Assembly (NCBI RefSeq): GCF_017352155.2
Contig: NZ_CP071462.1
Span: forward strand, 1,736,001-1,800,000
Reading direction: 5' to 3'
DNA length: 64,000 nt
Source: Haloterrigena alkaliphila
GTDB taxonomy: Archaea > Halobacteriota > Halobacteria > Halobacteriales > Natrialbaceae
Under the pieces are notes generated by a model. The model saw nothing but the letters and a program-made list of their open reading frames with translations. It was not told the DNA's origin and did no database searches. Numbering within the stretch: position 1 is the first letter of the stretch; each line of letters starts with the position of its first letter. Below are positions 1 to 64,000 of this stretch, in pieces. The position numbers and the translations under genes were made by a program.

Positions 1-1
1 C

Positions 2-919
2 GGCGAGGCGACCGCCGTCGCCGCGGACGTGAGCGACCGCGAGGACGTTCGGGAGATCCGACGGGTCGCCGAGGAAACCTACGGCGGCTTCGACACCTGG
101 GTCAACGGCGCGGCGGTCCCCATCTACGGCGAACTCGAGGCCGTCCCGGTCGAGGAGATGCGCGAGCAGTTCGACGTCAACGTCTGGGGGCTGCTCTACG
201 GCTCGCTCGAGGCCGCAGACTACTTCAAATCGCGGGATCGAGACGGTGCGATACTCAACATCGGGAGCATCGTCTCCGAGCGCGCGATCCCGCTACAGGG
301 CAGCTACTCGGCCTCGAAACACGCCGTGAAGGGGTTCACCGAAGCCTTCCGGATGGAACTCGAGAAGGAGGGCGCGCCGGTCTCGGTGACGCTGATCAAA
401 CCCAGCGCGATCGACACGCCGTACTCCGAACACGCGAAAAATCACATGGACGAAGGGGCGACGCTGCCGCCGCCGGTTTACGCGCCGGAGACGGTCGCCC
501 GGGCGATCTGCCACGCCGCCGAGCACCCCCAGCACGAGGTGACCGTCGGCGCCGGCGGGAAGGGGATGACCGCCCTCGGCGAGTTCGCTTCGCGACTGAT
601 GGATCGGGTCATGGAGGCCGTCTTCTACGACCAGCAGCGCACGGGCGACCCGCCGCGTTCCGACGCCGCTGCCCTCGAGGAACCCGTCGGTGACCTCGAG
701 GCCCGCGGCGACTACGACGGCCACGTGTCGGAGACGAGCCTCTACACCAGTCTCCGACAGCGTCGGTCGCTTCCGGGATCGAACGCGATCGGGATCGGAC
801 TCGTCGCGACGGCCGCCTACGCGACGTATCGACTGTTCCGGCGGGACGACGACTCGGGCGGCGAGGTCACGGAAACTGCGTCGGAACGCCGACGGCTCGA
901 GGACCGCATCGAACTGTAG
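2..919 (+). CDS. SDR family oxidoreductase, 5' truncated by window edge
   Basis: Short-chain dehydrogenase/reductase lacking its N-terminus: the frame is open to base 2, so the nucleotide-binding TGxxxGIG segment lies outside the window. Visible landmarks are an acidic turn (AADVSD), the structural NGA motif (WVNGAA), the catalytic Ser (NIGSIVS) and the YSASK active-site Tyr-Lys pair. The last 100 residues leave the SDR fold and contain a hydrophobic segment (SNAIGIGLVATAAYATYRLF) followed by a charged tail, so the protein is probably anchored in the membrane by its C-terminus. The substrate cannot be read from the sequence. The GTG at 29 is internal. Confidence 0.88.
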   Translation, partial: GEATAVAADVSDREDVREIRRVAEETYGGFDTWVNGAAVPIYGELEAVPVEEMREQFDVNVWGLLYGSLEAADYFKSRDRDGAILNIGSIVSERAIPLQGSYSASKHAVKGFTEAFRMELEKEGAPVSVTLIKPSAIDTPYSEHAKNHMDEGATLPPPVYAPETVARAICHAAEHPQHEVTVGAGGKGMTALGEFASRLMDRVMEAVFYDQQRTGDPPRSDAAALEEPVGDLEARGDYDGHVSETSLYTSLRQRRSLPGSNAIGIGLVATAAYATYRLFRRDDDSGGEVTETASERRRLEDRIEL

Positions 920-974
920 CGTCGGCGGGTCGACGGCCGAGGGGATCGCCGCGAGTCCGCGGTGCCGTCGCGAC

Positions 975-1343
975 TCACGGCGATCCGATCGCGACGAGCG
1001 CCCACGCGAGACCGACCGCAGACAGGGAGAGCGCGAGGTTGCCCGCCGCGTTCGCGACGGCGAGGCGCCGGTCGCCGCGCTCGTACAACTGGACGGTCTC
1101 GACCGAGAACGACGAGAACGTCGTGAAGGCGCCGCAGATTCCGGTCCCGACCAGCCGAAGGGTCGACTCGCTCGCGCCCGCGAAGAGGGCGAGCGCGAAC
1201 CCGAAACTGCCGAGGACGTTGACCGCGAGCGTCGGCCACGGGAACCGCCGGCTGGCCAGGCGCAGCGACACCCAGTGGCGCAGGACGGCTCCGATCGCAG
1301 CGCCGACCCCCACGACGAGGGCGGGGTCGGCCGGCCCGTTCAC
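975..1343 (-). CDS. crcB: CrcB/Fluc fluoride channel subunit
   Basis: 122-residue protein with four predicted membrane helices and the CrcB signature: GAVLRHW near the start, NVLGSF in TM2 and the GICGAFTTFSSFS segment of TM3, which in Fluc channels lines the fluoride pore with Thr/Phe side chains. CrcB proteins export toxic fluoride as dual-topology dimers. The start overlaps the stop of the upstream crcB paralogue by four bases (ATGA, 1340-1343), so the two are translationally coupled and probably form a heterodimer. Confidence 0.92.
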   Translation of the reverse strand: MNGPADPALVVGVGAAIGAVLRHWVSLRLASRRFPWPTLAVNVLGSFGFALALFAGASESTLRLVGTGICGAFTTFSSFSVETVQLYERGDRRLAVANAAGNLALSLSAVGLAWALVAIGSP

Positions 1344-1753
1344 GCCGTCTCACCGCCCGTTCGGGACTCGAGGGCGTCGCCGAGTCGTCGCGCGACGGCC
1401 CGGCCGCCGAGGACGCCGGCGAAGCCGAGACCGTAGTTGCCGGCGACGATAGCGACGACTGCGACCAGGTCGGTCGCCATCGCGGTCTGGACGGCGAACG
1501 TGCTGTAGGTCGTCAGCGACGAGAGCAGTCCCGTCGAGAGGAGGAGCCGCGACTCCCGTCCCAGGCACCCCGCGTACTCGGCCTCGTAGACCACCACGCC
1601 GAGCGCGAAACTCCCGAGGACGTTGACGACCAGCACCGCCCCGACGTCCGACCCGAGCCCTATCGCGAGGTATCGGAGGTTCGCGCCGACGACGGCGCCG
1701 ACGGCGATCAGCGCGATGGTCTCGAGTCGAGCGAGCAGGGAGTCGGTCGTCAT
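1340..1753 (-). CDS. crcB: CrcB/Fluc fluoride channel subunit (paralogue)
   Basis: 137-residue CrcB homologue with four predicted membrane helices, GANLRY, NVLGSFALG and the pore segment SSLTTYSTFAVQ. First gene of a two-gene crcB operon, overlapping the second by four bases. The ATG at 1753 was chosen because the CrcB fold begins directly after it; the frame remains open upstream to 1993, but that extension is low-complexity and lacks family features. Paired crcB genes usually encode opposite-topology subunits (family knowledge). I looked for a crcB-type fluoride riboswitch upstream and could not make a convincing one. Confidence 0.9.
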   Translation of the reverse strand: MTTDSLLARLETIALIAVGAVVGANLRYLAIGLGSDVGAVLVVNVLGSFALGVVVYEAEYAGCLGRESRLLLSTGLLSSLTTYSTFAVQTAMATDLVAVVAIVAGNYGLGFAGVLGGRAVARRLGDALESRTGGETA

Positions 1754-1991
1754 GGCTGTCTCCGGTCCGGTGCCCGTTCCCGCCGCGTCGGTTGTTCCCA
1801 CCGCCTTCTCGTCGGGCGCGTCGTCCGGATGGGTCGCGGTTCTCGTAGCGCCGCCATGAGAATTGCGGAACGCGGGCCCGAGCGGGTGTTCGGGATCGAA
1901 ACGCGTTCCGGAAGTAAACCGCCGGGTTCGATCGTCCGCTGCCGGCGGCGAAAGGAAAAGAGCCAAGGTTAGACTGCCTCTAATCCGACCC

Positions 1992-2900
1992 ATGGCGACC
2001 GACGGGGACGGGACCGGTCGACGCGGGTTCGTGCGGGCGTCGTGGGTGAACGTCCTCGGGAACGCGGTGAAGATCGTCGTCGAGGGCGCCGCGGGAGTGG
2101 TCTTCGGCAGCGTCGCCCTGCTGGCGGACGCGGCCCACTCGATCGCCGATCTGATCGCGAGCCTCGTCGTCCTCGTCTGGGGCCGCAGTTCCTACGCCGA
2201 ACCCGACGACACCCACCCCCACGGCCACGCGCGGATCGAACCCCTGACGGCGCTGTTCGTCGGGAGCGTCATCGCCCTGCTCGGATTGAACCTGCTCTAC
2301 GAGTCCGCCCAGGGGATTCTCTACGGCGTCGAGGTCGAGTTCAGTCCGCTCCTGTTCGGCGCGCTCGCGTTCTCGATCGTCGATATGTACCTCGTCTACC
2401 GCTACACGACCCTGATCAACGAGGCGCTGGGCTCGACCGCGCTCGAGGCGCTGGCGGTCGACTGTCTCAACGACATCTACACCTCCGTCGCCGCCGCCGT
2501 CGGGATCCTCGGCGTCTTACTCGGCTGGCCGCTGCTCGATCCGATCGCCGGCGGCTTCGTCAGCCTGCTGGTCGTCTATCAGGGCGTCGAGATCGGCCGC
2601 GAGAACGTCGGCTATCTCATCGGCGCCGCCGCCAGCCCCGAGAAACGAACCGAGATCGTCGAGGCCCTCCGCGACCACCCCGACGTCGAGGGGGTCCACG
2701 ACCTGACCGTCTTCTACGATGGCACCGTCCTCGAGGTCGAGGTCCACGTCGAGGTCGACGGCGACATGCCGTTTCGACAGGCCCACGACATCGAGTCGGA
2801 ACTGGTCGACCGCCTCCGCGACCTCGAGGAGGTCGGCGACGCGCACGTCCACCTCGACCCGTCGGGGATCGGCGAGTGGAAGGAGTCCGTCGACGACTAG
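1992..2900 (+). CDS. Cation diffusion facilitator (CDF) metal transporter
   Basis: 302-residue divalent-metal/proton antiporter with the CDF layout: six membrane helices over about residues 15-200 and a cytoplasmic ferredoxin-like domain from about 205. The TM2 site is H49-x3-D53 (LADAAHSIAD), the TM5 site is D157-x3-D161 (VDCLND), and a His-rich stretch HPHGHARIEP lies at 75-84 between TM2 and TM3. The H/D plus D/D quartet differs from the HxxxD-HxxxD pair of classical Zn CDFs, so the metal (Zn, Fe or Mn) is open. The ATG at 1992 is chosen over an upstream start because the CDF domain begins just after it. The gene is convergent with the histidine kinase gene, overlapping by four bases. Confidence 0.9.
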   Translation: MATDGDGTGRRGFVRASWVNVLGNAVKIVVEGAAGVVFGSVALLADAAHSIADLIASLVVLVWGRSSYAEPDDTHPHGHARIEPLTALFVGSVIALLGLNLLYESAQGILYGVEVEFSPLLFGALAFSIVDMYLVYRYTTLINEALGSTALEALAVDCLNDIYTSVAAAVGILGVLLGWPLLDPIAGGFVSLLVVYQGVEIGRENVGYLIGAAASPEKRTEIVEALRDHPDVEGVHDLTVFYDGTVLEVEVHVEVDGDMPFRQAHDIESELVDRLRDLEEVGDAHVHLDPSGIGEWKESVDD

Positions 2901-4273
2901 CTGGATCCCGTCGCCGGATCGCTCGAGTCCGGATCCGCGTCCCTGCCCGTCGCGCGCTCCGCCGTCTCCGTGTTCTCCGCAGTCTCGTCTCGAGCGTCGG
3001 AGTCCGACCGCGAGTCGGCATTGGCCGCCGTCTCGACCGACGGTCCGTCGGCCGATCGTTCCCCGTTTGCCACTCGTTCTCCGTTTGTCGCTCGCTCCCG
3101 GTCGGTCGGTTCGTCGGTCCCGTCGGCCGACGCGCGCGACAGCGTCACCGTGAACACGCTGCCGTCGGGACCGGTCTCGGTGAGTTCGACGTCGCCGCCG
3201 TAGCGTTTCGCCAGGATTCGCGCGAGATACAGTCCCAGTCCGTGATTCGTCGACTTGGGTTCGAACAGCGTCTCCCGCGTGTCGGCCGGGATCCCCGGCC
3301 CGTCGTCCGCGACCCTGACGGCGACGGTCTCCAGTCGCGTCTCCACGGTCACCGCGACGCGGGGCGCGTCGCCGTCGTCGTGTTCGATCGCGTTCTCGAG
3401 GACGTTCGCGAAGATCCAGCTGATCCCCTCGTTACCCTCGACGAACACCGCCTCGGGGATCGACGTCTCGATCTCGAGGTCGTCGAACTGCCGGCGGAGA
3501 CTCGCGAGTTCGTCCGTCAACAGGTCGCTGAGGTCGACGACGGCGGCAGTCTCCAGGTCCTGATTCGCGTTCAACATCGCGCGGACGTCGTCGATGACGT
3601 CCGTGAGTGCGTCGCTCTCGCGCTCGATCGTCTCGAGGCGATCGTCGGGGTCGTCGACCTCCTCGCGCAGCAGCGACGCGTGGCCGCCGATGATCTGGGC
3701 GCTGTTGAGCACCTCGTGGCGCAGGAGGTCGTTCAGGTAGGTCAGGAGTTCGCGCTCGTCGGCGAGTTGTTCGGCGCGGACGGCGGCCGCCGTCGCCTCG
3801 ACCTCCCGCTGGATGGCCCTTGCCTCGACGTAGCCGACGACGAAGCCGGCGCCGGCGCCCGTGTTCAGCGCGAAGTGCGCCCAGGCGAGGTTTCCGGCCA
3901 GACCGTACCAGGGGAAGAAGGCGATGACGAGGACGTTGATCGCCAGAAAGGCCGCGCCGCTTCCGAAACACCACGCGACGACCCGGTCGTACCGGGCGGG
4001 ATCGACGGCGCTTCGCTCGAGGTGGTACCCGCCCCAGATCAGGCTGAGCGCGGGTACGCCGACCGTCACGAATCCGAGCGCGTAGGCGGCGGTGTCGAGC
4101 GTCGATGCGAACCACAGCCACTGGAAGAGGACGGCGGCGAACGAGAGTGCGCCGAAGCCGCTCACGAGCCACGGGAGTGAGTCGCGTCCGACCCCTCCGT
4201 CGGAGCCACCGTTCATGTCAGAATCACTGACACGCTCGTCCCGGGCTGTGACGGCGTCATTATTGCTAGTCAA
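2897..4273 (-). CDS. Membrane sensor histidine kinase
   Basis: 458-residue kinase with four or more membrane helices over about residues 33-150, a short coiled linker, a HisKA dimerisation domain with phospho-acceptor His at about 186 (LRHEVLN), an N box (NVLENAIEH), a G1 box (DDGPGIP) and a G2 region (HGLGLYLAR). The last 90 residues are a Ser/Thr/Asp/Glu-rich low-complexity tail typical of haloarchaeal proteins and without a known domain. No response regulator is adjacent, so it belongs to the orphan kinases common in haloarchaea; the stimulus is unknown. An internal ATG (residue 20) is an alternative start. Confidence 0.88.
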   Translation of the reverse strand: MTSNNDAVTARDERVSDSDMNGGSDGGVGRDSLPWLVSGFGALSFAAVLFQWLWFASTLDTAAYALGFVTVGVPALSLIWGGYHLERSAVDPARYDRVVAWCFGSGAAFLAINVLVIAFFPWYGLAGNLAWAHFALNTGAGAGFVVGYVEARAIQREVEATAAAVRAEQLADERELLTYLNDLLRHEVLNSAQIIGGHASLLREEVDDPDDRLETIERESDALTDVIDDVRAMLNANQDLETAAVVDLSDLLTDELASLRRQFDDLEIETSIPEAVFVEGNEGISWIFANVLENAIEHDDGDAPRVAVTVETRLETVAVRVADDGPGIPADTRETLFEPKSTNHGLGLYLARILAKRYGGDVELTETGPDGSVFTVTLSRASADGTDEPTDRERATNGERVANGERSADGPSVETAANADSRSDSDARDETAENTETAERATGRDADPDSSDPATGSS

Positions 4274-4397
4274 TCCGCGCCACTGTAAAGTCTGTAACGG
4301 CCCCGAACATCGACTCCGTATCCCGGCGTTCCGGCCCGCCGAGCGTCCGTTCGGCCGCGACGCCAGCTTTTATCCCCTCGGCCGAGGGGATACCGGT

Positions 4398-5324
4398 ATG
4401 GCAACGGACATCGCCGAACTCCGCGAGGTGACGGCCGGCGACTGCACGGACCTCTACTGCCTCGACACCGGGATGTACGACACCGCCGAGTACGGTGCCG
4501 TCTACATCCTCGACGACGAGCGGCCCGCCGTCGTCGAGACGGGGCTCGGAACCAGCCGCGAACTGATCCTCGAGGCGCTCGCCGAACTCGGCATCGATCG
4601 CGAGGAACTCGCGGTGATCGCGGTGACCCACATCCACCTCGACCACGCCGGCGGCGCGGGCTACCTCGCTGAAGCCTGTCCGAACGCCGACGTCTGCGTC
4701 CCCGCGCCCGGTTCGGGACTGCTCGTCGATCCGGCGCGACTGGTCGAGGGAACGAAAGCCGCCGTCGGCGACCAGTGGGAGTACTACGCCGACCCGAAGC
4801 CGATCCCCGAGGAGCGGATCGTCGAACTGGCCGAGGGCGACGTCGTCGACCTCGGCGACCACGAACTGCGCGTCCACGAGGCGCCGGGCCACGCCTTCCA
4901 CCAGGTCGTCTTCGAGGACCCCGCGAACGACGCCGTCTTCGCCGGCGACGCCGCGGGCATCTGGGTCCCCGAGATCGAGGAGATTCGGGAGACGTCGCCG
5001 CCGTCGGACTTCGACCTCGAGCAGTGTCTCGAGGACGTCGAGACCCTCAAAGCGATCGACCCGGACGTCCTGCTCTACACGCACTTCGGCCCCCGGGAGG
5101 TCGGCGACGACGTCGACGAGGCCCTCGAGGCGTACGCGACCGTCCTCGAGGAGTGGGTCGACGCCGTCGAGGAGAAACGGACGGAACTCGGGGACGACGA
5201 CGCCGTACTCGACTACTTCGCCGACTCGAGCGAGATGACCGACGTCTGGGGCCGGCGCAAGGCCGGCGCCGAGGCGGTGCTGAACGCCCGGGGCGTCCTC
5301 GGCTATCTCGACCGGCGCGACTGA
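4398..5324 (+). CDS. MBL-fold metallo-hydrolase
   Basis: 308-residue metallo-beta-lactamase-fold protein. The dinuclear metal motif HIHLDHAGG gives H78, H80, D82 and H83; further ligands are probably the His in HEAPGHA, the Asp in FAGDAAG and a C-terminal His in YTHFG. The architecture resembles glyoxalase II-like hydrolases with a helical C-terminal extension. The substrate is unknown. The ATG at 4398 follows a spacer containing an inverted repeat (CCCTCGGCCGAGGGG, 4375-4389), possibly an operator. No operon partner is evident: the kinase upstream is divergent. Confidence 0.87.
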   Translation: MATDIAELREVTAGDCTDLYCLDTGMYDTAEYGAVYILDDERPAVVETGLGTSRELILEALAELGIDREELAVIAVTHIHLDHAGGAGYLAEACPNADVCVPAPGSGLLVDPARLVEGTKAAVGDQWEYYADPKPIPEERIVELAEGDVVDLGDHELRVHEAPGHAFHQVVFEDPANDAVFAGDAAGIWVPEIEEIRETSPPSDFDLEQCLEDVETLKAIDPDVLLYTHFGPREVGDDVDEALEAYATVLEEWVDAVEEKRTELGDDDAVLDYFADSSEMTDVWGRRKAGAEAVLNARGVLGYLDRRD

Positions 5325-5330
5325 GGGCGA

Positions 5331-5451
5331 TCACGCGGCCGGCTTCTGGTCAACGCAGTCGGCCTCTGGTCACCGCGGCCGGCTGTGGTTACGCGCCCGG
5401 TCTCACACCACACGTTCGTCCAGACCGAAAGACGTTCGTCTAGACCGAATC
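5331..5451. repeat. Two short tandem arrays with 20-nt period
   Basis: In the 350-bp gap before the acyl-CoA ligase, 5331-5408 is a degenerate array of about four units of 19-20 nt (consensus like TCACCGCGGCCGGCTNTGG), and 5412-5451 is a second, unrelated array of two 20-nt units (ACGTTCGTCYAGACCGAAWS). No coding potential is evident. The rest of the gap holds palindromes at 5573-5582 (CCGTATACGG) and 5592-5604 (CCGGA-TAT-TCCGG). Confidence 0.7.
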
Positions 5452-5640
5452 GCCTCCCAGTACGCGTTCGGACCCCGCAAACCGGTCCGCGACGGGACGG
5501 CGAGAACCGGCCGCTGGGGCGGCGGCTGTCAGAAGAAACTTCGCCGAGTTTTTTCGCGACTTCGCTAATTGTGCCGTATACGGACGTATTACCGGATATT
5601 CCGGGACGATCGAAACCCGTATATCGATGACACCGTTTCA

Positions 5641-5663
5641 GCACGTTTTATCGTGCGGGAGGT
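5641..5663 (+). promoter_or_regulatory. Hairpin with TATA-like loop and SD upstream of the acyl-CoA ligase
   Basis: GCACG-TTTTAT-CGTGC (5641-5656) forms a 5-bp inverted repeat around a TATA-like core, followed by GGAGGT at 5658-5663, a Shine-Dalgarno match 13 bases before the ATG at 5677. It may be a promoter overlapped by an operator or a leader hairpin. Inference from sequence only. Confidence 0.4.
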
Positions 5664-5676
5664 ACTGTCACGCGAT

Positions 5677-7635
5677 ATGAACTGGCGGGACGCCGAACGA
5701 GAGTACGAGGACGAGACGATCGGGGAGACGACGCTCGGACGAATGTTCGAGGATTCCGCCGAGCGAAACGCGAATCGGCCGGCACAGAAGTACAAGGGTG
5801 GGATCTACGATCGATCGCTGACCGATTCGGTGCTCCCGGCCGCGGCCCCCGGGGAGTACCGGACGATTTCCTACACCGAGATGCGCGATATCGTCCGCAA
5901 GCTCTCGGCGGGCTTTCACGATCTCGGCGTCGAACAGGGGGATCGCGTGGGAATCTTCGCCAACACGCGGATGGAGTGGGCCCAGTGTGACTTCGCGCTC
6001 CTCGGCGCCGGCGCCGCCATCACGACGGTCTACACCAGCTCCTCGCCCGATCAGGTCGAGTACCTGCTGGACGACCCCGACGCGAACGCCGTCGTCGTCG
6101 AGAACGGGGAACTTCTCGAGAACGTCCTCGAAGTCGAGGACGAACTCGACCTCGAGTTCATCGTCTCGATGGACGACGTCGACGGGTACGACGACCGCGA
6201 CGACGTGCTGACGCTGGCGGAAGTCTACGACCGCGGCGAAGAGACGTTCGATCTGGAAGCCTACGAGGAGCGCCTCGAGGCGGTCGAACTGGACGATCTG
6301 GCGAGCCTGATTTACACGAGCGGGACGACCGGTCAGCCAAAGGGCGTCCAGTTGACCCACCGGAACTTCCGGTCGAACGTCAACGCGATCCGCAAGCGAT
6401 TCGCACCCCGGCCGGACCGGGACGACGACGTCCCGACGCTGGACGACGAGTCGCTGGCGATGTCGTACCTGCCGCTGGCCCACGTCTTCGAACGGACGGC
6501 CGGTCACTTCGTGCTGTTCAACAGCGGGGCCTGCGTCGCCTACGCGGAGAGCCCGGACACGCTGCAGGAGGACTTCGGCACCGTCGGACCGTCGACGGCC
6601 ACGAGCGTCCCCCGCGTCTACGAGAAGATCTACGACGCCATCCGCGAGGAGGCCAGCAGCTCGAGCGTCTCCCAGCGGATCTTCGAGTGGGCCACCGACG
6701 TCGGCGTCGAGTACCAGCTCGCCGACGATCCCGGCCCGATCCTGTCGGCCAAACAGTCGATCGCCGACAAACTCGTCTTCTCGTCGGTTCGGGAGGCGCT
6801 GGGCGACAACATCGAACTGCTGATCAGCGGCGGCGGCAGCCTCTCGCCGGAGCTCTGCCGGCTCTACCACGCCATGGGGCTGCCCATCTACGAGGGGTAC
6901 GGCCTGACCGAGACCGCGCCGGTCGTCTCGACGAATCCCCCGGACGCCGTGAAGATCGGCACGATCGGGCCGGCGCTGTCCAACGTCGATCTGAAGATCG
7001 ACGAGTCCATCGCCGATCAGGAGGCCTTCACGGACGATCCCGGCGACGTCGGCGAACTCCTCGTCAAGGGACCGAACGTCACCGAGGGCTACTGGAACAA
7101 GCCCGGCGCGACGCAGGGCGCCTTCACGGAGGACGACGACGGCGAGCGCTGGTTCCGTACCGGCGATATCGTCCACCTGCGACCCGACGGCTACCTCGAG
7201 TTCCGCGACCGCGTCAAGCAGATCATCGTCCTCTCGACGGGGAAGAACGTCGCGCCGGGGCCGATCGAGGACGCCTTCGCGGCAAGCGAGGTCGTCGAGC
7301 AGGCGATGGTCGTCGGCGACGGCGAGAAGTTCATCGGCGCCCTGCTCGTGCCCAACACGGCCCACATCCGCGAGTGGGCCGAGGGGGAGGGGATCGACCT
7401 CCCCGACGACCCGCAGGGCATGGTCGACGACGAGCGCGTTCGCGAGTACGTCCAGCAGGAGGTCGACCGGGTCAACGAGAGCTTCGAGAAACACGAGACG
7501 ATCAAGCAGTTCGAACTCGTCCCCCGGGAGTTCACCGAGGAGAACGACATGCTGACGCCGACGATGAAGAAGAAGCGCCGGGTCATCCTGGAGGAGTTCG
7601 AGGACCGCGTCGACCGGATCTACGCGGACGACTGA
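5677..7635 (+). CDS. Long-chain fatty acid-CoA ligase (AMP-forming)
   Basis: 652-residue member of the ANL superfamily that activates carboxylates through an acyl-adenylate. The P-loop-like A3 motif YTSGTTGQPKG lies at about 212-222, the A5 motif GYGLTETAP near 410, the A7 motif RTGDI near 495 and the hinge/A8 region DRVKQIIVLSTGKNV near 512. Length, N-terminal part and the long C-terminal segment match long-chain acyl-CoA synthetases rather than acetyl-CoA synthetases. A thiolase at 13150-14286 and a hotdog thioesterase at 19623-20108 may act in the same acyl-CoA metabolism, but they are not in one operon. Confidence 0.93.
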   Translation: MNWRDAEREYEDETIGETTLGRMFEDSAERNANRPAQKYKGGIYDRSLTDSVLPAAAPGEYRTISYTEMRDIVRKLSAGFHDLGVEQGDRVGIFANTRMEWAQCDFALLGAGAAITTVYTSSSPDQVEYLLDDPDANAVVVENGELLENVLEVEDELDLEFIVSMDDVDGYDDRDDVLTLAEVYDRGEETFDLEAYEERLEAVELDDLASLIYTSGTTGQPKGVQLTHRNFRSNVNAIRKRFAPRPDRDDDVPTLDDESLAMSYLPLAHVFERTAGHFVLFNSGACVAYAESPDTLQEDFGTVGPSTATSVPRVYEKIYDAIREEASSSSVSQRIFEWATDVGVEYQLADDPGPILSAKQSIADKLVFSSVREALGDNIELLISGGGSLSPELCRLYHAMGLPIYEGYGLTETAPVVSTNPPDAVKIGTIGPALSNVDLKIDESIADQEAFTDDPGDVGELLVKGPNVTEGYWNKPGATQGAFTEDDDGERWFRTGDIVHLRPDGYLEFRDRVKQIIVLSTGKNVAPGPIEDAFAASEVVEQAMVVGDGEKFIGALLVPNTAHIREWAEGEGIDLPDDPQGMVDDERVREYVQQEVDRVNESFEKHETIKQFELVPREFTEENDMLTPTMKKKRRVILEEFEDRVDRIYADD

Positions 7636-7682
7636 GCGGTCCGTTTTTCGCTCGAGAGATCGATTCCGGTCACGGATTTCGT

Positions 7683-7762
7683 CCTTCGTCGCGGGTTCCG
7701 TCCCGTCGTCGCAGGTTCCGACTCCTCGTTGCAGGTTCCGTCCCGTCGTTGCGGGTTCCGGT
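7683..7762. repeat. Four 20-nt tandem repeats
   Basis: Four consecutive 20-nt units share the core CGTYGCRGGTTCCG and lie between the convergent acyl-CoA ligase and MgtE-like genes. Period and degeneracy resemble the arrays at 5331-5451. Unlikely to be coding because both flanking genes have clear stops. Confidence 0.8.
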
Positions 7763-7832
7763 TCGTCGCCCGAGGGGGGCCGCCCGCGTGACGGCCGGCG
7801 GTCAGAACGATCGAAACGACGCCGAAGAGCGG

Positions 7833-8462
7833 TCACAGCACGACCGCGACCACGCCGAAGAGGATGAGCACGCCCGTGATGTCACAGACGTTGGTGACGA
7901 CGGGAATCGTCGTGTCGTCGGGATCGTAGCCGAGCTGATAGGAGACGTAGACCGCCAGGGTGCTAACGAGGACGACCCAGACCGACAGCAGCATGCCGCT
8001 GACGACCGTGATCACCAGGATTCGCCCGAGTCCGAGGCTCCCTCCGAGGAGTCGACCGATCATCCACGAGGCGATGCCGAGCAGGACGAAGACGGTCGCC
8101 GCCAGCCCGATGACCGCGCCGACGTTGGCTCGAATGTCGGGATTCGCGGGGGTGAACTCGAGCGTCCCGAGGTGCAACAGCGTCGAGAGCCGCGCGCACA
8201 TGATCGAGCCGAGGTTGCCCGCGGTGCCGATCATCACCGGCACGACCACGAGCAGCGACGGATACTGGAGCAACTGTTCCTCGAAGGACTCGAGGACGGT
8301 CCCCGAGACCATCTGCAGAATCGACATCGCGACGAGCAGCGGCACGAGCGTCGAGACGATGCCGCCGACGGTCCACTCGGCGAGCAGGTCCTCCGTTCGC
8401 TCTTCCCCGTGGTGATCGTCCGGGACGCGGTCTCCGTGGCTGGCGTCGCCACCGCCGCTCAC
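7833..8462 (-). CDS. MgtE-like divalent cation transporter, half 2
   Basis: 209-residue membrane protein related to the integral domain of MgtE/SLC41 magnesium transporters: about five membrane helices, with GTAGNLGSIMCARLS and PVVTNVCDITGV resembling the conserved pore helices (TPxxxGNxG-like and DxxG-like). The N-terminal 25 residues are hydrophilic and His/Asp-rich. The GTG start at 8462 overlaps the stop of the upstream half by four bases. It lacks the cytosolic N and CBS domains of bacterial MgtE. Presumably pairs with half 1 to make the full pore. Confidence 0.82.
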   Translation of the reverse strand: MSGGGDASHGDRVPDDHHGEERTEDLLAEWTVGGIVSTLVPLLVAMSILQMVSGTVLESFEEQLLQYPSLLVVVPVMIGTAGNLGSIMCARLSTLLHLGTLEFTPANPDIRANVGAVIGLAATVFVLLGIASWMIGRLLGGSLGLGRILVITVVSGMLLSVWVVLVSTLAVYVSYQLGYDPDDTTIPVVTNVCDITGVLILFGVVAVVL

Positions 8463-9058
8463 AGGATCACCCCCGCGACCTCGATACCGATCAGGAGGAA
8501 GACGACGCCGAAGACGTCGCCGACGGTCGTCACGACGGGTCCGATGACGTTGTCCGGGTCGAGGCCGCGGCGGTACCCCTTGAAGAGCACGGTCAACAGC
8601 ACGCCGAGCATCGCGAACGCGCTCAACAGCGCCGCGACGACGAGGATGATGATCAGTTCGAGCAGGTTTCCGCTCCGGCCCAACACGAGCAGGACCCCCC
8701 AGGCGAGCACCGCGATGAGCACGGAGACGATCATCCCGTTGAGAAACGAGGCGACGACCGCGTTGCGCAGGCGGTCGTTCCACTCGAAGTGCGGGTCGAT
8801 CAGCCCCTGGTGGAGGCCGCTCGAGAGGCGCGCGCCGAGCGAACCGTAGACGCCGCCGCGCGTCGCGAGAAAGGCGGGCAGCAACAGGAGGATCCCGGGG
8901 ACGCTCCGGATCCCCTCGCGCATGGTTTCGGTCCCCAGCAGCGTGCCCGCGAACAGCCCTGCCACGAGACTGACGAGGATCACCGGCAACGCCTGCCTGT
9001 AGACGTCGACGGCCGAGTCCTGGCCCACCATCTGCCTGATGATCCATCGCCCGTACAT
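8459..9058 (-). CDS. MgtE-like divalent cation transporter, half 1
   Basis: 199-residue membrane protein of about five helices with the MgtE integral-domain pattern (PAFLATRGGVYGSLGARLSS; PVVTTVGDVFGVVFL). First gene of a two-gene operon with its paralogous half, overlapping by four bases. In SLC41 proteins two such domains are fused in one chain; here they are separate polypeptides, so a heterodimer is the simplest model. Substrate presumed Mg2+ or a similar divalent cation from family membership. Confidence 0.82.
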   Translation of the reverse strand: MYGRWIIRQMVGQDSAVDVYRQALPVILVSLVAGLFAGTLLGTETMREGIRSVPGILLLLPAFLATRGGVYGSLGARLSSGLHQGLIDPHFEWNDRLRNAVVASFLNGMIVSVLIAVLAWGVLLVLGRSGNLLELIIILVVAALLSAFAMLGVLLTVLFKGYRRGLDPDNVIGPVVTTVGDVFGVVFLLIGIEVAGVIL

Positions 9059-9107
9059 TAAGTTCCACGAACTGGGCCTCGAGTCACGCGCTCGCGACAG
9101 TCACGCG

Positions 9108-9211
9108 CTCGAGGACGCCCGGACGTGCCCCTGCTCGAGGACGCCCCGATCGCGCCTCCGCTCGAGGACGTCCCATTGGCGCGTCGCTCGAGGACGCCAG
9201 TTCGCCCGTCC
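9108..9211. repeat. Four 26-27-nt tandem repeats beginning CTCGAGGACG
   Basis: Units start at 9108, 9134, 9161 and 9187, each beginning CTCGAGGACGYC followed by a more variable 14-nt spacer. They lie in the divergent gap between the MgtE-like operon and the 89-residue gene, so they may overlap promoter regions. Confidence 0.8.
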
Positions 9212-9251
9212 CCCGAAAACAGCTCCGCGCTCCGACCAGTCCGTTCACAAA

Positions 9252-9260
9252 AGATATACC
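9252..9260 (+). promoter_or_regulatory. TATA box for the 9282 gene
   Basis: AGATATACC lies about 22-30 bases before the ATG at 9282, the spacing expected for a leaderless haloarchaeal transcript. Confidence 0.55.
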
Positions 9261-9281
9261 GTCATCAGAACGTGCTCGACT

Positions 9282-9551
9282 ATGGTCTTTCCCCGCCAGA
9301 TACAGTTCCGGACGACCGTCGACGCCATCCACCCCGGAACGACCGTTCGCTACCACTACCGTTCGGGCAGTTCCCTCGCGACCGTCGTCGAACGAACGGA
9401 GCGCTACGTCACGTTCGTCGGCCCGAACTGCGACGGCCGCTTCACCCACGAGCAGATCGACCGTCTGATCGAGGACGACCGGCTCGAGGTCGTCCTCGAC
9501 GACGACCACCACGTGCCCGTGGACGCTCCGGAACCGACCCTCTCGGAGTGA
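9282..9551 (+). CDS. Small conserved-type haloarchaeal protein, function unknown
   Basis: 89-residue acidic protein without membrane segments. The C-terminal half (THEQIDRLIEDDRLEVVLDD) is helical and strongly acidic; the first half is beta-rich (TTVRYHYRSGSSLATVVERTERYVTFVG), suggesting a small barrel-like fold. No catalytic or metal motif is visible. The start is supported by a well-placed TATA box. Not recognised as a named family. Confidence 0.7.
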   Translation: MVFPRQIQFRTTVDAIHPGTTVRYHYRSGSSLATVVERTERYVTFVGPNCDGRFTHEQIDRLIEDDRLEVVLDDDHHVPVDAPEPTLSE

Positions 9552-9566
9552 CCGCGACCGGCCCGC

Positions 9567-10136
9567 TCACGTCTCCTCGGGCAGGATGTCCCCCAGCGAG
9601 CCGCCGATCGCCATCGCCACGAAGACGACCGACACCTGACACAGATTGACCCACGGCTCTTCCCACGTGACGCGCCCCCAGAGCGTCATCAGCATGGCCG
9701 CCGTGGCGAAGGCGATCCCCAGGACCCAGACGGGTCGGCGCGGTACCACGCCGAAGTAGGGGTTGTGGATCTGGACCTCCCGGAAGTCGGCGACGTAGAG
9801 GATGCCGACGACCAGCGCGACGGCGATCGCGAGCGTCGCGACCAACGCCGGCGGATGCGCCGCGAGGAACCGACCGATGTCCATGACGCCGTCCTCGACG
9901 AGCATCGGCAGGCCGATCACTACGCTGCCGACGAACGCCTCCGCCTTGTCCTCGCGGGAGAACTGCGTGATCACCTTGTCGACCATCCCGTTGTGGGAGA
10001 GCCGATGGACGAGCCGCCGCATCCGGCGGACCTCCGTCCGCTCGTCGGCCGCGTCGACGGTCTCCTCCAAGGTCTCGAGTTGCTCGTAGAGGTCGTCGAT
10101 CGTCGCCTCGTCGGGGGGCTCCGTCGATTCTGCCAT
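9567..10136 (-). CDS. DUF2391-type membrane protein
   Basis: 189 residues: a hydrophilic, partly coiled N-terminal 70 residues (EATIDDLYEQLETLEETVDA) followed by four predicted membrane helices (GSVVIGLPMLVED, ALVATLAIAVALVVGILYVA, PVWVLGIAFATAAMLMTLWG, VSVVFVAMAIGGSLGDILP). The layout matches the haloarchaeal DUF2391 family as I remember it. Function unknown. Monocistronic; convergent with the preceding small gene. Confidence 0.75.
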   Translation of the reverse strand: MAESTEPPDEATIDDLYEQLETLEETVDAADERTEVRRMRRLVHRLSHNGMVDKVITQFSREDKAEAFVGSVVIGLPMLVEDGVMDIGRFLAAHPPALVATLAIAVALVVGILYVADFREVQIHNPYFGVVPRRPVWVLGIAFATAAMLMTLWGRVTWEEPWVNLCQVSVVFVAMAIGGSLGDILPEET

Positions 10137-10340
10137 ATCCCGGTCTCACACCGACGCAGTAAAAACGCGCCGACCGGGTGGCTTCGATCGCGAGGGGCAC
10201 GCGGCGGCTGACGGATCGCACCGCACCCGAGGGACCCCCGGTTTCGGTCCGCGATGCGCCGACCGGCCGTCCGTCGTGACGTTGCCGACCGGTAACAGGA
10301 ACCGGTATCGTTTTGCGGCCGGGAACGCCACTATCTCCGT

Positions 10341-12032
10341 ATGAAACACGTACGGGGACCGCTGTGTACGATCGACGTCGGGGAGCGAACGAGCGAGACC
10401 GAGGACATCGACGACGTCCTCGAGTCGTTCGTCGGGGGGCGCGCGCTGGGCACGAAGCTGGCACACGACCGGATTCCGTTCGACGTCGACCCGCTGGGGG
10501 CCGACAACCGGTTGTTCTTCGCGACGGGGCCGATGCAGCACTCGAACATGAGCTTCACCGGCCGGATGTCGGCGACCGCCGTCTCGCCGCTGACCGACGG
10601 GCTGCTCTCCTCGAACGCGGGCGGCTTCCTCTCGCGGAACTTCACCGGCACGGGGTACGGCGCCGTCGAGATCACCGGCGCGAGCGACGAACTGGTCATC
10701 GTCCACGTCACGGACGAAGGCGTCGAGTTCGAGGAGGTACCGGATCTCGAGGAGGCCACGGTGCCGGAGACCTGCGAGTACATCGAGGCCGAACACGGCC
10801 TCGAGGAGGACCACACGGCCGTCGTCGGCCCCGCCGGCGAGAATCGGGTCCGGTTCGCCTCGATCATGACCTCGAAGGAGCGCGCCTTCGGCCGCGGCGG
10901 CCTCGGCGCCGTGCTGGGCGCCAAGAACGTCAAGGCGATCACCTTCGACGGCGAGTCGCCCCGCGAGGTCGAGATCCCGCCCGTCCAGATGGAGATCCAC
11001 GGCGAGGCCGCCCAGGCCGAGCATCCGATGAAACAGCAGGGGACCACCTCGGTCGCCGAGTACGCGAACATGGTCGAAGCTCTGCCGAGTTACTACTTCT
11101 CCGAACTCTCCTTCGAGGGGATCGACGGCATCAGCGGCGACCGCGTCGAGGAGAAGAAGTACAAGAAAGGCACCTGTTCGGCCTGCGCCTTCGCCTGTAA
11201 ACTCCCGACCAGAGACGAGGAGTCCGGCCTCGAGACCGAGGGGCCCGAGTACGAGACGCTCATGGCCTTCGGCTCGAACTCCGGGATCGACGACGTCGTC
11301 GAACTGATGAAGTCGAACAAGCTGTGCGACGTGTACGGGCTGGACACGATTTCGGCGGGCGACACCGTCGCGGCCTACCTCGCCAGCGAGGACGAGTTCG
11401 GCAACGCCGACCTCATCCACGACCTCGTCGAGAAGATCGCCCACCGCGAGGGCGTCGGCGACACGCTCGCGGAGGGCGTCGACCGCATCCACGACGAACT
11501 GGGCGTCGACAACTGGTCGGTCAAGGGCATGGAGTTCTCCGCCCACGACGGCCGCACCCTGAACGGCCAGGGACTGGCCTTCGCCACCTCCAATCGCGGC
11601 GCCGACCACATGTACGCCGAGTTCTACCCCTACGAGTACCCGCTCGTCGACGCCGACGACGCCTTCGACAAGGAGGGCCTCGAGGGCAAGCCACCGAAGC
11701 TCGTCGAACTCGAGAACATCAACGCCGTCAAGGACAGCGCCATCTTCTGTAAGTTCTCCCGGGACTTCCTCTCCGAAGAGCGCATGGAGACGCTGCTCGA
11801 CGCCGACTACGAGGAGCTGCTCGAGCTGGGGGACACCGTCGTCTCCCTCGAGCGCCACTTCAACAACCAGCGCGGCTTCGACCGGAGCGACGACACCCTG
11901 CCGTACGAGCTGCCGGACTTCGAGGCGGGCCTCGAGGAGTACTACGCGGAACGTGACTGGAACGACGACGGGACGGTTCCCGCCGAGCGATTCGAGGGCG
12001 CGGACTCCGGTGCGGCGCCGGCCGACGACTGA
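10341..12032 (+). CDS. Aldehyde ferredoxin oxidoreductase family (tungsten/molybdopterin) enzyme
   Basis: 563-residue AOR-family enzyme, which oxidises aldehydes to carboxylates with ferredoxin as electron acceptor. The N-terminal beta domain contains GGRALGTKLA and the pterin-binding segments GPMQHSNMSFTGRM and ASIMTSKERAFGRGGLGAVLGAKN. The 4Fe-4S ligands are C279-x2-C282-x3-C286 (TCSACAFAC), with a fourth Cys expected near the C-terminus (IFCKFSRDF). Slightly shorter than hyperthermophile AORs (about 605). MoaB at 35235 could contribute to cofactor synthesis, but the genes are not linked. Confidence 0.92.
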   Translation: MKHVRGPLCTIDVGERTSETEDIDDVLESFVGGRALGTKLAHDRIPFDVDPLGADNRLFFATGPMQHSNMSFTGRMSATAVSPLTDGLLSSNAGGFLSRNFTGTGYGAVEITGASDELVIVHVTDEGVEFEEVPDLEEATVPETCEYIEAEHGLEEDHTAVVGPAGENRVRFASIMTSKERAFGRGGLGAVLGAKNVKAITFDGESPREVEIPPVQMEIHGEAAQAEHPMKQQGTTSVAEYANMVEALPSYYFSELSFEGIDGISGDRVEEKKYKKGTCSACAFACKLPTRDEESGLETEGPEYETLMAFGSNSGIDDVVELMKSNKLCDVYGLDTISAGDTVAAYLASEDEFGNADLIHDLVEKIAHREGVGDTLAEGVDRIHDELGVDNWSVKGMEFSAHDGRTLNGQGLAFATSNRGADHMYAEFYPYEYPLVDADDAFDKEGLEGKPPKLVELENINAVKDSAIFCKFSRDFLSEERMETLLDADYEELLELGDTVVSLERHFNNQRGFDRSDDTLPYELPDFEAGLEEYYAERDWNDDGTVPAERFEGADSGAAPADD

Positions 12033-12075
12033 GCGGCGCCGTCGCCGTGTTTTGATCGGTGGTCGTCGCCTGTAC

Positions 12076-12135
12076 TGAATCGTGGTCGATAGTCGTCACC
12101 GAGCCTGAGTCGTGGTTGATGGTCGTCACTGCTAT
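12076..12135. repeat. Two 30-nt tandem repeats downstream of the AOR gene
   Basis: Two adjacent 30-nt units (12076-12105 and 12106-12135) share TCGTGGTYGATRGTCGTCAC, with a partial unit just upstream. They occupy a 334-bp gap between the AOR stop and the convergent small membrane-protein gene. Nothing else was seen in this gap apart from AT-rich DNA near 12145. Confidence 0.7.
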
Positions 12136-12366
12136 CGATAGCGGGTTTTATCGCGTCTGAAAAGCCGACACCCGCGACACGGGGGGACAGCAAGGGGATG
12201 ATGGCTGTCGCGGGATACCTGATGGTTTGGTCGGAACGGGATCACCTGTGGCCTGTCTCCCTCCGCGCTTTTTGACGGGGTTGCGCTCGGTAGTGGAAGT
12301 GGCGTCTCGAGCGCAGGGATGCTCGAGCAAACTGACCGGACAGCGAGTTCCGGACGGGGACTCGAG

Positions 12367-12744
12367 TTATCGGGACCGTTCGTCGGAGCCAGCATCTGTA
12401 TCGGTACCGGCGCTAGAGCCGGGACCGTCCCACTCGTCGTCCCAGTCCCCGTCGGGCGACGGTCGGTCGTCGCCGCGGGAGGGCAGCGAGGTGTCGTCGG
12501 CCCGCGAGGGGTGGATGTTGAAGTTGTTCCCCCGGTAGGGGTCGGTCTCGGGGTCGTAAGAGAGTTCGCTGCGCTCGAAGAGGTAGATGAAGAAGCCGAA
12601 GAGCGGGATACAGAAGGTGATCGCCGCCCACTTCGTCGCCGGCTCGAGGCCGACTCGGCCGGCGTCCCAGTAGGCGACCGCGGTGAGCCCGAGGTGCCAG
12701 GCGAGGGGAATCCCCACGATGACCGCCAGCAGGAGCGTGCTCAT
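12367..12744 (-). CDS. Small two-helix membrane protein, phospholipase D N-terminal (PLDc_N)-like
   Basis: 125 residues. Two membrane helices (LLLAVIVGIPLAWHLGLTAV and WAAITFCIPLFGFFIYLFE) are joined by WDAGRVGLEPATKW, a pattern like the PLDc_N domain found in small membrane proteins. The C-terminal 60 residues are disordered and Asp/Ser-rich. Function unknown. The promoter region upstream is followed by dispersed repeat copy A. Confidence 0.7.
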   Translation of the reverse strand: MSTLLLAVIVGIPLAWHLGLTAVAYWDAGRVGLEPATKWAAITFCIPLFGFFIYLFERSELSYDPETDPYRGNNFNIHPSRADDTSLPSRGDDRPSPDGDWDDEWDGPGSSAGTDTDAGSDERSR

Positions 12745-12943
12745 GCTCGTCCCGTCGTGCCGGAGCTATCTAAATACCCGGTCGTACGGCGGGTCCGGGC
12801 GGTTCGTTCGCGGGTCGGACTCGAGTCACGTGAACCTCGAGGAGAGGAATCAGACTGAATGCTCTGACGGGTTCGGGACGGACTCGAGCAGCCTTTCCCT
12901 CGAAACGAGTGCGAGCGTTCTGCTATCGTGGCAACGGTGAGTT

Positions 12944-13059
12944 CCACTCCCTCCCCAGTCGATTCACTCGGTCGCTGCGCTCCCTCGTTCATCCCTCGCA
13001 CGAATTCATCGACGCGCCTTCGCACTGCTCAGGCACGTCGACAGCGCGCGCCACCGCAC
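12944..13059. repeat. Dispersed intergenic element, copy A
   Basis: About 115 bp starting near CCCTCCCCAG and ending AGCGCGCGCCACCGC, with internal TCGCTC...TCATCCCTCGCAC. It shares both ends and the internal order with copies B (17673-17787), C (19439-19545) and D (34451-34616), all in the same orientation. Copy A is the most diverged in its middle. It lies between the thiolase stop and the start of the PLDc_N-like gene. No coding content is convincing on either strand. Confidence 0.8.
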
Positions 13060-13149
13060 GTGGATAGCTCTCGCTACCCGTCGGTTGGGTAGTTCGCGAA
13101 GAAATGCGGAATTCGAACGGGCCGCTGCAGCCGGTCGTTGTCGAACGCT

Positions 13150-14286
13150 TCAGTTGACGTCGAACTCGATCGCCGCACCCTGGCCGAAGCCGACGCAGAG
13201 CGTCGCGAGGCCGAGGCCGCCGCCGCGCTTCTGGAGTTCGTGGATCAGCGTGACGGGGAGGCGCGCGCCCGAGGCCCCCAGCGGGTGGCCCAGCGCGATG
13301 GCGCCGCCGTTGACGTTGAAGATCTCGGGATCGATCCCGAGTTCGTCGCGGGAGTACAGCGACTGGCTCGCGAAGGCCTCGTTGAGTTCCACGAGGTCGT
13401 ACTCGTCGATGTCGCGGCCGTTGCGCTCGAGCAGGCCCTTCGTCGCGGGCACCGGACCGATCCCCATGACGGTCGGGTCGACGCCGGCGACGTTGTTCTG
13501 GCCGACCTCGGCCAGGATCTCGAGGTCGTGTTCCTCGGCGAAGGCCTCGCTGGTGACGAGCACCGCGGAGGCGCCGTCGGAGATCTGGGAGGCGTTGCCG
13601 GGCGTGACGGAGCCGTCCTCCTTGAAGACGGTCGGGAGTTCGGCGAGTTTCTCTGTGGTCGTGCCGGGGCGGATACCCTCGTCCTCGTCGACGGTGCCGT
13701 CCTCGGTCTCGATCGGGACGATCTCGTCGTCGAAGCGACCCGACTCGGTGGCCTCGGTGGCGCGCTGCTGGCTGCGGGCGGCGTACTCGTCCTGTTCTTC
13801 CCGGGAGACGCCGTACTCCTCGGCGACCTTCTCGGCGGTCATCCCCATCTGGAGGTCGCCGATGTCGTACAGTTCGGCCAGGCGCGGGTGGATGTGCTCG
13901 ATCCCCTCGCCCATCGGGACGCGGCTCATGCTCTCGACGCCGCCGGCGATGACGGCGTCGCGGTTGCCGGCCGCGACGGCGTCGGAGGCGGAGATGACCG
14001 CCTGCATCGAGGAGGCACACCAGCGGTTGATCGTCGTCGCCGGCACGTTCTCGCCGAGTTCGGAGAGCAGGGCGATGACGCGGGCGAGGTTGTTGTCCTG
14101 CTCGCCGCGCTGCTGGGCACAGCCCCACATCAGGTCGTCGACCTCCTCGCCCGAGAGACCAGTCTCGGCGAGGATCTCGTCGATCAGCGGGACCGAGAGG
14201 TCCTCGCTGCGGACGTCCGCGAACACGCCGTCCTCTTTCCCCTGCGGGGTCCGTACTGCCTTGACTACGACTGGCGTCTGTGACAT
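13150..14286 (-). CDS. Thiolase (acetyl-CoA C-acyltransferase)
   Basis: 378-residue thiolase joining or cleaving acyl-CoA thioesters. The nucleophilic Cys is C90 (NRWCASSMQA). The C-terminal catalytic motifs are GHPLGASGARL (His near 334) and CVGFGQGAA (general-base Cys near 364). Length and motifs match the classical thiolase I/II family rather than the SCP-x-like archaeal thiolases, since the full Cys/His/Cys set is present. Monocistronic, with a divergent promoter region shared with the 14433 gene. Confidence 0.93.
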   Translation of the reverse strand: MSQTPVVVKAVRTPQGKEDGVFADVRSEDLSVPLIDEILAETGLSGEEVDDLMWGCAQQRGEQDNNLARVIALLSELGENVPATTINRWCASSMQAVISASDAVAAGNRDAVIAGGVESMSRVPMGEGIEHIHPRLAELYDIGDLQMGMTAEKVAEEYGVSREEQDEYAARSQQRATEATESGRFDDEIVPIETEDGTVDEDEGIRPGTTTEKLAELPTVFKEDGSVTPGNASQISDGASAVLVTSEAFAEEHDLEILAEVGQNNVAGVDPTVMGIGPVPATKGLLERNGRDIDEYDLVELNEAFASQSLYSRDELGIDPEIFNVNGGAIALGHPLGASGARLPVTLIHELQKRGGGLGLATLCVGFGQGAAIEFDVN

Positions 14287-14432
14287 ATACTACCGAATGC
14301 CCCTCACGAACTTAAATCCGGGAGAACTCGCGTACACAGGCGAGGCGTTTACGATGCCGCCGTTCGGACCGAACCGGAAGCGGAGCGTTCTCGGGAACAA
14401 CGCTTATCTCGGGTTGCTGGTAATACGCGGCC

Positions 14433-15188
14433 ATGGACGAGGACGGACTGGACGCCGCTCGATTCGAACCCGACGACGACGCCGCCGAATCGGAATCGTC
14501 TCCCGACGCTGACGGAGCCGACGCTGATGAGACCGACCCTGGCGAAACCGACACCGCGAACGCCGACGACGGGGCACCGGACACCGCAGACGCGGCGGAC
14601 ACGGCGACCGACAGCGACGCCGGTGAGAACGCGTCGATGCCGGGTGTTCCGGACCCCGAACCGCAGGAGAACGATATCCCCGAAGACGTCCGGAAGTACG
14701 CCCGGTTCAAGAAGATGGACGGCGCCCAGTACGACCGGGTCAACGAGTTCCTGCGGGATCGGACGTACGTGACCGCCCGCGAGTGGGCCATCGCCCGCCT
14801 CTGCTCGGACTTCCGGACCGAGACCGGCGTCGAGATGACGAAAATCGGCGAGAATCTGCCCGAACTCGTCCCCTTCATGACCGACACCTACACCCCGCAG
14901 GCGGTCAATCAGGCGCGGGCCTCCTTCGAGGAGAAAGTGCGCAAGGCCGGCGCGACCTTCCTCTACGGCGCGATGTGCGACTTCTTCACCGCCGAGGAAC
15001 TCGACGACGTCATGTACGAGTCGACCGAGGTCGCCAAGTTCTTACTGGAGGTCGAGGGCGTCGACCTCTCCGTCGAGGAGGAACTCGAGGCCGAAGACCG
15101 GATCTCGAGCGTGATGCGCGAGGTCCGCGAGGCGAGCTCACAGCTCCGCGAGCGGGAGGACGCGGCCGAGGAGGGAGACGAGGAGTAG
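14433..15188 (+). CDS. DUF5806-like haloarchaeal protein
   Basis: 251 residues in two parts: an Asp/Ala/Glu-rich disordered N-terminus (about 1-75) and a compact helical domain (about 80-235; KYARFKKMDGAQYDRVNEFL; TAREWAIARLCSDFRTETGVEMTKIGENLPELVPFM). This matches a conserved haloarchaeal family that I recall as DUF5806; function unknown. No membrane segment or catalytic motif was seen. It is divergent from the thiolase gene. Confidence 0.75.
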   Translation: MDEDGLDAARFEPDDDAAESESSPDADGADADETDPGETDTANADDGAPDTADAADTATDSDAGENASMPGVPDPEPQENDIPEDVRKYARFKKMDGAQYDRVNEFLRDRTYVTAREWAIARLCSDFRTETGVEMTKIGENLPELVPFMTDTYTPQAVNQARASFEEKVRKAGATFLYGAMCDFFTAEELDDVMYESTEVAKFLLEVEGVDLSVEEELEAEDRISSVMREVREASSQLREREDAAEEGDEE

Positions 15189-15227
15189 GGACGCGGGCGT
15201 CGCCGATTATTCGAGATCGATTCTCGA

Positions 15228-15767
15228 CTAGTTGTCGCCGTCGTTGCGCGTCGGCTCCGCCGAGTCGTCGTCGAACCAGCCGCGGACGTCGGCCTCCTCG
15301 AGGAACAGCGAGGGATCGGCGTGAGAGAAACTGATCCAGGCGTCGGGGTCGTCGCCGGTCGCGGGCGTCACGTGTAACAGCAGTCGCTCCTCCCGGAGCG
15401 CCGTCTCGAAGACCGAGCGGGACGCGTCGAGGTCGTAGGTCAACGGGACGAAGGCGGCGGTTTCGGTGTTCTCGTCGCGCTCGACCGCGAGCGCGATTCG
15501 CCGCTCGTCGTCGGTCGCCGGCGGCCGGTAGTAGACCTCGGCCGCGGTGATCGTGACGTCGCCGTCGTCGATCAGCGACTCGAGGAGGTCGTACTCCTCC
15601 GCCGAGACGCGGACGTCGAACCCGGTTCGGTCCTCGCGCTCGACCGGATCGACCGCGTCGGGCTCCAGCACGACGGCGTCCCAGCCGTTCTCCCGGTACT
15701 CCTCGGCGATCCCAGCCGCGTCCGCGAGGAGTTCGTCCCACCGCGAGTCGTCCGCTGGCTGCGTCAT
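15228..15767 (-). CDS. Uncharacterised acidic haloarchaeal protein
   Basis: 179-residue soluble acidic protein. An N-terminal helix (WDELLADAAGIAEEYRENGW) is followed by alternating strands and helices (FDVRVSAEEYDLLESLI; VYYRPPATDDERRIALAVE; LLLHVTPA; WISFSHADPSLFLEE). No catalytic or binding motif was recognised. The ATG at 15767 was preferred to an upstream in-frame start, since the upstream 15 residues look non-coding. Convergent with the 14433 gene. Function unknown. Confidence 0.7.
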   Translation of the reverse strand: MTQPADDSRWDELLADAAGIAEEYRENGWDAVVLEPDAVDPVEREDRTGFDVRVSAEEYDLLESLIDDGDVTITAAEVYYRPPATDDERRIALAVERDENTETAAFVPLTYDLDASRSVFETALREERLLLHVTPATGDDPDAWISFSHADPSLFLEEADVRGWFDDDSAEPTRNDGDN

Positions 15768-15831
15768 CGGTCTCCCTCCGCGTGCGCTCCCTGAATCATA
15801 CTCTGGTCCCAAGACGCGGAGACGAAAAACG

Positions 15832-16608
15832 TTATCTCCTCGCGCTGGCGACGGATTCGACCGTCACGTCGGTCTCGTCGCCGACGAGGGCGTCCTCGAG
15901 CGCTTCGCGGACGACCCCCGGCTCCGAGGGTCCGCCCGCGCTCGCGACGGTGCCCACGGTCGCGGGATCGAACGCTACGTCGAGCGCGTCGTAGACCGAC
16001 TCGAGGACGCCCGTTAGTTCCTCGCGGTTGTCGACGAGGACGATGCCGGCGACGACGGCGGCGTCCTGCCGGACGCGCTGGGCGATGCCGACGACCTTGC
16101 GCTGGGGCGGCGTTTCGCCCTCACCGTTATCCTCGCCTTCGCGGGCGCTCGCGTCCGCGAACGACAGCGAGTGCGTGCCGGGACAGAAGGACTGCTCGGG
16201 TTCGCCGCGAACCGGTTCGAGGCCAGACCCGGACTCGGACTCGGACTCGCACTCGAGGCCCCGGAGCGCCCGCTCGACGGCGCTCGTGGCGCGTTCGTAC
16301 CGGTCGTCCGTCCCGCGGCGGAAGTCCGCGACCGGCTCCGCGCGGGCGAAGGCCAGCGTCGTCTCGCCGTCGTAGGCGACCGCCCGGCCGCCGACGTCGC
16401 GTTCGACCGGCGTAAAGTCGCGCTCGTGAGCGCGCTCGCGGGCGCGGTCGTAGCCCTCGAGGCGCCGGTCCCGCCGCCCGAAGGCGACCTGTCGGTGGGG
16501 GGTCCAGACCCGGACCGCCGGCTCGCCGTCGGCGGCCAGCGAGAGGAGCCGTCGGCTGACCTCGCGGTCGGCCTCGATCGTCGCCGCGCGGCCGCGGAAC
16601 ACTCGCAT
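15832..16608 (-). CDS. Lipoate-protein ligase A-like (BPL/LPL fold) protein
   Basis: 258 residues of the biotin/lipoate ligase fold. VWTPHRQVAFGRRD corresponds to the substrate-binding strand, ERDVGGRAVAYDGETTLAFA to the RRxxGGGxVxHD region, and KVVGIAQRVRQDAAVVAGIVL to the lysine-containing KIxGxAQ loop, whose Lys contacts the acyl-adenylate. A Glu/Ser-rich insertion lies near 120-170. It probably attaches lipoate or octanoate to E2/GcvH-type proteins. No lipoyl domain gene is adjacent. Confidence 0.82.
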   Translation of the reverse strand: MRVFRGRAATIEADREVSRRLLSLAADGEPAVRVWTPHRQVAFGRRDRRLEGYDRARERAHERDFTPVERDVGGRAVAYDGETTLAFARAEPVADFRRGTDDRYERATSAVERALRGLECESESESGSGLEPVRGEPEQSFCPGTHSLSFADASAREGEDNGEGETPPQRKVVGIAQRVRQDAAVVAGIVLVDNREELTGVLESVYDALDVAFDPATVGTVASAGGPSEPGVVREALEDALVGDETDVTVESVASARR

Positions 16609-16670
16609 CGGTCCGGGATTCGTCCCGACGCACCTAAACGGTCTCGCCGCGCAGATGGAGTCGACACGCG

Positions 16671-17561
16671 ATGGCCGTCACGCTTCCCGAACCGCTGCTG
16701 GCGCAGTACCAGCGCTTCTCGCTGTACAACTCGCCGTACCCCGCCCACGACGAGGGGTGTGCGATCGACCTGTACCCAGGCACGCTCCGCGACGGCCGGA
16801 CGAGCACCGCACCCAGTCCGGTTTCGGGGACCGTTCTCGAAACCAGAGCCGTCCGTGCGCCGCCGAAACCCTACGCGCCCGAACACGACCATCTGATTCT
16901 GGTCGACTGCGACGGCCCGGGCGACCTCGAGGGCCTGACCGCTCGGATCCTCCACGTCGCTCCCGCCGTCGAGGCGGGCGATCGCGTCGAGCGCGGCGAC
17001 TCGCTGGGCGAACTCGTCCGCGCCGGCTTCTTCGCGCCGTGGGTCGACAACCACCTCCACGTCGGCCTGCGCCGCCCCGATCAGAACCCCCATCGGGCGT
17101 CGGGCTCGCTCCCGCTCGAGCCAGGGGTCGAACTCCGGGCGCTCGAGTGGGACGGAACCGGGACGGTCGTGTCGACCAGAGCGACCTACGCGGTCCTCGA
17201 CGCGCCGATCCACCCCGCGCCGGGCGAGGCGTTCGTCGGCGTTCGGGCGGATCGAGGGGGCGTACTCGACGGCGGACTGCCACACTACGACGGCGGTGGC
17301 GTCCACCAGCGGTCCGGGATTGCCCTCGAGGACGAGTCGGTTCCGATCAGTCTGAACGGTGACCGCCTCGGCGTCGCACAGGGCCGGACGATCGCGTGGG
17401 ACGACGTGGTCGTCACCGCCAACGACGAGGCGATCACCGGGCTCTCGCTCTTTTGCGCTCGAGACGCCGACTTCGGCGCGAAGCTGATCTGTCCGGATCG
17501 ATCGTTCGATATCGGTGAGCGCGTTCGGGTCCGCGTGCGCTCGAGTGTCGACGATCGGTGA
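16671..17561 (+). CDS. M23-like cytosolic protein of unknown function
   Basis: 296 residues. The first 150 follow the LytM/M23 metallopeptidase order: a His...Asp site (AHDEGCAIDLYPG), SPVSGTVLETR, a DHLILVDCDG strand, ILHVAPAVEAGDRVERGDSLGEL and an HxH-type motif (DNHLHVGLR), corresponding to the four zinc ligands of M23. The first site has a seven-residue His-Asp spacing instead of three, so zinc binding may be altered. There is no signal peptide or membrane helix, and archaea lack murein. The C-terminal half is beta-rich and unrecognised. Divergent from the lipoate ligase-like gene, 62 bases apart. Confidence 0.65.
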   Translation: MAVTLPEPLLAQYQRFSLYNSPYPAHDEGCAIDLYPGTLRDGRTSTAPSPVSGTVLETRAVRAPPKPYAPEHDHLILVDCDGPGDLEGLTARILHVAPAVEAGDRVERGDSLGELVRAGFFAPWVDNHLHVGLRRPDQNPHRASGSLPLEPGVELRALEWDGTGTVVSTRATYAVLDAPIHPAPGEAFVGVRADRGGVLDGGLPHYDGGGVHQRSGIALEDESVPISLNGDRLGVAQGRTIAWDDVVVTANDEAITGLSLFCARDADFGAKLICPDRSFDIGERVRVRVRSSVDDR

Positions 17562-17672
17562 ACGACTCTCGAATCCTCTCGTCGCGTATCCGAAATAACT
17601 GTGGACGGGACGACAAAACCGAACGGAGGTCGGAGGGGGAACCGTGTTCTGCTCGTCTGGCGGCTAGGGATA

Positions 17673-17787
17673 GCCACGCCCTCCCCAGCCGATTCGCTCG
17701 TTCGCGGTGCTCACTCGCTCATCCCTCGCACGGCACTATTCCGCGGCTCACTATCCGTTCGCCGCGGAACAGCGCGCGCCACCGCAC
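17673..17787. repeat. Dispersed intergenic element, copy B
   Basis: Second copy of the element seen at 12944. It contains an inverted repeat built from CCGCGG boxes (17741-17746 and 17763-17768) around CTCACTATCCGTTCG. It lies between the convergent M23-like and serpin genes. Confidence 0.85.
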
Positions 17788-17819
17788 GGCGGATAGACGG
17801 ATGCGATAAAGAGCCGGAT

Positions 17820-19256
17820 CTAGTCGTCCTGCAGCGTCTCGCCGTCGACGACGCGGCCGAGGAACAGCGGCGTTTCGGTCGGTCGGTCGCGGATGTAGAA
17901 GAGGAACGGCCGGTCGACGGTCAGTTCGACCCGTTCGGGGACGGCGGTTTCCGCCATCACGACGCCCGTCGCGGCGGCCGCCTCGGTTCCCTCCTCGTCG
18001 ACCTCGAGGAAGCTCTGGTGGACGATGTCGTCGACGAACAGATCGCTGTCGTCTCCTTCGACCATCCCGCTGAAGTCGGCGTTCCCGTCGAACGCCGTCG
18101 TCACGCCGAGGTCCTGCATGACCTCGACGAGGCTGAACTTCGACTCGATCCCGAACTTCGGGAACGCGAGTTCGACCTCCGCTCGAGTCGCCTCCTCGAG
18201 CATGATCGCCAGATCGTCGACGCCGAACGCGGCCTCGACGGACTCGAACTCGCCCTCGGCAGGGAGCACGACGACCATGCTCGTGTCCTCGTTGGCGTAG
18301 GGGAGTTCCACCAGCTGGTGCCCGTCGACCGCGGCGTACTGGAGTCGCTGGGTCTGGTGCATCGTCCGGACCTCGGTCTCGCTCCCGTCGAGGCTCGTGA
18401 ACGTCGCCGGCTCGGTGTTCGCGGGGTCGAAGTCGTGCTCCCAGGCGGCGAGGAAGTAGACCGCGTTCGTGAGGACGAGCCGGGTCGATTCGTCGACCGA
18501 GTCGGCCGGCAGGAGGTCCTCGATCCGGTCGTTCGTCCGCTCCGCGACCCACGCGTTGATCTCCTCGCGTGCCGCCTCGGGACTGCCCCTGAAGTCGGCG
18601 AGGTGCTGGCCGGCCTCGTAGTAGGCCTCGAGCAACTCGACGTACCCGTCGTCGAAGGCGTACCCCTCGTCGCGCCAGACGGCGTTGGCGCTCGAGAGCT
18701 GAAAGCCGAGGTCGTCCTCGGCGCCGGCGTCGTCGTCGTCCCCGGAGCCGTCGTTCGCCCCGCCGGGCGCCTCGACGGTCTGGCCGTCTTCGTTCCGCTG
18801 GGCGAACTCGCCCTCGAGCGCGGCGAAGGCGGCGTGGAGGTCCTCGCCCTCGAGGTCGTACCGAAGCGCGTCGGCCATCTCGGTCGCGGTCTCGCCCCGC
18901 GCGCCGGCGTAGGTCATCGCCAGCGCGACCGAGACGCTGTACGGCGAGAAGAACAGGTTCTCGTCGGGCGCGTCGTCGCGAAGTTGCGCGAGGAGGTCGA
19001 ACGAGACGGCGACGTTGCCCCGCACCTGCGCGGCGAGACGCGCGGGCTCGAGGTCGGGGTCGGTGGTGAGATCCAGTTGCGGGAAGTCGGGCGCCTCGCC
19101 GTCGAAGAGATCGCCGTCGGCGGGTCCATTGTCGCCGCCGTTTCCGTCGCCGTTGCCGGACTCGTCCGGGTCGGTCGCGGCGCCCGTACAGCCGGCGGTG
19201 ACGCCGGCCAGCAGGGCGCCGGTCAGCGCCAGGACGGTGCGTCTGTCAGCGGTCAT
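17820..19256 (-). CDS. Serpin, Tat-exported lipoprotein
   Basis: 478-residue serine/cysteine protease inhibitor of the serpin family. The N-terminus has a twin-arginine signal (TADRRTVLALTGALL) and a lipobox ending at C23 (VTAGC), then an acidic linker, so it should sit on the outer face of the membrane. The serpin core includes FFSPYSVSVALAMTYAGARGE and LTNAVYFLAAWE. The inhibitory hinge EEGTEAAAAT begins at 421, and counting from P17 places P1 near Thr437; the Ala-rich hinge argues for a true inhibitor. A Gly/Asp-rich insertion near 150-175 is unusual. It could protect cells from extracellular haloproteases (inference). Confidence 0.93.
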   Translation of the reverse strand: MTADRRTVLALTGALLAGVTAGCTGAATDPDESGNGDGNGGDNGPADGDLFDGEAPDFPQLDLTTDPDLEPARLAAQVRGNVAVSFDLLAQLRDDAPDENLFFSPYSVSVALAMTYAGARGETATEMADALRYDLEGEDLHAAFAALEGEFAQRNEDGQTVEAPGGANDGSGDDDDAGAEDDLGFQLSSANAVWRDEGYAFDDGYVELLEAYYEAGQHLADFRGSPEAAREEINAWVAERTNDRIEDLLPADSVDESTRLVLTNAVYFLAAWEHDFDPANTEPATFTSLDGSETEVRTMHQTQRLQYAAVDGHQLVELPYANEDTSMVVVLPAEGEFESVEAAFGVDDLAIMLEEATRAEVELAFPKFGIESKFSLVEVMQDLGVTTAFDGNADFSGMVEGDDSDLFVDDIVHQSFLEVDEEGTEAAAATGVVMAETAVPERVELTVDRPFLFYIRDRPTETPLFLGRVVDGETLQDD

Positions 19257-19350
19257 ACTCGATTCACCGTGCGGAGCGGATAAACGCTTTCCCCAGGCTG
19301 AAATCGATCTTTGAGTTTGCGTCGGTGAATGCGGCTCTGTTCGTCGAATT

Positions 19351-19404
19351 GAGAGTGGTTGTTAGATCGAGAGTGGTCGTTGGCTCGAGAGTGGTCGTCG
19401 GGAA
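19351..19404. repeat. Three 18-nt tandem repeats
   Basis: Units GAGAGTGGTYGTYRG plus three bases start at 19351, 19369 and 19387, in the divergent gap between the serpin and thioesterase genes, just before dispersed element copy C. Confidence 0.75.
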
Positions 19405-19438
19405 CGTGAACGAGTTGCTCGCGTGGCAACGGGGATTT

Positions 19439-19545
19439 CCACACCCTCCCCAGCCGATTCGCTCACTTCGTTCGCTCATCCCTCGCACATCTCCGATCCG
19501 CGTCTCACTGTTCGTTCGCCGCGGATCAGCGCGCGCCACCGCCAC
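19439..19545. repeat. Dispersed intergenic element, copy C
   Basis: Third copy of the element. With copy A it also shares the flanking GTGGCAACGG immediately upstream (19423-19432; 12929-12938), suggesting the true element is longer on that side. It lies in the divergent gap before the thioesterase gene, so it can tolerate promoter regions. Confidence 0.85.
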
Positions 19546-19622
19546 GCGGACTGAAACAACAGTCGACAACGTGTGGGTCGGGAAACACAGCGATAAAGAG
19601 CGTCGGTGGGTGAGGGGACCAC

Positions 19623-20108
19623 ATGGCCGACGACATGCGGACGATGTTCGAGGAGTTCGACACGCTCGAGGAGATGCTGCAGCACTTCATCGACGAACAT
19701 CAGGAGTTCCTCTCGTGGATCGGGACGCGAGTCGACGACGTCGGCCGGGGAACGATGACGCTCTCGATTCCCTACGACGAAAAGCTGAGCAACACGCGGC
19801 CGGACGCCGGGCCGGACGAGCGGGGGGACATCCACGGCGGCATCGCCGCGACGCTGATCGACACGGCCGGCGGACTGGCGCTTCGCACCGAGATGGAGGA
19901 GGCGTTCGACGTCCAGATCGCGACGATCAACCTGAACGTCAACTACCTCCGGCCCGCGACGGGCGACCTGTCGGCGACGGCCGACGTGATCCGGGTCGGC
20001 GGCAGCGTCGGCGTCAGCGAGATCACCGTCGAGAGCACGACCCCGGACGGCGAGACCAAAGCGGTCGCGACCGGACAGGGCGCCTACCGTATCTTCCGGC
20101 CGGAGTGA
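19623..20108 (+). CDS. PaaI-type hotdog thioesterase
   Basis: 161-residue hotdog-fold acyl-CoA thioesterase. The signature HGGIAATLIDTAGG carries the active-site region of the PaaI/YbgC-like group; the following NLNVNYLRPATGDL and TKAVATGQGAYRIF strands match the fold. An extra 60-residue N-terminal helical region includes an acidic helix. It probably hydrolyses a medium-chain or aryl acyl-CoA; the substrate cannot be read. Monocistronic. Confidence 0.85.
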   Translation: MADDMRTMFEEFDTLEEMLQHFIDEHQEFLSWIGTRVDDVGRGTMTLSIPYDEKLSNTRPDAGPDERGDIHGGIAATLIDTAGGLALRTEMEEAFDVQIATINLNVNYLRPATGDLSATADVIRVGGSVGVSEITVESTTPDGETKAVATGQGAYRIFRPE

Positions 20109-20209
20109 GCCCGTTCGCCGGAATCCGTTTTTCGAGAGGCCCACGCTCGAGTCCGGTATCGGTGTCGCGTCGGCCCCGCCGCACTGTGAAGACGGGGCTC
20201 CTGTCGTAC

Positions 20210-20371
20210 TCAGGCGCTCGAGACCATCCAGTAGCGAACGCCGAGGTAGAGCATGACGATGCCGAACGTGACCGCGAACAGCAGCGAGCCGTCCATCGCC
20301 GCGTAGACGAGCGCGACGCCGTTCAGGGCGATGCCGAGGACGTACATCGAGCGCATTCGGCGAGCGTTCAC
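20210..20371 (-). CDS. Small two-helix membrane protein
   Basis: 53 residues from GTG at 20371, or 48 from ATG at 20356. Two hydrophobic helices (MYVLGIALNGVALVYAAM and LLFAVTFGIVMLYLGVRYWM) are joined by a short acidic turn (DGS); the N-terminus is basic (NARRMRS). Codon composition is typical of the surrounding genes. It sits alone between the thioesterase and nicotinamidase-like genes. Function unknown; it resembles the many small membrane proteins haloarchaea encode. Confidence 0.6.
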   Translation of the reverse strand: MNARRMRSMYVLGIALNGVALVYAAMDGSLLFAVTFGIVMLYLGVRYWMVSSA

Positions 20372-20543
20372 GCGCGATCACCCGTTCGAAGCGTCGACTC
20401 GAGTCCGGCGGGCTGTGGGGACTCCATATCGTCCCGTTCGCACGCAGCCATTGAAAACGCTCTCACTTCGCGCCCGCCGCGCTCGCCGCTGGCCCTCGAC
20501 TCGAGTCGGCCGCCCTCCGCCCGCGGATCGACGACGGGACGGC

Positions 20544-21122
20544 TCAGTCGGCGCCGAACTCGAGGTCGTCGCTCTCGACGACCTCGCCGAAGAGCCAGCC
20601 GGCGTGGTCGACGGCGTACTCCTTGTGGTCGTCCTCGATGGCGCCGATGCAGTCCTCGACCATGAGCGGCCGGAAGTCCCGCAGTCCCGCGCTGCCGCCG
20701 GTGTGGAGCACGCAGACGTTGGCGAGGGTGCCACAGATCGCCAGATCGTCGATCCCGCGGGCGTTCAGCCACCCCTCGAGTTCGGTGTTGTAGAACGCGT
20801 CGTAGGTGTGTTTCTCGACGACGTGGTCCTCGTCCTCGACGGTGAGTTCCGCGACGATTTCGGCGTCCCACGATCCCTCGAGGACGTGCTCGCCCCACTG
20901 GTCGAACTCGTCGTAGTAGTGGGCGTCGTCGAACTGTTCCGGCGGGTGGACGTCTCGCGTGTAGATCACCTGGGCTCCGGCGTCGCGGGCCCGGTCGACG
21001 AGCCGGGAAATCGGCTCGACGACGGTTTCGCTGCCCGGCGCGTACAGCGAGCCGTCGGGGTGGCAGAAGCCGTTTTGCATGTCCACGACCACGACCGCCG
21101 TGCTGTCGGGCTCGAGATGCAT
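20544..21122 (-). CDS. Isochorismatase-fold cysteine hydrolase, probable nicotinamidase
   Basis: 192-residue hydrolase with the Asp-Lys-Cys triad of the isochorismatase/nicotinamidase superfamily: D14 (VVVDMQNGF), K104 (VVEKHTYDAF) and C137 (GTLANVCVL). The cis-peptide/metal region includes TRDVHPPEQF. A nicotinate phosphoribosyltransferase gene lies 3.4 kb away (24553), supporting nicotinamide deamidation to nicotinate for NAD salvage, although other amide substrates are possible. The ATG at 21122 gives the family's usual length; a longer open frame upstream is not supported. Confidence 0.85.
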   Translation of the reverse strand: MHLEPDSTAVVVVDMQNGFCHPDGSLYAPGSETVVEPISRLVDRARDAGAQVIYTRDVHPPEQFDDAHYYDEFDQWGEHVLEGSWDAEIVAELTVEDEDHVVEKHTYDAFYNTELEGWLNARGIDDLAICGTLANVCVLHTGGSAGLRDFRPLMVEDCIGAIEDDHKEYAVDHAGWLFGEVVESDDLEFGAD

Positions 21123-21315
21123 ACGTACTGCTACGAACGCCGTCGTAAAAACGTTCGCGACAGGGTGAACCGTTCCCGACCGCGCGGAACCGTCCGCGAC
21201 CGCGCGACCGCGAGCGTAACCTCCGGTCGCGTCTTCTGGGTCGGTCCGCGGCTCGAACCGTTCGGATCCGCGGTCTTTTTGCATCCGATGCCGAACGGAA
21301 CGGTATCCACGTCTC

Positions 21316-23007
21316 ATGAGGTCCCCACCGACGCGAGTCGCCGTCGCCCTCGCCGCGACCGTTGCGGTCGCGATGATCGTGATCGTCGCCAGCGGCGCCG
21401 TTCCACCGCTCTCCTCGGACGAGTCGCCCGCCCAGCCCGACCGCCCCGACGACCCGACCACCGAAGGCACCGTCGGCTACGTCGAGGGCTACTGGGCCGA
21501 CGACGACCTCCCCGTCGACGAGAGCGACGACGCCGTCGTCGAGGACGACGAACTCGAGGCGGTCGTCTATCGCTCCATGGCCCGGGTCGAGGAGATCCGG
21601 AACGCGACCTTCGAGGCCGACGTTCCGGTCGAGGTCATCTCCCGCGAGGAGTTTCAGGAGGACCACGGTGACGTCTTCGTCTCCCTGACCGAGGAGGAGC
21701 GAGTCGCGAACAACGTCACCTACGAGGCGCTGTTCATGGTCGACCGCGAGACCGACGCGACGGCCGAACTCGAGTCGATGTACGGCGGGACCGTCGAGGG
21801 CTACTACGTCGACGGCCGGATCGTCATCGTCTCGGAGACGCCCGAGAACCCCGAACTGAACGAGGTCGTGCTCGGGCACGAACTGGTCCACGCACTCCAG
21901 GACCAGCGGTTCGGTCTCAGGTCGTTCGAGCGGGGGACCATCGATCAGGAGAACGCCGTGAACGGACTCGTCGAAGGCGACGCCGCCCGGGTCGACGTCG
22001 AGTACGAGCGGCGCTGCGGGGACGAGTGGGACTGCCTCCGTCCGGGCGACGCGCAGTCGGACGGCCCGACCCAGCTCAACTGGGGGATCTATCTCACGCT
22101 CTACCAGCCCTACAGCGACGGCCCCGATTACGTCGACTCCCTGCGCGAGGCCGGCGACGGCTGGGCGGCGGTCGACGCCGCCTACGACGAGCCGCCGCCG
22201 AGTTCGTCGACGGTGATTCACCACGAGGAGCGCGAGCCCGCCGACGTGTCGGTTCCCGACCGCTCGAGCGACGCCTGGGAGCGCCTCGAGATCAACGGCA
22301 CGGTCGCGACCGAACGGGCCGGCGAGGCGGCGATGGTCGCGATGTTCGCCGCCGACTCGCTGGCCTCGAGGGACTCGTCGGTGATCGACAGGGACGCGCT
22401 GCTCGGCGACGATCCGACGACGTACGACTACGACCAGCCGTACACGAACGGCTGGGCCGGCGACGAACTGGTCACCTACGTCGACGCCGACGCCGGGGCG
22501 AACGCGACCGCCGCCGACGCCGGCTACGTCTGGCAGACCGAGTGGCGTTCGAGCGATCACGCCCGACAGTTCGCCAGCGGCTACCTCGAACTGCTCGAGG
22601 GACACGACGCCGAGGCCGTCGACGACAGACGGGACACGTACGTGATCGACGACGAGTTCCCCGGGGCGTACGCCATAGAGCGCGACGGGGAGACCGTCAC
22701 GATCGTGCGTGCCCCCACCGTCGAGCAACTCGACGGGATCCGCGACGGCGCCGCCCCCGAGGGCGAGGATACCATCGAGCGCGTTAACGTGAGTGATGAC
22801 GACGACGATGCGAACGCCGCTGTGAACGACGATGTGAACGACGACACCATCGCGGGCGGCTTCGCTGCCCCCGGCGCCGGAGCGGCGGTCGCGATCGTCG
22901 TCACCGCGGTCGTCGTCCGTGCGCGGGCCGCCGCCGACTGGGAGCCCGGTTCCGAAACCGCCGCTCCCGATCCGGGCGCACTCGGCTGCGACCGCGGGCG
23001 AGCCTGA
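21316..23007 (+). CDS. Hvo_1808-like surface protein with HExxH motif (paralogue 1)
   Basis: 563 residues: an N-terminal hydrophobic signal/anchor (VALAATVAVAMIVIVASGA), an extracellular domain with the zinc-protease-type motif HELVHALQDQ at 188-197, and a C-terminal hydrophobic segment after an Asp/Asn-rich linker (APGAGAAVAIVVTAVVVRA) resembling a degenerate PGF-CTERM anchor. It shares domain order and several motifs (VYRSMARVEEIRNA; MYGGTVEGYYVDGRIVIV) with the next gene, so the two are tandem duplicates. Protease activity is suggested by HExxH but not demonstrated by family knowledge I have. Confidence 0.8.
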   Translation: MRSPPTRVAVALAATVAVAMIVIVASGAVPPLSSDESPAQPDRPDDPTTEGTVGYVEGYWADDDLPVDESDDAVVEDDELEAVVYRSMARVEEIRNATFEADVPVEVISREEFQEDHGDVFVSLTEEERVANNVTYEALFMVDRETDATAELESMYGGTVEGYYVDGRIVIVSETPENPELNEVVLGHELVHALQDQRFGLRSFERGTIDQENAVNGLVEGDAARVDVEYERRCGDEWDCLRPGDAQSDGPTQLNWGIYLTLYQPYSDGPDYVDSLREAGDGWAAVDAAYDEPPPSSSTVIHHEEREPADVSVPDRSSDAWERLEINGTVATERAGEAAMVAMFAADSLASRDSSVIDRDALLGDDPTTYDYDQPYTNGWAGDELVTYVDADAGANATAADAGYVWQTEWRSSDHARQFASGYLELLEGHDAEAVDDRRDTYVIDDEFPGAYAIERDGETVTIVRAPTVEQLDGIRDGAAPEGEDTIERVNVSDDDDDANAAVNDDVNDDTIAGGFAAPGAGAAVAIVVTAVVVRARAAADWEPGSETAAPDPGALGCDRGRA

Positions 23008-23046
23008 CCGACGCACCTTTGACCCCGCCATCGAAACCGGTGGCTG

Positions 23047-24522
23047 ATGCACCGCAGCCGTCTCGCGCTGTTCGCCCTGATCGGACTGGTCGTCCTCTCG
23101 GGGTGTACCCTCCCCGGTTCGTCCAACCACTTCGATACCGACCGCGAACTCGGCTCCGTCGGCGATTACGCCCACGACGACGAGTTCGAGTTCGACGCCG
23201 GCGACGGCCTCACCGAGTCCCAACTCGAGGCCGTCAAGTATCGCTCGATGGCCAGAATCGAGGTCGTCCGCGGGCTGAAGTTCGAACGCGACGTCGACCT
23301 CGAGGTGATCTCCCGCGCGGAGTACCGGGACCGGCGCGGCGGGTCGGAGGCCGCGTCGCCGTTCGCGAACGAAGTCTGGCGCGGCGCGTTCGTCGTCGAC
23401 GGCGAGACGGACGTCAACCGGGCGATGGACGACCTCTACGGCGGCTCGGTGGTGGGCTACTACGTCAACGACCGGATCGTCATCGTCGCCGACGACGCCG
23501 ACGAAATCCGGATCGATCGCGCGACGCTCGTCCACGAACTGGTCCACGCGCTTCAGGATCAACACTTCGGCCTCGCCAGAAACGGCGGGACCATCGACGT
23601 CCGGCGGGCCGAACTCGGACTGATCGAGGGCGAGGCGAGCTACGTCCCCCACCTGTACGATCGGCGCTGCGGCGAGGCGTGGCAGTGTCTCCCCGACTAC
23701 GAGCGGCCGGCGGGCGAGGTCGCTCCCGGCGAGTCGTTCAACGTCGGCCTGTTCCTCTCGATTTACGCGCCGTACGCCGAGGGACCGACGTTCGTCGACG
23801 CCCTCCGCGAGCGCGGCGACTGGGCGGCCGTCGACCGCGCCCACGACGAGCGACCGGCGAGCACCAGTCAACTGCTCCACCCCGAGCGCTACCCCGACGA
23901 CCGCCCGGCCGACGTCGCGATCAGCGACCGCTCGAGCGACGACTGGGAGCCGATCGGCCCCGACGGCGACCCCCGCACGGAGACGGTCGGCGAGGCGACC
24001 CTGTTCGCCTCGCTGTGGGCCAACGGCGCCGTCGACCGATCGCTGCTCGAGGGCGGGACCGACCTGTCGCCGTACAACTACAGCCATCCGGCGACCGACG
24101 GCTGGGCCGGCGATACGATTCGGGTCTACCGCGGGGACGACGGCAATCGAACCGGCCACGTCTGGACACTCGCCTGGCAGAGCGATGCCGACGCCGCCGC
24201 GTTCGCCGACGCCTACCGAACCGTGCTCGCGAACCGCGGGGCGACGCCGGTCGACGACGCGAACGCGAGCGCCGACGGCGTCTATCGGATCGCCGACGGC
24301 CGCCCCTTCGCCGGGGCCTACCGCCTGACCGTCGACGGGGACGCCGTCACGATCGTCGGTGCGCCGACGGTCGCCGGCCTCGAGGCGATTCACGGGTCGG
24401 AGACGCCGTCGTCCTCGCTCGGGCGCACCCCTGCAACGACGCCGACGCTACCGGCGTCGTCTCCCGCGCCGCTATCGTCGTCTCCTGCGCCGCCGGCCGC
24501 GACGACGCCCGCAGACGGGTAG
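23047..24522 (+). CDS. Hvo_1808-like lipoprotein with HExxH motif (paralogue 2)
   Basis: 491-residue paralogue of the preceding protein. The N-terminus is a lipoprotein signal (LFALIGLVVLSGC, Cys at 20) instead of a helix anchor. HELVHALQDQ lies at 163-172; VKYRSMARIEVVRG and YGGSVVGYYVNDRIVIV match paralogue 1. The gene starts 39 bases after paralogue 1 ends, so they are probably cotranscribed. The C-terminus is Pro/Ser/Thr-rich and lacks the anchor helix. Likely a membrane-surface zinc protein; substrate unknown. Confidence 0.8.
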   Translation: MHRSRLALFALIGLVVLSGCTLPGSSNHFDTDRELGSVGDYAHDDEFEFDAGDGLTESQLEAVKYRSMARIEVVRGLKFERDVDLEVISRAEYRDRRGGSEAASPFANEVWRGAFVVDGETDVNRAMDDLYGGSVVGYYVNDRIVIVADDADEIRIDRATLVHELVHALQDQHFGLARNGGTIDVRRAELGLIEGEASYVPHLYDRRCGEAWQCLPDYERPAGEVAPGESFNVGLFLSIYAPYAEGPTFVDALRERGDWAAVDRAHDERPASTSQLLHPERYPDDRPADVAISDRSSDDWEPIGPDGDPRTETVGEATLFASLWANGAVDRSLLEGGTDLSPYNYSHPATDGWAGDTIRVYRGDDGNRTGHVWTLAWQSDADAAAFADAYRTVLANRGATPVDDANASADGVYRIADGRPFAGAYRLTVDGDAVTIVGAPTVAGLEAIHGSETPSSSLGRTPATTPTLPASSPAPLSSSPAPPAATTPADG

Positions 24523-24552
24523 CTTTTGTACTTCCCCCGGGAAACCGTCGAT

Positions 24553-25713
24553 ATGTCAAATCCGTTCGGTACCGTCCCAGCGGAAGCGATTCTCGAGGGA
24601 CGCGCGACCGACGCCTACTTCGAGCGCACCCGCGCCACCCTCGAGCACGCCGAGAAAAACCCTCGCGTGGTCGCCGAGGTGACCGCCGACCAGTTTCCCA
24701 CCGGCTCGTTCGACGTCTTCACCGGCGTGAAAGACGTCGCGACGCTGTTCGAGGGACGGGACGTCGACGTCGACGCCCTGCCAGACGGTCAGCTGTTCGA
24801 CGGCGGCCCCGTCCTGCGCGTCGAGGGGCCGTACCTCGAGTTCGCCGAACTCGAGACCTCGCTGCTGGGATTTCTCTCTCAGCCCAGCGGCTTCGCGACG
24901 GCCGCCCTCGAGGTGCGGCTGGCGGCGCCCGACTCGCTGGTGCTCTCCTTCGGTGCGCGCCACGTCCACCCGTCGATCGCGGCGACGGTCGAACGCGCCG
25001 CCCTGCTCGCGGGGCTGGACGGCTTCTCCCACGTCGCGGCGGGCGACATCCTCGAGCGCGAACCGGGCGGGACGATGCCGCACGCGCTCATGTTCTGCTT
25101 CGGCGAGGGCAATCAGGACGACGCGTGGCGGGCCTTCCACGAGGCCGTCGACGAGGACGTGCCGCGGATCGCGCTGGTCGACACCTTCTGGGACGAGAAG
25201 AGCGAGAGCCTGCTGGCCGCCGAGACGCTGGGCGAGGACCTCGACGGCGTTCGTATCGACACCACGGGGTCGCGGCGGGGCGACTTCCCCCACATCATCC
25301 GCGAGGTGCGCTGGGAGCTCGACGCCCGGGACTACGAGGACGTCGACATCTTCTGCAGCGGCGGCCTCACCCCCGAGACCATCCGGCCCCTGCGCGACGT
25401 CGCCGACGGCTTCGGCGTCGGCAGCCACATTACCGGCGCCGATTCGGTGGACTTCAGCCTCGACATCGTCGAACTAGAAGGGGAGCCGATCTCGAAGCGG
25501 GGCAAGCTCTCGGGCGTCAAGGACGTCTACCGGACGCCTGACGGCGGCCACCACGTCGCGCTTGCCGACCGCGAGGGGCCCGAAGGGAGCGAGTCGCTGC
25601 TCGAGCCGCTGATTCGCGACGGCGAAATCGTCCGGGAGTTCGACCTCGACGAGGCCAGCGAACGGTGTCTGGTCGACGCCGACGCGGTCGGATTCGAACA
25701 ATCAAACGAGTGA
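24553..25713 (+). CDS. pncB: Nicotinate phosphoribosyltransferase
   Basis: 386-residue type II phosphoribosyltransferase making nicotinate mononucleotide from nicotinate and PRPP. Landmarks are TADQFPTG near the N-terminus, FGARHVHPSIAA near 137 (active-site region), DTFWDEKSE, VRIDTTGSRRGDF and the phosphate-binding VGSHITGAD loop. Length agrees with archaeal NAPRTases. It works with the nicotinamidase-like enzyme at 20544 in NAD salvage (inference). It follows the lipoprotein gene by 30 bases but has its own AT-rich leader (TTTTGTACTT, 24523-24532). Confidence 0.92.
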   Translation: MSNPFGTVPAEAILEGRATDAYFERTRATLEHAEKNPRVVAEVTADQFPTGSFDVFTGVKDVATLFEGRDVDVDALPDGQLFDGGPVLRVEGPYLEFAELETSLLGFLSQPSGFATAALEVRLAAPDSLVLSFGARHVHPSIAATVERAALLAGLDGFSHVAAGDILEREPGGTMPHALMFCFGEGNQDDAWRAFHEAVDEDVPRIALVDTFWDEKSESLLAAETLGEDLDGVRIDTTGSRRGDFPHIIREVRWELDARDYEDVDIFCSGGLTPETIRPLRDVADGFGVGSHITGADSVDFSLDIVELEGEPISKRGKLSGVKDVYRTPDGGHHVALADREGPEGSESLLEPLIRDGEIVREFDLDEASERCLVDADAVGFEQSNE

Positions 25714-25865
25714 TCTGTGGCCCGCGTCGGGCTTCGCCTCCACGGCGCCGTGAGTCGTCCGACTACGGCCGACGCTATCGACTGTGACGCGACTGCAGAA
25801 ACCCCACTCCGACCGGTGTTACGCGAGTACCGGCGTCGATCGATCCCTCCCCACGTTCGGCCCGC

Positions 25866-26465
25866 TTACAGCTCTTCGACGCTCCCGTCGGCGGCGCGCT
25901 CGCGGAAGACCTGGCCGTCGAACAGCGTGACGACGACGTCGTCGTCCTGCCAGGCGTTCGGCGCGAGTTTCGCCTTCCGGCAGGTGCGCTCGAGGTACTC
26001 CCGCTCGCTCCAGCCGTTCTCGACGGGCACCGTCGGATAGAGCCAGCCGCCCTCGCCGCCGTCGATGGCGACGCCGTGTTTCCCGAGCTCGAGATCCGCA
26101 AGCGGATCGTCCGTCAGGATGACGTTCCGGACGGCACACACCGAGACGGTGAGGTTCGGCAGCTCCGACGGTTTCACTTCGGAGCCACAGGAGTCCTCGC
26201 TCGCGGCTTCGATCGCCGCGTCGACGATGACGTGACCGAGTTGTTCGCCCGAACGGTAGCCGCCGGCACAGCCGCGGAGGCTACCCCGGCCGCGGGTCGA
26301 CTCGAGGCGGACGAACGCGCCGGTTCGTTCGTAGAAGACCTCGCGCATGCTGCCCGGTTGTTCTCGCTGCCCGTGTTGTACGAAAGACTCGACGGCTTCC
26401 CGCGCGAGTTCGACCGCGCGAGCACCGTCTTCGTAGGAGAGTTCGACGCCCTGTCGCTGGGACAT
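25866..26465 (-). CDS. AMMECR1 domain protein
   Basis: 199-residue AMMECR1 family protein. The signature LRGCAGGYRSGE corresponds to the conserved LRGCIG motif with its invariant Cys; GKHGVAIDGGEGGWLYPTVPVE and AWQDDDVVVTLFDGQVF match the second half. The molecular function of AMMECR1 is unresolved. The ATG at 26465 is preferred; an in-frame ATG at 26477 would add four residues. It is divergent from the RNase P RNA gene, 100 bases away. Confidence 0.88.
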   Translation of the reverse strand: MSQRQGVELSYEDGARAVELAREAVESFVQHGQREQPGSMREVFYERTGAFVRLESTRGRGSLRGCAGGYRSGEQLGHVIVDAAIEAASEDSCGSEVKPSELPNLTVSVCAVRNVILTDDPLADLELGKHGVAIDGGEGGWLYPTVPVENGWSEREYLERTCRKAKLAPNAWQDDDVVVTLFDGQVFRERAADGSVEEL

Positions 26466-26540
26466 ACAGATGTACATGGGAATAGTCGTCCTAAAGCGCT
26501 TCCATTCCCTACTGCGCGCTTTTTAACCCCTAACCGGGAG

Positions 26541-26547
26541 ACTTATT
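26541..26547 (+). promoter_or_regulatory. TATA box for RNase P RNA
   Basis: ACTTATT lies about 20-26 bases before the inferred RNA 5' end at 26567, standard archaeal spacing. Confidence 0.5.
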
Positions 26548-26566
26548 CGGCGCACGTCCCTATTTC

Positions 26567-27160
26567 GGGTGGGAGAGAGAGCCTGGCTGCCGCGGCGGGC
26601 GCGTCGGCGACGACGCGTTCGTTCAACGTGGGCCGACTCTTCGAGTCGCCCCACGCTCTAACGTGATCCGTCCCTTCGGGACGCATCACGCATTACCGTT
26701 GCGCGTCCCGGAGGGACGGGCAACGCTCCTAACGTGGCCCATCTCTCCGAGATGCGCCACGCTCGTAACGTGATCCATCCCTTCGGGATGCATCACGCCC
26801 GCGAGGAAAGTCCCCCCACCTGTTCGGGCAGGTGACCGGACGCAAGTCCGGAGCGGGAGACCGCTGGCTCTGGAACAGAAACGACACGTCTCGGCCCGAC
26901 CGATGATGCGCGCGAACCCGACCGAGAGGAAGGGGAGTTGACCCGCAGAGGATTGCGGTCGCGAAATCGTGGTTCGAATCCACAGATCGCGCTCGTCGCG
27001 ATCGACCGCACACGGACGGCCGAGGATCGATGGAACGGCGAACCCTCACCGGTGCAAGTCCGCGCCGTGGTAGCCCGAACGCCCCGCGGCGCCGCCGCGG
27101 ACGGCGCGGACGCTCAGCCGAATGCCGGGACGAACAGAAGGGGGCTTACTCCTCTCACCC
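26567..27160 (+). ncRNA. rnpB: RNase P RNA, archaeal type A, with expanded P3
   Basis: Catalytic RNA of RNase P, which removes tRNA 5' leaders. Universal region CR I is GAGGAAAGTCC (26803-26813) and CR V is ACAGAAGGGGGCTTA (27134-27148). P1 pairs GGGTGGGAG (26567) with CTCTCACCC (27152-27160), and P2 pairs GGCTG (26585) with CAGCC (27115). About 594 nt, longer than the roughly 430 nt I remember for haloarchaea. The excess sits where P3 belongs: a basal GCGGG/CCCGC helix (26595; 26798) encloses a GCGA-tetraloop hairpin (26601-26616) and five tandem 29-nt hairpins (26627-26797). A run of Ts follows at 27163. Confidence 0.93.
26627..26797 (+). repeat. Five tandem 29-nt hairpins inside RNase P RNA
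   Basis: Hairpins at 26627-26655, 26662-26690, 26697-26725, 26733-26761 and 26769-26797. Each has 6 bp, a single 1x1 mismatch at position 7 (C-C in four, G-G in the third), 5 bp and a five-base loop. Spacers are 6-7 nt, mostly CTCNTAA-like. Sequences differ but pairing is kept by compensatory changes (for example GACT/AGTC, GTCC/GGAC, ATCT/AGAT), so structure, not sequence, is under selection. Confidence 0.9.
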
Positions 27161-27316
27161 GATTTTGTACCTCGAGTGGCGACTCCAAATACCCGTCTAG
27201 CACAGCACGCTCGAGTTCGTCTGCGATGGAGTCCTCGAAGGGAGTGGCTCGAGAACGGTGTTCGTCCGCTGCAGTCGACAGCCTTTGGCGACACTCGCAA
27301 ATTTGCCACGAAAATG

Positions 27317-27565
27317 CGTCCTGACGGAGTCCAACGCGAGCGATAGCGAGCGTTGGGCACGTCAGGACCGAACGCAATAGCGAGTGCTGAGCAACGCGAA
27401 GCACTCGCAACAAGTGAGCGTCCTGACGGAGATTTGAACACGCCGAGACGTTCCGGGTCGCTCACTACGTTCGCTCCCGGGCTGCGACTCGTCTGCTCAA
27501 ATCTCCGGGGAATTTCCTGCAGCACAGACCGCTCGCTACGCTCACGGTGTTGTGCTGCAGAGAAA
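27317..27565 (-). repeat. tRNA-tail modules behind tRNA-Arg
   Basis: Reading away from the tRNA 3' end: a 10-bp hairpin (27551-27560 with 27517-27526), an inverted T-arm copy (27497-27507), a 12-nt core CGAGTCGCAGCC (27480-27491), GTGAGCGA and GGAACGTCTCG (27444-27464), and a perfect 21-nt copy of the tRNA 3' end (27419-27439). A second, shorter module follows: a 9-bp hairpin (27380-27408), inverted GTCAGGAC (27361-27368), a 7-bp hairpin (27331-27356) and a 13-nt tail copy (27317-27329). The remaining gap to RNase P RNA (27161-27316) shows a coding-like fragment on the minus strand but no intact gene. Confidence 0.85.
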
Positions 27566-27638
27566 CGTCCTGACGGAGATTTGAACTCCGGTCCCTGGCT
27601 CCGCAAGCCAAGAGGATAGTCCACTACCCTATCAGGAC
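27566..27638 (-). tRNA. tRNA-Arg (anticodon GCG)
   Basis: 73-nt cloverleaf: acceptor GTCCTGA paired with TCAGGAC, anticodon stem TTGGC/GCCAG with loop TTGCGGA, and T arm CGGAG-TTCAAAT-CTCCG. No CCA is encoded, no intron. It reads CGC/CGU codons. The 3' 21 bases are copied twice downstream (see tail modules). Confidence 0.95.
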
Positions 27639-27768
27639 TCATCTCTTCATATCCGCGTGGACAATAAAGCACTTTCGAAAGTTACCCGCCGCTGTACGAC
27701 AATTTCCCTCACGACCGCTGGCTACCGGGCGGTAGTGAGGCCGCCACGGCGGAAGACGCGAGGCGCAG

Positions 27769-27778
27769 GTTTATATAC
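27769..27778 (+). promoter_or_regulatory. Strong TATA box upstream of the RPA gene
   Basis: GTTTATATAC is the best TATA match in the 330-bp gap between tRNA-Arg and the RPA gene. It would start transcription near 27800, giving either a 170-nt leader or a 55-codon leader frame beginning at 27800. A second TATA-like box, GCTTATGC at 27935-27942, sits about 30 bases before the RPA ATG and would give a leaderless mRNA. Confidence 0.5.
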
Positions 27779-27968
27779 TGGACCGCGACCAGGGGAAGCA
27801 TGATCCGTCCCTCGAGACCCGCCGAGACGCGGGTCGACGCCGTCGCCGCTCCGACCGCGAAACCGGCTGATCCGCTGCGACTCGTCGGCCAGCGCGTCGA
27901 ACCCAGCGGCGCAGCTGGACACCGAATGAACAACGCTTATGCGCGACCTACTCATGCACGAACATAGA

Positions 27969-29450
27969 ATGAGCGACATCGAGGGCGTGTACGAGGACCT
28001 CGAGGCCGACGTCTCCCTCGAGGAGTTTCGCGAGGCCGTCGAGGCGAAAGTCGAGCAGATGGGGGGACTCGCGGACGAGGAGACGGCGGCGATGCTCGTC
28101 GCTCACGAAGTCGGCGAGAGCGAGGTCGGCGGCATCGCGGACATCGAACCGGGCATGGAGGAGGTGAAGTTCCTCGCCAAAGTCACCAGTATCGGTGAGA
28201 TTCGGACGTTCGAACGCGACGGCGAGGACGAGGACGGCCGCGTCGCCAACGTCGAGGTCGCCGACGAGACCGGCTCCGTCCGGGCCGCCTTCTGGGACGA
28301 CCACGCCGAAGCCGCCGTCGAGGAACTCGAGGAAGGACAGGTGCTGCGAATCAAGGGCCGCCCCAAGGAGGGCTTCTCCGGCGTCGAAGTCAGCGTCGAC
28401 GACGTCGAACCCGACGACGACGTCGAGATCGACGTTCAGGTCTCGGACACGTACACCGTCGAGGCGCTCTCGCTGGGCCTCTCGAACGTCAACCTCGTCG
28501 GGCTCGTGCTCGACACCGACAGCGTCCGCACGTTCGACCGCGACGACGGCTCCGAGGGGAAGGTCTCGAACCTCGTGGTCGGCGACGAAACCGGCCGCAT
28601 CCGTGTGACGCTGTGGGACGAACAGGCCGACCTCGCCACCGAGTTCGACCCCGGCGAGACGGTCGAGGTGGTCGACGGCTACGTCAAGGAACGCGACGGA
28701 ACCCTCGAACTCCACGTCGGCAACCGCGGCGCCGTCGAGGAAGTCGACGAAGAGGTCGAGTACGTCCCCGAGAGCACGCCAATCGAGGACCTCGAGATCG
28801 ACCAGACGGTCGACATCGCGGGCGTCGTCCGCTCCGCGGACCCGAAGCGCACGTTCGACCGCGACGACGGCTCCGAGGGGCAGGTCCGCAACATCCGCGT
28901 TCAGGACGCGACCGGCGATATCCGGGTGGCGATGTGGGGCGAGAAGGCCGACATCGATGTCGGCCCGGGCGACGAGGTCGCGCTGGGCGACGTCGAGATT
29001 CAGGACGGCTGGCAGGACGACCTCGAGGCCTCCGCGGGGTGGCAGTCGACGGTCACGGTTCTCGAGTCGGACGCGGAGCGTACTGCGGACGCCAGCGAGG
29101 CCGACGCGGGCGGCGCGAGCGACCAGAACGCCGGCCTGTCGGCCTTCGCCGGTGACGACGCCGGTTCCGACGCGGACGAAACCGGGGAGCGCGGCGTCTC
29201 GAGCGACGACGCCGGCGACGCCGCCGGAGCCGAAACCAGCGCCGATGCCGACGCCGACACCGACGACCCGTCCGACGGCGAGGAACTCGAGTTCACCGGC
29301 GTCGTCGTCCAGGCCGGCGACCCCGTCGTCCTCGACGACGGCGAGACGACGATGAGCGTCGCGACCGACGTCGACGTCGGCCTCGGCGAGGAGGTGACCG
29401 CCCGCGGGGTCGTCCGCGACGGGCGCCTCGAGGCAAACGACGTGTTCTGA
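27969..29450 (+). CDS. Single-stranded DNA-binding protein (RPA-type, multiple OB folds)
   Basis: 493-residue RPA large-subunit-like protein that coats single-stranded DNA in replication and repair. Three clear OB folds follow a short helical N-terminus: about 60-155 (VTSIGEIRTFER), 160-255 (VLDTDSVRTFDRDDGSEG) and 265-365 (VVRSADPKRTFDRDDGSEG); the RTFDRDDG strand-turn repeats in the latter two. An acidic Ala/Asp linker (about 370-430) leads to a small C-terminal OB-like domain. The ATG at 27969 is supported by the nearby TATA box. The histone and deacetylase genes follow in the same direction. Confidence 0.92.
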   Translation: MSDIEGVYEDLEADVSLEEFREAVEAKVEQMGGLADEETAAMLVAHEVGESEVGGIADIEPGMEEVKFLAKVTSIGEIRTFERDGEDEDGRVANVEVADETGSVRAAFWDDHAEAAVEELEEGQVLRIKGRPKEGFSGVEVSVDDVEPDDDVEIDVQVSDTYTVEALSLGLSNVNLVGLVLDTDSVRTFDRDDGSEGKVSNLVVGDETGRIRVTLWDEQADLATEFDPGETVEVVDGYVKERDGTLELHVGNRGAVEEVDEEVEYVPESTPIEDLEIDQTVDIAGVVRSADPKRTFDRDDGSEGQVRNIRVQDATGDIRVAMWGEKADIDVGPGDEVALGDVEIQDGWQDDLEASAGWQSTVTVLESDAERTADASEADAGGASDQNAGLSAFAGDDAGSDADETGERGVSSDDAGDAAGAETSADADADTDDPSDGEELEFTGVVVQAGDPVVLDDGETTMSVATDVDVGLGEEVTARGVVRDGRLEANDVF

Positions 29451-29516
29451 CGCCGCGAGCAACCTCATCGGGCGCCTAGGAAAAGCGTTAAGGGACTTTG
29501 CTCCGCCTAGCATGGT

Positions 29517-29948
29517 ATGAACGTCGAACTCCCGTTCGCCCCGGTGGACACGATTATCCGGCGGAACGCGGGCGATCTTCGGGTGAGTGCCGACGCGTCG
29601 AGGGAACTCGCGACACGGATCCAGGAACACGGGAGCGAACTCGCGATCGACGCCGCCGAGGAGGCGACGGCGGACGGTCGCAAGACCCTGATGGCCGAGG
29701 ATTTCGGGGTCGAAACGGTCGTCGACAAGGACGACCTCGAACTGCCGGTCGCCCCCGTCGACCGCATCGCCAGGCTCGAAATCGACGACCGATATCGCGT
29801 CTCGATGGACGCCCGCGTCGCCCTCGCGGACATTCTCGAGGACTACGCGGACAATGTCGCCCGGGCGGCCGCGACCCTCGCCCACCACGCCGACCGCCGA
29901 ACGATCACCGACGACGACATCGAGACGTACTTCTCGTTGTTCGAGTGA
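29517..29948 (+). CDS. Archaeal histone, fused doublet
   Basis: 143 residues containing two histone folds in tandem: residues 1-70 (ELPFAPVDTIIRRNAG...) and 74-143 (ELPVAPVDRIARLEID...). Each begins with the conserved LPxAPVDxIxR entry and ends with the xTxxxxDI/DF helix. One chain therefore makes the dimer-equivalent unit. The surface is more acidic than in methanogen histones, as usual in haloarchaea. One base separates its stop from the deacetylase ATG, so the two are translationally linked. Confidence 0.95.
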   Translation: MNVELPFAPVDTIIRRNAGDLRVSADASRELATRIQEHGSELAIDAAEEATADGRKTLMAEDFGVETVVDKDDLELPVAPVDRIARLEIDDRYRVSMDARVALADILEDYADNVARAAATLAHHADRRTITDDDIETYFSLFE

Positions 29949-29949
29949 A

Positions 29950-30978
29950 ATGCAGTTCGGCTACAGCGAGATCTGTCTCGCACACGATCCCGGTTCGCGC
30001 CACCCCGAGACGCCGGACCGGCTACGGGCGATTCGGGAGCGACTGAAGAAGAAACACGGCGTCGAGTACGTCGAGGCCGACCCCTGCGATCTCGACCGGA
30101 TGGCGGCCGTCCACGAGCGGGCGTACGTCGAGTCCGTCCGCGACTTCTGCGCCGACGGCGGCGGGAACTGGGACCCGGATACGACCGCCGTCGAGGAGAC
30201 CTGGGACGCGATCTGCCACAGCGCCGGCCTCGCCTGCTGGGCCGTCGAGGCGGCCCTCGAGGGGGCGACCGGCCGCCGGACCCCCTTCTCGATCGGCCGG
30301 CCGCCGGGCCACCACGCCGTCTACGACGACGCGATGGGGTTTTGCTTCGTCAACAACGTCGCGGTCGCCGCCCAGCACGCGCTGGATTCGGACGCGTACG
30401 ACGTCGACCGGGTCGCCATCGTCGACTGGGACGTCCACCACGGCAACGGCACGCAGGACATCTTCTACGAGCGCGACGACGTCTTCTTCGTCTCGTTGCA
30501 TGAACAGGGCCTCTACCCGGGTACCGGCGCCGTCGACGAGACCGGCGAGGGGGCGGGCGAGGGGCGGACGATGAACGTCCCCATGCCCGCCGGGACGGAC
30601 GACCGGGAGTACCTCGCGGCCGTCGAAGGACCGATCACGCAGGCGCTGACCGACTACGACCCTGACCTGCTCCTGATCAGCGCCGGGTTCGACGCCCATC
30701 GCCACGATCCGATCTCGCGCATTCGGCTTTCGACGGAGGCTTACGCCCTGATGACCGACCGCTTCCGGACGCTGGCCGACGAGACCGACGCCGCCCTCGC
30801 CTTCATCCTCGAGGGCGGCTACGGACTGGACGTCCTCGCGGACAGCGTCGCCATCGTCCACGAGACCTTCGACGGCCGCGAACCGGTCGAACCCGAGTCC
30901 GACTGCGGCGAGAAGGCCGAGTCGGCGCTCGAGGACGTGGCCGACGCGCACGGACTGGATCTGGACGTCGACGGCTGA
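29950..30978 (+). CDS. Histone deacetylase family protein
   Basis: 342-residue zinc-dependent deacetylase of the HDAC/AcuC/acetylpolyamine amidohydrolase superfamily. Catalytic His pair H121-H122 (PPGHHAVY), Zn ligands D161 and H163 (DWDVHHGNGTQ), a third ligand Asp in SAGFDAHRHDP, and the transition-state Tyr in EGGYGLDV. It is placed one base behind the doublet histone gene, which fits action on histone or chromatin-associated lysines, though acetylpolyamines or other proteins cannot be excluded. Confidence 0.92.
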   Translation: MQFGYSEICLAHDPGSRHPETPDRLRAIRERLKKKHGVEYVEADPCDLDRMAAVHERAYVESVRDFCADGGGNWDPDTTAVEETWDAICHSAGLACWAVEAALEGATGRRTPFSIGRPPGHHAVYDDAMGFCFVNNVAVAAQHALDSDAYDVDRVAIVDWDVHHGNGTQDIFYERDDVFFVSLHEQGLYPGTGAVDETGEGAGEGRTMNVPMPAGTDDREYLAAVEGPITQALTDYDPDLLLISAGFDAHRHDPISRIRLSTEAYALMTDRFRTLADETDAALAFILEGGYGLDVLADSVAIVHETFDGREPVEPESDCGEKAESALEDVADAHGLDLDVDG

Positions 30979-31086
30979 CGGCTCGGTTTTCGTTCAAATC
31001 CCGGCAGTCGGCGGACGCTGACTCCCCTTCACTTCAGCGAGTACGTGCTGATCGTGACTTATTGTGCTCGACCACTAACCAGCGGT

Positions 31087-31755
31087 ATGAGCATTATCGC
31101 CGAGTTTTCCGTCAAATCGGATGACCTCGCTCTGAATCACGCACTCACAGCGGCTCCGCAGATGATCGTCGAGATCGAACAGGTCGTGGCGACGATGGAA
31201 GACCGGATTATGCCCTATTTCTGGGTGAGTGGTGGTGATCACGCGGAATTTGAAGCTGCGTTTCAGGAGGATGAATCCGTGACAAACATCGCCGTTATCG
31301 ACGAAGTAGAGGGAGCGAAATTGTATCGAGCCGAGTGGACGGAAAACGTCCAGACTATCATCTATGCATACGTCGAGCTCGGGGCGACGCTCATGCAAGC
31401 AGTCGGTAAAGCGGAGGACTGGGAATTACGAATGCGATTCGACAGTCAGGACGCGCTCTCTGAATTTCAAGAATATTGTAACGACAACGATATTTCGTTC
31501 GAACTCAATCGAACTCAGGAACAGGAACAGCCGATGGCGAGCGCCCAGTACGATCTCACGCCGACGCAACGGGAGACACTGGTAACTGCGCTCGAAGCAG
31601 GGTACTATGAGGTCCCACGCGCGGTAACGATGCGGGAACTGGCGGAACAACTGGGGGTTGCGCAACAGACACTTTCAAATCGATTTCGAGCTGCATACAG
31701 CAATCTCATCACGAGCACGTTGACGATCAGCCATCCAGACGAGGAGAACGACTAG
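31087..31755 (+). CDS. Bacterio-opsin activator (Bat)-type HTH_10 regulator
   Basis: 222-residue transcription regulator: an N-terminal beta-rich sensor-like domain (about 1-150) and a C-terminal HTH_10 domain (LTPTQRETLVTALEAGYYEVPRAV; MRELAEQLGVAQQTLSNRFRAA). The family activates bop and other genes in haloarchaea. Target unknown here. A TATA-like ACTTATTG sits about 30 bases upstream. The DUF7344 HTH gene follows 90 bases downstream in the same direction. Confidence 0.88.
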   Translation: MSIIAEFSVKSDDLALNHALTAAPQMIVEIEQVVATMEDRIMPYFWVSGGDHAEFEAAFQEDESVTNIAVIDEVEGAKLYRAEWTENVQTIIYAYVELGATLMQAVGKAEDWELRMRFDSQDALSEFQEYCNDNDISFELNRTQEQEQPMASAQYDLTPTQRETLVTALEAGYYEVPRAVTMRELAEQLGVAQQTLSNRFRAAYSNLITSTLTISHPDEEND

Positions 31756-31845
31756 TTCATCAACAACGGAACGTTCGGCCGCTACTGACGAAAGTAGTAC
31801 TATACAGCCCTTCACCTCTTCCGCAAGGGGTCTATTTATTCGTTC

Positions 31846-32205
31846 ATGGTTGGGACTTCCGCCGAGTTCGATACGCTTCTCGAATTGTGTCAAGAGCAAC
31901 ACCGTCGCATCGTCCTCGCAGTACTCGCGAGCGAGAAACGATCGCTAACGGTGAACGATCTCACGAAGACGATCATCAAACACAATCACCACACTCCGCT
32001 GAGAGAGATTTCCAGCGAAGAATCGAGGCGGATTCGGCTGGAACTGCACCACGTGCATATCCCGAAGTTAGCGGACCAATCGCTCGTCGAATACGATCAG
32101 GAACGCAAACTGGTAGAACCAACGTCCCGACTCGATCAGTTGCAACCCCAGTTGTCAGCCATTATTGACGCTGATCCCGTTCTTGACCCACTAGTCGCGC
32201 TGTGA
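31846..32205 (+). CDS. DUF7344-type winged-helix regulator
   Basis: 119 residues. An N-terminal helical segment (FDTLLELCQEQHRRIVLAVLA) and a winged-helix core (SLTVNDLTKTI; IRLELHHVHIPKLADQSLVEYD) are characteristic of the haloarchaeal DUF7344 HTH family, often found near Bat-type regulators. Predicted DNA-binding; ligand and targets unknown. A TATA-like TATTTATTC lies just upstream (31830-31838). Confidence 0.78.
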   Translation: MVGTSAEFDTLLELCQEQHRRIVLAVLASEKRSLTVNDLTKTIIKHNHHTPLREISSEESRRIRLELHHVHIPKLADQSLVEYDQERKLVEPTSRLDQLQPQLSAIIDADPVLDPLVAL

Positions 32206-32368
32206 GAGTGTTCACAGTCATCTTTGAATGACGTAGTCCTTCGAGTACGTTCAGTCACGTGCAGAACAGAGACGACGGTCACTAGGCACGCCTCCACTTC
32301 AGTAGCAGAAATTCGTGGTCGGACGTCTCGCGACGTCGATCCGTCCGCGGCCGGCGCTCGAGTCCGAC

Positions 32369-33745
32369 TCAGGGTCGCGGTTCGAAGTACCGCCGCAGCT
32401 CCCACCCGAACTCCCCGCACAGCGCCGCGATCTCGTCGCCGACCAGTACCTCGTACGCCGCTGCGAGGGCCGTCTCGACGTGGGCGCCGAGGCCGACGTC
32501 GAACAGGCGGTCGCTCTCGAGGAATGCCCGGGCGGTCGTGAACTCGCGGGGTCGCTCGGTAACGTACCGGTCGCCGTCGATGAAGGGGCCGTAGGCGTCG
32601 GGATCGCCGGCGTAGGCCTCGTAGAATCCCTCCGCGTGGCTACGGACGTGGATCGGCGGCCCGTCGTGGCGCTCGACGGCGGGGCGCTCCGCGACCGCGA
32701 GTTCGGCGAGGATCACCGCGGTGTCGTCCGCGAACGCCGTCGCGCGGAAGACGTCGAAACCGCGATCGTCGAGCCCGGTCGTGATGCCGTCGAGGGACTT
32801 CCGAAGCTGGGGATAGAGCTGGTCCTCGACGAGATCGGGCGCGTCGAACCGGATCGCGACCGGCGTCGTCCCGCGCCGCTCGAGGTGCTCCTTGAACTCG
32901 TTTTCCGTGAGTGGCTCGGGTTCGTCGGGTTCGAACACCTCGAGTCGGGGCTCCGCGAGGAACGTGCGGGCGTAGTGCTGGAGGCGGGCGACGTTTTCGG
33001 GCGCACAGACGGCGGCGACGTTTCGCTCGGGGTCCGTCGGGTCGATGACGACCAGCGGATCGTCGAACGTCTCCTGTCCGTGGTCTTCGGGATCGAGTTC
33101 GACCGGCAGCTGCCAGTCGCCCGCGGCCGCGAGCAGTTCGCGGAAGCCGCCGTACTCGAGCACGAGCAATTCGGTGAGGTAGCCGCTAAAGCCCCGCGTC
33201 CGGAGGTCGCTGCCGTAGGCGCCGATCCCCTTCAGGAACTGCTTGGCGAGGCGCACGTCGCTGGCGAGGTCGTCGTCGAGTCGCCGCTGGAGGTACTCGG
33301 TGTGGAAGGGCGTGCGGTCGACCGCCGAGCGGATCTCGGTGGCGGACTCGAGGCGAAAGCAGGGGACGACGTCGACGTCGAACCCCTCGACGGTCCCCTT
33401 GACGTAGGGGTGTTCGGCGTACTCTTCGTGGCCCTCCGGGAGCGTCACGTGGCCGACCTCGAGGCCGTATCGCTCGAGCGTTTCGCGCTCGAGGTCCGGC
33501 GGGAAGCGGACGAAGACGTCGATGTCGCGATCGCCGCTGATCCAGGTGTCTCTGGCGGTGGAGCCGACCTGCAGGACGTCGGCGTCGTCGCACAGGTCGG
33601 TCGCGGCGTCCGCGGCGCGCTCGGTCAGTCGGTCGGCGACCGCGCGGAGCCGCCGGCGTTCTTCGTCGTCGGGTTCGATCCGTGCTCGGACATCGGCGAG
33701 GACCGCCTCGAGGTCCTCCTCGTCGTCGCCCTCCTCTTCGCTCAT
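32369..33745 (-). CDS. cca: CCA-adding enzyme, archaeal class I tRNA nucleotidyltransferase
   Basis: 458-residue enzyme that adds the 3' CCA to tRNAs. Class I nucleotidyltransferase motif GSTARDTWISGDRDIDVFV: G61-S62 and metal-binding D74/D76, with the third carboxylate in DVDVVPCF. The neck/body/tail domains follow (VRLAKQFLKGIGAYGSDLR...GFSGYLTELLV). It is needed because tRNA genes here do not encode CCA. The ATG at 33745 is chosen; a further in-frame ATG 18 codons upstream is unlikely. Divergent from tRNA-Asn. Confidence 0.94.
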   Translation of the reverse strand: MSEEEGDDEEDLEAVLADVRARIEPDDEERRRLRAVADRLTERAADAATDLCDDADVLQVGSTARDTWISGDRDIDVFVRFPPDLERETLERYGLEVGHVTLPEGHEEYAEHPYVKGTVEGFDVDVVPCFRLESATEIRSAVDRTPFHTEYLQRRLDDDLASDVRLAKQFLKGIGAYGSDLRTRGFSGYLTELLVLEYGGFRELLAAAGDWQLPVELDPEDHGQETFDDPLVVIDPTDPERNVAAVCAPENVARLQHYARTFLAEPRLEVFEPDEPEPLTENEFKEHLERRGTTPVAIRFDAPDLVEDQLYPQLRKSLDGITTGLDDRGFDVFRATAFADDTAVILAELAVAERPAVERHDGPPIHVRSHAEGFYEAYAGDPDAYGPFIDGDRYVTERPREFTTARAFLESDRLFDVGLGAHVETALAAAYEVLVGDEIAALCGEFGWELRRYFEPRP

Positions 33746-33840
33746 CGTGTGGGGGTACTCGAGCGTTGCGTGAAAGGGTATCGAACCCGGGGCAAGCAAA
33801 ACGAAAGCCCTATCAAATGCACTCGACTACCAGAGGATGA

Positions 33841-33913
33841 GCCGAAGTAGCTCAGATGGTAGAGCACCTCGCTGTTAACGAGGTTGTCCCAGGTTCGAGT
33901 CCTGGCTTCGGCG
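33841..33913 (+). tRNA. tRNA-Asn (anticodon GTT)
   Basis: 73-nt cloverleaf: acceptor GCCGAAG/CTTCGGC, D arm GCTC/GAGC, anticodon stem CTCGC... with loop containing GTT, T arm CCAGG-TTCGAGT-CCTGG. No intron and no encoded CCA. The 3' 21 bases recur at 34104-34124. Confidence 0.95.
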
Positions 33914-34350
33914 CTGTTTTCTCGACGAATGCTTGCGAGGAGCGGTCGCTCCGAGCAAATACGAGAGAGAAAACAGCGAGACAAACAGGACTCGAACACG
34001 CGAGTCGCAGCCAGCGAGGGATCGCAGATCCCTCGAGCAGTCGGTGTTCCGCACCGACGACCGCGCAGTGAACGAAGTGAGCGAGCAGGAACGTCTCGCA
34101 TCTGTTCGAGTCCTGGCTTCGGCGTCCGACACATATCGGAGAAATTTTCGGGCTGACTGGAACGCGTAGCGTTCCGGTCGCGCTTTTACGAAACCAACTA
34201 CTCGCGAGGAGCGATCGCTCCGAGCGAATCCAATGAGAATACCAGCGAAACCAGCCAAATTCGACCAGATACGTCCTAGTCTGGAACACAGCGAAGCGAT
34301 CATTCCAGAACGTCTGGCGTGTTCGCGTCTCGACTCCGACTTTTTCGACA
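33912..34350 (+). repeat. tRNA-tail modules behind tRNA-Asn
   Basis: Module 1: a perfect 12-bp hairpin CGCTGTTTTCTC/GAGAAAACAGCG (33912-33923; 33967-33978), an inverted T-arm copy CAGGACTCGAACA (33986-33998), the core CGAGTCGCAGCC (34001-34012), GTGAGCGA plus GGAACGTCTCG (34078-34098), then a perfect 21-nt tRNA tail copy (34104-34124). Module 2 (about 34195-34350) is decayed: it repeats the GCGAGGAGCGRTCGCTCCGAGC palindrome region and AGAACGTCTGGCG-TGTTCG. Same order as behind tRNA-Arg, but the tail copies match tRNA-Asn. No gene is credible in 33914-34672. Confidence 0.85.
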
Positions 34351-34450
34351 CGTGTCTCGAGTCGTTCGCAGTTCCGAGGAGGGGACTGTGTTGACTCGAG
34401 AGTATTCGTCGTGGCCGCGAACCCTTTCCTATCGTGGACACTAGGGATCT

Positions 34451-34616
34451 CCAGGCCCTCCCCAGCCGATTCGCTCGTTCGCAGGCTCACTCGCTCATCC
34501 AACGGAAGACGCTCCGCGTCTTCCGGGCCGTTCGCTCGTTGAACTCGCGAAGACCTCGCACGACTTCGTGCCGCGGTTCACTAGCCGTTCACCGCGGTAC
34601 AGCGCGCGCCACCGCA
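34451..34616. repeat. Dispersed intergenic element, copy D with insertion
   Basis: Fourth copy of the element. Between TCGCTCATCC and CCTCGCAC it carries about 50 extra bases that include a hairpin (GGAAGACGC-TCC-GCGTCTTCC, 34504-34524). The CCGCGG-bounded inverted repeat is kept as CCGCGGTTCACTAGCCGTTC-ACCGCGG. Confidence 0.8.
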
Positions 34617-34640
34617 GGAGTGGCCCCGTCTTCGTGCTGT

Positions 34641-34650
34641 GGTTTATACC
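34641..34650 (+). promoter_or_regulatory. TATA box for the PD-(D/E)XK gene
   Basis: GGTTTATACC ends 22 bases before the ATG at 34673, consistent with a leaderless transcript. Confidence 0.55.
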
Positions 34651-34672
34651 GAATCGAGCGGCGAGTCCGTGT

Positions 34673-35140
34673 ATGCTCGATCGAACGACCTGCTACGAGA
34701 ACCTCGAGCAGCCACAGAAACGCGGCCGAGCGACCGAAGCGATCATTCGGGCGGCGTTTGCGGTGCACGATATTCCCGTGTTGCTACCGACCCACGACGA
34801 GCCGTACGATCTGGTCGCGGAGGTCGGCGGACGGTTCCACCGAATCCGGTGTGAGACGGCCTATCGAAAGAGCGCGGGGACGGTCGCGTTCGAGACGGCC
34901 AGTGTACGGCCACCGGACAACTGGGACGGCCCGGAGGGCCAGACCGGCCGCGCGGAGTACTTCGCCGTCTACGATCCGGTCAACGACAACCGGTACCTGA
35001 TCCCCGTCTCCGACGCTGCGACGGGAACGATGGAGATCCGATTCCGAGGACCGAAGAACGGCCAGCGAGCCGGGATCGACTGGGCCGAGGAGTACCTGCT
35101 CGAGGAGCGACTCGAGGCGCTACGGTGGCCGCCGTCGTAA
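34673..35140 (+). CDS. PD-(D/E)XK endonuclease-fold protein (group I intron-associated type)
   Basis: 155 residues with the compact Hjc-like fold seen in haloarchaeal 'group I intron-associated PD-(D/E)XK' proteins: an N-terminal helix with Glu (KRGRATEAIIRAAFAVHDIPV), Asp in PYDLVAEVGG and then IRCETAYRKSAGTVAFET. Relatives, as I remember them, read QCKT at the third motif; here it is RCET, so the catalytic Lys may be replaced by Glu and activity may be lost or shifted. No intron or partner gene is adjacent. The start is supported by the TATA box. Confidence 0.72.
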   Translation: MLDRTTCYENLEQPQKRGRATEAIIRAAFAVHDIPVLLPTHDEPYDLVAEVGGRFHRIRCETAYRKSAGTVAFETASVRPPDNWDGPEGQTGRAEYFAVYDPVNDNRYLIPVSDAATGTMEIRFRGPKNGQRAGIDWAEEYLLEERLEALRWPPS

Positions 35141-35234
35141 CTCGAGCAGAGTAGCCGGCTCGAGCGAGTCGGACGGCGCGTCGATCCGTCGGGACGGGCG
35201 AGGGATTAACGACCTCGAGCGAGGAAGTGACGGT

Positions 35235-35822
35235 ATGCCAACCGACAGGGACGACCGACGGAGCACGGACGATCACGGCCACGACGTCATCGACCCGCTC
35301 TACGTCGGGATCGTGACGGTCTCGAGTTCGCGCGCACAGGCCGCCGAGGAGGATCCCGACGATCCGGGCGGAGATACGATCCAGGAGTGCTTCGAGGCCG
35401 AGGGCCACGAGGTTCAGGAGCGGCTGCTGGTCCGGGACGACTACTCCGCGATCCGGACGGCGGTGCGCGGGCTGGTCGCACGGCGGGACGTCGACGTCGT
35501 GCTCACGACCGGGGGGACTGGGGTCACCGCGGACGACGTCTCGCCGGAGGCGACGTCGTCGCTGTTCGAGCGCGAACTGCCCGGATTCGGCGAACTGTTC
35601 CGGTCGCTCTCCTGGGACGAGGTCGGCACCCGCGCGATGGCCTCCCGCGCGACGGCGGGAATCGCCGTCGACACGCCGGTCTTCTGTCTCCCGGGGAGCA
35701 CGAGCGCCTGCGAAACGGCCTGCGAGCAACTCATCGTCCCCGAGGTGCCCCACCTCGCGGGATTGGCGACCCGCCACCGCGCCGGGACGACCGATCCGAC
35801 GCTCGAGGAGTATCAGGAGTAG
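35235..35822 (+). CDS. moaB: Molybdenum cofactor biosynthesis protein MoaB/MogA
   Basis: 195-residue MoCF-fold protein that adenylates molybdopterin before metal insertion. The signature LTTGGTGVTADDVSPEAT binds the pterin; GIVTVSSSRA, GFGELFRSLSW and FCLPGSTSAC complete the fold. It could serve molybdenum or tungsten enzymes such as the AOR at 10341. The start at 35235 is preceded by GAGGAAGTGA. Probably monocistronic, with a 42-residue gene downstream. Confidence 0.92.
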   Translation: MPTDRDDRRSTDDHGHDVIDPLYVGIVTVSSSRAQAAEEDPDDPGGDTIQECFEAEGHEVQERLLVRDDYSAIRTAVRGLVARRDVDVVLTTGGTGVTADDVSPEATSSLFERELPGFGELFRSLSWDEVGTRAMASRATAGIAVDTPVFCLPGSTSACETACEQLIVPEVPHLAGLATRHRAGTTDPTLEEYQE

Positions 35823-35885
35823 AGCAGACCAGTCGGCTCACCTGAACCAGCATTTATCCGCTTCACGGGCGTATCCTCGAGTACT

Positions 35886-36014
35886 ATGTGTCACCACATC
35901 GAATCCGTCACCGAACTCGAGGCCGACGAGCGCAAAGACGTTCTCGAGTCCCACGACCGGGAAGAACTGGAGGCAGAGTTGAGCGACGAGGAACTCGAGG
36001 CGCTGACCGCGTAA
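35886..36014 (+). CDS. 42-residue acidic haloarchaeal small protein
   Basis: Very short acidic protein starting MCHHIESVTELEADE and ending with a helix rich in Glu/Leu (LEAELSDEELEALTA). The N-terminal Cys-His-His could bind a metal, but with one Cys and two His this is only a suggestion. TATA-like GCATTTATCC sits about 30 bases upstream (35849-35858). It lies between moaB and tRNA-Met. Function unknown. Confidence 0.6.
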   Translation: MCHHIESVTELEADERKDVLESHDREELEAELSDEELEALTA

Positions 36015-36085
36015 CGCTGCCATTTTTCTTCCGGTCGAACCGGACAGCAAGCGTTAATTAGAACGCGCGATTTCTACCCGATGAA

Positions 36086-36192
36086 GGGCCCTTAGCTCAG
36101 TCTGGTTAGAGCGCTCGGCTCATAACGCGATCTGACGTCGTGAGGTCGTGTGGGATACCGAGTGGTCGATGGTTCGAATCCGTCAGGGCCCA
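36086..36192 (+). tRNA. tRNA-Met (elongator, CAT) with 32-nt intron
   Basis: Acceptor GGGCCCT/AGGGCCC, anticodon stem CTCGG/CCGAG with CAT at 36121-36123, and T arm GATGG-TTCGAAT-CCGTC. The anticodon loop is interrupted after position 37 by an intron at 36125-36156, the canonical archaeal site; a bulge-helix-bulge structure is expected. Spliced length is 75 nt. A partial T-arm copy (GGATGGTTCGAATCC) follows at 36203-36217. The defence island begins directly behind this tRNA. Confidence 0.93.
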
Positions 36193-36270
36193 TCCGGATT
36201 CTGGATGGTTCGAATCCAAGGGACGGCGTCGGGGTGTATTTAAACGACGCGTCGTAAGCCGTTTAGGGTC

Positions 36271-36287
36271 CGTTCATTTTTTGAACG
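36271..36287. terminator. Hairpin with T-rich loop between tRNA-Met and the defence island
   Basis: CGTTCA-TTTTT-TGAACG can form a 6-bp hairpin with a T-rich loop. It could end transcription from either side. Inference from structure only. Confidence 0.35.
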
Positions 36288-36372
36288 GGGGTCGGCGCCG
36301 TCGTGCGGTTCGCTAGGATCCAAGTAGTGGGGATAGCCTATAATCGTTAGGGATAATGAATCTATGTTGGCA

Positions 36373-37551
36373 CTAACTCTCTGGGGGCTCGCTTACCGCA
36401 CATTCGTAACAGACAATTCCAGTGCTAATCGAGTGGAGTGGATTCCTTTCTGATAGTGTCGCCTTACAGCGGTCGCACGAAACAGTCTCCGTCGCACCGA
36501 TCCCGCCTCCATACCCGATTCGTAGCGATCGCTCCACAGAACCAGCGGATAAGGTGAGATCGAGTTCTCCCCGTTCGTATTGGATCACCGTCGCTGCCAC
36601 TGGCGTAATTCTCACCTTCAAGGCGTGTCGATCGCGGATCTCGAGTTGCTTCTTCGGAAATCCGGATTCCCGACGGTGACGAATATCAGCCACCTCGTCT
36701 TCGAGGTCCTGTTGCTGGGCTCTGAGCTCCTTCCGTTCTCGCAGTGAGGCCGCACGCTCGTCTCGCTCCGTTGTCTCTTGAACGGTCCGCTCTAACTCGT
36801 CAATTCGGGTAGTCAACGATGCTATCTCTTCTTCCAATTCCTCAATTCGCTGCTGCTGGAGCTGACGATATTCTTCGAGTTCGCGATCCGCGGCTCGAGA
36901 AGCGTTCTCGTGAACTTCGTCTATCTCCGGTTGGATCGCGTCACGAACTTCGTTTCGCGCTTCGTCCAGTACATCCCGGACTTTCTCGGGAGTCTTCTCA
37001 ATAGACGTATCCGCCAGCCGATTACGATCCACGTTCGTCGAATTGAGATACGTGTCAGTCAGTCCGGGTAGCGGTTTACTCGATTGCGTGTCGATCGTAA
37101 TGGCCCGCAGTAGTTCGGTCTGATACTCGCTTACCGTCTCGATACTAATTCGGAAGAGCAGGGCAACCGCCGTACGATCGTAATACGGTGTGAACGCCTT
37201 CTCGGCGACTTCGATTCGATCTTCTGCGATCCATTGCGGCAATTGAATTCCTTCGGTATCTACCGTAACAGATATCCATCCGAGAGGCGACTCCGTCGAG
37301 ACGTCCTCAACCAATTGCTGAAAAAAGGAACTCTCAGGGTTGAGTGGCTCGCCGTTCTCGTCAACCTCAGCGTCAGTCGCCGAGCAATTGAGGTTGAGTT
37401 CTTCACCTGCGAAGGGTGTATTCGCACCGTCAGGAACGGTGACCAGCCACTGATCACCATTCACGTCGATCGAACTGTCGAACGACTCGAAGTATCGTCG
37501 AGTGAACTGTTCGACGGCCGATTGCGTAATAGGGACTGCAGCGTCAGTCAT
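36373..37551 (-). CDS. Coiled-coil protein with C-terminal zinc finger, helicase partner
   Basis: 392 residues: an N-terminal alpha/beta domain (about 1-190), a long charged coiled coil (about 200-305; LEEYRQLQQQRIEELEEEIASL), a beta-rich module and a C-terminal C4 zinc finger (CDRCK...CYEC). Its start overlaps the end of the SNF2 helicase gene by eight bases, so they form an operon and the proteins probably act together. The zinc finger and coiled coil suggest DNA or partner binding; no nuclease motif was seen. Not a family I recognise. Confidence 0.75.
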   Translation of the reverse strand: MTDAAVPITQSAVEQFTRRYFESFDSSIDVNGDQWLVTVPDGANTPFAGEELNLNCSATDAEVDENGEPLNPESSFFQQLVEDVSTESPLGWISVTVDTEGIQLPQWIAEDRIEVAEKAFTPYYDRTAVALLFRISIETVSEYQTELLRAITIDTQSSKPLPGLTDTYLNSTNVDRNRLADTSIEKTPEKVRDVLDEARNEVRDAIQPEIDEVHENASRAADRELEEYRQLQQQRIEELEEEIASLTTRIDELERTVQETTERDERAASLRERKELRAQQQDLEDEVADIRHRRESGFPKKQLEIRDRHALKVRITPVAATVIQYERGELDLTLSAGSVERSLRIGYGGGIGATETVSCDRCKATLSERNPLHSISTGIVCYECAVSEPPES

Positions 37552-39298
37552 CGCTCGCCCCCAGATCGAAGCCCTCGAAGACACCAGTGTTGAACTCCTC
37601 GAGTTTATCCGCCAGTTCACGCTGCTCCTGCAAATCCACGGCCATCGCGTCGAAATCGTTCTCTAAGTCAACTTCCGAATCGGCGGAGACCAACCGTTCG
37701 AAGATTTCGTCTTCGAAGTTAGTACCGGATTCCTCCAGGCGAGTGAGGATGGTGCTCAGTTCGCCGACGCTCTGTTGGAATAGGTCGATCTTATGGAAGA
37801 GACGATCGAGAACGTACTCCTCGATGGTGTCCTTGAGCGCCATGTTGAACACGTATATCTCTCGCTTTTGTCCGATCCGATGGATTCGTCCGATTCGTTG
37901 TTCGACTTTCATCGGATTCCACGGGAGATCGTAGTTGACCATAATATTACAGAACTGGAGATTGCGTCCTTCGTTCATCGCGTCCGTAGAAACTAACACT
38001 CCACCCTCTTCTTCGAAGTTTTTCACGATGTCCTCTTTCTCTTGACTCGAGTGCCCGCCGTGAAACGCGTGAACGGTGTATCCTTCGGTCGCAAGTTTGT
38101 CGAGGATTTGTCGCTGCGTCGCTCTAAACTGGGTAAATACGATAACGCGCCCCATCTCGACGTGTTCACGGGCTTCTTCGACGATATCGAGAAGTCGTTC
38201 TTGCTTCGTGACCGCGTCGATGCTATCGATCAAATCGAGTATCGATTCGAGTTCGCTCTCTTGTGCGAGCTCGGATTGATCCTCCAAGCGCATTTCGATC
38301 GTTCCACGGAGGGCCGCAGGACTGCTAACGACCTCTTTCTGGAGAAGCATGAGGACGAGCTTCTGACCCTGATCTTTGCTGTAGGCCCCACGAACGTACT
38401 CCGATACGGCGTCGTAGAGTTCCCGCTCTTTCGGAGTGGGATCAAACGTGCGCGTGTCTATTTTCCGCTCGGTGAAGTCGATATCCGTGTCGGCTCGTCT
38501 GTTTCGAATCATCACCTTGTTGAGCCGAGTCTGAAGTTCGTTCCGGTTCACGAGGGTTTCCTGATCGCTATTGATGAAATAGTGGTGAAACGCGTCTCGC
38601 GTTCCGAACAGCCCAGGACGAAGGAGCGAGATAATGTTGTAGAGATCGGTTAGTTCGTTCTGAATCGGCGTCGCGGTCAGGAAAAACGCGTAGTGATAGG
38701 AGAGATTATCGATCAGATCGTATCGGTCCGTTTCCTCGTTTTTGACGTAATGTGCTTCGTCGAGCACCAGTACGTCCCAATCTCGAGCGAGGACATCGTC
38801 GCGATGGCGGTCGCTTTTCGCCGTGTCGATGCTTGCGATAACGTAATCGTGTGCGTCGAACCCGTCGAATTCGTCGTCGTAGTTGCACACGAAGTCGAGA
38901 CCGAATTTCTCGAGGAGTTCGGCCTGCCATTGCTTCGCCAACTGCGCCGGTGTCAATACGAGTACCGAGTCGTCGGTATCCCGATAATGCATCTCCTTGA
39001 GGATCATCCCAACCTCGATCGTCTTTCCGAGGCCGACTTCATCCGCGAGGAGCGCCTTTCCGTCCATCTCAAAGAGCGCTCGGTAGGCTGCGTCCACCTG
39101 ATGCTCGAGCATCTTGACGGACTCTTCCTCGAGTTCCCTCAGAGACCGCATTTCGTTGTCCGGCTGGCCAGCCTGAAGTCGAAGGGCCTGGATCGTCAGA
39201 AGATGATTCTCGCCCGCTTCGGGATCTACCGTCGAATCGGCGAACGCATCGGCGTCTTCGTGCGTGACCTCGATGTCGACGAGGTCGTATCCGTCCAT
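37544..39298 (-). CDS. SNF2-family helicase of the defence island (Hma-type helicase candidate)
   Basis: 584-residue SF2 translocase like RapA/SNF2. Motif I ADEVGLGKTIE near 85, motif II DEAHYVKN, motif III LTATPIQN, and in the C-terminal lobe GRVIVFTQFRATQ, VLVSTDAMNEGRNLQ and motif VI QRIGRIHRIGQ. The C-terminal 80 residues are acidic. It is divergent from the DUF499 ATPase gene, 169 bases apart, with a TATA-like box (GTATTTAG) for this gene about 30 bases upstream. With the DUF499 and DUF1156 proteins it resembles helicase-methylase-ATPase antiviral systems. Confidence 0.9.
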   Translation of the reverse strand: MDGYDLVDIEVTHEDADAFADSTVDPEAGENHLLTIQALRLQAGQPDNEMRSLRELEEESVKMLEHQVDAAYRALFEMDGKALLADEVGLGKTIEVGMILKEMHYRDTDDSVLVLTPAQLAKQWQAELLEKFGLDFVCNYDDEFDGFDAHDYVIASIDTAKSDRHRDDVLARDWDVLVLDEAHYVKNEETDRYDLIDNLSYHYAFFLTATPIQNELTDLYNIISLLRPGLFGTRDAFHHYFINSDQETLVNRNELQTRLNKVMIRNRRADTDIDFTERKIDTRTFDPTPKERELYDAVSEYVRGAYSKDQGQKLVLMLLQKEVVSSPAALRGTIEMRLEDQSELAQESELESILDLIDSIDAVTKQERLLDIVEEAREHVEMGRVIVFTQFRATQRQILDKLATEGYTVHAFHGGHSSQEKEDIVKNFEEEGGVLVSTDAMNEGRNLQFCNIMVNYDLPWNPMKVEQRIGRIHRIGQKREIYVFNMALKDTIEEYVLDRLFHKIDLFQQSVGELSTILTRLEESGTNFEDEIFERLVSADSEVDLENDFDAMAVDLQEQRELADKLEEFNTGVFEGFDLGASDD

Positions 39299-39427
39299 GT
39301 GACAGCCAAGTCAGTTGTTCTCTAAATACGTTGGGTCCGATTCTCCCGTTACAGATCGAAAAATCCCCGACGGAATAGAGTGATATCTGAGATCCGATCG
39401 AAACTTCGCGAAATCATCTCACCACAG

Positions 39428-39437
39428 TGTTTATTGC
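39428..39437 (+). promoter_or_regulatory. TATA box for the DUF499 gene
   Basis: TGTTTATTGC lies 31-40 bases before the ATG at 39468, in the divergent region shared with the helicase gene. Confidence 0.5.
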
Positions 39438-39467
39438 CCCTAAATGTGGAAGTCTAGACAGTGACTA

Positions 39468-42400
39468 ATGGCTGAAAGTGAGACACTATCCCGAACGCTC
39501 GAAGATACGGTTACGCTGAGCCGCGAGCTACGGGAAGAGGGGCAGATCGACGGGCAGGTCAAACTGTACAACGTCGACGACGAGGACGAGTTCGAATCCG
39601 ACGCCGATCTCTTTTTCGAGCGCACGATGATGACCAACGGTCTTCGGGAAGCGCTCACGATTCTCCGCGATGCGCTCACTGGCGAGGACCCTCGAGGAAC
39701 GCACATCCTCTACGGGCCGTACGGCAGCGGGAAGTCCCACCAGATGGTCGCGCTCTATCACTGTTTCAACGATCCGGATTCTGCAGGTTCGTGGGCGGAC
39801 GGAATCGATGGCTTCGCGGACTCGCTACCAGATACAGCAGCCCCGATCACCGTCGCGATGCAGAACGAGCAGTACGAGCACCTCTGGGAACCGTTTTTCG
39901 AGGGCCTCGATTACGATCCGGGGACCTACGAATCCGGCGGCTATCCCGATATGCAGACCATTCAGGACGCCGTCGGCGATGAGACGGTCGCGTTCTTCGT
40001 CGACGAACTCGAGGACTGGTTCGATACGCTCAGCGGAGATCGAAGGAGCGCGAATCAGGGATTCTTGCAGGCGCTACTGGAGTCGACCGCGCTCTCCGAT
40101 CTCGAACTCTATACGATCGTCTCCGTTCTGCGCGAGGGATCCGAGGTCCACAACATCTTGAACCGCGAACAGGCGGTCGAAGTCAACATGAACAATCAGG
40201 TGGACAAGCGCGAAGTGCTTCGCCACCGCCTGATCGACTCGGTTGACGAAGCTGCTGCAAGAGAGATCGTCAACGGGTACTTCGACGCGTACGAGCAGGG
40301 CGATCACGTCGACATTCCCGACGGGTTGCTCTCCGAAATGCACGACCTCTATCCGTTCCATCCCGTGCTGCTCGATGCCCTCGAGACGCGCTACTACGCC
40401 GACGAGGGTAATCAGAACACGCGCGGGATGATCTACCTCTTCTCGAAGGTTTTGCTCGAGATGCGCGATCAAACCGATCTCATCACGCACGGAGATATCG
40501 ACGCGATCGAGTTCGAAAACGAGTTAGCGAAGATCAATTACGAGCGGTTGAACGCTGCAACCGGCGACATCAAGAACCGCGTCGACGAGGCCGAAGTTCC
40601 GCACGGTCGCCGAGTGCTGAATACGATCCTCCTCTACTCACTCAAGCCGAGCGAAGGTGAAGGTGCGGACGTGTCCGAGATCGTCATGGGTGCGTACCAC
40701 ACGGGTGATCTCATCTCCGACGTGGTACTCAACCTCGAGCGGCTCCACGGCGTCGCCTGGCACCTCCACAAACTCAACGGAAAGTACGCGATCCGCGACC
40801 GACAGAATCCAAACGCGCTCATCAGGAACGCGGCCGTCGACGTCTCAGAGCGGTCGGCAAAAGCCGAGATCGCGGACATCATCGAAGGGATCTTCGGCTC
40901 GAATACCTACCCGGTCGGGTTTCGGACAGACGACATTCGCGAAATTCCCGACGGCCGCGACGTGAAAGTCGTCGTCAAGGATAGCCGGTGGACGCAGGAC
41001 GAGGTCAAGCGCGTCATCACGAACGACGGCCGAGGGCGAGAGTGGCGAAACACGTTCGTCTTCGTGCAGCCGTCCGGTGAGAAAGCGATCGAGTCGGGGA
41101 CGCGATACATCGACAAAGCCCGATACATCGAAGGAGCGCGGCAAGTACTCGCGGACGAGTCGTTAGAAGGCGAGATTCGCGAATCGATCCGCGAGATGAA
41201 GTCCCAGGAGGAGAACGAACTCCGAGAAGAGTTGCAGCTCCTCTACGGCGAGGTACTCGACGGCGACGATCTACTGAACGAGTTCGATCTCGTCGCCCCG
41301 ATGGACCTCGACGTATTCGTGGTCGAGGGGGACGAGTTGAGCGCTTCGAACATCGCGGACTCGGCTTCGGCGGATCCGTACGACCTCCAGACGGAGGTCT
41401 GGCCGATCGTCGAAGACCTACTCGAGCGAAGGGGCGAAATTTCGATCGAGGACGTGTACGAACAGTTCCTTCGCGATCCCGAGCGCCCGATCCCGGGAAG
41501 CTCCAACGACGTACTGAACGCGACCGTGAAAGCGCTCGAAGACAAGCCGGTGCTCGCTCGGGACTCGAGCGGATTCCGCGACGAACTCACGGGGAGTTCG
41601 CTCGACACGGTCCTCGTCCACAGGGACGGAATCGATATCTGGGACGTCGACGAGGTCGAGCAAGATCTCAGACAGCGTTTCGGAAGCGGAACGACAGCGA
41701 TCGATATCGGCGACCTCGAACTGGAGTTACTCGAGAACAACGACATTTGGATCGACGGCGATAGTCGCGATATCGTGATGCGGGCGATCGGTCGGTTGAG
41801 CCAGGACGATCAGTACGTCATCGTTCGCGGGAACGAAATCCTCGACAGGGGACAACCCGACGCGACCTTGCGCTACGTCGGCGACGCGACGGTGATCAGT
41901 GCGTCGGAAATCTCTGAGCGGATCGACGCACACGTCGAGAAACACGGCTACGCCAATCTCGAAACGATCGTCGGTGAAATACGCGCCGACGAATCGGTCT
42001 TCCTCCCCCCCGACGAGACCGAGTCCGAGACGCTCGAGGCGGTGAACGACTTCCTGGTCGACGACTACGTTCTCGAGGCCGGCGGGCGCTATCTCGAGTC
42101 GCTCGGCGACCGGGACCCGACGAGGGTCAAACTCGTTCCGACGGTTTCCGAGCGAATCGAGGGGAAGATTCTCGAGTACATCGAGGGTCGCGAGCCGGGC
42201 GACCAGTTTACGGTCGGGAAGGTCGCCGATCGGTTCGACGAGAGCGTGACCGAAGATTCGGTGAAGACATTCCTGCTTCAGCACCTGGGTCGCGACGACG
42301 ACCCGGAGTACGTCGTCGGACCGACCGGCTCGGAGAAGGCGACGGACTGGGTGAACGGCTATCCGTTCCGCATCCCCGAGTCCGGCGGCTGGCGCTTCGA

Positions 42401-42662
42401 GTACAACGGCGACGACGTGGTGGAGCTGCGTCGCAAGTGGCGGAACAATCACCAGGACGGTGCGGTCGATTACGGCGACGTCACGTTCATGCTCCCGGAC
42501 AAGGAGGGAGTTCCCGGAGCCGTTCAGGGAACCGTCGACGTCGAGCGGACGCAGGTGAACCTGACGCTGAACTCCGGACAGGAGTACACGAAGGTGCAGG
42601 ATCTATTCGAACTGATGCCGGACGAAGCCTCGAGTCTGAAGATCGAGATCAGCTTCGAGTAA
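39468..42662 (+). CDS. DUF499 ATPase (Hma-type defence component)
   Basis: 1064-residue P-loop ATPase of the DUF499 family. Walker A is GPYGSGKSH at about 83-91, a Walker B-like FFVDELEDW follows near 178-186, and an arginine-containing AAA-like region comes after. The large C-terminal half has repeated winged-helix-like segments (VEDLLERRGEISIEDVYEQF; ISERIDAHVEKHGYANLETI), suggesting DNA or protein docking. In many prokaryotes DUF499 proteins are encoded with DUF1156 methylases and helicases as antiviral systems, including BREX-related and Hma types. Acts in the cytoplasm on invading DNA (inference). Confidence 0.88.
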   Translation: MAESETLSRTLEDTVTLSRELREEGQIDGQVKLYNVDDEDEFESDADLFFERTMMTNGLREALTILRDALTGEDPRGTHILYGPYGSGKSHQMVALYHCFNDPDSAGSWADGIDGFADSLPDTAAPITVAMQNEQYEHLWEPFFEGLDYDPGTYESGGYPDMQTIQDAVGDETVAFFVDELEDWFDTLSGDRRSANQGFLQALLESTALSDLELYTIVSVLREGSEVHNILNREQAVEVNMNNQVDKREVLRHRLIDSVDEAAAREIVNGYFDAYEQGDHVDIPDGLLSEMHDLYPFHPVLLDALETRYYADEGNQNTRGMIYLFSKVLLEMRDQTDLITHGDIDAIEFENELAKINYERLNAATGDIKNRVDEAEVPHGRRVLNTILLYSLKPSEGEGADVSEIVMGAYHTGDLISDVVLNLERLHGVAWHLHKLNGKYAIRDRQNPNALIRNAAVDVSERSAKAEIADIIEGIFGSNTYPVGFRTDDIREIPDGRDVKVVVKDSRWTQDEVKRVITNDGRGREWRNTFVFVQPSGEKAIESGTRYIDKARYIEGARQVLADESLEGEIRESIREMKSQEENELREELQLLYGEVLDGDDLLNEFDLVAPMDLDVFVVEGDELSASNIADSASADPYDLQTEVWPIVEDLLERRGEISIEDVYEQFLRDPERPIPGSSNDVLNATVKALEDKPVLARDSSGFRDELTGSSLDTVLVHRDGIDIWDVDEVEQDLRQRFGSGTTAIDIGDLELELLENNDIWIDGDSRDIVMRAIGRLSQDDQYVIVRGNEILDRGQPDATLRYVGDATVISASEISERIDAHVEKHGYANLETIVGEIRADESVFLPPDETESETLEAVNDFLVDDYVLEAGGRYLESLGDRDPTRVKLVPTVSERIEGKILEYIEGREPGDQFTVGKVADRFDESVTEDSVKTFLLQHLGRDDDPEYVVGPTGSEKATDWVNGYPFRIPESGGWRFEYNGDDVVELRRKWRNNHQDGAVDYGDVTFMLPDKEGVPGAVQGTVDVERTQVNLTLNSGQEYTKVQDLFELMPDEASSLKIEISFE

Positions 42663-42678
42663 CTCGATACAGTCCATT

Positions 42679-43752
42679 TTAATCGCGCAACCGATCCAAT
42701 ATTGACCATGTTGAGTCCAGAATAAACGGAGTGTCGAGGTGTCGCCCCGGCCTGAGATCAACACCAATTCGATGATTGAAAAACGGTAGCCGAGGTGAAT
42801 ACTCAGAAATATGGTTACAGGGCATCTCAAGGGGCTTCTCGTCGTTGCTGAATAAGTCGTCACCATCGAATTCGTCAATGTAGTATACAGGATACCCGGT
42901 ATACTCGGATAGCGTGTTCTGTCGTCGTTGGAACTCCTCACGCCGACCAGGCGTACGGTAACAAACTAAGTCGAGACAATGAATCAGTTGTAAGTTATTA
43001 ATTCGTTCGACGACAGCGGAATCAGACACCGTAATTCGATTTCCTTCTTCTCGAAGTTGATAGCATTCCGGATCGTATAGAAGTAGTAGAAGATCGGGAC
43101 CGAGTGGACAGAATACTTGCAACCCGCAGCTCTCCCAACGACCGATGGCGTACGCTGGCTCGTTTCGGAAGTAGGGATTGTCGAGGACGATCGGGTGATC
43201 GCTCGCGATGAACTCAGACGGAGATTCATTGACCACCAATAACGGCTCGAGTCCCTTGAGCAACGGATACCAGGAGAACGCTTCGAAGAGCTTTCGCATA
43301 TGGAGGCGGCGGCTGAACTTCTCCGGGCTTGTCCGCAGTAACTCAACCGATTCGTCTGGAATGTCTCTTTCCAGCTCACCGCTCGCGATTCGTTCACCAA
43401 GTATTTGAACGATTTCCTCGAGAGCAATCCGCATTCCCCGAGTCCGGGCACGTTGAAAGAGGATAAACCCGCCAAGATGACGGAGATCCATTTGGGATAG
43501 ACCGTCTAACGATTCCGTTTTACGTATTTTCCGAAGAACCGGTAAGTAAGCGTTCTCGATTCTAGTGAAGGCGTCCTCTAGTTTGCGCCCCTCCTCATAG
43601 AAATAGTTTCGAGTGCAGAGTTTCGCGATACGCTCTTCAAATTCGCGACCGCTCTCGAGGTGATAGATCGGTAAATATCCAGTTCGATCATCGTCGTTAA
43701 AGAAGGCGAGGTAGTGACGAGGGACGTAATGCTGGGACTTCTTCGGAGGCAC
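42679..43752 (-). CDS. DUF4238 protein
   Basis: 357 residues. The N-terminal SQHYVPRHYLAFF motif and the later FIASDHPIV...CPLGPDLLLLLYDP segments are the hallmarks of DUF4238, a family scattered in bacterial and archaeal accessory regions and often near defence genes; function unknown. Moderately basic and less acidic than core proteins, with lower-GC codons, implying transfer. Convergent with the DUF499 gene, 16 bases apart. Confidence 0.82.
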   Translation of the reverse strand: MPPKKSQHYVPRHYLAFFNDDDRTGYLPIYHLESGREFEERIAKLCTRNYFYEEGRKLEDAFTRIENAYLPVLRKIRKTESLDGLSQMDLRHLGGFILFQRARTRGMRIALEEIVQILGERIASGELERDIPDESVELLRTSPEKFSRRLHMRKLFEAFSWYPLLKGLEPLLVVNESPSEFIASDHPIVLDNPYFRNEPAYAIGRWESCGLQVFCPLGPDLLLLLYDPECYQLREEGNRITVSDSAVVERINNLQLIHCLDLVCYRTPGRREEFQRRQNTLSEYTGYPVYYIDEFDGDDLFSNDEKPLEMPCNHISEYSPRLPFFNHRIGVDLRPGRHLDTPFILDSTWSILDRLRD

Positions 43753-43830
43753 AAACAGATACTCCTCATTGAATAATCAAATAAATATTGATTCAGCATA
43801 TTTGATAGCAGCGGAGAAGGAGTGTTAGAT

Positions 43831-44133
43831 ATGAGTAAAAATTCAGGGATGATAAAGTATGGACTCGGAAATATTCTGTTCAACGCATTTCCGATGTATA
43901 TTTTTGGAAGCGGAATTCTGACCGCCCTCGAATTCTTCCAGGCAGTAACCGTGTATAGAGATGCTGCATACGCCGTTCGGGTGGCAGCTAATTACTATAT
44001 CTCGAAACTAACACCGTTTCCGTTAAACGAATTCCTGACGGCGGCTGGGTTTTCCGAGGTAGGTTTGAATGTGGGTCTAGCAGTCGTCATTGGTGCAGTT
44101 GTCGCGAGTATCAAATGGCGTAGGAACGTATAA
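43831..44133 (+). CDS. Small membrane protein in the defence island
   Basis: 100 residues with two or three hydrophobic helices (LGNILFNAFPMYIFGSGILTALEFF and VGLNVGLAVVIGAVVASI) and a basic C-terminus (KWRRNV). The ATG at 43831 has an AAGGAG Shine-Dalgarno (43817-43822) at ideal spacing, unusual for haloarchaeal leaderless genes. AT-rich relative to the chromosome. It could be a membrane effector of the neighbouring DUF4238 or DUF262 protein, but no similarity is recognised. Confidence 0.6.
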   Translation: MSKNSGMIKYGLGNILFNAFPMYIFGSGILTALEFFQAVTVYRDAAYAVRVAANYYISKLTPFPLNEFLTAAGFSEVGLNVGLAVVIGAVVASIKWRRNV

Positions 44134-44183
44134 CTGTTTATCGAGATTATTCAATCCATCATTCATCAGATAGTCGAAATAGA

Positions 44184-46034
44184 TTATTCTGCTGGAGGAG
44201 ATACAGACTGTTCGGGTCCTTCGCGGGATGTATTGCGGAATGTGTCTACAATATGTTCTTTAATCAGTTGTTCCCGCTGCTCGACGAAATCCGGGAATTT
44301 TTCGAGCGTGTGTAACGTTTCATCTTCCGGGATCAGATGCCGTTCCCGATACTCGTCTGTACGTTCAGAGAGCCACTCTGCAATCGTTTTTTCTCCCTTG
44401 TCGAAATGCTCGTCTTGACCCAACAGTTGCAGGTTTCCGGGACGATCCTTGAGTTCTTCACACCGCCTTGCAGTCTCGGCGTCTAACCCATGGTCAACAC
44501 GGAGATCGGTTTCGTCTAACCGGTCTCGATTGAATATGTGGTCGACCTCGTACTCGATATTTTCGTTGAGTGTGTTGGGGAAATAGATGAGTGACAGGAA
44601 GAGGTAGATTTTCTGTCGGGTATACGACGTACTGTCGAGAAGTCCCTGAACTACTTCTTCATCGAAGCCAACGACTTTCCCGAGACTGTTCATCTCACGG
44701 TGAATCTGAGATAACGGGAACTCATCCGCTGGCGCATCGGCAATCGCTTTGCGAGATCGGTCGAGGACCTGGTCAGGTCGAGTGGTGAACGCACTATTCA
44801 ATAGGGCGGACGTGAGCCAGAAGTAGATCCGTTTTCGTGTCTGTCTGCCTTCGATCGACGTCCATTGAACGTCGGGATTGGTGTTCGCGTGGAAGAAATA
44901 AATGAGCGGAATAATCGCATTGTCACTCGTCAGGCTTCGGCCGTCGATTCCCACTTCAACGAGGAAGTTCAAGGCTCGGCGGACGGCCGGTTCGAAGTCG
45001 CCCTCCTCCCACGTCCGTCGTATCGCTGCCAAGTTTTCGTCTGTGAAATTAGCGATACGGTACTCGGCGGAGATGTCCGATAGTACTAGCAGTGTCTTTA
45101 GGACGAAGTCAATACCGAGTCCGAAATCAGCATCGCTGTACGTGTGATTAATCTCGTCGACGAAAGAGGTGATCGCCTCTCGAGCGTCGAGCGGATCGCT
45201 CGTATCGCTCGTCCATTGTGCCGTCGCCATCGAAAGGAGGATTTCGGATTTGCTCAGCTGCGTCCCGCCCTCGTTCGTACGCAAGAAAATATCTAGAACA
45301 CGTTCGTTGTCGCTGGTGTCCTCGGGATAGAAGTTGATGATGTCGTTATTGTGGATCGTATTGTAAAGAGCCATAATATTGTTCTGAAGGTAGCTCTCTT
45401 TCTCTGGCGGGAGTTCCTCCAGTTCAGGAGCGTCCTTGATCGCCATTGCGTCCATCAAATTTTCGGCCTCGAGGATGTCCCCTACCCAGTACCAATAGTT
45501 CTCCGTGGATTGTTCGACGTTTCCGGCTTTGAACTGGAAGTCATAGCGCATTTTCAGCTCGTCATTGCTCACTTGGTTGGGATCAGAGAGTAAGTTTAGA
45601 TAGAGCCGCTTACGCTCGTAGGAGTCGCGCTCTGCGTTTGGGAAATACGGTTTCTTTACGATGTACGTTCCAGTGAGACCGATATAGAGTGCTGTTAGGC
45701 GCTGTTGTCCGTCGAGAACCAGTGTGAGTTCGTTGGGCAGCCCAAATCCGTCTTGAAGCTTCGGGTTGTGATGGTGGGCGTCCGAGAATTCGGATTGGAC
45801 GATACTGCGTTCGACGTAGTTCTGAACGAAGCGGTATTTAATCTGCTGTTCAACCTGTTCTCCATTGACCTCCCAAAAGAGGAACGAACCGATCGGATAC
45901 TCTCGGAGGATTGAGTCGAAGAGTTGTTTTACTTGGTCCGGACCCCAGACGAACTCCCGCTGGATCGCGGGTACGAAGATCGACTCGTTCAGCTTTGGGA
46001 CGACCTTCGCGATCGTAGTCGATTGAAACCCCAT
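44184..46034 (-). CDS. DUF262 + HNH protein (GmrSD-like restriction factor)
   Basis: 616 residues. The N-terminal DUF262 domain has the nucleotide-binding motif LVLDGQQRLTAL near 107 together with FVPAIQREFVW and IGSFLFWEV. The C-terminal domain contains YEVDHIFNRDRL and later NLQLLGQ, typical of the HNH-like DUF1524 part of GmrSD type IV enzymes, which cut modified phage DNA. Single-chain arrangement as in many GmrSD homologues. AT-rich gene; its insertion between Hma-type components suggests later acquisition. The ATG at 46034 follows the conserved N-terminal pattern. Confidence 0.86.
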   Translation of the reverse strand: MGFQSTTIAKVVPKLNESIFVPAIQREFVWGPDQVKQLFDSILREYPIGSFLFWEVNGEQVEQQIKYRFVQNYVERSIVQSEFSDAHHHNPKLQDGFGLPNELTLVLDGQQRLTALYIGLTGTYIVKKPYFPNAERDSYERKRLYLNLLSDPNQVSNDELKMRYDFQFKAGNVEQSTENYWYWVGDILEAENLMDAMAIKDAPELEELPPEKESYLQNNIMALYNTIHNNDIINFYPEDTSDNERVLDIFLRTNEGGTQLSKSEILLSMATAQWTSDTSDPLDAREAITSFVDEINHTYSDADFGLGIDFVLKTLLVLSDISAEYRIANFTDENLAAIRRTWEEGDFEPAVRRALNFLVEVGIDGRSLTSDNAIIPLIYFFHANTNPDVQWTSIEGRQTRKRIYFWLTSALLNSAFTTRPDQVLDRSRKAIADAPADEFPLSQIHREMNSLGKVVGFDEEVVQGLLDSTSYTRQKIYLFLSLIYFPNTLNENIEYEVDHIFNRDRLDETDLRVDHGLDAETARRCEELKDRPGNLQLLGQDEHFDKGEKTIAEWLSERTDEYRERHLIPEDETLHTLEKFPDFVEQREQLIKEHIVDTFRNTSREGPEQSVSPPAE

Positions 46035-46156
46035 AGCACAATGCTGTCGACGCAATCATAAATAATCCTCTTACTCAGAAGATAGTAGTAGAGTGTTCGA
46101 TATAGTGCTGCCATTTTATTCAAATAGTACCTTCACAAAGAGTATAGAAGACAGTT

Positions 46157-47581
46157 TTACTGAATGGCGTCTAAAACGGTATCTGCGTCAAGATTATTTT
46201 CATCACTTAATCCTGACGAGTAATATTCCTCAATAGCATTAATTGACAAGGTTCTCTCTAAGTCATCTATATCAGACAATACTTGCTCGATGCAGTGGTC
46301 TAAGCCATAGTGGTTGCTAACCTGTCCTAGCTGATAATCGAAATTAGCCATGTATTCCAGATACTGACTTAGAGTTTGTTTTTCCTCACTTGAGGCAGGT
46401 TTGTTGGTATCATTCCAAAATTCACCCGCATGGATTAGGAATGCTTGAGCTGCTTTTAGATGACCTCTTCGTTTTTCACGTGCGGATTCGTTTTCAATAA
46501 TATAATCACGTTGTAGATCATGGCAGCGAAAAACGGTCTCACCGGTTGCAGTCACCCGTCGTTTTACAATCGCACGTTGATGCAAATTTGATAACAATTG
46601 TCTGACTTCTGCCGAGGTTCGGTCTGTCATCTCGCTCAACAAATGTGGTCTTAGTTCCCGAAGAACACATGAATCACGAAGAAGTTGTTCTTCCTCAACG
46701 GACAATTGATTGAGGAGACTACTTTCTAAGTACTGAATTAGCTCTGGTTCATTAAGAGGGCTGTCATTCAAGGCGTTCTCCAGCCCATTATTATCAGCGA
46801 GCTTCAATAACTTATCTATAACAAAGGGGTGACCACGGGTGCGGTTATAGATTTCACCGATTACATCTCCTTCTGGAGAGAAGCCTCTTTTATGAACTAA
46901 TCTCTCTGTCGCAGAATCGTCTAACTCACCTACTGCCACACGTAATATATTTTCAGGCTCATTAGGAATATGTCGAGAAGATCCGATATACCAAGTAACG
47001 TTCTCCGGGAGATCGCGTGCAATTTCACGGAAGATGGCATCAAATCTTTCCGCTCGTTTTTCCCCTAGTCTTTCCACATCATACTGATCTACTATTATTG
47101 CGATCTGTTCGTGTTTTTTTGATTCGCTACCGATGATGTCGAGAAGAAAAGACACAGGATCAATTGTTGCCGTTATATCTTCACTAGAGTTGAAGAGTTT
47201 CGCTAAGATAGCACCAATCGCAGTACTCCCTATTCCTCCGGATGGATCAATAGGTGAGGTGGTTCTCGCTATTGATCTTACGGCTGCTGGGGAAAGTTCT
47301 TCTTTTATACGATCTATTACTGAGTCCGGAAATTCTTCCTCCCAGGTCTCCAATAGACGTTGGAAAAATATTTGTACTGTATCTGGATCACCGATCTCAT
47401 ACCAAATCACGGGGATTTCTTCTGATTCACATTTCACTGCAAACTCTTCAAGAAGAGCAGTTTTTCCAAAACCGCTAGGGCCTGAGACAGTATACATCTG
47501 TGCATCTGATTCAGGACGTAGACCGTTGCGCATACGATTCAGTTCTGATGTCCTATTCACAAACGGATCCGCGACACTCAT
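46157..47581 (-). CDS. STAND-like P-loop NTPase
   Basis: 474 residues. It begins with FVNRTSELNRMRNGLRP, the usual entry to AAA/STAND ATPases, then Walker A GPSGFGKTALL near 34-44, a Walker B-like IAIIVDQYDV, and a GSSRHIP sensor region. A winged-helix segment follows (LRPHLLSEMTDRTSAEVRQLLSNLHQRAIV) and a helical C-terminus. STAND NTPases often act as pathogen sensors or transcription regulators; no effector domain is fused here. The gene is strikingly AT-rich. Divergent from the DUF1156 methylase gene. Confidence 0.8.
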   Translation of the reverse strand: MSVADPFVNRTSELNRMRNGLRPESDAQMYTVSGPSGFGKTALLEEFAVKCESEEIPVIWYEIGDPDTVQIFFQRLLETWEEEFPDSVIDRIKEELSPAAVRSIARTTSPIDPSGGIGSTAIGAILAKLFNSSEDITATIDPVSFLLDIIGSESKKHEQIAIIVDQYDVERLGEKRAERFDAIFREIARDLPENVTWYIGSSRHIPNEPENILRVAVGELDDSATERLVHKRGFSPEGDVIGEIYNRTRGHPFVIDKLLKLADNNGLENALNDSPLNEPELIQYLESSLLNQLSVEEEQLLRDSCVLRELRPHLLSEMTDRTSAEVRQLLSNLHQRAIVKRRVTATGETVFRCHDLQRDYIIENESAREKRRGHLKAAQAFLIHAGEFWNDTNKPASSEEKQTLSQYLEYMANFDYQLGQVSNHYGLDHCIEQVLSDIDDLERTLSINAIEEYYSSGLSDENNLDADTVLDAIQ

Positions 47582-47643
47582 TGACCGATATTTTGTTTGA
47601 GGAGGTCATAATAGCTATGGGGAGACAACGGAACTTCCCAAAC

Positions 47644-47650
47644 AAATATA
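47644..47650 (+). promoter_or_regulatory. TATA box for the DUF1156 methylase gene
   Basis: AAATATA lies about 32-38 bases before the ATG at 47682. Confidence 0.45.
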
Positions 47651-47681
47651 CGGATAGGGAAACCCTTGAGGATTAACTACT

Positions 47682-50342
47682 ATGCCTGATGGCTCGGGAC
47701 AACAACGTCGAACGGAACTCCCTATCGAAAGAGGGTTTCCCATCGAACGGGTCAACGAGATTGCTGAAAAAGAGGGACGGGCGAAGATGTACTATCGCCC
47801 AATCTACACGATGCATAAGTGGTGGGCGCGACGCCTGGGCTGTGTCTTCCGTGCTATTTCTCTCTACACGCTACTTGACGACCCGGAGAAAGTACAGGTG
47901 TTCGAGCCCGGTCACGAGGGCAGTACACTTGCTGATTACGGCGACGACACTGGTGGCGAGTCTGACCTCGACATCGCCTCACTACTTGAACGTGTAGATA
48001 TGACCGACCCGGAGAGTCTCTGGGAGCTTTATCCGAAGGATGTCCGCATCGAGGACAAGAAGATTCTCGACCCATTCATGGGCGGCGGCACGTCGCTTGT
48101 CGAGGCGTCACGCTTCGGCGCTGAGGTCGTCGGCAACGACCTGAATCCTGTTGCGTGGTTCGTTACGAAGAAGGAACTCGAAGCCGGGCAGACCGACGTC
48201 GAAGAACTTGAAGAGGCTTTCGAGAAGGTGAAACTGGATGTTGCCGACGAGATTACGCAATACTACAAGACACCCTGTCCGAACGGCGATCACGAGGCCG
48301 ACGTGATGTACAACTTCTGGGTAAAGGAGTTGGACTGTGTCTCTTGTGGACATACAGTTCCGCTGTTTAAGGACTATCGCGTCGCCGCAGGGCGCTACGA
48401 GAATGATGACAAGTACAACATTCTCTGTCCGGACTGTGGTTCGGTCACTTTGGTAGATGACTGGCAGTCGGAGAGTGTCTGTAACGACTGCGGCCACGGT
48501 TTCGTTCCGAAGGAAGGAAACGTTTCACGTGGCGGGAAGTACAACTGTCCAGACTGTGGCCAGAAGTACGCGATCACGGACGCAATTCAAGAACAAGGAC
48601 CTCCCGACTTGCGCCTCTATGCTCTAGAGTATTACTGCGAACATTGTGACAACGCGGGCGAAGATAAGAGCGCCTACAAGGGGTACAAGCAGGTAGAAAG
48701 CTACGACGTTGAGCTTTTCGAGGAAGCAAAGAGTGAGTGGGAAGAAAGTGACGCACTGCATAAGTACGTTCCCAATGAAGACATCCCAGAGGGTGCTATA
48801 ACTGCGGCTTCATCGATCAGTGGCAACGACGTGTTCCAACATGGCTACGAGACCTGGCAGGATATGTTCACAGAGCGTCAACTACTGTCGCTCGCTAAGC
48901 TATTTCGTTCAATCGAATCTGTGGACGATCAGAACCTCTCTGAATACCTTCTCTTAGCGGCTTCTGAGTCTCTACGGTATACGAATAAGATGGTGTCATA
49001 TAATACAACATACAATAAAATTGGAGATTTCTTCCGAAATAACTCTTTCACACCACCGACCTATCCAGTTGAAAATAACGTGTGGGGCGCTAAGTGGGGG
49101 AGCGGGACGTTCAGTTCTATGTTTCAAATGGTGAAGACAGGCGTCGAATACGCAAATTCACCCACCGAACGCTACGTAGAGAACGGTGAGACCGTAGAAA
49201 CGCCAGAATTCTCACATCCTATCGGGGAATCCGCTAAAATTCACCAAGGCGATATGCGTCAACTTGACTACGAAGACGAGTTTGACGCCGTCATCACTGA
49301 TCCTCCGTACTACGACAACATCATTTACTCCGAGGTGGCGGACTACTTCTACGTCTGGCAGAAGGTACTTCTCGAAGACGAGTATCCCGGATTCGACCAA
49401 GACAAAACGCCTCGTGCGGAGTCGATAGTCACGAATCCATACCTTGAGAAAACTTCCGAAGACTTCGAATCCGAACTCGGACAAGCCTTCGCGGTCATCA
49501 AGCGCTCACTTAAGGACGACGGGTCACTCACGTTTACCTATCATCACAGCGACTCCGAATCGTGGGGAGAACTTCTCGAATCGCTCTGTAACGTCGGATT
49601 CGAGGTAACAGCGACGTACCCGATCACCGCAGACATTAACAAGTTCATTGGTGGCGAAGCAGTCTCCTTCGACATCATCGTTGTCGCCCGTCCCCTCGAC
49701 GACACCGAACCAGCCTCGTGGAAGTCGCTCCGCCGCGACATCTATCGCACGGCCCGTCGTACCCGCAAGCAACTTGAAGAGAACCGCGACCTCTCCCGCG
49801 GCGACATCGGCGTGATGGAGATGGGCGCGTGTTTCCGCGAGTACTCCAAGCACCACGGCAAGGTGCAGCGCGCCGGAGAAATTATGTCCGCAAAGGAGGT
49901 CGTCCAGGAAATCTACGGAATCATCCAGGAAGCCAGCGACATCGGTGTCGAAGATGTGTTTGTTGACCTGCTGGACACTCCGAGTCCCTCCTTCGACGAC
50001 GTCAACAAACTCTGCCGCGGCACGAACGCGACGCCCCAGGACCTCAAGGAGATGCGCCTCTACAACCAGGACGACGGCTTCGAACTGGGGACGTGGGACA
50101 ACGAGAAGCGTCGGGCGTATATTGAGGAGCGAGCCAACGGCGACGGCGGCGATCACCTCTCGAACCTCGACAAGCTCCAGTTCCTCCGGTACCGCTACGA
50201 CAAGGGGCAGGCGGTCCAGAACTACGTCGATAAGTGGGGCGTTGATGACGACCTCCGAGAACTCGCCGGCCGGCTCGCAGACGTGACCGGGGACGATACG
50301 TACACTCGAGTGCTCGGCGATCGGGATATCACGAGTTACTAA
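47682..50342 (+). CDS. DUF1156 adenine-specific DNA methylase (Hma-type methylase candidate)
   Basis: 886-residue DNA methyltransferase. The N-terminal DUF1156 signature is YRPIYTMHKWWARRLG; SAM-binding motif I is DPFMGGGTSLVEA near 130-142; the catalytic DPPYYDN lies near 538-544, typical of N6-adenine or N4-cytosine methylases. Between them, about 200-330, are several CxxC pairs (CVSCGH, CPDCGS, CNDCGH, CPDCGQ, CEHC) forming zinc-ribbon units. In related systems it marks host DNA or is part of the interference complex. The 127-residue gene follows 257 bases later. Confidence 0.92.
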   Translation: MPDGSGQQRRTELPIERGFPIERVNEIAEKEGRAKMYYRPIYTMHKWWARRLGCVFRAISLYTLLDDPEKVQVFEPGHEGSTLADYGDDTGGESDLDIASLLERVDMTDPESLWELYPKDVRIEDKKILDPFMGGGTSLVEASRFGAEVVGNDLNPVAWFVTKKELEAGQTDVEELEEAFEKVKLDVADEITQYYKTPCPNGDHEADVMYNFWVKELDCVSCGHTVPLFKDYRVAAGRYENDDKYNILCPDCGSVTLVDDWQSESVCNDCGHGFVPKEGNVSRGGKYNCPDCGQKYAITDAIQEQGPPDLRLYALEYYCEHCDNAGEDKSAYKGYKQVESYDVELFEEAKSEWEESDALHKYVPNEDIPEGAITAASSISGNDVFQHGYETWQDMFTERQLLSLAKLFRSIESVDDQNLSEYLLLAASESLRYTNKMVSYNTTYNKIGDFFRNNSFTPPTYPVENNVWGAKWGSGTFSSMFQMVKTGVEYANSPTERYVENGETVETPEFSHPIGESAKIHQGDMRQLDYEDEFDAVITDPPYYDNIIYSEVADYFYVWQKVLLEDEYPGFDQDKTPRAESIVTNPYLEKTSEDFESELGQAFAVIKRSLKDDGSLTFTYHHSDSESWGELLESLCNVGFEVTATYPITADINKFIGGEAVSFDIIVVARPLDDTEPASWKSLRRDIYRTARRTRKQLEENRDLSRGDIGVMEMGACFREYSKHHGKVQRAGEIMSAKEVVQEIYGIIQEASDIGVEDVFVDLLDTPSPSFDDVNKLCRGTNATPQDLKEMRLYNQDDGFELGTWDNEKRRAYIEERANGDGGDHLSNLDKLQFLRYRYDKGQAVQNYVDKWGVDDDLRELAGRLADVTGDDTYTRVLGDRDITSY

Positions 50343-50493
50343 CTACAGGCCTGAAGTCGGGATTTGTTGTCGTGATTTTCGTCACCGTGCGGGGTACGAA
50401 TGAGGTTCGGCTTCTCTGTAGAGAACCGTCTGACCCACATCTGAGGAATGCTACAATGACCCAAGTGATGAGATATGCGAATGTAGACCCAGT

Positions 50494-50510
50494 GATATGA
50501 TGTTCATATC
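50494..50510. promoter_or_regulatory. Palindrome upstream of the 127-residue gene
   Basis: GATATGA-TGT-TCATATC, a perfect 7-bp inverted repeat about 90 bases before the next gene. Possible operator. The rest of the 50343-50599 gap shows nothing else. Confidence 0.35.
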
Positions 50511-50599
50511 GGAGAATGAATAGGGTGCTCGTTTTTCACTGCGGTAAACGGCCTACGACACTGAAACGACTAAAAGTCTCTACACCTTATAGTCCGAAA

Positions 50600-50983
50600 A
50601 TGGCTGGCCCTGGACAAATCCCCGGACGATACAATCTCGTAATCAAAGGCGCCTATGACACCTTTGATCATCAAGTTCCGATCGCCGAGTTCATCGAGCA
50701 GCTTCGATCGGACGACGTCCCCAACGAACTCTGCGTCGTCGGCCTCGAGGACGCGTTCGAAGAGGACGAGTTGATCGACCAGCTCGCCCTCGAGATGGAC
50801 AAACGAGCGAACGACCTGGAGTACCAGAGCCCGACGATCCAGTTCGCGATCGAAGGATCGTTCCACCGGACCGGGAAGACGTACGATCTGCGATACGACG
50901 GAACGCTCTACTCGCTACGGGACGTCTTCGGCTCGCAAATGGATCGGAAAGAAGACGGGGACTGGTTAGTCGTACCGTTCTAA
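50600..50983 (+). CDS. Small uncharacterised protein following the DUF1156 methylase
   Basis: 127 residues, mixed alpha/beta: a beta strand start (GRYNLVIKGAYDTFDHQ), an acidic helix (EDELIDQLALEMDKRAND) and a C-terminal strand (DWLVVPF). No catalytic motif. Its place behind the methylase suggests a role in the same system, perhaps the position that DUF3780 proteins occupy in relatives, but it is shorter and I do not see that similarity. The ATG at 50600 was chosen for composition. Confidence 0.6.
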   Translation: MAGPGQIPGRYNLVIKGAYDTFDHQVPIAEFIEQLRSDDVPNELCVVGLEDAFEEDELIDQLALEMDKRANDLEYQSPTIQFAIEGSFHRTGKTYDLRYDGTLYSLRDVFGSQMDRKEDGDWLVVPF

Positions 50984-51120
50984 GCTCGCGTCGTCTGATC
51001 GGTCCAAACGGGAGTGATTTCTAAGCCAGTCAGTAATCGGCTCGATTATCCGGCTGCGAATCGTATAGATCGGGACAGCATTTCTCCTAGCTCTTTCAAG
51101 TACTCGAGAGAAGGTGGTAA

Positions 51121-51309
51121 ATGAAGGGGGGACGAGAGCACCTTATTCCGGATCGTCTTCATTGGCACACGTCCGGGACAATTGTCTCAACGTACGATCC
51201 GAAAGATCCGCCGAAAATCGCCCCGATATACGATGACAGAATCGTGCTCTCAAAAGCCACCGTTGCACCAGTGGATTTATGCGTCCTAGTGAACCACCTA
51301 GAGATATGA
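51121..51309 (+). CDS. Possible small protein, first of an overlapping pair
   Basis: 62 residues from ATG at 51121, preceded by GGTGG nine bases upstream. The sequence (KIAPIYDDRIVLSKATVAPVDLCVL) looks plausible but is unrecognised. Its stop overlaps the ATG of the next frame as ATGA (51306-51309), the pattern of coupled genes. Convergent with the Fic gene. Could be chance. Confidence 0.35.
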   Translation: MKGGREHLIPDRLHWHTSGTIVSTYDPKDPPKIAPIYDDRIVLSKATVAPVDLCVLVNHLEI

Positions 51310-51410
51310 GCCTAGAAGATACCGTCCGAGAATTAGAGGAACGTCTCGAAATGAGCCGTAGCGAAGAGGTCGAAGAAACCGGACGGACTGTCGCGCGGCT
51401 CCAGGATTAA
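51306..51410 (+). CDS. Possible 34-residue helical protein, second of an overlapping pair
   Basis: Starts at an ATGA overlap with the 62-residue frame. Entirely helical and charged (SLEDTVRELEERLEMSRSEE), like the C-terminal tail or neutralising peptide of small antitoxins. Ends two bases before the stop of the convergent Fic/Doc gene. Too short for a firm call. Confidence 0.3.
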   Translation: MSLEDTVRELEERLEMSRSEEVEETGRTVARLQD

Positions 51411-51412
51411 TC

Positions 51413-52315
51413 TTACTCGAGGTCTTTGAGTTCCGCTGCGAATTCGTGCTTTGAGAGAGCGTCTGCTTCGAGAAGAGCGGTCTTTCCCGTCCGGCGAACG
51501 GCATCCTCTGTGAACTCGATCCAGAGCTCTTCGTGTTTTTTGGCGTAGTGTCTCCACCTCTCGCTGGGCTGCATATCCAATTCGTAGTTATCGAGCCGAA
51601 TCTCGATTTCGTGCTTTCGCTCGAGTACGTCACACCCGAAGTTCTCGAGATACTTGAAGCGATCTCCCTTCCGTCGGACGGTTACGAGTCGTTTGGACCG
51701 ATTGATGTAGTCATTGACCCATTCCATCCAATCGTACTCGGCCGCACCGTCCACTTGTATTGCCGTATCCGGCATGGAGAAATCCGGATCCACTCGACGA
51801 AGGTAGAGTTGAGCCATCCCGATCGAGGTTCGATGGTTCGCGTTCGGTAGCGGATGCTTGAGAATGAGATTCGACGCGAGTCGACCCGCAACTTCGGTTG
51901 CGGTCCCCTCCCAATCGACTTGGTTGAGCGCGGGTGCGATGTCTTCGGCGGAGATGTCCTTGTAGGCTCGGACGCGCTTTCCCTCTTCTTCGTAGTTCTC
52001 CTCGAGAACGTTTCTGAAGACTTCGACGAGCCTGGTCGCAATGACGCTATTTGCAGGGGACAGCGATTGGATGTACTCGGATAAATCGTACTCCATCGCA
52101 TCGGCAGGTCCACTCGCTCCGGATGCGGTATAGACGACGTAGACGGTCCGATCTAACTCGTACTCCTCGACCTTGACTGATTTGTGGCCGTCGTAATTCA
52201 CGACGCGCTGGCCAACCGCTTGGAGATCGGGATTGACGAAATCTAGCGAGAACTGTTTATCTCGCTCGTGGTGATAGAAGACGCGGTTTACCATCTCGTA
52301 GCGAGGAATACGCAC
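51413..52315 (-). CDS. Fic/Doc-family protein in the McrBC operon
   Basis: 300 residues. The Fic core motif is HPLPNANHRTS at 154-164, matching the Doc-like form H-x-[FL]-x-[DN]-A-N-x-R (H154, N160, R162) rather than the AMPylating HPFxxGNGR. Doc enzymes phosphorylate EF-Tu. The first 90 residues are an extra N-terminal domain, and a helical C-terminal region follows. No inhibitory (S/T)xxxE(G/N) helix was found. The GTG start at 52315 lies four bases behind the McrC stop (an internal ATG at codon 8 is an alternative), so it is cotranscribed with mcrBC. Confidence 0.82.
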   Translation of the reverse strand: MRIPRYEMVNRVFYHHERDKQFSLDFVNPDLQAVGQRVVNYDGHKSVKVEEYELDRTVYVVYTASGASGPADAMEYDLSEYIQSLSPANSVIATRLVEVFRNVLEENYEEEGKRVRAYKDISAEDIAPALNQVDWEGTATEVAGRLASNLILKHPLPNANHRTSIGMAQLYLRRVDPDFSMPDTAIQVDGAAEYDWMEWVNDYINRSKRLVTVRRKGDRFKYLENFGCDVLERKHEIEIRLDNYELDMQPSERWRHYAKKHEELWIEFTEDAVRRTGKTALLEADALSKHEFAAELKDLE

Positions 52316-52319
52316 GTGC

Positions 52320-54071
52320 TCATAGTAGTTTCAACGGTCCCTCGACCTCGACGTCACCCGACCCGTTCTCGATGAAGTACAGATCGATCAATTCAACGCC
52401 GTCTTCTCGTCGAAACACGGGGACGCAGGTTGTCGTGTGTTTGTAGTACTGTCCGCACTTCGTCTCGATCTGATCTCGCGTCCACTCTCCGTCCTGCTCG
52501 AGGTCGTATCGGTTTCGAACCGCGTACGAGTACTCGTCCGCCGCAGCCTTGATGACGCGTAGCGAGAAGTCCCGCGCATCTTTGAACGCGAACGGGCCGC
52601 TCATCGCTTTTGACCGAACTAAATCGCGTTCGTCGACGCCGTCTAAGCACAGTCGGTTCTCCGCGACCGCCCGAAACGCCTCGAGTTCGGGATAATCGCG
52701 GACCAGTACGTCGTAGAGGTACTCGTGGACGGCTTGATCGTATTCCTCGAGAGAGAATCCCTCGGAGGGCGAAATAACGCTCAGTTCGGCGCCGGTCTGC
52801 GTAACGGTTCGACGTTTCGGACGTAACAGCGGACAGAGGAACCCGAGATGATCGGCGTGGAGAAGGTAGGCGTAACTAAACAACCGCGACCGCGATGGAG
52901 ACTCTTTGACGGGATCGTGACCTTCCGCGTAGTACTTCGAGTCGAGCACTGCGATCGTCTCGTCGCCTGCCTGAATCGCGTGATCCGGTTGGTGACGGAT
53001 CTTCTCTTCGTCGTCGAACGGATTCACCGACGGCGAGCGAACCGGTGTCACGTCGTCCAGTTCGTCGAGGTGATCGTACGATTTGACGGAGCCGAGTTGT
53101 CTCTCGATGACGACTTGGGAATACTGCTCGAACAGCGACTCCATGTTCAGAACGTAATCAACCACCAGCTCGCGCGGACCGTCTTTGAGCTGCTGGCCGA
53201 GCGACGAGGACATGATCGCCTTCGAAACGTCGAACGCTTTCCGGTAGTACTGACGCTGTTTCGGCAAGTCACCGAGCGAGAGCCGACGGTACTCGTCCAT
53301 TCGTTCGAGTTCGCTACCGACGCCTAACCGCTCGAGCCGTGCGACCTCTCGGTGGATCTCCGAAAAGATTCGATCGTACGCGAGATGATCGTTCTCCGTG
53401 GATTTCTGTTGGAAGAGTCGAAGCAGCGTCTTTCCGGCGTAGTGTAGTAGCGAGTTCGCCGCGTTGTTGTACTCGGTCTCGTTTCGGATCCAGTGCGGTT
53501 CGATCGTTCCGCGAACGTGATTGAGGAGGGTTTGTTCGACGTCGATCTCGCCGCGCCCATCGAGGCTATCGAGTCGGCGAATAATGAGGTCGCGGATGAA
53601 CCCGTGACGATGGATCGTCTCGAGGCCATCGAGGTAGTTAATCGCGAGGACGACGAAGACGTCGTCGAGGTCGATATCGTCGGACAGAAAGTCTTGTAGC
53701 GGGAGTCCGTGGTACTCGATCGACCGGTTTTGGTCGTACACCGCGAGCAGCATATCGAAAATATACTCCCAATCGATCTTGGGATCGACTTGGACTTTCG
53801 ACGATGGCGTCAGGCTCACGATCCCGATGATATCCGTCGCAGCGACTCGGAGTTCGTCACCGTCGACGGTGACTTTCACGACGTCGTAATCGCGATCGGA
53901 CTCGAGGGCCTGTTGGCTCTTCGTGAATACGCCCGGACTTTCTTGGGTGAAAGACGCCCGCCGGAGCTGATCGGTGATCGACGAAGGGCAATCCTCTATC
54001 AGGATTTCTCCCCGTTCCGGAACGGTGAACGTGTCCCGTCCGTACGTGTAGACGCCGTCGACGCTACTCAT
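52320..54071 (-). CDS. mcrC: McrC-like 5-methylcytosine restriction nuclease subunit
   Basis: 583 residues. The N-terminal McrC domain (QVDPKIDWEYIFDMLLAVYDQ; HGFIRDLIIRRLDSLDGRGE) is followed by the PD-(D/E)XK nuclease core: QPDHAIQ...AVLDSKYY with Asp, Asp and Lys in register near 365-390, and YAYLLHADHLGFLCPLL after it. A C-terminal extension of about 120 residues is longer than in E. coli McrC (348 aa in total). It acts with McrB to cut modified invading DNA. Start and McrB stop share base 54071. Confidence 0.88.
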   Translation of the reverse strand: MSSVDGVYTYGRDTFTVPERGEILIEDCPSSITDQLRRASFTQESPGVFTKSQQALESDRDYDVVKVTVDGDELRVAATDIIGIVSLTPSSKVQVDPKIDWEYIFDMLLAVYDQNRSIEYHGLPLQDFLSDDIDLDDVFVVLAINYLDGLETIHRHGFIRDLIIRRLDSLDGRGEIDVEQTLLNHVRGTIEPHWIRNETEYNNAANSLLHYAGKTLLRLFQQKSTENDHLAYDRIFSEIHREVARLERLGVGSELERMDEYRRLSLGDLPKQRQYYRKAFDVSKAIMSSSLGQQLKDGPRELVVDYVLNMESLFEQYSQVVIERQLGSVKSYDHLDELDDVTPVRSPSVNPFDDEEKIRHQPDHAIQAGDETIAVLDSKYYAEGHDPVKESPSRSRLFSYAYLLHADHLGFLCPLLRPKRRTVTQTGAELSVISPSEGFSLEEYDQAVHEYLYDVLVRDYPELEAFRAVAENRLCLDGVDERDLVRSKAMSGPFAFKDARDFSLRVIKAAADEYSYAVRNRYDLEQDGEWTRDQIETKCGQYYKHTTTCVPVFRREDGVELIDLYFIENGSGDVEVEGPLKLL

Positions 54072-55303
54072 TATTCGTACGAGCCCATCTGGCGGCGTTC
54101 TTGCTCGAGTTCTCGTTCGGCGAGTTCCGCGGCGGGCGAAAGGTCGAACTCCTCGAATTCACCGTTCAGCGACCGATAGTGCTCGGCGATCCGCTCCACC
54201 TGAGGGAACGCTGCCGAGTTGAGAAGCCGTGGAACGATGTACGTCCGAAACGCCTGTCCGACCGCGTCGGTCTGTTCGTATTCGTACTGCCCTCCCTCTC
54301 GACAGGCGACCCCGAGGAAGACCGCCACGTCACGATAGTGCATCGGTCCGAATCGCATGATCGGACCTTGCGACGTCGACTCGTTGCCGTAGTTGATTCC
54401 CTGGTAGTCGCGTTCGAACAGGTGAAGAATCGAATCGTCGTCGAGGTCCGTCTGCTCGCTCACGTGACTGTCGATCCAACTCTTGAACAGCTGGCGTCGT
54501 TTGTCCTCTTCGTACTCGTCGAGTTCGATCATCGCGAAGCGACGAGTGATCGCGTTGTCGAGCTCATTCACCGTCCGATCAGACATATTCATCGTACAGA
54601 TGATGTTTACTCGCTCGTCGAGCTCGATCGTATTCCCGTCGTCCGTCTCGAAGATCGTCTGGTGAGGGTTCTCGATTGCGGTATACAGCGGTCCGAAGAT
54701 CTTCGAGATGTCCGCTCGCGTTATTTCGTCGAGAATGACGCCGTACTTGACGTCGAACTCTCGAGCGCGTTGGACGGCTTCCGAGACGCAACCGAGTTTC
54801 GTCCGATAGCTTAGCGAGTCTCCGGTGTAGTCAGGGCTGATCCCGCCGATAATGTCCGAAGGAGTCCAAGACGGCGTTGCGGTGTTGAGGGTGTATCCGA
54901 TGCCCGTCTCACGGGCGAGTTGCTTGGCGAAAGTCGTTTTCCCCGTACCGGTTGGTCCGTACAAAACGACCGGTTTCCCGGCCTCGAGAGCGACCATTGC
55001 GTTCTGATAGACGTCGCGGGGAACGAGTACGTCCGTTGGTGTGTCGTCACCGCGAAGGCTAACGATCCGTTTGAGTTCGTCAGAAGCGATCTCAGACTCT
55101 AAGACGGCTCGACGGACTTGTCCGAGACCGCGTTCCCCGTCGTGATGAATATCCAACTCCTTCTTTTTGATGAGGAATTCGATCACCCGCTCGTCTTCGG
55201 CGTTTTTGATCGCCTCTACCGTCTCACCCGCGACCCGTTGAAGGATTTCGATGTCGTCCTCCGCCTGCTCGTACGTATACCCGTCCCCAGATGAGTTGCT
55301 CAT
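54071..55303 (-). CDS. mcrB: McrB-like AAA+ GTPase/ATPase
   Basis: 410-residue AAA+ motor of a McrBC system. Walker A GPTGTGKTTFAKQ at about 116-128, Walker B VILDEITRAD, sensor 1 ICTMNMSDRT and an arginine-finger region DNAITRRFAM, all typical of the McrB/MoxR-like clade. The N-terminal 90 residues are a short helical segment, not the DNA-binding DUF3578 of E. coli McrB, so modified-base recognition probably rests in another subunit, perhaps the protein at 55395. One-base overlap with mcrC. Confidence 0.9.
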   Translation of the reverse strand: MSNSSGDGYTYEQAEDDIEILQRVAGETVEAIKNAEDERVIEFLIKKKELDIHHDGERGLGQVRRAVLESEIASDELKRIVSLRGDDTPTDVLVPRDVYQNAMVALEAGKPVVLYGPTGTGKTTFAKQLARETGIGYTLNTATPSWTPSDIIGGISPDYTGDSLSYRTKLGCVSEAVQRAREFDVKYGVILDEITRADISKIFGPLYTAIENPHQTIFETDDGNTIELDERVNIICTMNMSDRTVNELDNAITRRFAMIELDEYEEDKRRQLFKSWIDSHVSEQTDLDDDSILHLFERDYQGINYGNESTSQGPIMRFGPMHYRDVAVFLGVACREGGQYEYEQTDAVGQAFRTYIVPRLLNSAAFPQVERIAEHYRSLNGEFEEFDLSPAAELAERELEQERRQMGSYE

Positions 55304-55394
55304 TGTCCCTACACTATCAGCGCGGCATTAAAAGCCTATTTGCCAGGGGAGTAGCGACGAGAAGTGATCCCTGGTCCGTATAGGTCGGATCTTC

Positions 55395-56483
55395 TCAAGC
55401 GGCTTCGCCTGATATGTATTCGAGTTCCTCAGACGTGTAGGTGTAGCATTTGATCCCGTTCTCTTCACAGTGTTCCGCCAGCTTCGAAGGCCAGACACCT
55501 TCTTCTTCGAAGTCACCTAGAAACGCGACGGTGACCGCATCCTCGTCACCGACGTTCTCACTCTCGACCACCACGGCCGTATTTGGATCGTTATGACTAG
55601 TCTTGATCACCCGGTCTCCCGGCACGTACGGATTCTCGGCGAACTCGAGGTTCTCGTGTTTGTACGTCCAGAGTTTGATGTCCGTATCGTGGCAGTACGA
55701 AGCCAGAATTGCCGGATGATACTCTCGCCAGTCGGCCGGTCCTTTATCAAGTGAGCTCGGAAATGCAACCCTCACAGCTTCCCCGTCCATTTCCTGACCG
55801 AACGCTCCGGTATTCTTCTCCGGGGGCATCACCTCGACGACGACCCCCACTGACGGATCTTCGTCTCCGGCTTTCACCACGCGATCGCCCGGCTGGTACG
55901 GATTCTCCGGCTTCTGGTTCATGTGGGCGGTGTTCGGACCGAGATCGATCAATTCGTTCATCGGTCGTGCGGCGAGGTGATCGAGCTTTTCCGGAGCTTC
56001 ACCCGAGTACTTCGTTTCCGACTCGACCTTCGACTTGAGCGTCTCCAGTCGCTCCCACCCGAGCAACATCAGACTATCCTCGTTGTCCCGGTGCCAGACC
56101 ATAACCGCAATGTCGTCATCGGGATCTCGCTCGACGAGCGACTCGGGCAGGAACGCAGAGACGTCACGAGACGTTTTCACGTCAACCGTGTAGCCGAAGA
56201 CCTCGAAATCGTGCCCCGAGAAGCTTTCGGGGTTACACCGTCGGATCGCCTCCTCGTTTTTCCACTCCCACATCTCGACGGGCAGATACTCCCGACAAAA
56301 CTCGTGGAACGCGAGTTCTCCGAGATTGCCGATCCGCTTCACGTCCAGGTCGTCCGCTCCTTGAATGACCGCTTGATGGTGGGCCCGCTCGTGATCGATC
56401 TTATCGGGGGTGTACCGATACATCGGCCGTATATCAAATACGGCGAACATGAATCTTTGCGTTCGTAATAGCTTGTCCTCCAT
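55395..56483 (-). CDS. PD-(D/E)XK protein with tandem C-terminal repeats, upstream of mcrBC
   Basis: 362 residues. Residues 1-175 look like a restriction-endonuclease fold: E56 (GNLGELAFHEF), D92 (SGHDFEVFG) and D101-x-K103 (VDVKTS). Residues about 193-283 and 283-362 are two copies of one module, each opening with NPYxPGDRVxK, then VVVE, AVxVAF, a WxxxxPAxLA/WPSKLAEHC segment and a closing KxWTY/KCYTY strand; the PGDRV-VVVE pattern resembles KOW/SH3-like barrels. It lies 91 bases before mcrB in the same direction. Could supply target recognition or a second nuclease to the McrBC system (inference). Confidence 0.72.
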   Translation of the reverse strand: MEDKLLRTQRFMFAVFDIRPMYRYTPDKIDHERAHHQAVIQGADDLDVKRIGNLGELAFHEFCREYLPVEMWEWKNEEAIRRCNPESFSGHDFEVFGYTVDVKTSRDVSAFLPESLVERDPDDDIAVMVWHRDNEDSLMLLGWERLETLKSKVESETKYSGEAPEKLDHLAARPMNELIDLGPNTAHMNQKPENPYQPGDRVVKAGDEDPSVGVVVEVMPPEKNTGAFGQEMDGEAVRVAFPSSLDKGPADWREYHPAILASYCHDTDIKLWTYKHENLEFAENPYVPGDRVIKTSHNDPNTAVVVESENVGDEDAVTVAFLGDFEEEGVWPSKLAEHCEENGIKCYTYTSEELEYISGEAA

Positions 56484-57572
56484 CGTTTCCGCGGGCAGCA
56501 ATCCGTTATTTCACGGCAGACCCTGGCCATTCCTTCTTTCCGCGATCTGTCGGTCTCTACAGCACGGAGACGAGTGTCGCAGTCACCCGGTTCTCCCCTT
56601 GCGTGTACGTCGAAAAGAGTAGATTCGCCATGTTACGCGATGTTACGTGCCACTGGTAAGTAATCCGGTCCGATTCGGAACCCGGCTTGTGGTCCGACAA
56701 ATGGACCCGACAATTGCGGCGAGATGATTCGAATGAAGCTTCCGACTACTCGTACTTCTATCAAAAACTAGATTCTGCCATTTCATCCGACGAGGATGCC
56801 GGTTTTACCGACGAACTGTCGTCGACCGCCTTTGCCATCACCGCTTTACGGTCTATCGAATCCAGTGTGAATTGACGACGGACCCATTCCCCGTTCGATG
56901 GCTATCGTACCGACCAATCCGATCCGCGATACGTGATCGACTCAATGGTATCCAGACTTTCCGTTTCGTCACTGGTCCGAATCTACCAGTTCGACCGCTG
57001 AGAACGGTCGCTCTCCGATGAGGTGTTAATCGACTCGGAAATCCGATGACTGGATCCGGCCATTGGCCCTGAACGTCGACATCGCTCGTTGGCTTTGGCC
57101 AGAATCGATGATCGAACCCGGTCCGCCACTCGAGTTTGGTACACCTCCTCTCAAACCCTAATTCGCAGTATTAGATCGGAAACCGACCCGTTTCGAGGTC
57201 GATCTCTCCTACTGGCAGCCGCATTGACTAACGATACTACCGTGTGACTCGGACTCACGCTATCTGTTACTGCCTTCTCCGCCTGAGTCACTATCAAACG
57301 CCGAACCCACGAATTCGACCAATTAATTGGCCGAATTTCACCGATTTCGGGGTTCGGACCCTAAAATCGCCCCACTCGATCGCGCGCGAGCTACCGACTT
57401 ACCTCCCAGACGATTATACGAGATTGAATGGGGGGAAACAAATAGCGATCATCGCCTCCTCCAATTTCGCGTTCACCAATTCAGCCGCCAATAACGGGAC
57501 GCAGTCTGACGGTTTTCTCCCATCCGCCAATTAAATAGTCCAGTTATATGGCAGTAGTCGAACGGCGGGAGT
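56484..57572. other. 1.1-kb region without a confident gene
   Basis: Short open frames here (for example 56687-56875 and 57244-57534 on the plus strand) lack haloarchaeal composition and I do not call them. The segment includes a 30-bp imperfect palindrome at 57310-57339 and repeated CCAAT/CCAATTA words from 57319 to 57540. It precedes an integrase operon, so it may hold the element's regulatory or attachment region. Confidence 0.5.
57310..57339. repeat. 30-bp imperfect palindrome centred on AATTAATT
   Basis: Arms CGAATTCGACCAATT (57310-57324) and AATTGGCCGAATTTC (57325-57339) pair with two mismatches. About 235 bases upstream of the RHH-integrase operon; a plausible operator or recombinase site. 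Confidence 0.6.
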
Positions 57573-57782
57573 ATGGTCCCAAACCAATCAAAGCCGGTCG
57601 CGGCCCGAGTGCCGATCGACCTCGCGGAGCGACTCGATCGGGCCGCCGACGAGAACGATCTCACGAAATCGAAGCTGGTCGCTCGTGCGGTCGAGTACTA
57701 TGTCGACGAAAATCCGGATCGAATTAGAGCGTTCTACCCGGACGGTTCGCTCGCCGCATTCGTCGAGGAGCTATTCGAATGA
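57573..57782 (+). CDS. Ribbon-helix-helix (CopG-type) regulator
   Basis: 69 residues: the beta-strand KPVAARVPIDLAERLDRAADENDLTKSKLVARAVEYYV pattern (given here as KPVAARVPIDLAERL then TKSKLVARAVEYY) is a classical RHH fold. The C-terminal tail is short and acidic. Its stop overlaps the integrase start (ATGA, 57779-57782), so it probably regulates the integrase or acts as its excision/directionality partner. TATA-like TTATATG lies about 30 bases upstream (57544-57550). Confidence 0.85.
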   Translation: MVPNQSKPVAARVPIDLAERLDRAADENDLTKSKLVARAVEYYVDENPDRIRAFYPDGSLAAFVEELFE

Positions 57783-58900
57783 GTCGAACCAACCGTGTTC
57801 CCGAAATTGCCGACGAGACGGACACCGAGAAGCTTCTCAGACAGCTTCAACAGGCGACGGAAGCAACCCTCGAGCCGACCGAGCCCGAAGAAGCGCTCGA
57901 GCTCTACGTCGAGGACAAGGCGCGCGAGTGCCGCAAGTCGACCGTCGCTTCCCACCGGTCCCGACTCGGCTTCTTCGTCGATTGGTGCGCCGAGCAGGGG
58001 ATCGACAATCTCAACAACCTCTCCGCGCGCGACCTCCACGAGTATCGGGTCTGGCGACGCGAGGATCTCAGCGTCAACACCGAGAAGACGCAAATGGATA
58101 CTCTCCGGGTCTTCGTCGAGTGGTGTGAGACGATCGACGCGGTCCCGAGCGGCCTGTTTAAGAAGATCAAGTCGCCGTCAATCCCCGACGAGGAAGCCGC
58201 GAGGGAGACGACGCTACACGTGAGCGACGCGAAGGAAATCGTCGAATACCTCCGCCGGTTCGAATACGCGTCGATCGAGCACGTCGCCTGGGTGCTCCTG
58301 ACCGAGACCGGCATGCGAATGGGTGCGGCCCGCACCCTCGACGTCGGAGACTACCGACCGGACGCCGACAAGCCGCACCTAGATGTCGTCCACCGGCCGG
58401 AGACTGACACTCCCATCAAGAACGGGCCGAGGGGCGAGCGCCGAGTCGGCATCTCTGACGACGTCTGTGCGGTCGTCGACGACTACCTCGAGCACCAGCG
58501 GCCGGTCGTAACGGACGACTACGGCCGAGAGCCGTTGCTCGCGACGGTTCAAGGCCGCATAGCCAAGTCGACGATACGGCGGTACGTCTACAAACGGTCT
58601 CGACCGTGTACCATCGGTCGGGAGTGCCCGCACGACCGAGATCCGGACGAGTGCGAAGCGGCCGTGGACCCTGATCACGCGTCCGGCTGTCCCTCGAGCG
58701 TGACGCCCCATCCGATCCGACGAGGGTACATCACCTATCTGTTGCAGGCCGGTGTGCCGGTCGACGTGATCAGCGACCGGTGTAACGTCTCGCCGAAGGT
58801 CATCGAACTGCACTATGACGTCAGATCGGAGGAGGATAAGATGAGACAGCGCCGGGAGGTGCTCGACGAGATTTTACGCGACGGTTCGGGCGACCGCTGA
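57779..58900 (+). CDS. Tyrosine recombinase/integrase (XerC/D-like)
   Basis: 373-residue site-specific recombinase. An N-terminal SAM-like core-binding domain (about 35-125; STVASHRSRLGFFVDWC) precedes the catalytic domain: R180 (TGMRMGAARTL), the HxxR box HPIRRG near 311, and the nucleophilic Tyr in ELHYDVRS near 347. A Cys/His-rich insertion (CTIGRECPHDRDPDECE...CPSS) near 280-305 is typical of haloarchaeal integrases. Coupled to the RHH gene. Probably mobilises part of this region; another integrase end lies at the right window edge. Confidence 0.92.
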   Translation: MSRTNRVPEIADETDTEKLLRQLQQATEATLEPTEPEEALELYVEDKARECRKSTVASHRSRLGFFVDWCAEQGIDNLNNLSARDLHEYRVWRREDLSVNTEKTQMDTLRVFVEWCETIDAVPSGLFKKIKSPSIPDEEAARETTLHVSDAKEIVEYLRRFEYASIEHVAWVLLTETGMRMGAARTLDVGDYRPDADKPHLDVVHRPETDTPIKNGPRGERRVGISDDVCAVVDDYLEHQRPVVTDDYGREPLLATVQGRIAKSTIRRYVYKRSRPCTIGRECPHDRDPDECEAAVDPDHASGCPSSVTPHPIRRGYITYLLQAGVPVDVISDRCNVSPKVIELHYDVRSEEDKMRQRREVLDEILRDGSGDR

Positions 58901-58969
58901 CCGATTCGTCGATCGATCCGTATCTGATCCGTATCCGATCGGTTCTCACTCGTCGGTCGACCGCTCAGG

Positions 58970-59602
58970 TTAGTACTCGCACGTCGCCTCGAAGGGACAC
59001 GACTCGCAGTTCGGATCCCTCGCCGTGCAGACCGCCGCGCCGAAGTCGATGAGCGCGTGGAGGAAATCGTCGCACCGACCTGCGGGCGCCAATCGATCCG
59101 AGAGATCCCACATTTCGGACGATTCGGGTTCCGCCGATTCGCTCCCGAAAACCCGGGCCAGTACGCGCTCCACGTTCGTGTCCACCGCCGAGGCGTCCCG
59201 TCCGTACGCGTGGGCCAGCACCGAGGCGGCGGTGTACTCGCCAACTCCGTGCAAATTGAGGAGTTCCGATCGCGAGTCGGGCACGCGACCGTCGTGACGC
59301 GCGAGGAGTTGGGCGGAAGCGCGCCTGAAGTACGCCGTCCGTTTTCGCAGCCCCAGCGGCTCGATCGCCTTGGCGACGTCTTCCTCCGGAGCAGCGAGGA
59401 GGGTGCCGGCCGTCGGATATTGCTCTACGAATTCGCCGTAAACGCCGCGGACCTGCTCCGCCGACGTCTGCTGGAGCATGAGCTCGGCGACGAAAATTTC
59501 GAACGGCGAGGCGCTCGGATCGCGCCAGGGTAAGTCGTGTCGTCCGTTTTCGGCGTACCACTCGAGCAGAACATCTACGAACTCGCCGCCTTCATCGGCC
59601 AT
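58970..59602 (-). CDS. MutY/MIG-type Fe-S DNA mismatch glycosylase
   Basis: 210-residue HhH-GPD DNA glycosylase. The N-terminal RHDLPWRDPSASPFEIFVAELMLQQTSA resembles MutY, including the MutY-type Glu (AELMLQQT); the HhH is LHGVGEYTAASVL, the catalytic Asp is in AVDTNVERVL, and the Fe-S cluster is C-x6-C-x2-C-x5-C at the C-terminus. The Tyr after GVGE, where MutY has Ser and EndoIII Lys, is the MIG-type residue of archaeal T/G mismatch glycosylases. It lacks the MutY C-terminal 8-oxoG domain. It may repair T-G mispairs from deaminated methylcytosine. Confidence 0.87.
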   Translation of the reverse strand: MADEGGEFVDVLLEWYAENGRHDLPWRDPSASPFEIFVAELMLQQTSAEQVRGVYGEFVEQYPTAGTLLAAPEEDVAKAIEPLGLRKRTAYFRRASAQLLARHDGRVPDSRSELLNLHGVGEYTAASVLAHAYGRDASAVDTNVERVLARVFGSESAEPESSEMWDLSDRLAPAGRCDDFLHALIDFGAAVCTARDPNCESCPFEATCEY

Positions 59603-59610
59603 ACCGCACC

Positions 59611-59805
59611 TTGCCAGCCTTTTCGTACTTAGAGTCTCGTGGCGATCTCAGCAAGGCGATCCTCCGTACCGCGAATTCGGGCGATCCATTCGACGTACCG
59701 GCTGACGACAGCCCGTTCAAAGATATGGACCTAGCTGATTACAGCGAAGAATGGTTTTTTCGAGGAAAGCATTTTCTGCCTGTGGCCCCAACCGACGAAT
59801 CATGA
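59611..59805 (+). CDS. Possible small protein or gene remnant upstream of the HTH gene
   Basis: 64 residues from TTG at 59611. Composition is coding-like (ANSGDPFDVPADDSP; MDLADYSEEWFFRGKHFLP), and its stop overlaps the ATG of the HTH gene (ATGA, 59802-59805). It may be the C-terminus of a truncated protein. No match recognised. Confidence 0.4.
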   Translation: MPAFSYLESRGDLSKAILRTANSGDPFDVPADDSPFKDMDLADYSEEWFFRGKHFLPVAPTDES

Positions 59806-60398
59806 CCAATGACGACCCCGTCGGCTGGGAGGGCGACGTGAACGAGTCGGTCGTCGAAGAGTGGCTCGAATCCACGACGAAATTCGAGCGGGTCCGCGGG
59901 GTGTTGCGTTCCACGACGACGCCGCAGTACGCGAAGGAGATAGCAAATCGGGCTCGCGTGAGCGAACCGACCGCCCGAAAGCACCTCGAGACGCTCGCGG
60001 AGACGGGATTCGCCGAGACGGTCGCCACGGGTCGCGGGAAACGGTACAAGCGCTCCCGCCAGGCGGTCGCGATGCAGCGGGTCAGCGACATCCATCGGGA
60101 GCTCTCCCGGGAAGAACTGACGGCGGGAATCAAGGACCTCCGGGCGCAGATCCGCGAGTTCCGGGACGAGTTCGACGCCTCGGACCCCGGCGACCTCGCG
60201 TTCCAGCTCGAATCCGACGCGAACGAGGGGTGGGAGGCCGTCTCGGAGTGGCGGGCGGCGGAGAACGACCTCGAGGTCGCGAAAGCGGCGCTCGCCCTGT
60301 ACGACTTCGATCCGGACGCGGGTTCCGGAGAGGAGGGCGGGAGCGATTCGACCCAGCGCGGCTCGTTCGCCGACGAAACGCTGGACGCGTCGGCCTGA
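59802..60398 (+). CDS. Winged-helix protein, antitoxin-like
   Basis: 198 residues. A winged helix-turn-helix occupies about 25-90 (TTPQYAKEIANRARVSEPTARKHLETLAETGFAETV), followed by a helical region that may dimerise (LTAGIKDLRAQIREFRDEFD). The family is common in haloarchaea (I recall DUF7342). It is followed after four bases by a small protein with an HFHxPP motif, so the pair looks like an autoregulated toxin-antitoxin unit. Confidence 0.78.
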   Translation: MTNDDPVGWEGDVNESVVEEWLESTTKFERVRGVLRSTTTPQYAKEIANRARVSEPTARKHLETLAETGFAETVATGRGKRYKRSRQAVAMQRVSDIHRELSREELTAGIKDLRAQIREFRDEFDASDPGDLAFQLESDANEGWEAVSEWRAAENDLEVAKAALALYDFDPDAGSGEEGGSDSTQRGSFADETLDASA

Positions 60399-60402
60399 TC
60401 GC

Positions 60403-60864
60403 ATGGGTAGCATTCGAGGCGAGGAGCTGGCCGGCGACGTGGGCGCGCCGGACGTCGGCGGCATGGAGATCGTCCGCGACGTGTTTCTCCGCGGGGACCC
60501 GCTCGTCACCGAGGTCGAATTCGATTCCGTACTGAGCCCGCGCGAGATCCGACTGACGTTGGACGACGGGATCGGCGACGCGGATAGCGCCCGGATCGAC
60601 GTCACTTGGTACACGTCGGGCGCGTACTCGTTCCATGACACGGATTCGGAGGACGCGAACTGGCGGTTCGACCGCCACCCGAATCCGCACTCCCCCGAGA
60701 AGCACTTTCACGCGCCGCCCGATGCGAGAGCGCACGATGCGGAACCGTCCTGCATCACCGTCGAAGAGCCGCGGCTGGTGGCGCTGGCCGTTTTAAAACT
60801 CTGGCGACGGGCGTACGAGACGGAATCGTTGGCTCATCTTAACACGGCTGAGAATCCGCCATGA
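60403..60864 (+). CDS. TumE-like (DUF6516-type) candidate toxin
   Basis: 153 residues. Strands DSARIDVTWYTSGAYSFHDTDSE followed by WRFDRHPNP and KHFHAPPDA resemble the RWD...HHKH pattern of TumE/DUF6516 toxins, thought to be RNases with a compact beta-barrel fold. Four bases behind the HTH gene. The assignment rests on motif order only; it could be a family specific to haloarchaea. Confidence 0.55.
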   Translation: MGSIRGEELAGDVGAPDVGGMEIVRDVFLRGDPLVTEVEFDSVLSPREIRLTLDDGIGDADSARIDVTWYTSGAYSFHDTDSEDANWRFDRHPNPHSPEKHFHAPPDARAHDAEPSCITVEEPRLVALAVLKLWRRAYETESLAHLNTAENPP

Positions 60865-61200
60865 GTGCGAATCTTGGGGCTCTATCGAAATCCTCGGAGA
60901 AATATGTGCTTTCTACCCTCTGTGATATGTACAGGTAAAGCAGATAACAAAGCGACAATTAACCTCTTTGGCACCTGTCAAAAACCGCGTGCTGAATACA
61001 GAGGATGAAGACAGTATTATCCAGTCGAGAAAAGTAGAATGAACATCACCAGACGACAGCATCTACTAGTAGATATTAGTACTTAATCAAAAAACATATT
61101 AACCCCGTCCTCCTAGTTAGTGGTGAGCCGGTTCCGAAATGGAACTGGACGACGAATGGTGGTCCCAAAATGGGGCTTCCTTTTTCGTTTACAACACCCT
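60865..61200. other. AT-rich intergenic segment with repeat motif
   Basis: No gene seen. Contains CTGTCAAAAACCGCGTGCTG plus AATACAGAG (60977-61002), which recurs in diverged form at 62608-62636 and partly at 62555-62570. Confidence 0.45.
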
Positions 61201-62313
61201 TTAGTGGAACTTCTCTAAAGCCTCACTTGGTGTGAGTATAATGTCATCTGAATTATTGTATTCCTCAAACTTTTCGTACTTGTGAGTGTCAGATTCATCA
61301 AGACACACAATATAATCTTCAGGTTCAACTACGTCACCATCTTCGGTCTCGGAAAAGAATTTCATACATCCAGATTCTTCATAAACATATTCTGCGATAG
61401 TGTGATATATTTCATAATTAGTCAATTCATCTCTGCTAATTCCACCACGGTCAATAAACACAATTGGATGAGGATAGTGTTTTGAGCGATTGATATTCCG
61501 TCTCGCTAAAGGAACCAAGTCGCTGACTTCTTCGGGAGTGTGGAAACCTTTCGTATTCACGTAAGCAGTGTCATCTGGTGTAGCCGAAATTAGTGTATCA
61601 CGAATCTCAGATGCAGTCCATTTTTCTACGTTCTCTTTTACATAATCCATAGTCAAATCAGCTAGCGATAGAAGTGGGTAGGTTGCGTCGCCCTGAGGAA
61701 TTACATGCAATTCGTCAGAGATTATCCCCGTACGTCTCCAAGGGAGGTTGTCCTTTCCCTCAAAATCATCTAAGAGTACATTATCAGTTCCCCACGGTGC
61801 GTCCCGATATTCATCAAGATAATCCCAGACAGCGATAAGATGATAATAATTTGTAAGTTCACCATGAAGATCATCACGCGAAATTTGCTCACGGGGACCA
61901 TTGTCGTCTTGATAGGCCACCACCATTTGATTGGTTATATTCGTAACAGTAACGTGAATATTTGCAATATTATCTATTTTCAATAAATCTTCTACTACAT
62001 CAGAAATAATCCCATCATAGTCCCATTCTGAAGCCATCTCACGAACTTCGTGGCTTTTCAGAACAGGCCTTTTTGGTGAAGAATCATATTCCTTAGCTTT
62101 CTCCTCTATGATGCTCCGGTACCTAGTATTGAATTGGTCTCGGTCATCAACGGCAATAGCTATTGCAATCTCACTCTTGTTCTGAAAACCACCTTCAGAG
62201 TAGGTATGGAATGTTGCATCAGAACCGACCCACGCTTCACCTGCTGTAGTCCTATCTTCAGGTGTAGTTTCAGATTCTTCTTCACTCCCCTCAATATCTT
62301 CGTCAGAACTCAT
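61201..62313 (-). CDS. Uncharacterised AT-rich gene product, possibly RNase H-fold
   Basis: 370 residues. After an acidic disordered start (1-30), segments ATFHTYSEGGFQNKSEIAIAIAV and VIPQGDATYPLLSLADLTMDYVK recall the first strand and the C-terminal 'ADL' helix of DUF3800 proteins, which have an RNase H-like fold. The catalytic carboxylates are not clear, so this is only a suggestion. The gene is much more AT-rich than the chromosome and stands alone between repeat motifs, so it is probably acquired cargo. Confidence 0.65.
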   Translation of the reverse strand: MSSDEDIEGSEEESETTPEDRTTAGEAWVGSDATFHTYSEGGFQNKSEIAIAIAVDDRDQFNTRYRSIIEEKAKEYDSSPKRPVLKSHEVREMASEWDYDGIISDVVEDLLKIDNIANIHVTVTNITNQMVVAYQDDNGPREQISRDDLHGELTNYYHLIAVWDYLDEYRDAPWGTDNVLLDDFEGKDNLPWRRTGIISDELHVIPQGDATYPLLSLADLTMDYVKENVEKWTASEIRDTLISATPDDTAYVNTKGFHTPEEVSDLVPLARRNINRSKHYPHPIVFIDRGGISRDELTNYEIYHTIAEYVYEESGCMKFFSETEDGDVVEPEDYIVCLDESDTHKYEKFEEYNNSDDIILTPSEALEKFH

Positions 62314-62700
62314 CTTATTACCGAATTGAATGGCAGCAGTAAATAGGTTTAGGATAAATAAATCCCCGGAGTGAAATCACGCACCCGATGCCGCAGCTAG
62401 AAACCTAACCGATAGATATTATATGGTAATGGTCTTCGATGTCCTCGTAATAGGTGTGGAGATAGGAGTCAATTGGCCCGCCTATTGAGCCTTTCTCGAC
62501 CGAATCATCACCGCATATACTTCACGAATTAGCTGTTTGCGTTTGCTTCCACCTCGTGCTGAATATGCGCTGTGTATCTTGTAAGAGTGCTATCAACCTA
62601 CCAACCCTCTGTCAGACTCGGCGTGCTGTATCCAGAGTGTGGCTCGATAGGCATTTATAAATCCTTATGGTTTATCCATGTTCAATATTATCTGGACATA
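62314..62700. other. Intergenic segment with decayed coding sequence on the minus strand
   Basis: On the minus strand, two frames overlap in 62395-62580: one reads KRKQLIREVYAVMIRS, the next GPIDSYLHTYYEDIEDHYH before a stop near 62408. This looks like a frameshifted gene remnant. A TATA box TTTATAAA (62654-62661) serves the following plus-strand gene. Confidence 0.35.
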
Positions 62701-63606
62701 ATGCGTGCAATTACGCCGAGAGCAGAGGCCTACTTTGAGGAACTCTTCCAAGATTATCTGCGAATCTTGGAAGAGGACCACGACGTAACCACGGCAAAGG
62801 AGTATCTTGAATTTGTAGGAGCAACTTCGCGGCTTAAGGACCCACAATCGATTTTCGAGTATCTCGAAGCCCAGGAGATCGGCATAGATGCCTTCCTTGA
62901 ATGCCCACCGCTGCTGGATCAGGACATAGCCTATGCTTCATTGAATCCTGGAATGAAAGGGACGATCCGTCGAGAAGAGTTCATATCTGGACAATATGGG
63001 AGGATTAGAGAGGCCGAAGGCGATATTGAAGAGATTGCATGGAGATGGTCGAGGGAATTCCACAGGTATCTCACTCATTCATCTAATCCGGGCCCTCAAG
63101 CCATCGTAGAGTCGCTCCGCGATTCCCTCGACGTTCTCCCATCTGAGGAAGAGGTCTTGTATGAGGACTACGTAAGCGTAGATTCCCGAACTGATCTGCC
63201 GGATTCCTACTATGGTGACGTCTATCACACTCAGTTCTTCAGACTACCATCTCCTGACGGCTCGATTCTTGAGAATGTCGACCGAGATTACTGGCGAGCA
63301 CGGTTCGCCGACGAGTTGAAGATGGTCAATCCGAGCCTTTTCATCGCGGGCTGCAAAGATGCTTGGCTAGCGGTCATAGATCACATCGTTGGTGACCCGG
63401 CCGAAGAGATAATCCCCCACCGAGATTCGAAAGTTACGAGAAAGTATGGGAACCGCACAGATGATACTGCTGTTTACGGAGTATTTGAAGTTCCAAAGCA
63501 GGATTTGTGGGTAGTCACCAGCTATCAGGAGTCTCGATATTCATTTCTAAAACCAAGCCTCCTCCGGGAGAATCTCGAATACGTGAATAGCCAGATCCAT
63601 ATATAA
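62701..63606 (+). CDS. Uncharacterised protein, possible uracil-DNA glycosylase fold
   Basis: 301 residues. ASLNPGMKG near 78-86 resembles the first-strand LNPG motif of UDG-superfamily proteins; LFIAGCKDAW resembles the central strand and glycine turn, and the C-terminal YQESRYSFLKPSLLRENL could be the loop preceding the last helix. The N-terminal 70 residues are helical. Catalytic residues cannot be fixed. AT-rich, likely acquired. The ATG at 62701 follows a TATA box by about 40 bases. Confidence 0.6.
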   Translation: MRAITPRAEAYFEELFQDYLRILEEDHDVTTAKEYLEFVGATSRLKDPQSIFEYLEAQEIGIDAFLECPPLLDQDIAYASLNPGMKGTIRREEFISGQYGRIREAEGDIEEIAWRWSREFHRYLTHSSNPGPQAIVESLRDSLDVLPSEEEVLYEDYVSVDSRTDLPDSYYGDVYHTQFFRLPSPDGSILENVDRDYWRARFADELKMVNPSLFIAGCKDAWLAVIDHIVGDPAEEIIPHRDSKVTRKYGNRTDDTAVYGVFEVPKQDLWVVTSYQESRYSFLKPSLLRENLEYVNSQIHI

Positions 63607-63874
63607 TAACGTGCATAGATAATCGAAAAGAAGACTCATCTCAGCAGTTACTCAAGTCGCTTTTTGATTTCCTTCTACTCCTTGATGTACTGTTCAATCA
63701 TTCTGTCTTGTTCCTCTGGCAGATATGCGTCCTGTATTCAATACAACTCGACGAACATTACAGAAAAATGATGAAAAATTCAGCGGTCAATCCACATCTG
63801 TATGAGCGTCCGTTCTCTCCTAAAGAGATCTAAAGAGGATGAGTTCACTGGAAAATACGGGTAATTCGGCCGTC

Positions 63875-64000
63875 TCAGATATTACCCAGGAATTCCCTTC
63901 GCTGTTCCATTTTCTCTTTCTCGGTCCGCTGATCGTAGTGCTGCTCGAGCACGTCCGGGCTCACATTCGCCCGCTGGCTCACGGCCGTCTCGGGTACGTC
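63875..64000 (-). CDS. C-terminus of a second tyrosine integrase, truncated by window edge
   Basis: The last 41 residues only: VPETAVSQRANVSPDVLEQH plus YDQRTEKEKMEQRR. The HY pair is the nucleophilic Tyr, and the alignment with the integrase at 57779 (ISDRCNVSPKVIELHY; EEDKMRQRREVL) is clear. Faces the opposite way from that integrase. The gap 63607-63874 shows no gene. Confidence 0.85.
   Translation of the reverse strand, partial: DVPETAVSQRANVSPDVLEQHYDQRTEKEKMEQRREFLGNI

Follow-up and report, generated by a model that had tools for sequence, protein, structure and literature searches.

What is the structure behind the tRNA-Arg(GCG) gene of Haloterrigena alkaliphila, where the 3' end of the tRNA recurs in direct and in inverted orientation within two successive hairpin-bearing modules? 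The original prediction had placed three readings side by side, namely a small mobile satellite, a structured tRNA trailer and a self-renewing attachment site, and had held that a simple integrase scar would account for a direct copy, yet not for the inverted copy or the hairpins. The locus was analysed within a window of 64,000 nucleotides of the H. alkaliphila genome (G000:C1:1736001-1800000), and its modules were compared with those of other genomes.

The tRNA-Arg array and the anatomy of the unit

Two tRNA genes of the window, tRNA-Arg(GCG) and tRNA-Asn(GTT), bear modules, the features of which are given below in window positions.

27566..27638, minus strand: tRNA-Arg(GCG) gene (ARAGORN and Rfam tRNA)
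27586..27566, minus strand: copied segment of tRNA-Arg(GCG), its last 21 nt, G53-N73, GTTCAAATCTCCGTCAGGACG (repeat search)
27565..27513, minus strand: hairpin hp1 of module 1 (53 nt), beginning with the post-tRNA T-run; fold z -5.5 as single-stranded DNA
27507..27495, minus strand: inverted T-arm copy of module 1, CGGAGATTTGAGC (repeat search)
27440..27494, minus strand: class A core hairpin of module 1 (AGACGAGTCGCAGCC...GGAACGTCTCGGCGT), the exchangeable part
27491..27480, minus strand: core CGAGTCGCAGCC in module 1
27465..27444, minus strand: GTGAGCGA-CCC-GGAACGTCTCG in module 1
27439..27419, minus strand: perfect 21-nt direct copy of the tRNA-Arg 3' end, closing module 1 (repeat search)
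27418..27317, minus strand: module 2, whole
27380..27408, minus strand: first hairpin of module 2
27360..27370, minus strand: inverted acceptor-strand copy of module 2, CGGTCCTGACG
27331..27358, minus strand: inner hairpin of module 2
27317..27329, minus strand: closing 13-nt direct copy of the tRNA 3' end in module 2, acceptor-type, CTCCGTCAGGACG
33841..33914, plus strand: tRNA-Asn(GTT), the second tRNA of the window bearing a module
33915..34124, plus strand: module of tRNA-Asn, with hp1, inverted T-arm, class A core with extra hairpins, and tail copy
33986..33998, plus strand: inverted T-arm of the tRNA-Asn module
34104..34124, plus strand: perfect 21-nt tail copy of the tRNA-Asn module

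The predicted arrangement behind tRNA-Arg, two modules composed of copies of the tRNA end, was confirmed by the repeat search, except that module 2, a variant of 102 nt following the 147-nt module 1, repeats 13 nt of T-stem and acceptor and not the full tail, and its inverted part corresponds to the acceptor strand, not to the T-loop. The 287 nt of the array show a predicted folding z of -7.3 against shuffled sequence. The array sits between tRNA-Arg and an archaeal RNase P RNA gene that runs convergently with it (26713-27160, Rfam); tRNAs and this RNase P RNA are the only Rfam matches.

A unit is delimited here as the stretch from just after one G53-N73 copy to the end of the next. Inside it are two hairpins, hp1, which is specific to the locus, and another in which an inverted and a direct T-arm copy form the outer arms around an exchangeable core; most units open with a T-run. 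Aligned with their tRNAs, 174 copies show an identity of 0.87-1.00 over G53-N73, with at least 0.94 at all but the last two positions, and one of 0.14-0.52 in the 12 positions upstream of G53; because of this sharp drop, the limits of the unit are the same for all isotypes and are set by tRNA structure. The inverted arm follows the local gene as well, matching its own tRNA at 9.96 of 12 positions against 8.60 of 12 for permuted tRNAs (z 18.5, T-loop variants included), and 131 of the 149 complete triples have the same base at T-loop position 57 in the tRNA, its direct copy and the inverted arm. Several of the tail copies that follow Lys, Phe and Thr tRNAs have one additional base in the T-loop (GTTCACAATC or GTTCATAATC), a change that would ruin a tRNA, and such copies recur across species (L183, L186, L189, L194, L195, L196, L198 and L207, and L061 of H. 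alkaliphila itself).

Distribution of tail copies and core classes

Searched with 361 nt of the tRNA-Arg locus, 40 of 41 genomes gave matches, the H. alkaliphila genome included. The core recurs at many further loci, and all 20 of those retrieved have a same-strand tRNA directly upstream, ten isotypes being represented. In a census of H. alkaliphila built on individually retrieved tRNA loci, a direct tail copy was found behind 25 of 46 tRNA genes; a looser module search returned 27 of 45 tRNAs, with 19 perfect copies and a few weakest cases that are doubtful. Two congeners carry the tail-copy architecture behind about 21/46 and 23/48 tRNAs, and in all three genomes the architecture is constant, lying in the sense of the tRNA and matching its own tRNA. 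A haloarchaeon without class B cores has tail copies at 7 of 30 tRNAs. In a control genome from another class of the phylum, no modules were detected at 31 tRNAs, its four matches being copies of neighbouring tRNAs.

The specificity of the copies was assessed at 189 tRNA loci with enough flanking sequence, many of which had been retrieved because of a match, so that the set serves as a specificity control and gives no estimate of frequency. The tRNA's own tail recurs within 700 nt downstream at 113 of these loci, compared with none for the tail of another isotype and none for a tail on the opposite strand, and therefore the tail copies are not due to chance. An own-tail match lies upstream at 7/189 loci, which would be expected where the tRNA gene itself has been duplicated. 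The tRNA-tail module architecture is real and general in haloarchaea, where it accompanies about half of the tRNA genes.

The cores fall into several classes. A gapped pattern for the class A core, scanned over 84,980 GTDB species, yielded 31 matches in 29 stretches, all from Halobacteria, and 28 of the 31 lie behind a same-strand tRNA at a distance of 55-588 nt; of the remaining three, L192 and L205 adjoin integrase genes at displaced tRNA tails, and L185 has no tail. With the covariance model of class B, 27 of the 33 genomes in the order were detected, against 0 of 164 elsewhere in the phylum, and 29 of its 30 best loci lie behind a tRNA. Model R1 had an RNAalifold structure without the outer arms, which MAFFT had shifted by one column, and was used only as a locator. 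The expectation that the core would be met behind tRNAs in related genomes was thus borne out for both classes, and its attachment to tRNA ends holds for the most part, with two copies in the H. alkaliphila genome and the one in L185 lying elsewhere. The two H. alkaliphila copies, which are class A-like cores near 958,760 (L337) and 2,425,156 (L336), have neither T-arm copies nor a tRNA upstream, and the latter seems, from the sequence, to sit next to a gene like that of ribosomal protein S10, at its 3' end.

The idea of one single element had to be given up, as the architecture is common to classes A, B, C, D and others. Class A motifs recur behind 14-17 tRNA types and those of class B behind 12-15, and the cores of several classes have in common an asymmetric internal loop beside the T-arm, often with AGA opposite GCGT. 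The only class A core found reversed between its arms is that of the tRNA-Ser(TGA) of H. alkaliphila (L167), and with this single case core inversion was rejected as a general mechanism. The modules constitute a class-wide family of tRNA-anchored, non-coding DNA cassettes in Halobacteria, with fixed limits, exchangeable cores and concerted evolution.

Gain, loss and exchange of units, and their relation to larger elements

Exactly module 1 is missing from the Arg array in seven genomes (G001, G002, G005, G006, G007, G009 and G015), where module 2 directly follows the tRNA tail, and the order of the Arg modules differs in G022. Near-identical tandem units occur at L312, L322 and L203. Such comparisons show that the gain and loss of units is exact, running from one tail copy to the next. 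Tandem duplicates of the tRNA gene inside module arrays, observed at tRNA-Asp of G001 (L256) and tRNA-Gly of G004 (L223), are as expected from unequal recombination between tail copies.

The two hairpins of a unit behave differently. The locus-specific hp1 reaches an identity of at least 0.8 in 6 of 2,515 inter-isotype pairs, the cores more often, in 56 of the 2,515. Seven pairs of modules at orthologous tRNAs have hp1 in common and cores that differ. At tRNA-Arg(TCT), alignment is lost from the inverted T-loop copy onward and regained at the direct one, and the same substitution at position 57 is present in the tRNA, the inverted arm and the direct copy. The tRNA and its inverted and direct copies evolve in concert.

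In H. alkaliphila and G004, tRNA-Pro, tRNA-Val and tRNA-Gly carry integrated elements of 18-19 kb (L334, L338 and L339). These push aside the original tail together with the module array, and behind the displaced tail stands hp1, in most cases with inverted arm and core as well; their crossover points vary. Accordingly, the modules do not represent the ends of these elements. The element at tRNA-Pro(TGG) of H. alkaliphila (L334, 1,647,700-1,667,600) measures about 19.3 kb and carries an integrase gene at its far end, after which the displaced tail and module follow. Near 1,151,900 of the same genome, a 495-aa Phage_integrase gene (L404:430-1917) stands directly behind the two-module array of tRNA-Lys(TTT). 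The units, at about 100-200 bp, are too short for an integrase gene, and no full-length elements ending in hp1 and core hairpin with genes between them were found in three genomes.

Collections of vectors were searched in addition. The 15-mer AGACGAGTCGCAGCC is present in 84 stretches of viral contigs, none of them with arms; the class B pattern had no match in viral contigs, nor did the L205 integrase. The phage collection contained no units, and the plasmid collection yielded one megaplasmid copy, beside tRNA-Ser, and no free unit. About 30-760 nt downstream of tRNA-Ser(TGA) in G001 (L263), an AT-rich stretch (38% GC) with a 187-codon ORF on the tRNA strand takes the place of hp1 and directly precedes a class B hairpin and a perfect tail copy. 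This may be a unit with a gene, or else what is left of an integrated element; its interpretation as a gene cassette was weakened by the relative G002, which has hp1 at that place.

Proposed recombination at T-arm copies and its rivals

Maintenance of the cassettes by a tyrosine recombinase acting in trans on T-loop and T-arm copies, an enzyme whose involvement we infer, is the best single explanation, with a chance close to even. It is favoured because integrases are known to target T-arms (PMC8371274) and because the units have fixed limits, are precisely gained and lost, and exchange their cores. The T-arm would supply two half-sites around a 7-nt loop, as in a classic attB, and the recombinase would take it, along with its direct and inverted copies, as crossover sites, whereby units and cores would be inserted, deleted and swapped and the tRNA would be restored each time. 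One candidate enzyme is a chromosomal XerA-like recombinase present in all sampled Halobacteria, and integrases of resident mobile elements are others. The H. alkaliphila genome has nine Phage_integrase genes, one of which, at L405:629-1807, encodes the XerA-like protein. At E<=1e-20, this protein turned up in each of the 11 sampled Halobacteria, at 55-84% identity in those other than H. alkaliphila, and not once among 69 further genomes; this co-distribution, which separates a single clade from all others and may just reflect a haloarchaeal XerA, is a lead rather than proof. Several points tell against the recombinase: neither circles nor junctions left by excision nor an enzyme at work came to light, by itself it leaves the match of the inverted arm to the T-stem bases of its own tRNA unexplained, recombination between the 20-nt repeats or slippage could also give unit loss and tandem duplication, and the plasmid, phage and viral collections are devoid of free units. 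Of the readings in the original prediction, the small mobile unit and the renewed attachment site agree with the precise gain and loss, the tandem arrays, the core exchange and the concerted evolution. In a more far-reaching and only tentative version, the T-arms of Halobacteria would be the platforms of a genome-wide system in which a host recombinase brings in, removes and exchanges minimal hairpin cassettes at any tRNA and renews tRNA ends and attachment sites in concert, a manner that would set it apart from integrons, MITEs and integrase scars. For the cell, the units may be spare attachment sites, or they may be selfish.

That the changes need no dedicated enzyme is the chief rival reading, possible but less probable than the recombinase. 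Tail copies that undergo homologous recombination or slippage would then add and remove units, ectopic gene conversion would swap cores, and quasi-palindrome template switching would keep the inverted arm complementary to the tail. The near-identical tandem units speak for such a course, as does the polyploidy of haloarchaea, which favours gene conversion. Short repeat-bounded deletions are documented in haloarchaea, with repeat-bounded indels of 4-20 bp reported in Haloquadratum (PMC3119063). The mismatches in the module stems point the same way: on the tRNA-sense strand, G.T and A.C pairs number 156:127, compared with 97:9 in the tRNA stems of the same loci, the module counts including some conserved loop positions and coming from a pairing routine different from that of the tRNA control, and the five outer arm pairs beside the T-loop give 17:23, a symmetry suggestive of a mutational origin that is not strand-specific. 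However, the constant G53 start and N73 end across isotypes and the origin of the first unit at a tRNA would be left unexplained, and core exchange between isotypes would need homologies of about 9 nt. The absence of strand bias in the same counts disfavours selection on one folded DNA strand, and with it an integron-like process, which is improbable, in which the T-arm hairpin would be a single-stranded folded site like attC and the tRNA would correspond to attI; such a site should bias mismatches to G.T on its strand. The hairpin with inverted outer boxes and variable inner stems, the recurrent asymmetric loops (5' AGA / 3' GCGT and others), the almost fixed core polarity with its one reversal, and the tandem arrays, one unit being preceded by the 187-codon ORF, do recall integrons, but there is no GTTRRRY site, the tRNA having GTTCRA and its T-loop GTTCRANNC, and the ORF-bearing unit may be the element remnant considered above.

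The mismatch pattern fits double-stranded inverted repeats or template-switch correction, and it makes a conserved RNA trailer unlikely, as the module stems are without the excess of G.T over A.C that the tRNA stems display. The structured trailer of the original prediction, a conserved 3' part of a read-through tRNA transcript serving in termination, processing, or as guide or decoy, accordingly found no confirmation, and we give it very little probability in spite of the strong predicted folding, the constant sense orientation 3' of the tRNA and the T-run at the start of most units; whole units are lost between relatives, about half of the tRNAs carry none, and the Rfam matches are restricted to tRNAs and RNase P RNA. 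The trailers and tRNA-derived fragments of Haloferax volcanii (PMC3544259) likewise lie 3' of tRNAs or derive from their ends, whereas the haloarchaeal modules show no sign of conservation at the RNA level. Just as slight is the probability of scars of ordinary integrative elements, left as tail copies after repeated virus or plasmid integration at tRNAs and internal deletion. The 18-19 kb elements do reside at the same tRNAs, one with its integrase gene, but they displace the arrays, their crossover points vary against the fixed G53 start, and random deletions would not be expected to leave uniform, conserved cores and hairpins at dozens of tRNAs unrelated to one another. The earlier argument that the locus is more than a simple integrase scar is upheld.

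Among known systems, the tRNA-directed tyrosine integrases of the SSV, pNOB8 and SNJ2 types similarly involve a direct copy of the tRNA 3' end, a symmetric core site in the T-arm and a restored tRNA, in contrast with which the haloarchaeal units of about 100-200 bp are gene-free, include an inverted T-arm copy and conserved hairpin cores, and form arrays on about half of the tRNAs (PMC8371274). With tRNA-integrated elements they share the direct tRNA 3' copies at their ends (174 units), and they neither encode an integrase nor qualify as deletion derivatives. Integron cassette arrays also comprise tandem units at a fixed platform, hairpins with inverted boxes, asymmetric loops, a variable inner stem and a near-fixed polarity, whereas the haloarchaeal units lack the GTTRRRY box, established gene cargo (one possible case, L263, in three surveyed genomes) and single-strand bias, and any tRNA serves as platform; the XerA-like recombinase of H. 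alkaliphila matches the integron integrase model only weakly (28.9 bits, cut-off 265). Haloquadratum PATEs, MITEs and small mobile repeats are short, non-coding, palindromic and without transposase as well, but the units occur almost only 3' of tRNAs, are flanked by tails and have inverted arms that copy the local tRNA (PMC3119063). Constant terminal inverted repeats at unrelated targets, which define a MITE, are thus not seen, the arms following the local tRNA and the sites being tRNA 3' flanks. Casposons have terminal inverted repeats, a duplication of 14-15 bp and a Cas1 gene; the units have a 21-nt copy fixed at G53-N73 and no gene inside. Because integrative element, integron array, MITE and structured RNA each miss defining features, the units are filed as a variant of the products of tRNA-directed site-specific recombination. 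No earlier description of them was found in the open-access literature, subscription papers and preprints being largely outside the scope of that search.

With a repeat family seated 3' of roughly every second tRNA gene across an archaeal class, genome architecture would gain a new layer. The cassettes would account for the lasting match between tRNA ends and attachment sites, and they would complicate the calling of provirus boundaries and the annotation of tRNA 3' ends in haloarchaea. They also offer a natural test system for the mechanism of tRNA-directed recombination in archaea. Because the tRNA changes together with its inverted and direct copies, the modules might even have a part in the evolution of tRNA genes, a possibility that is open to testing.
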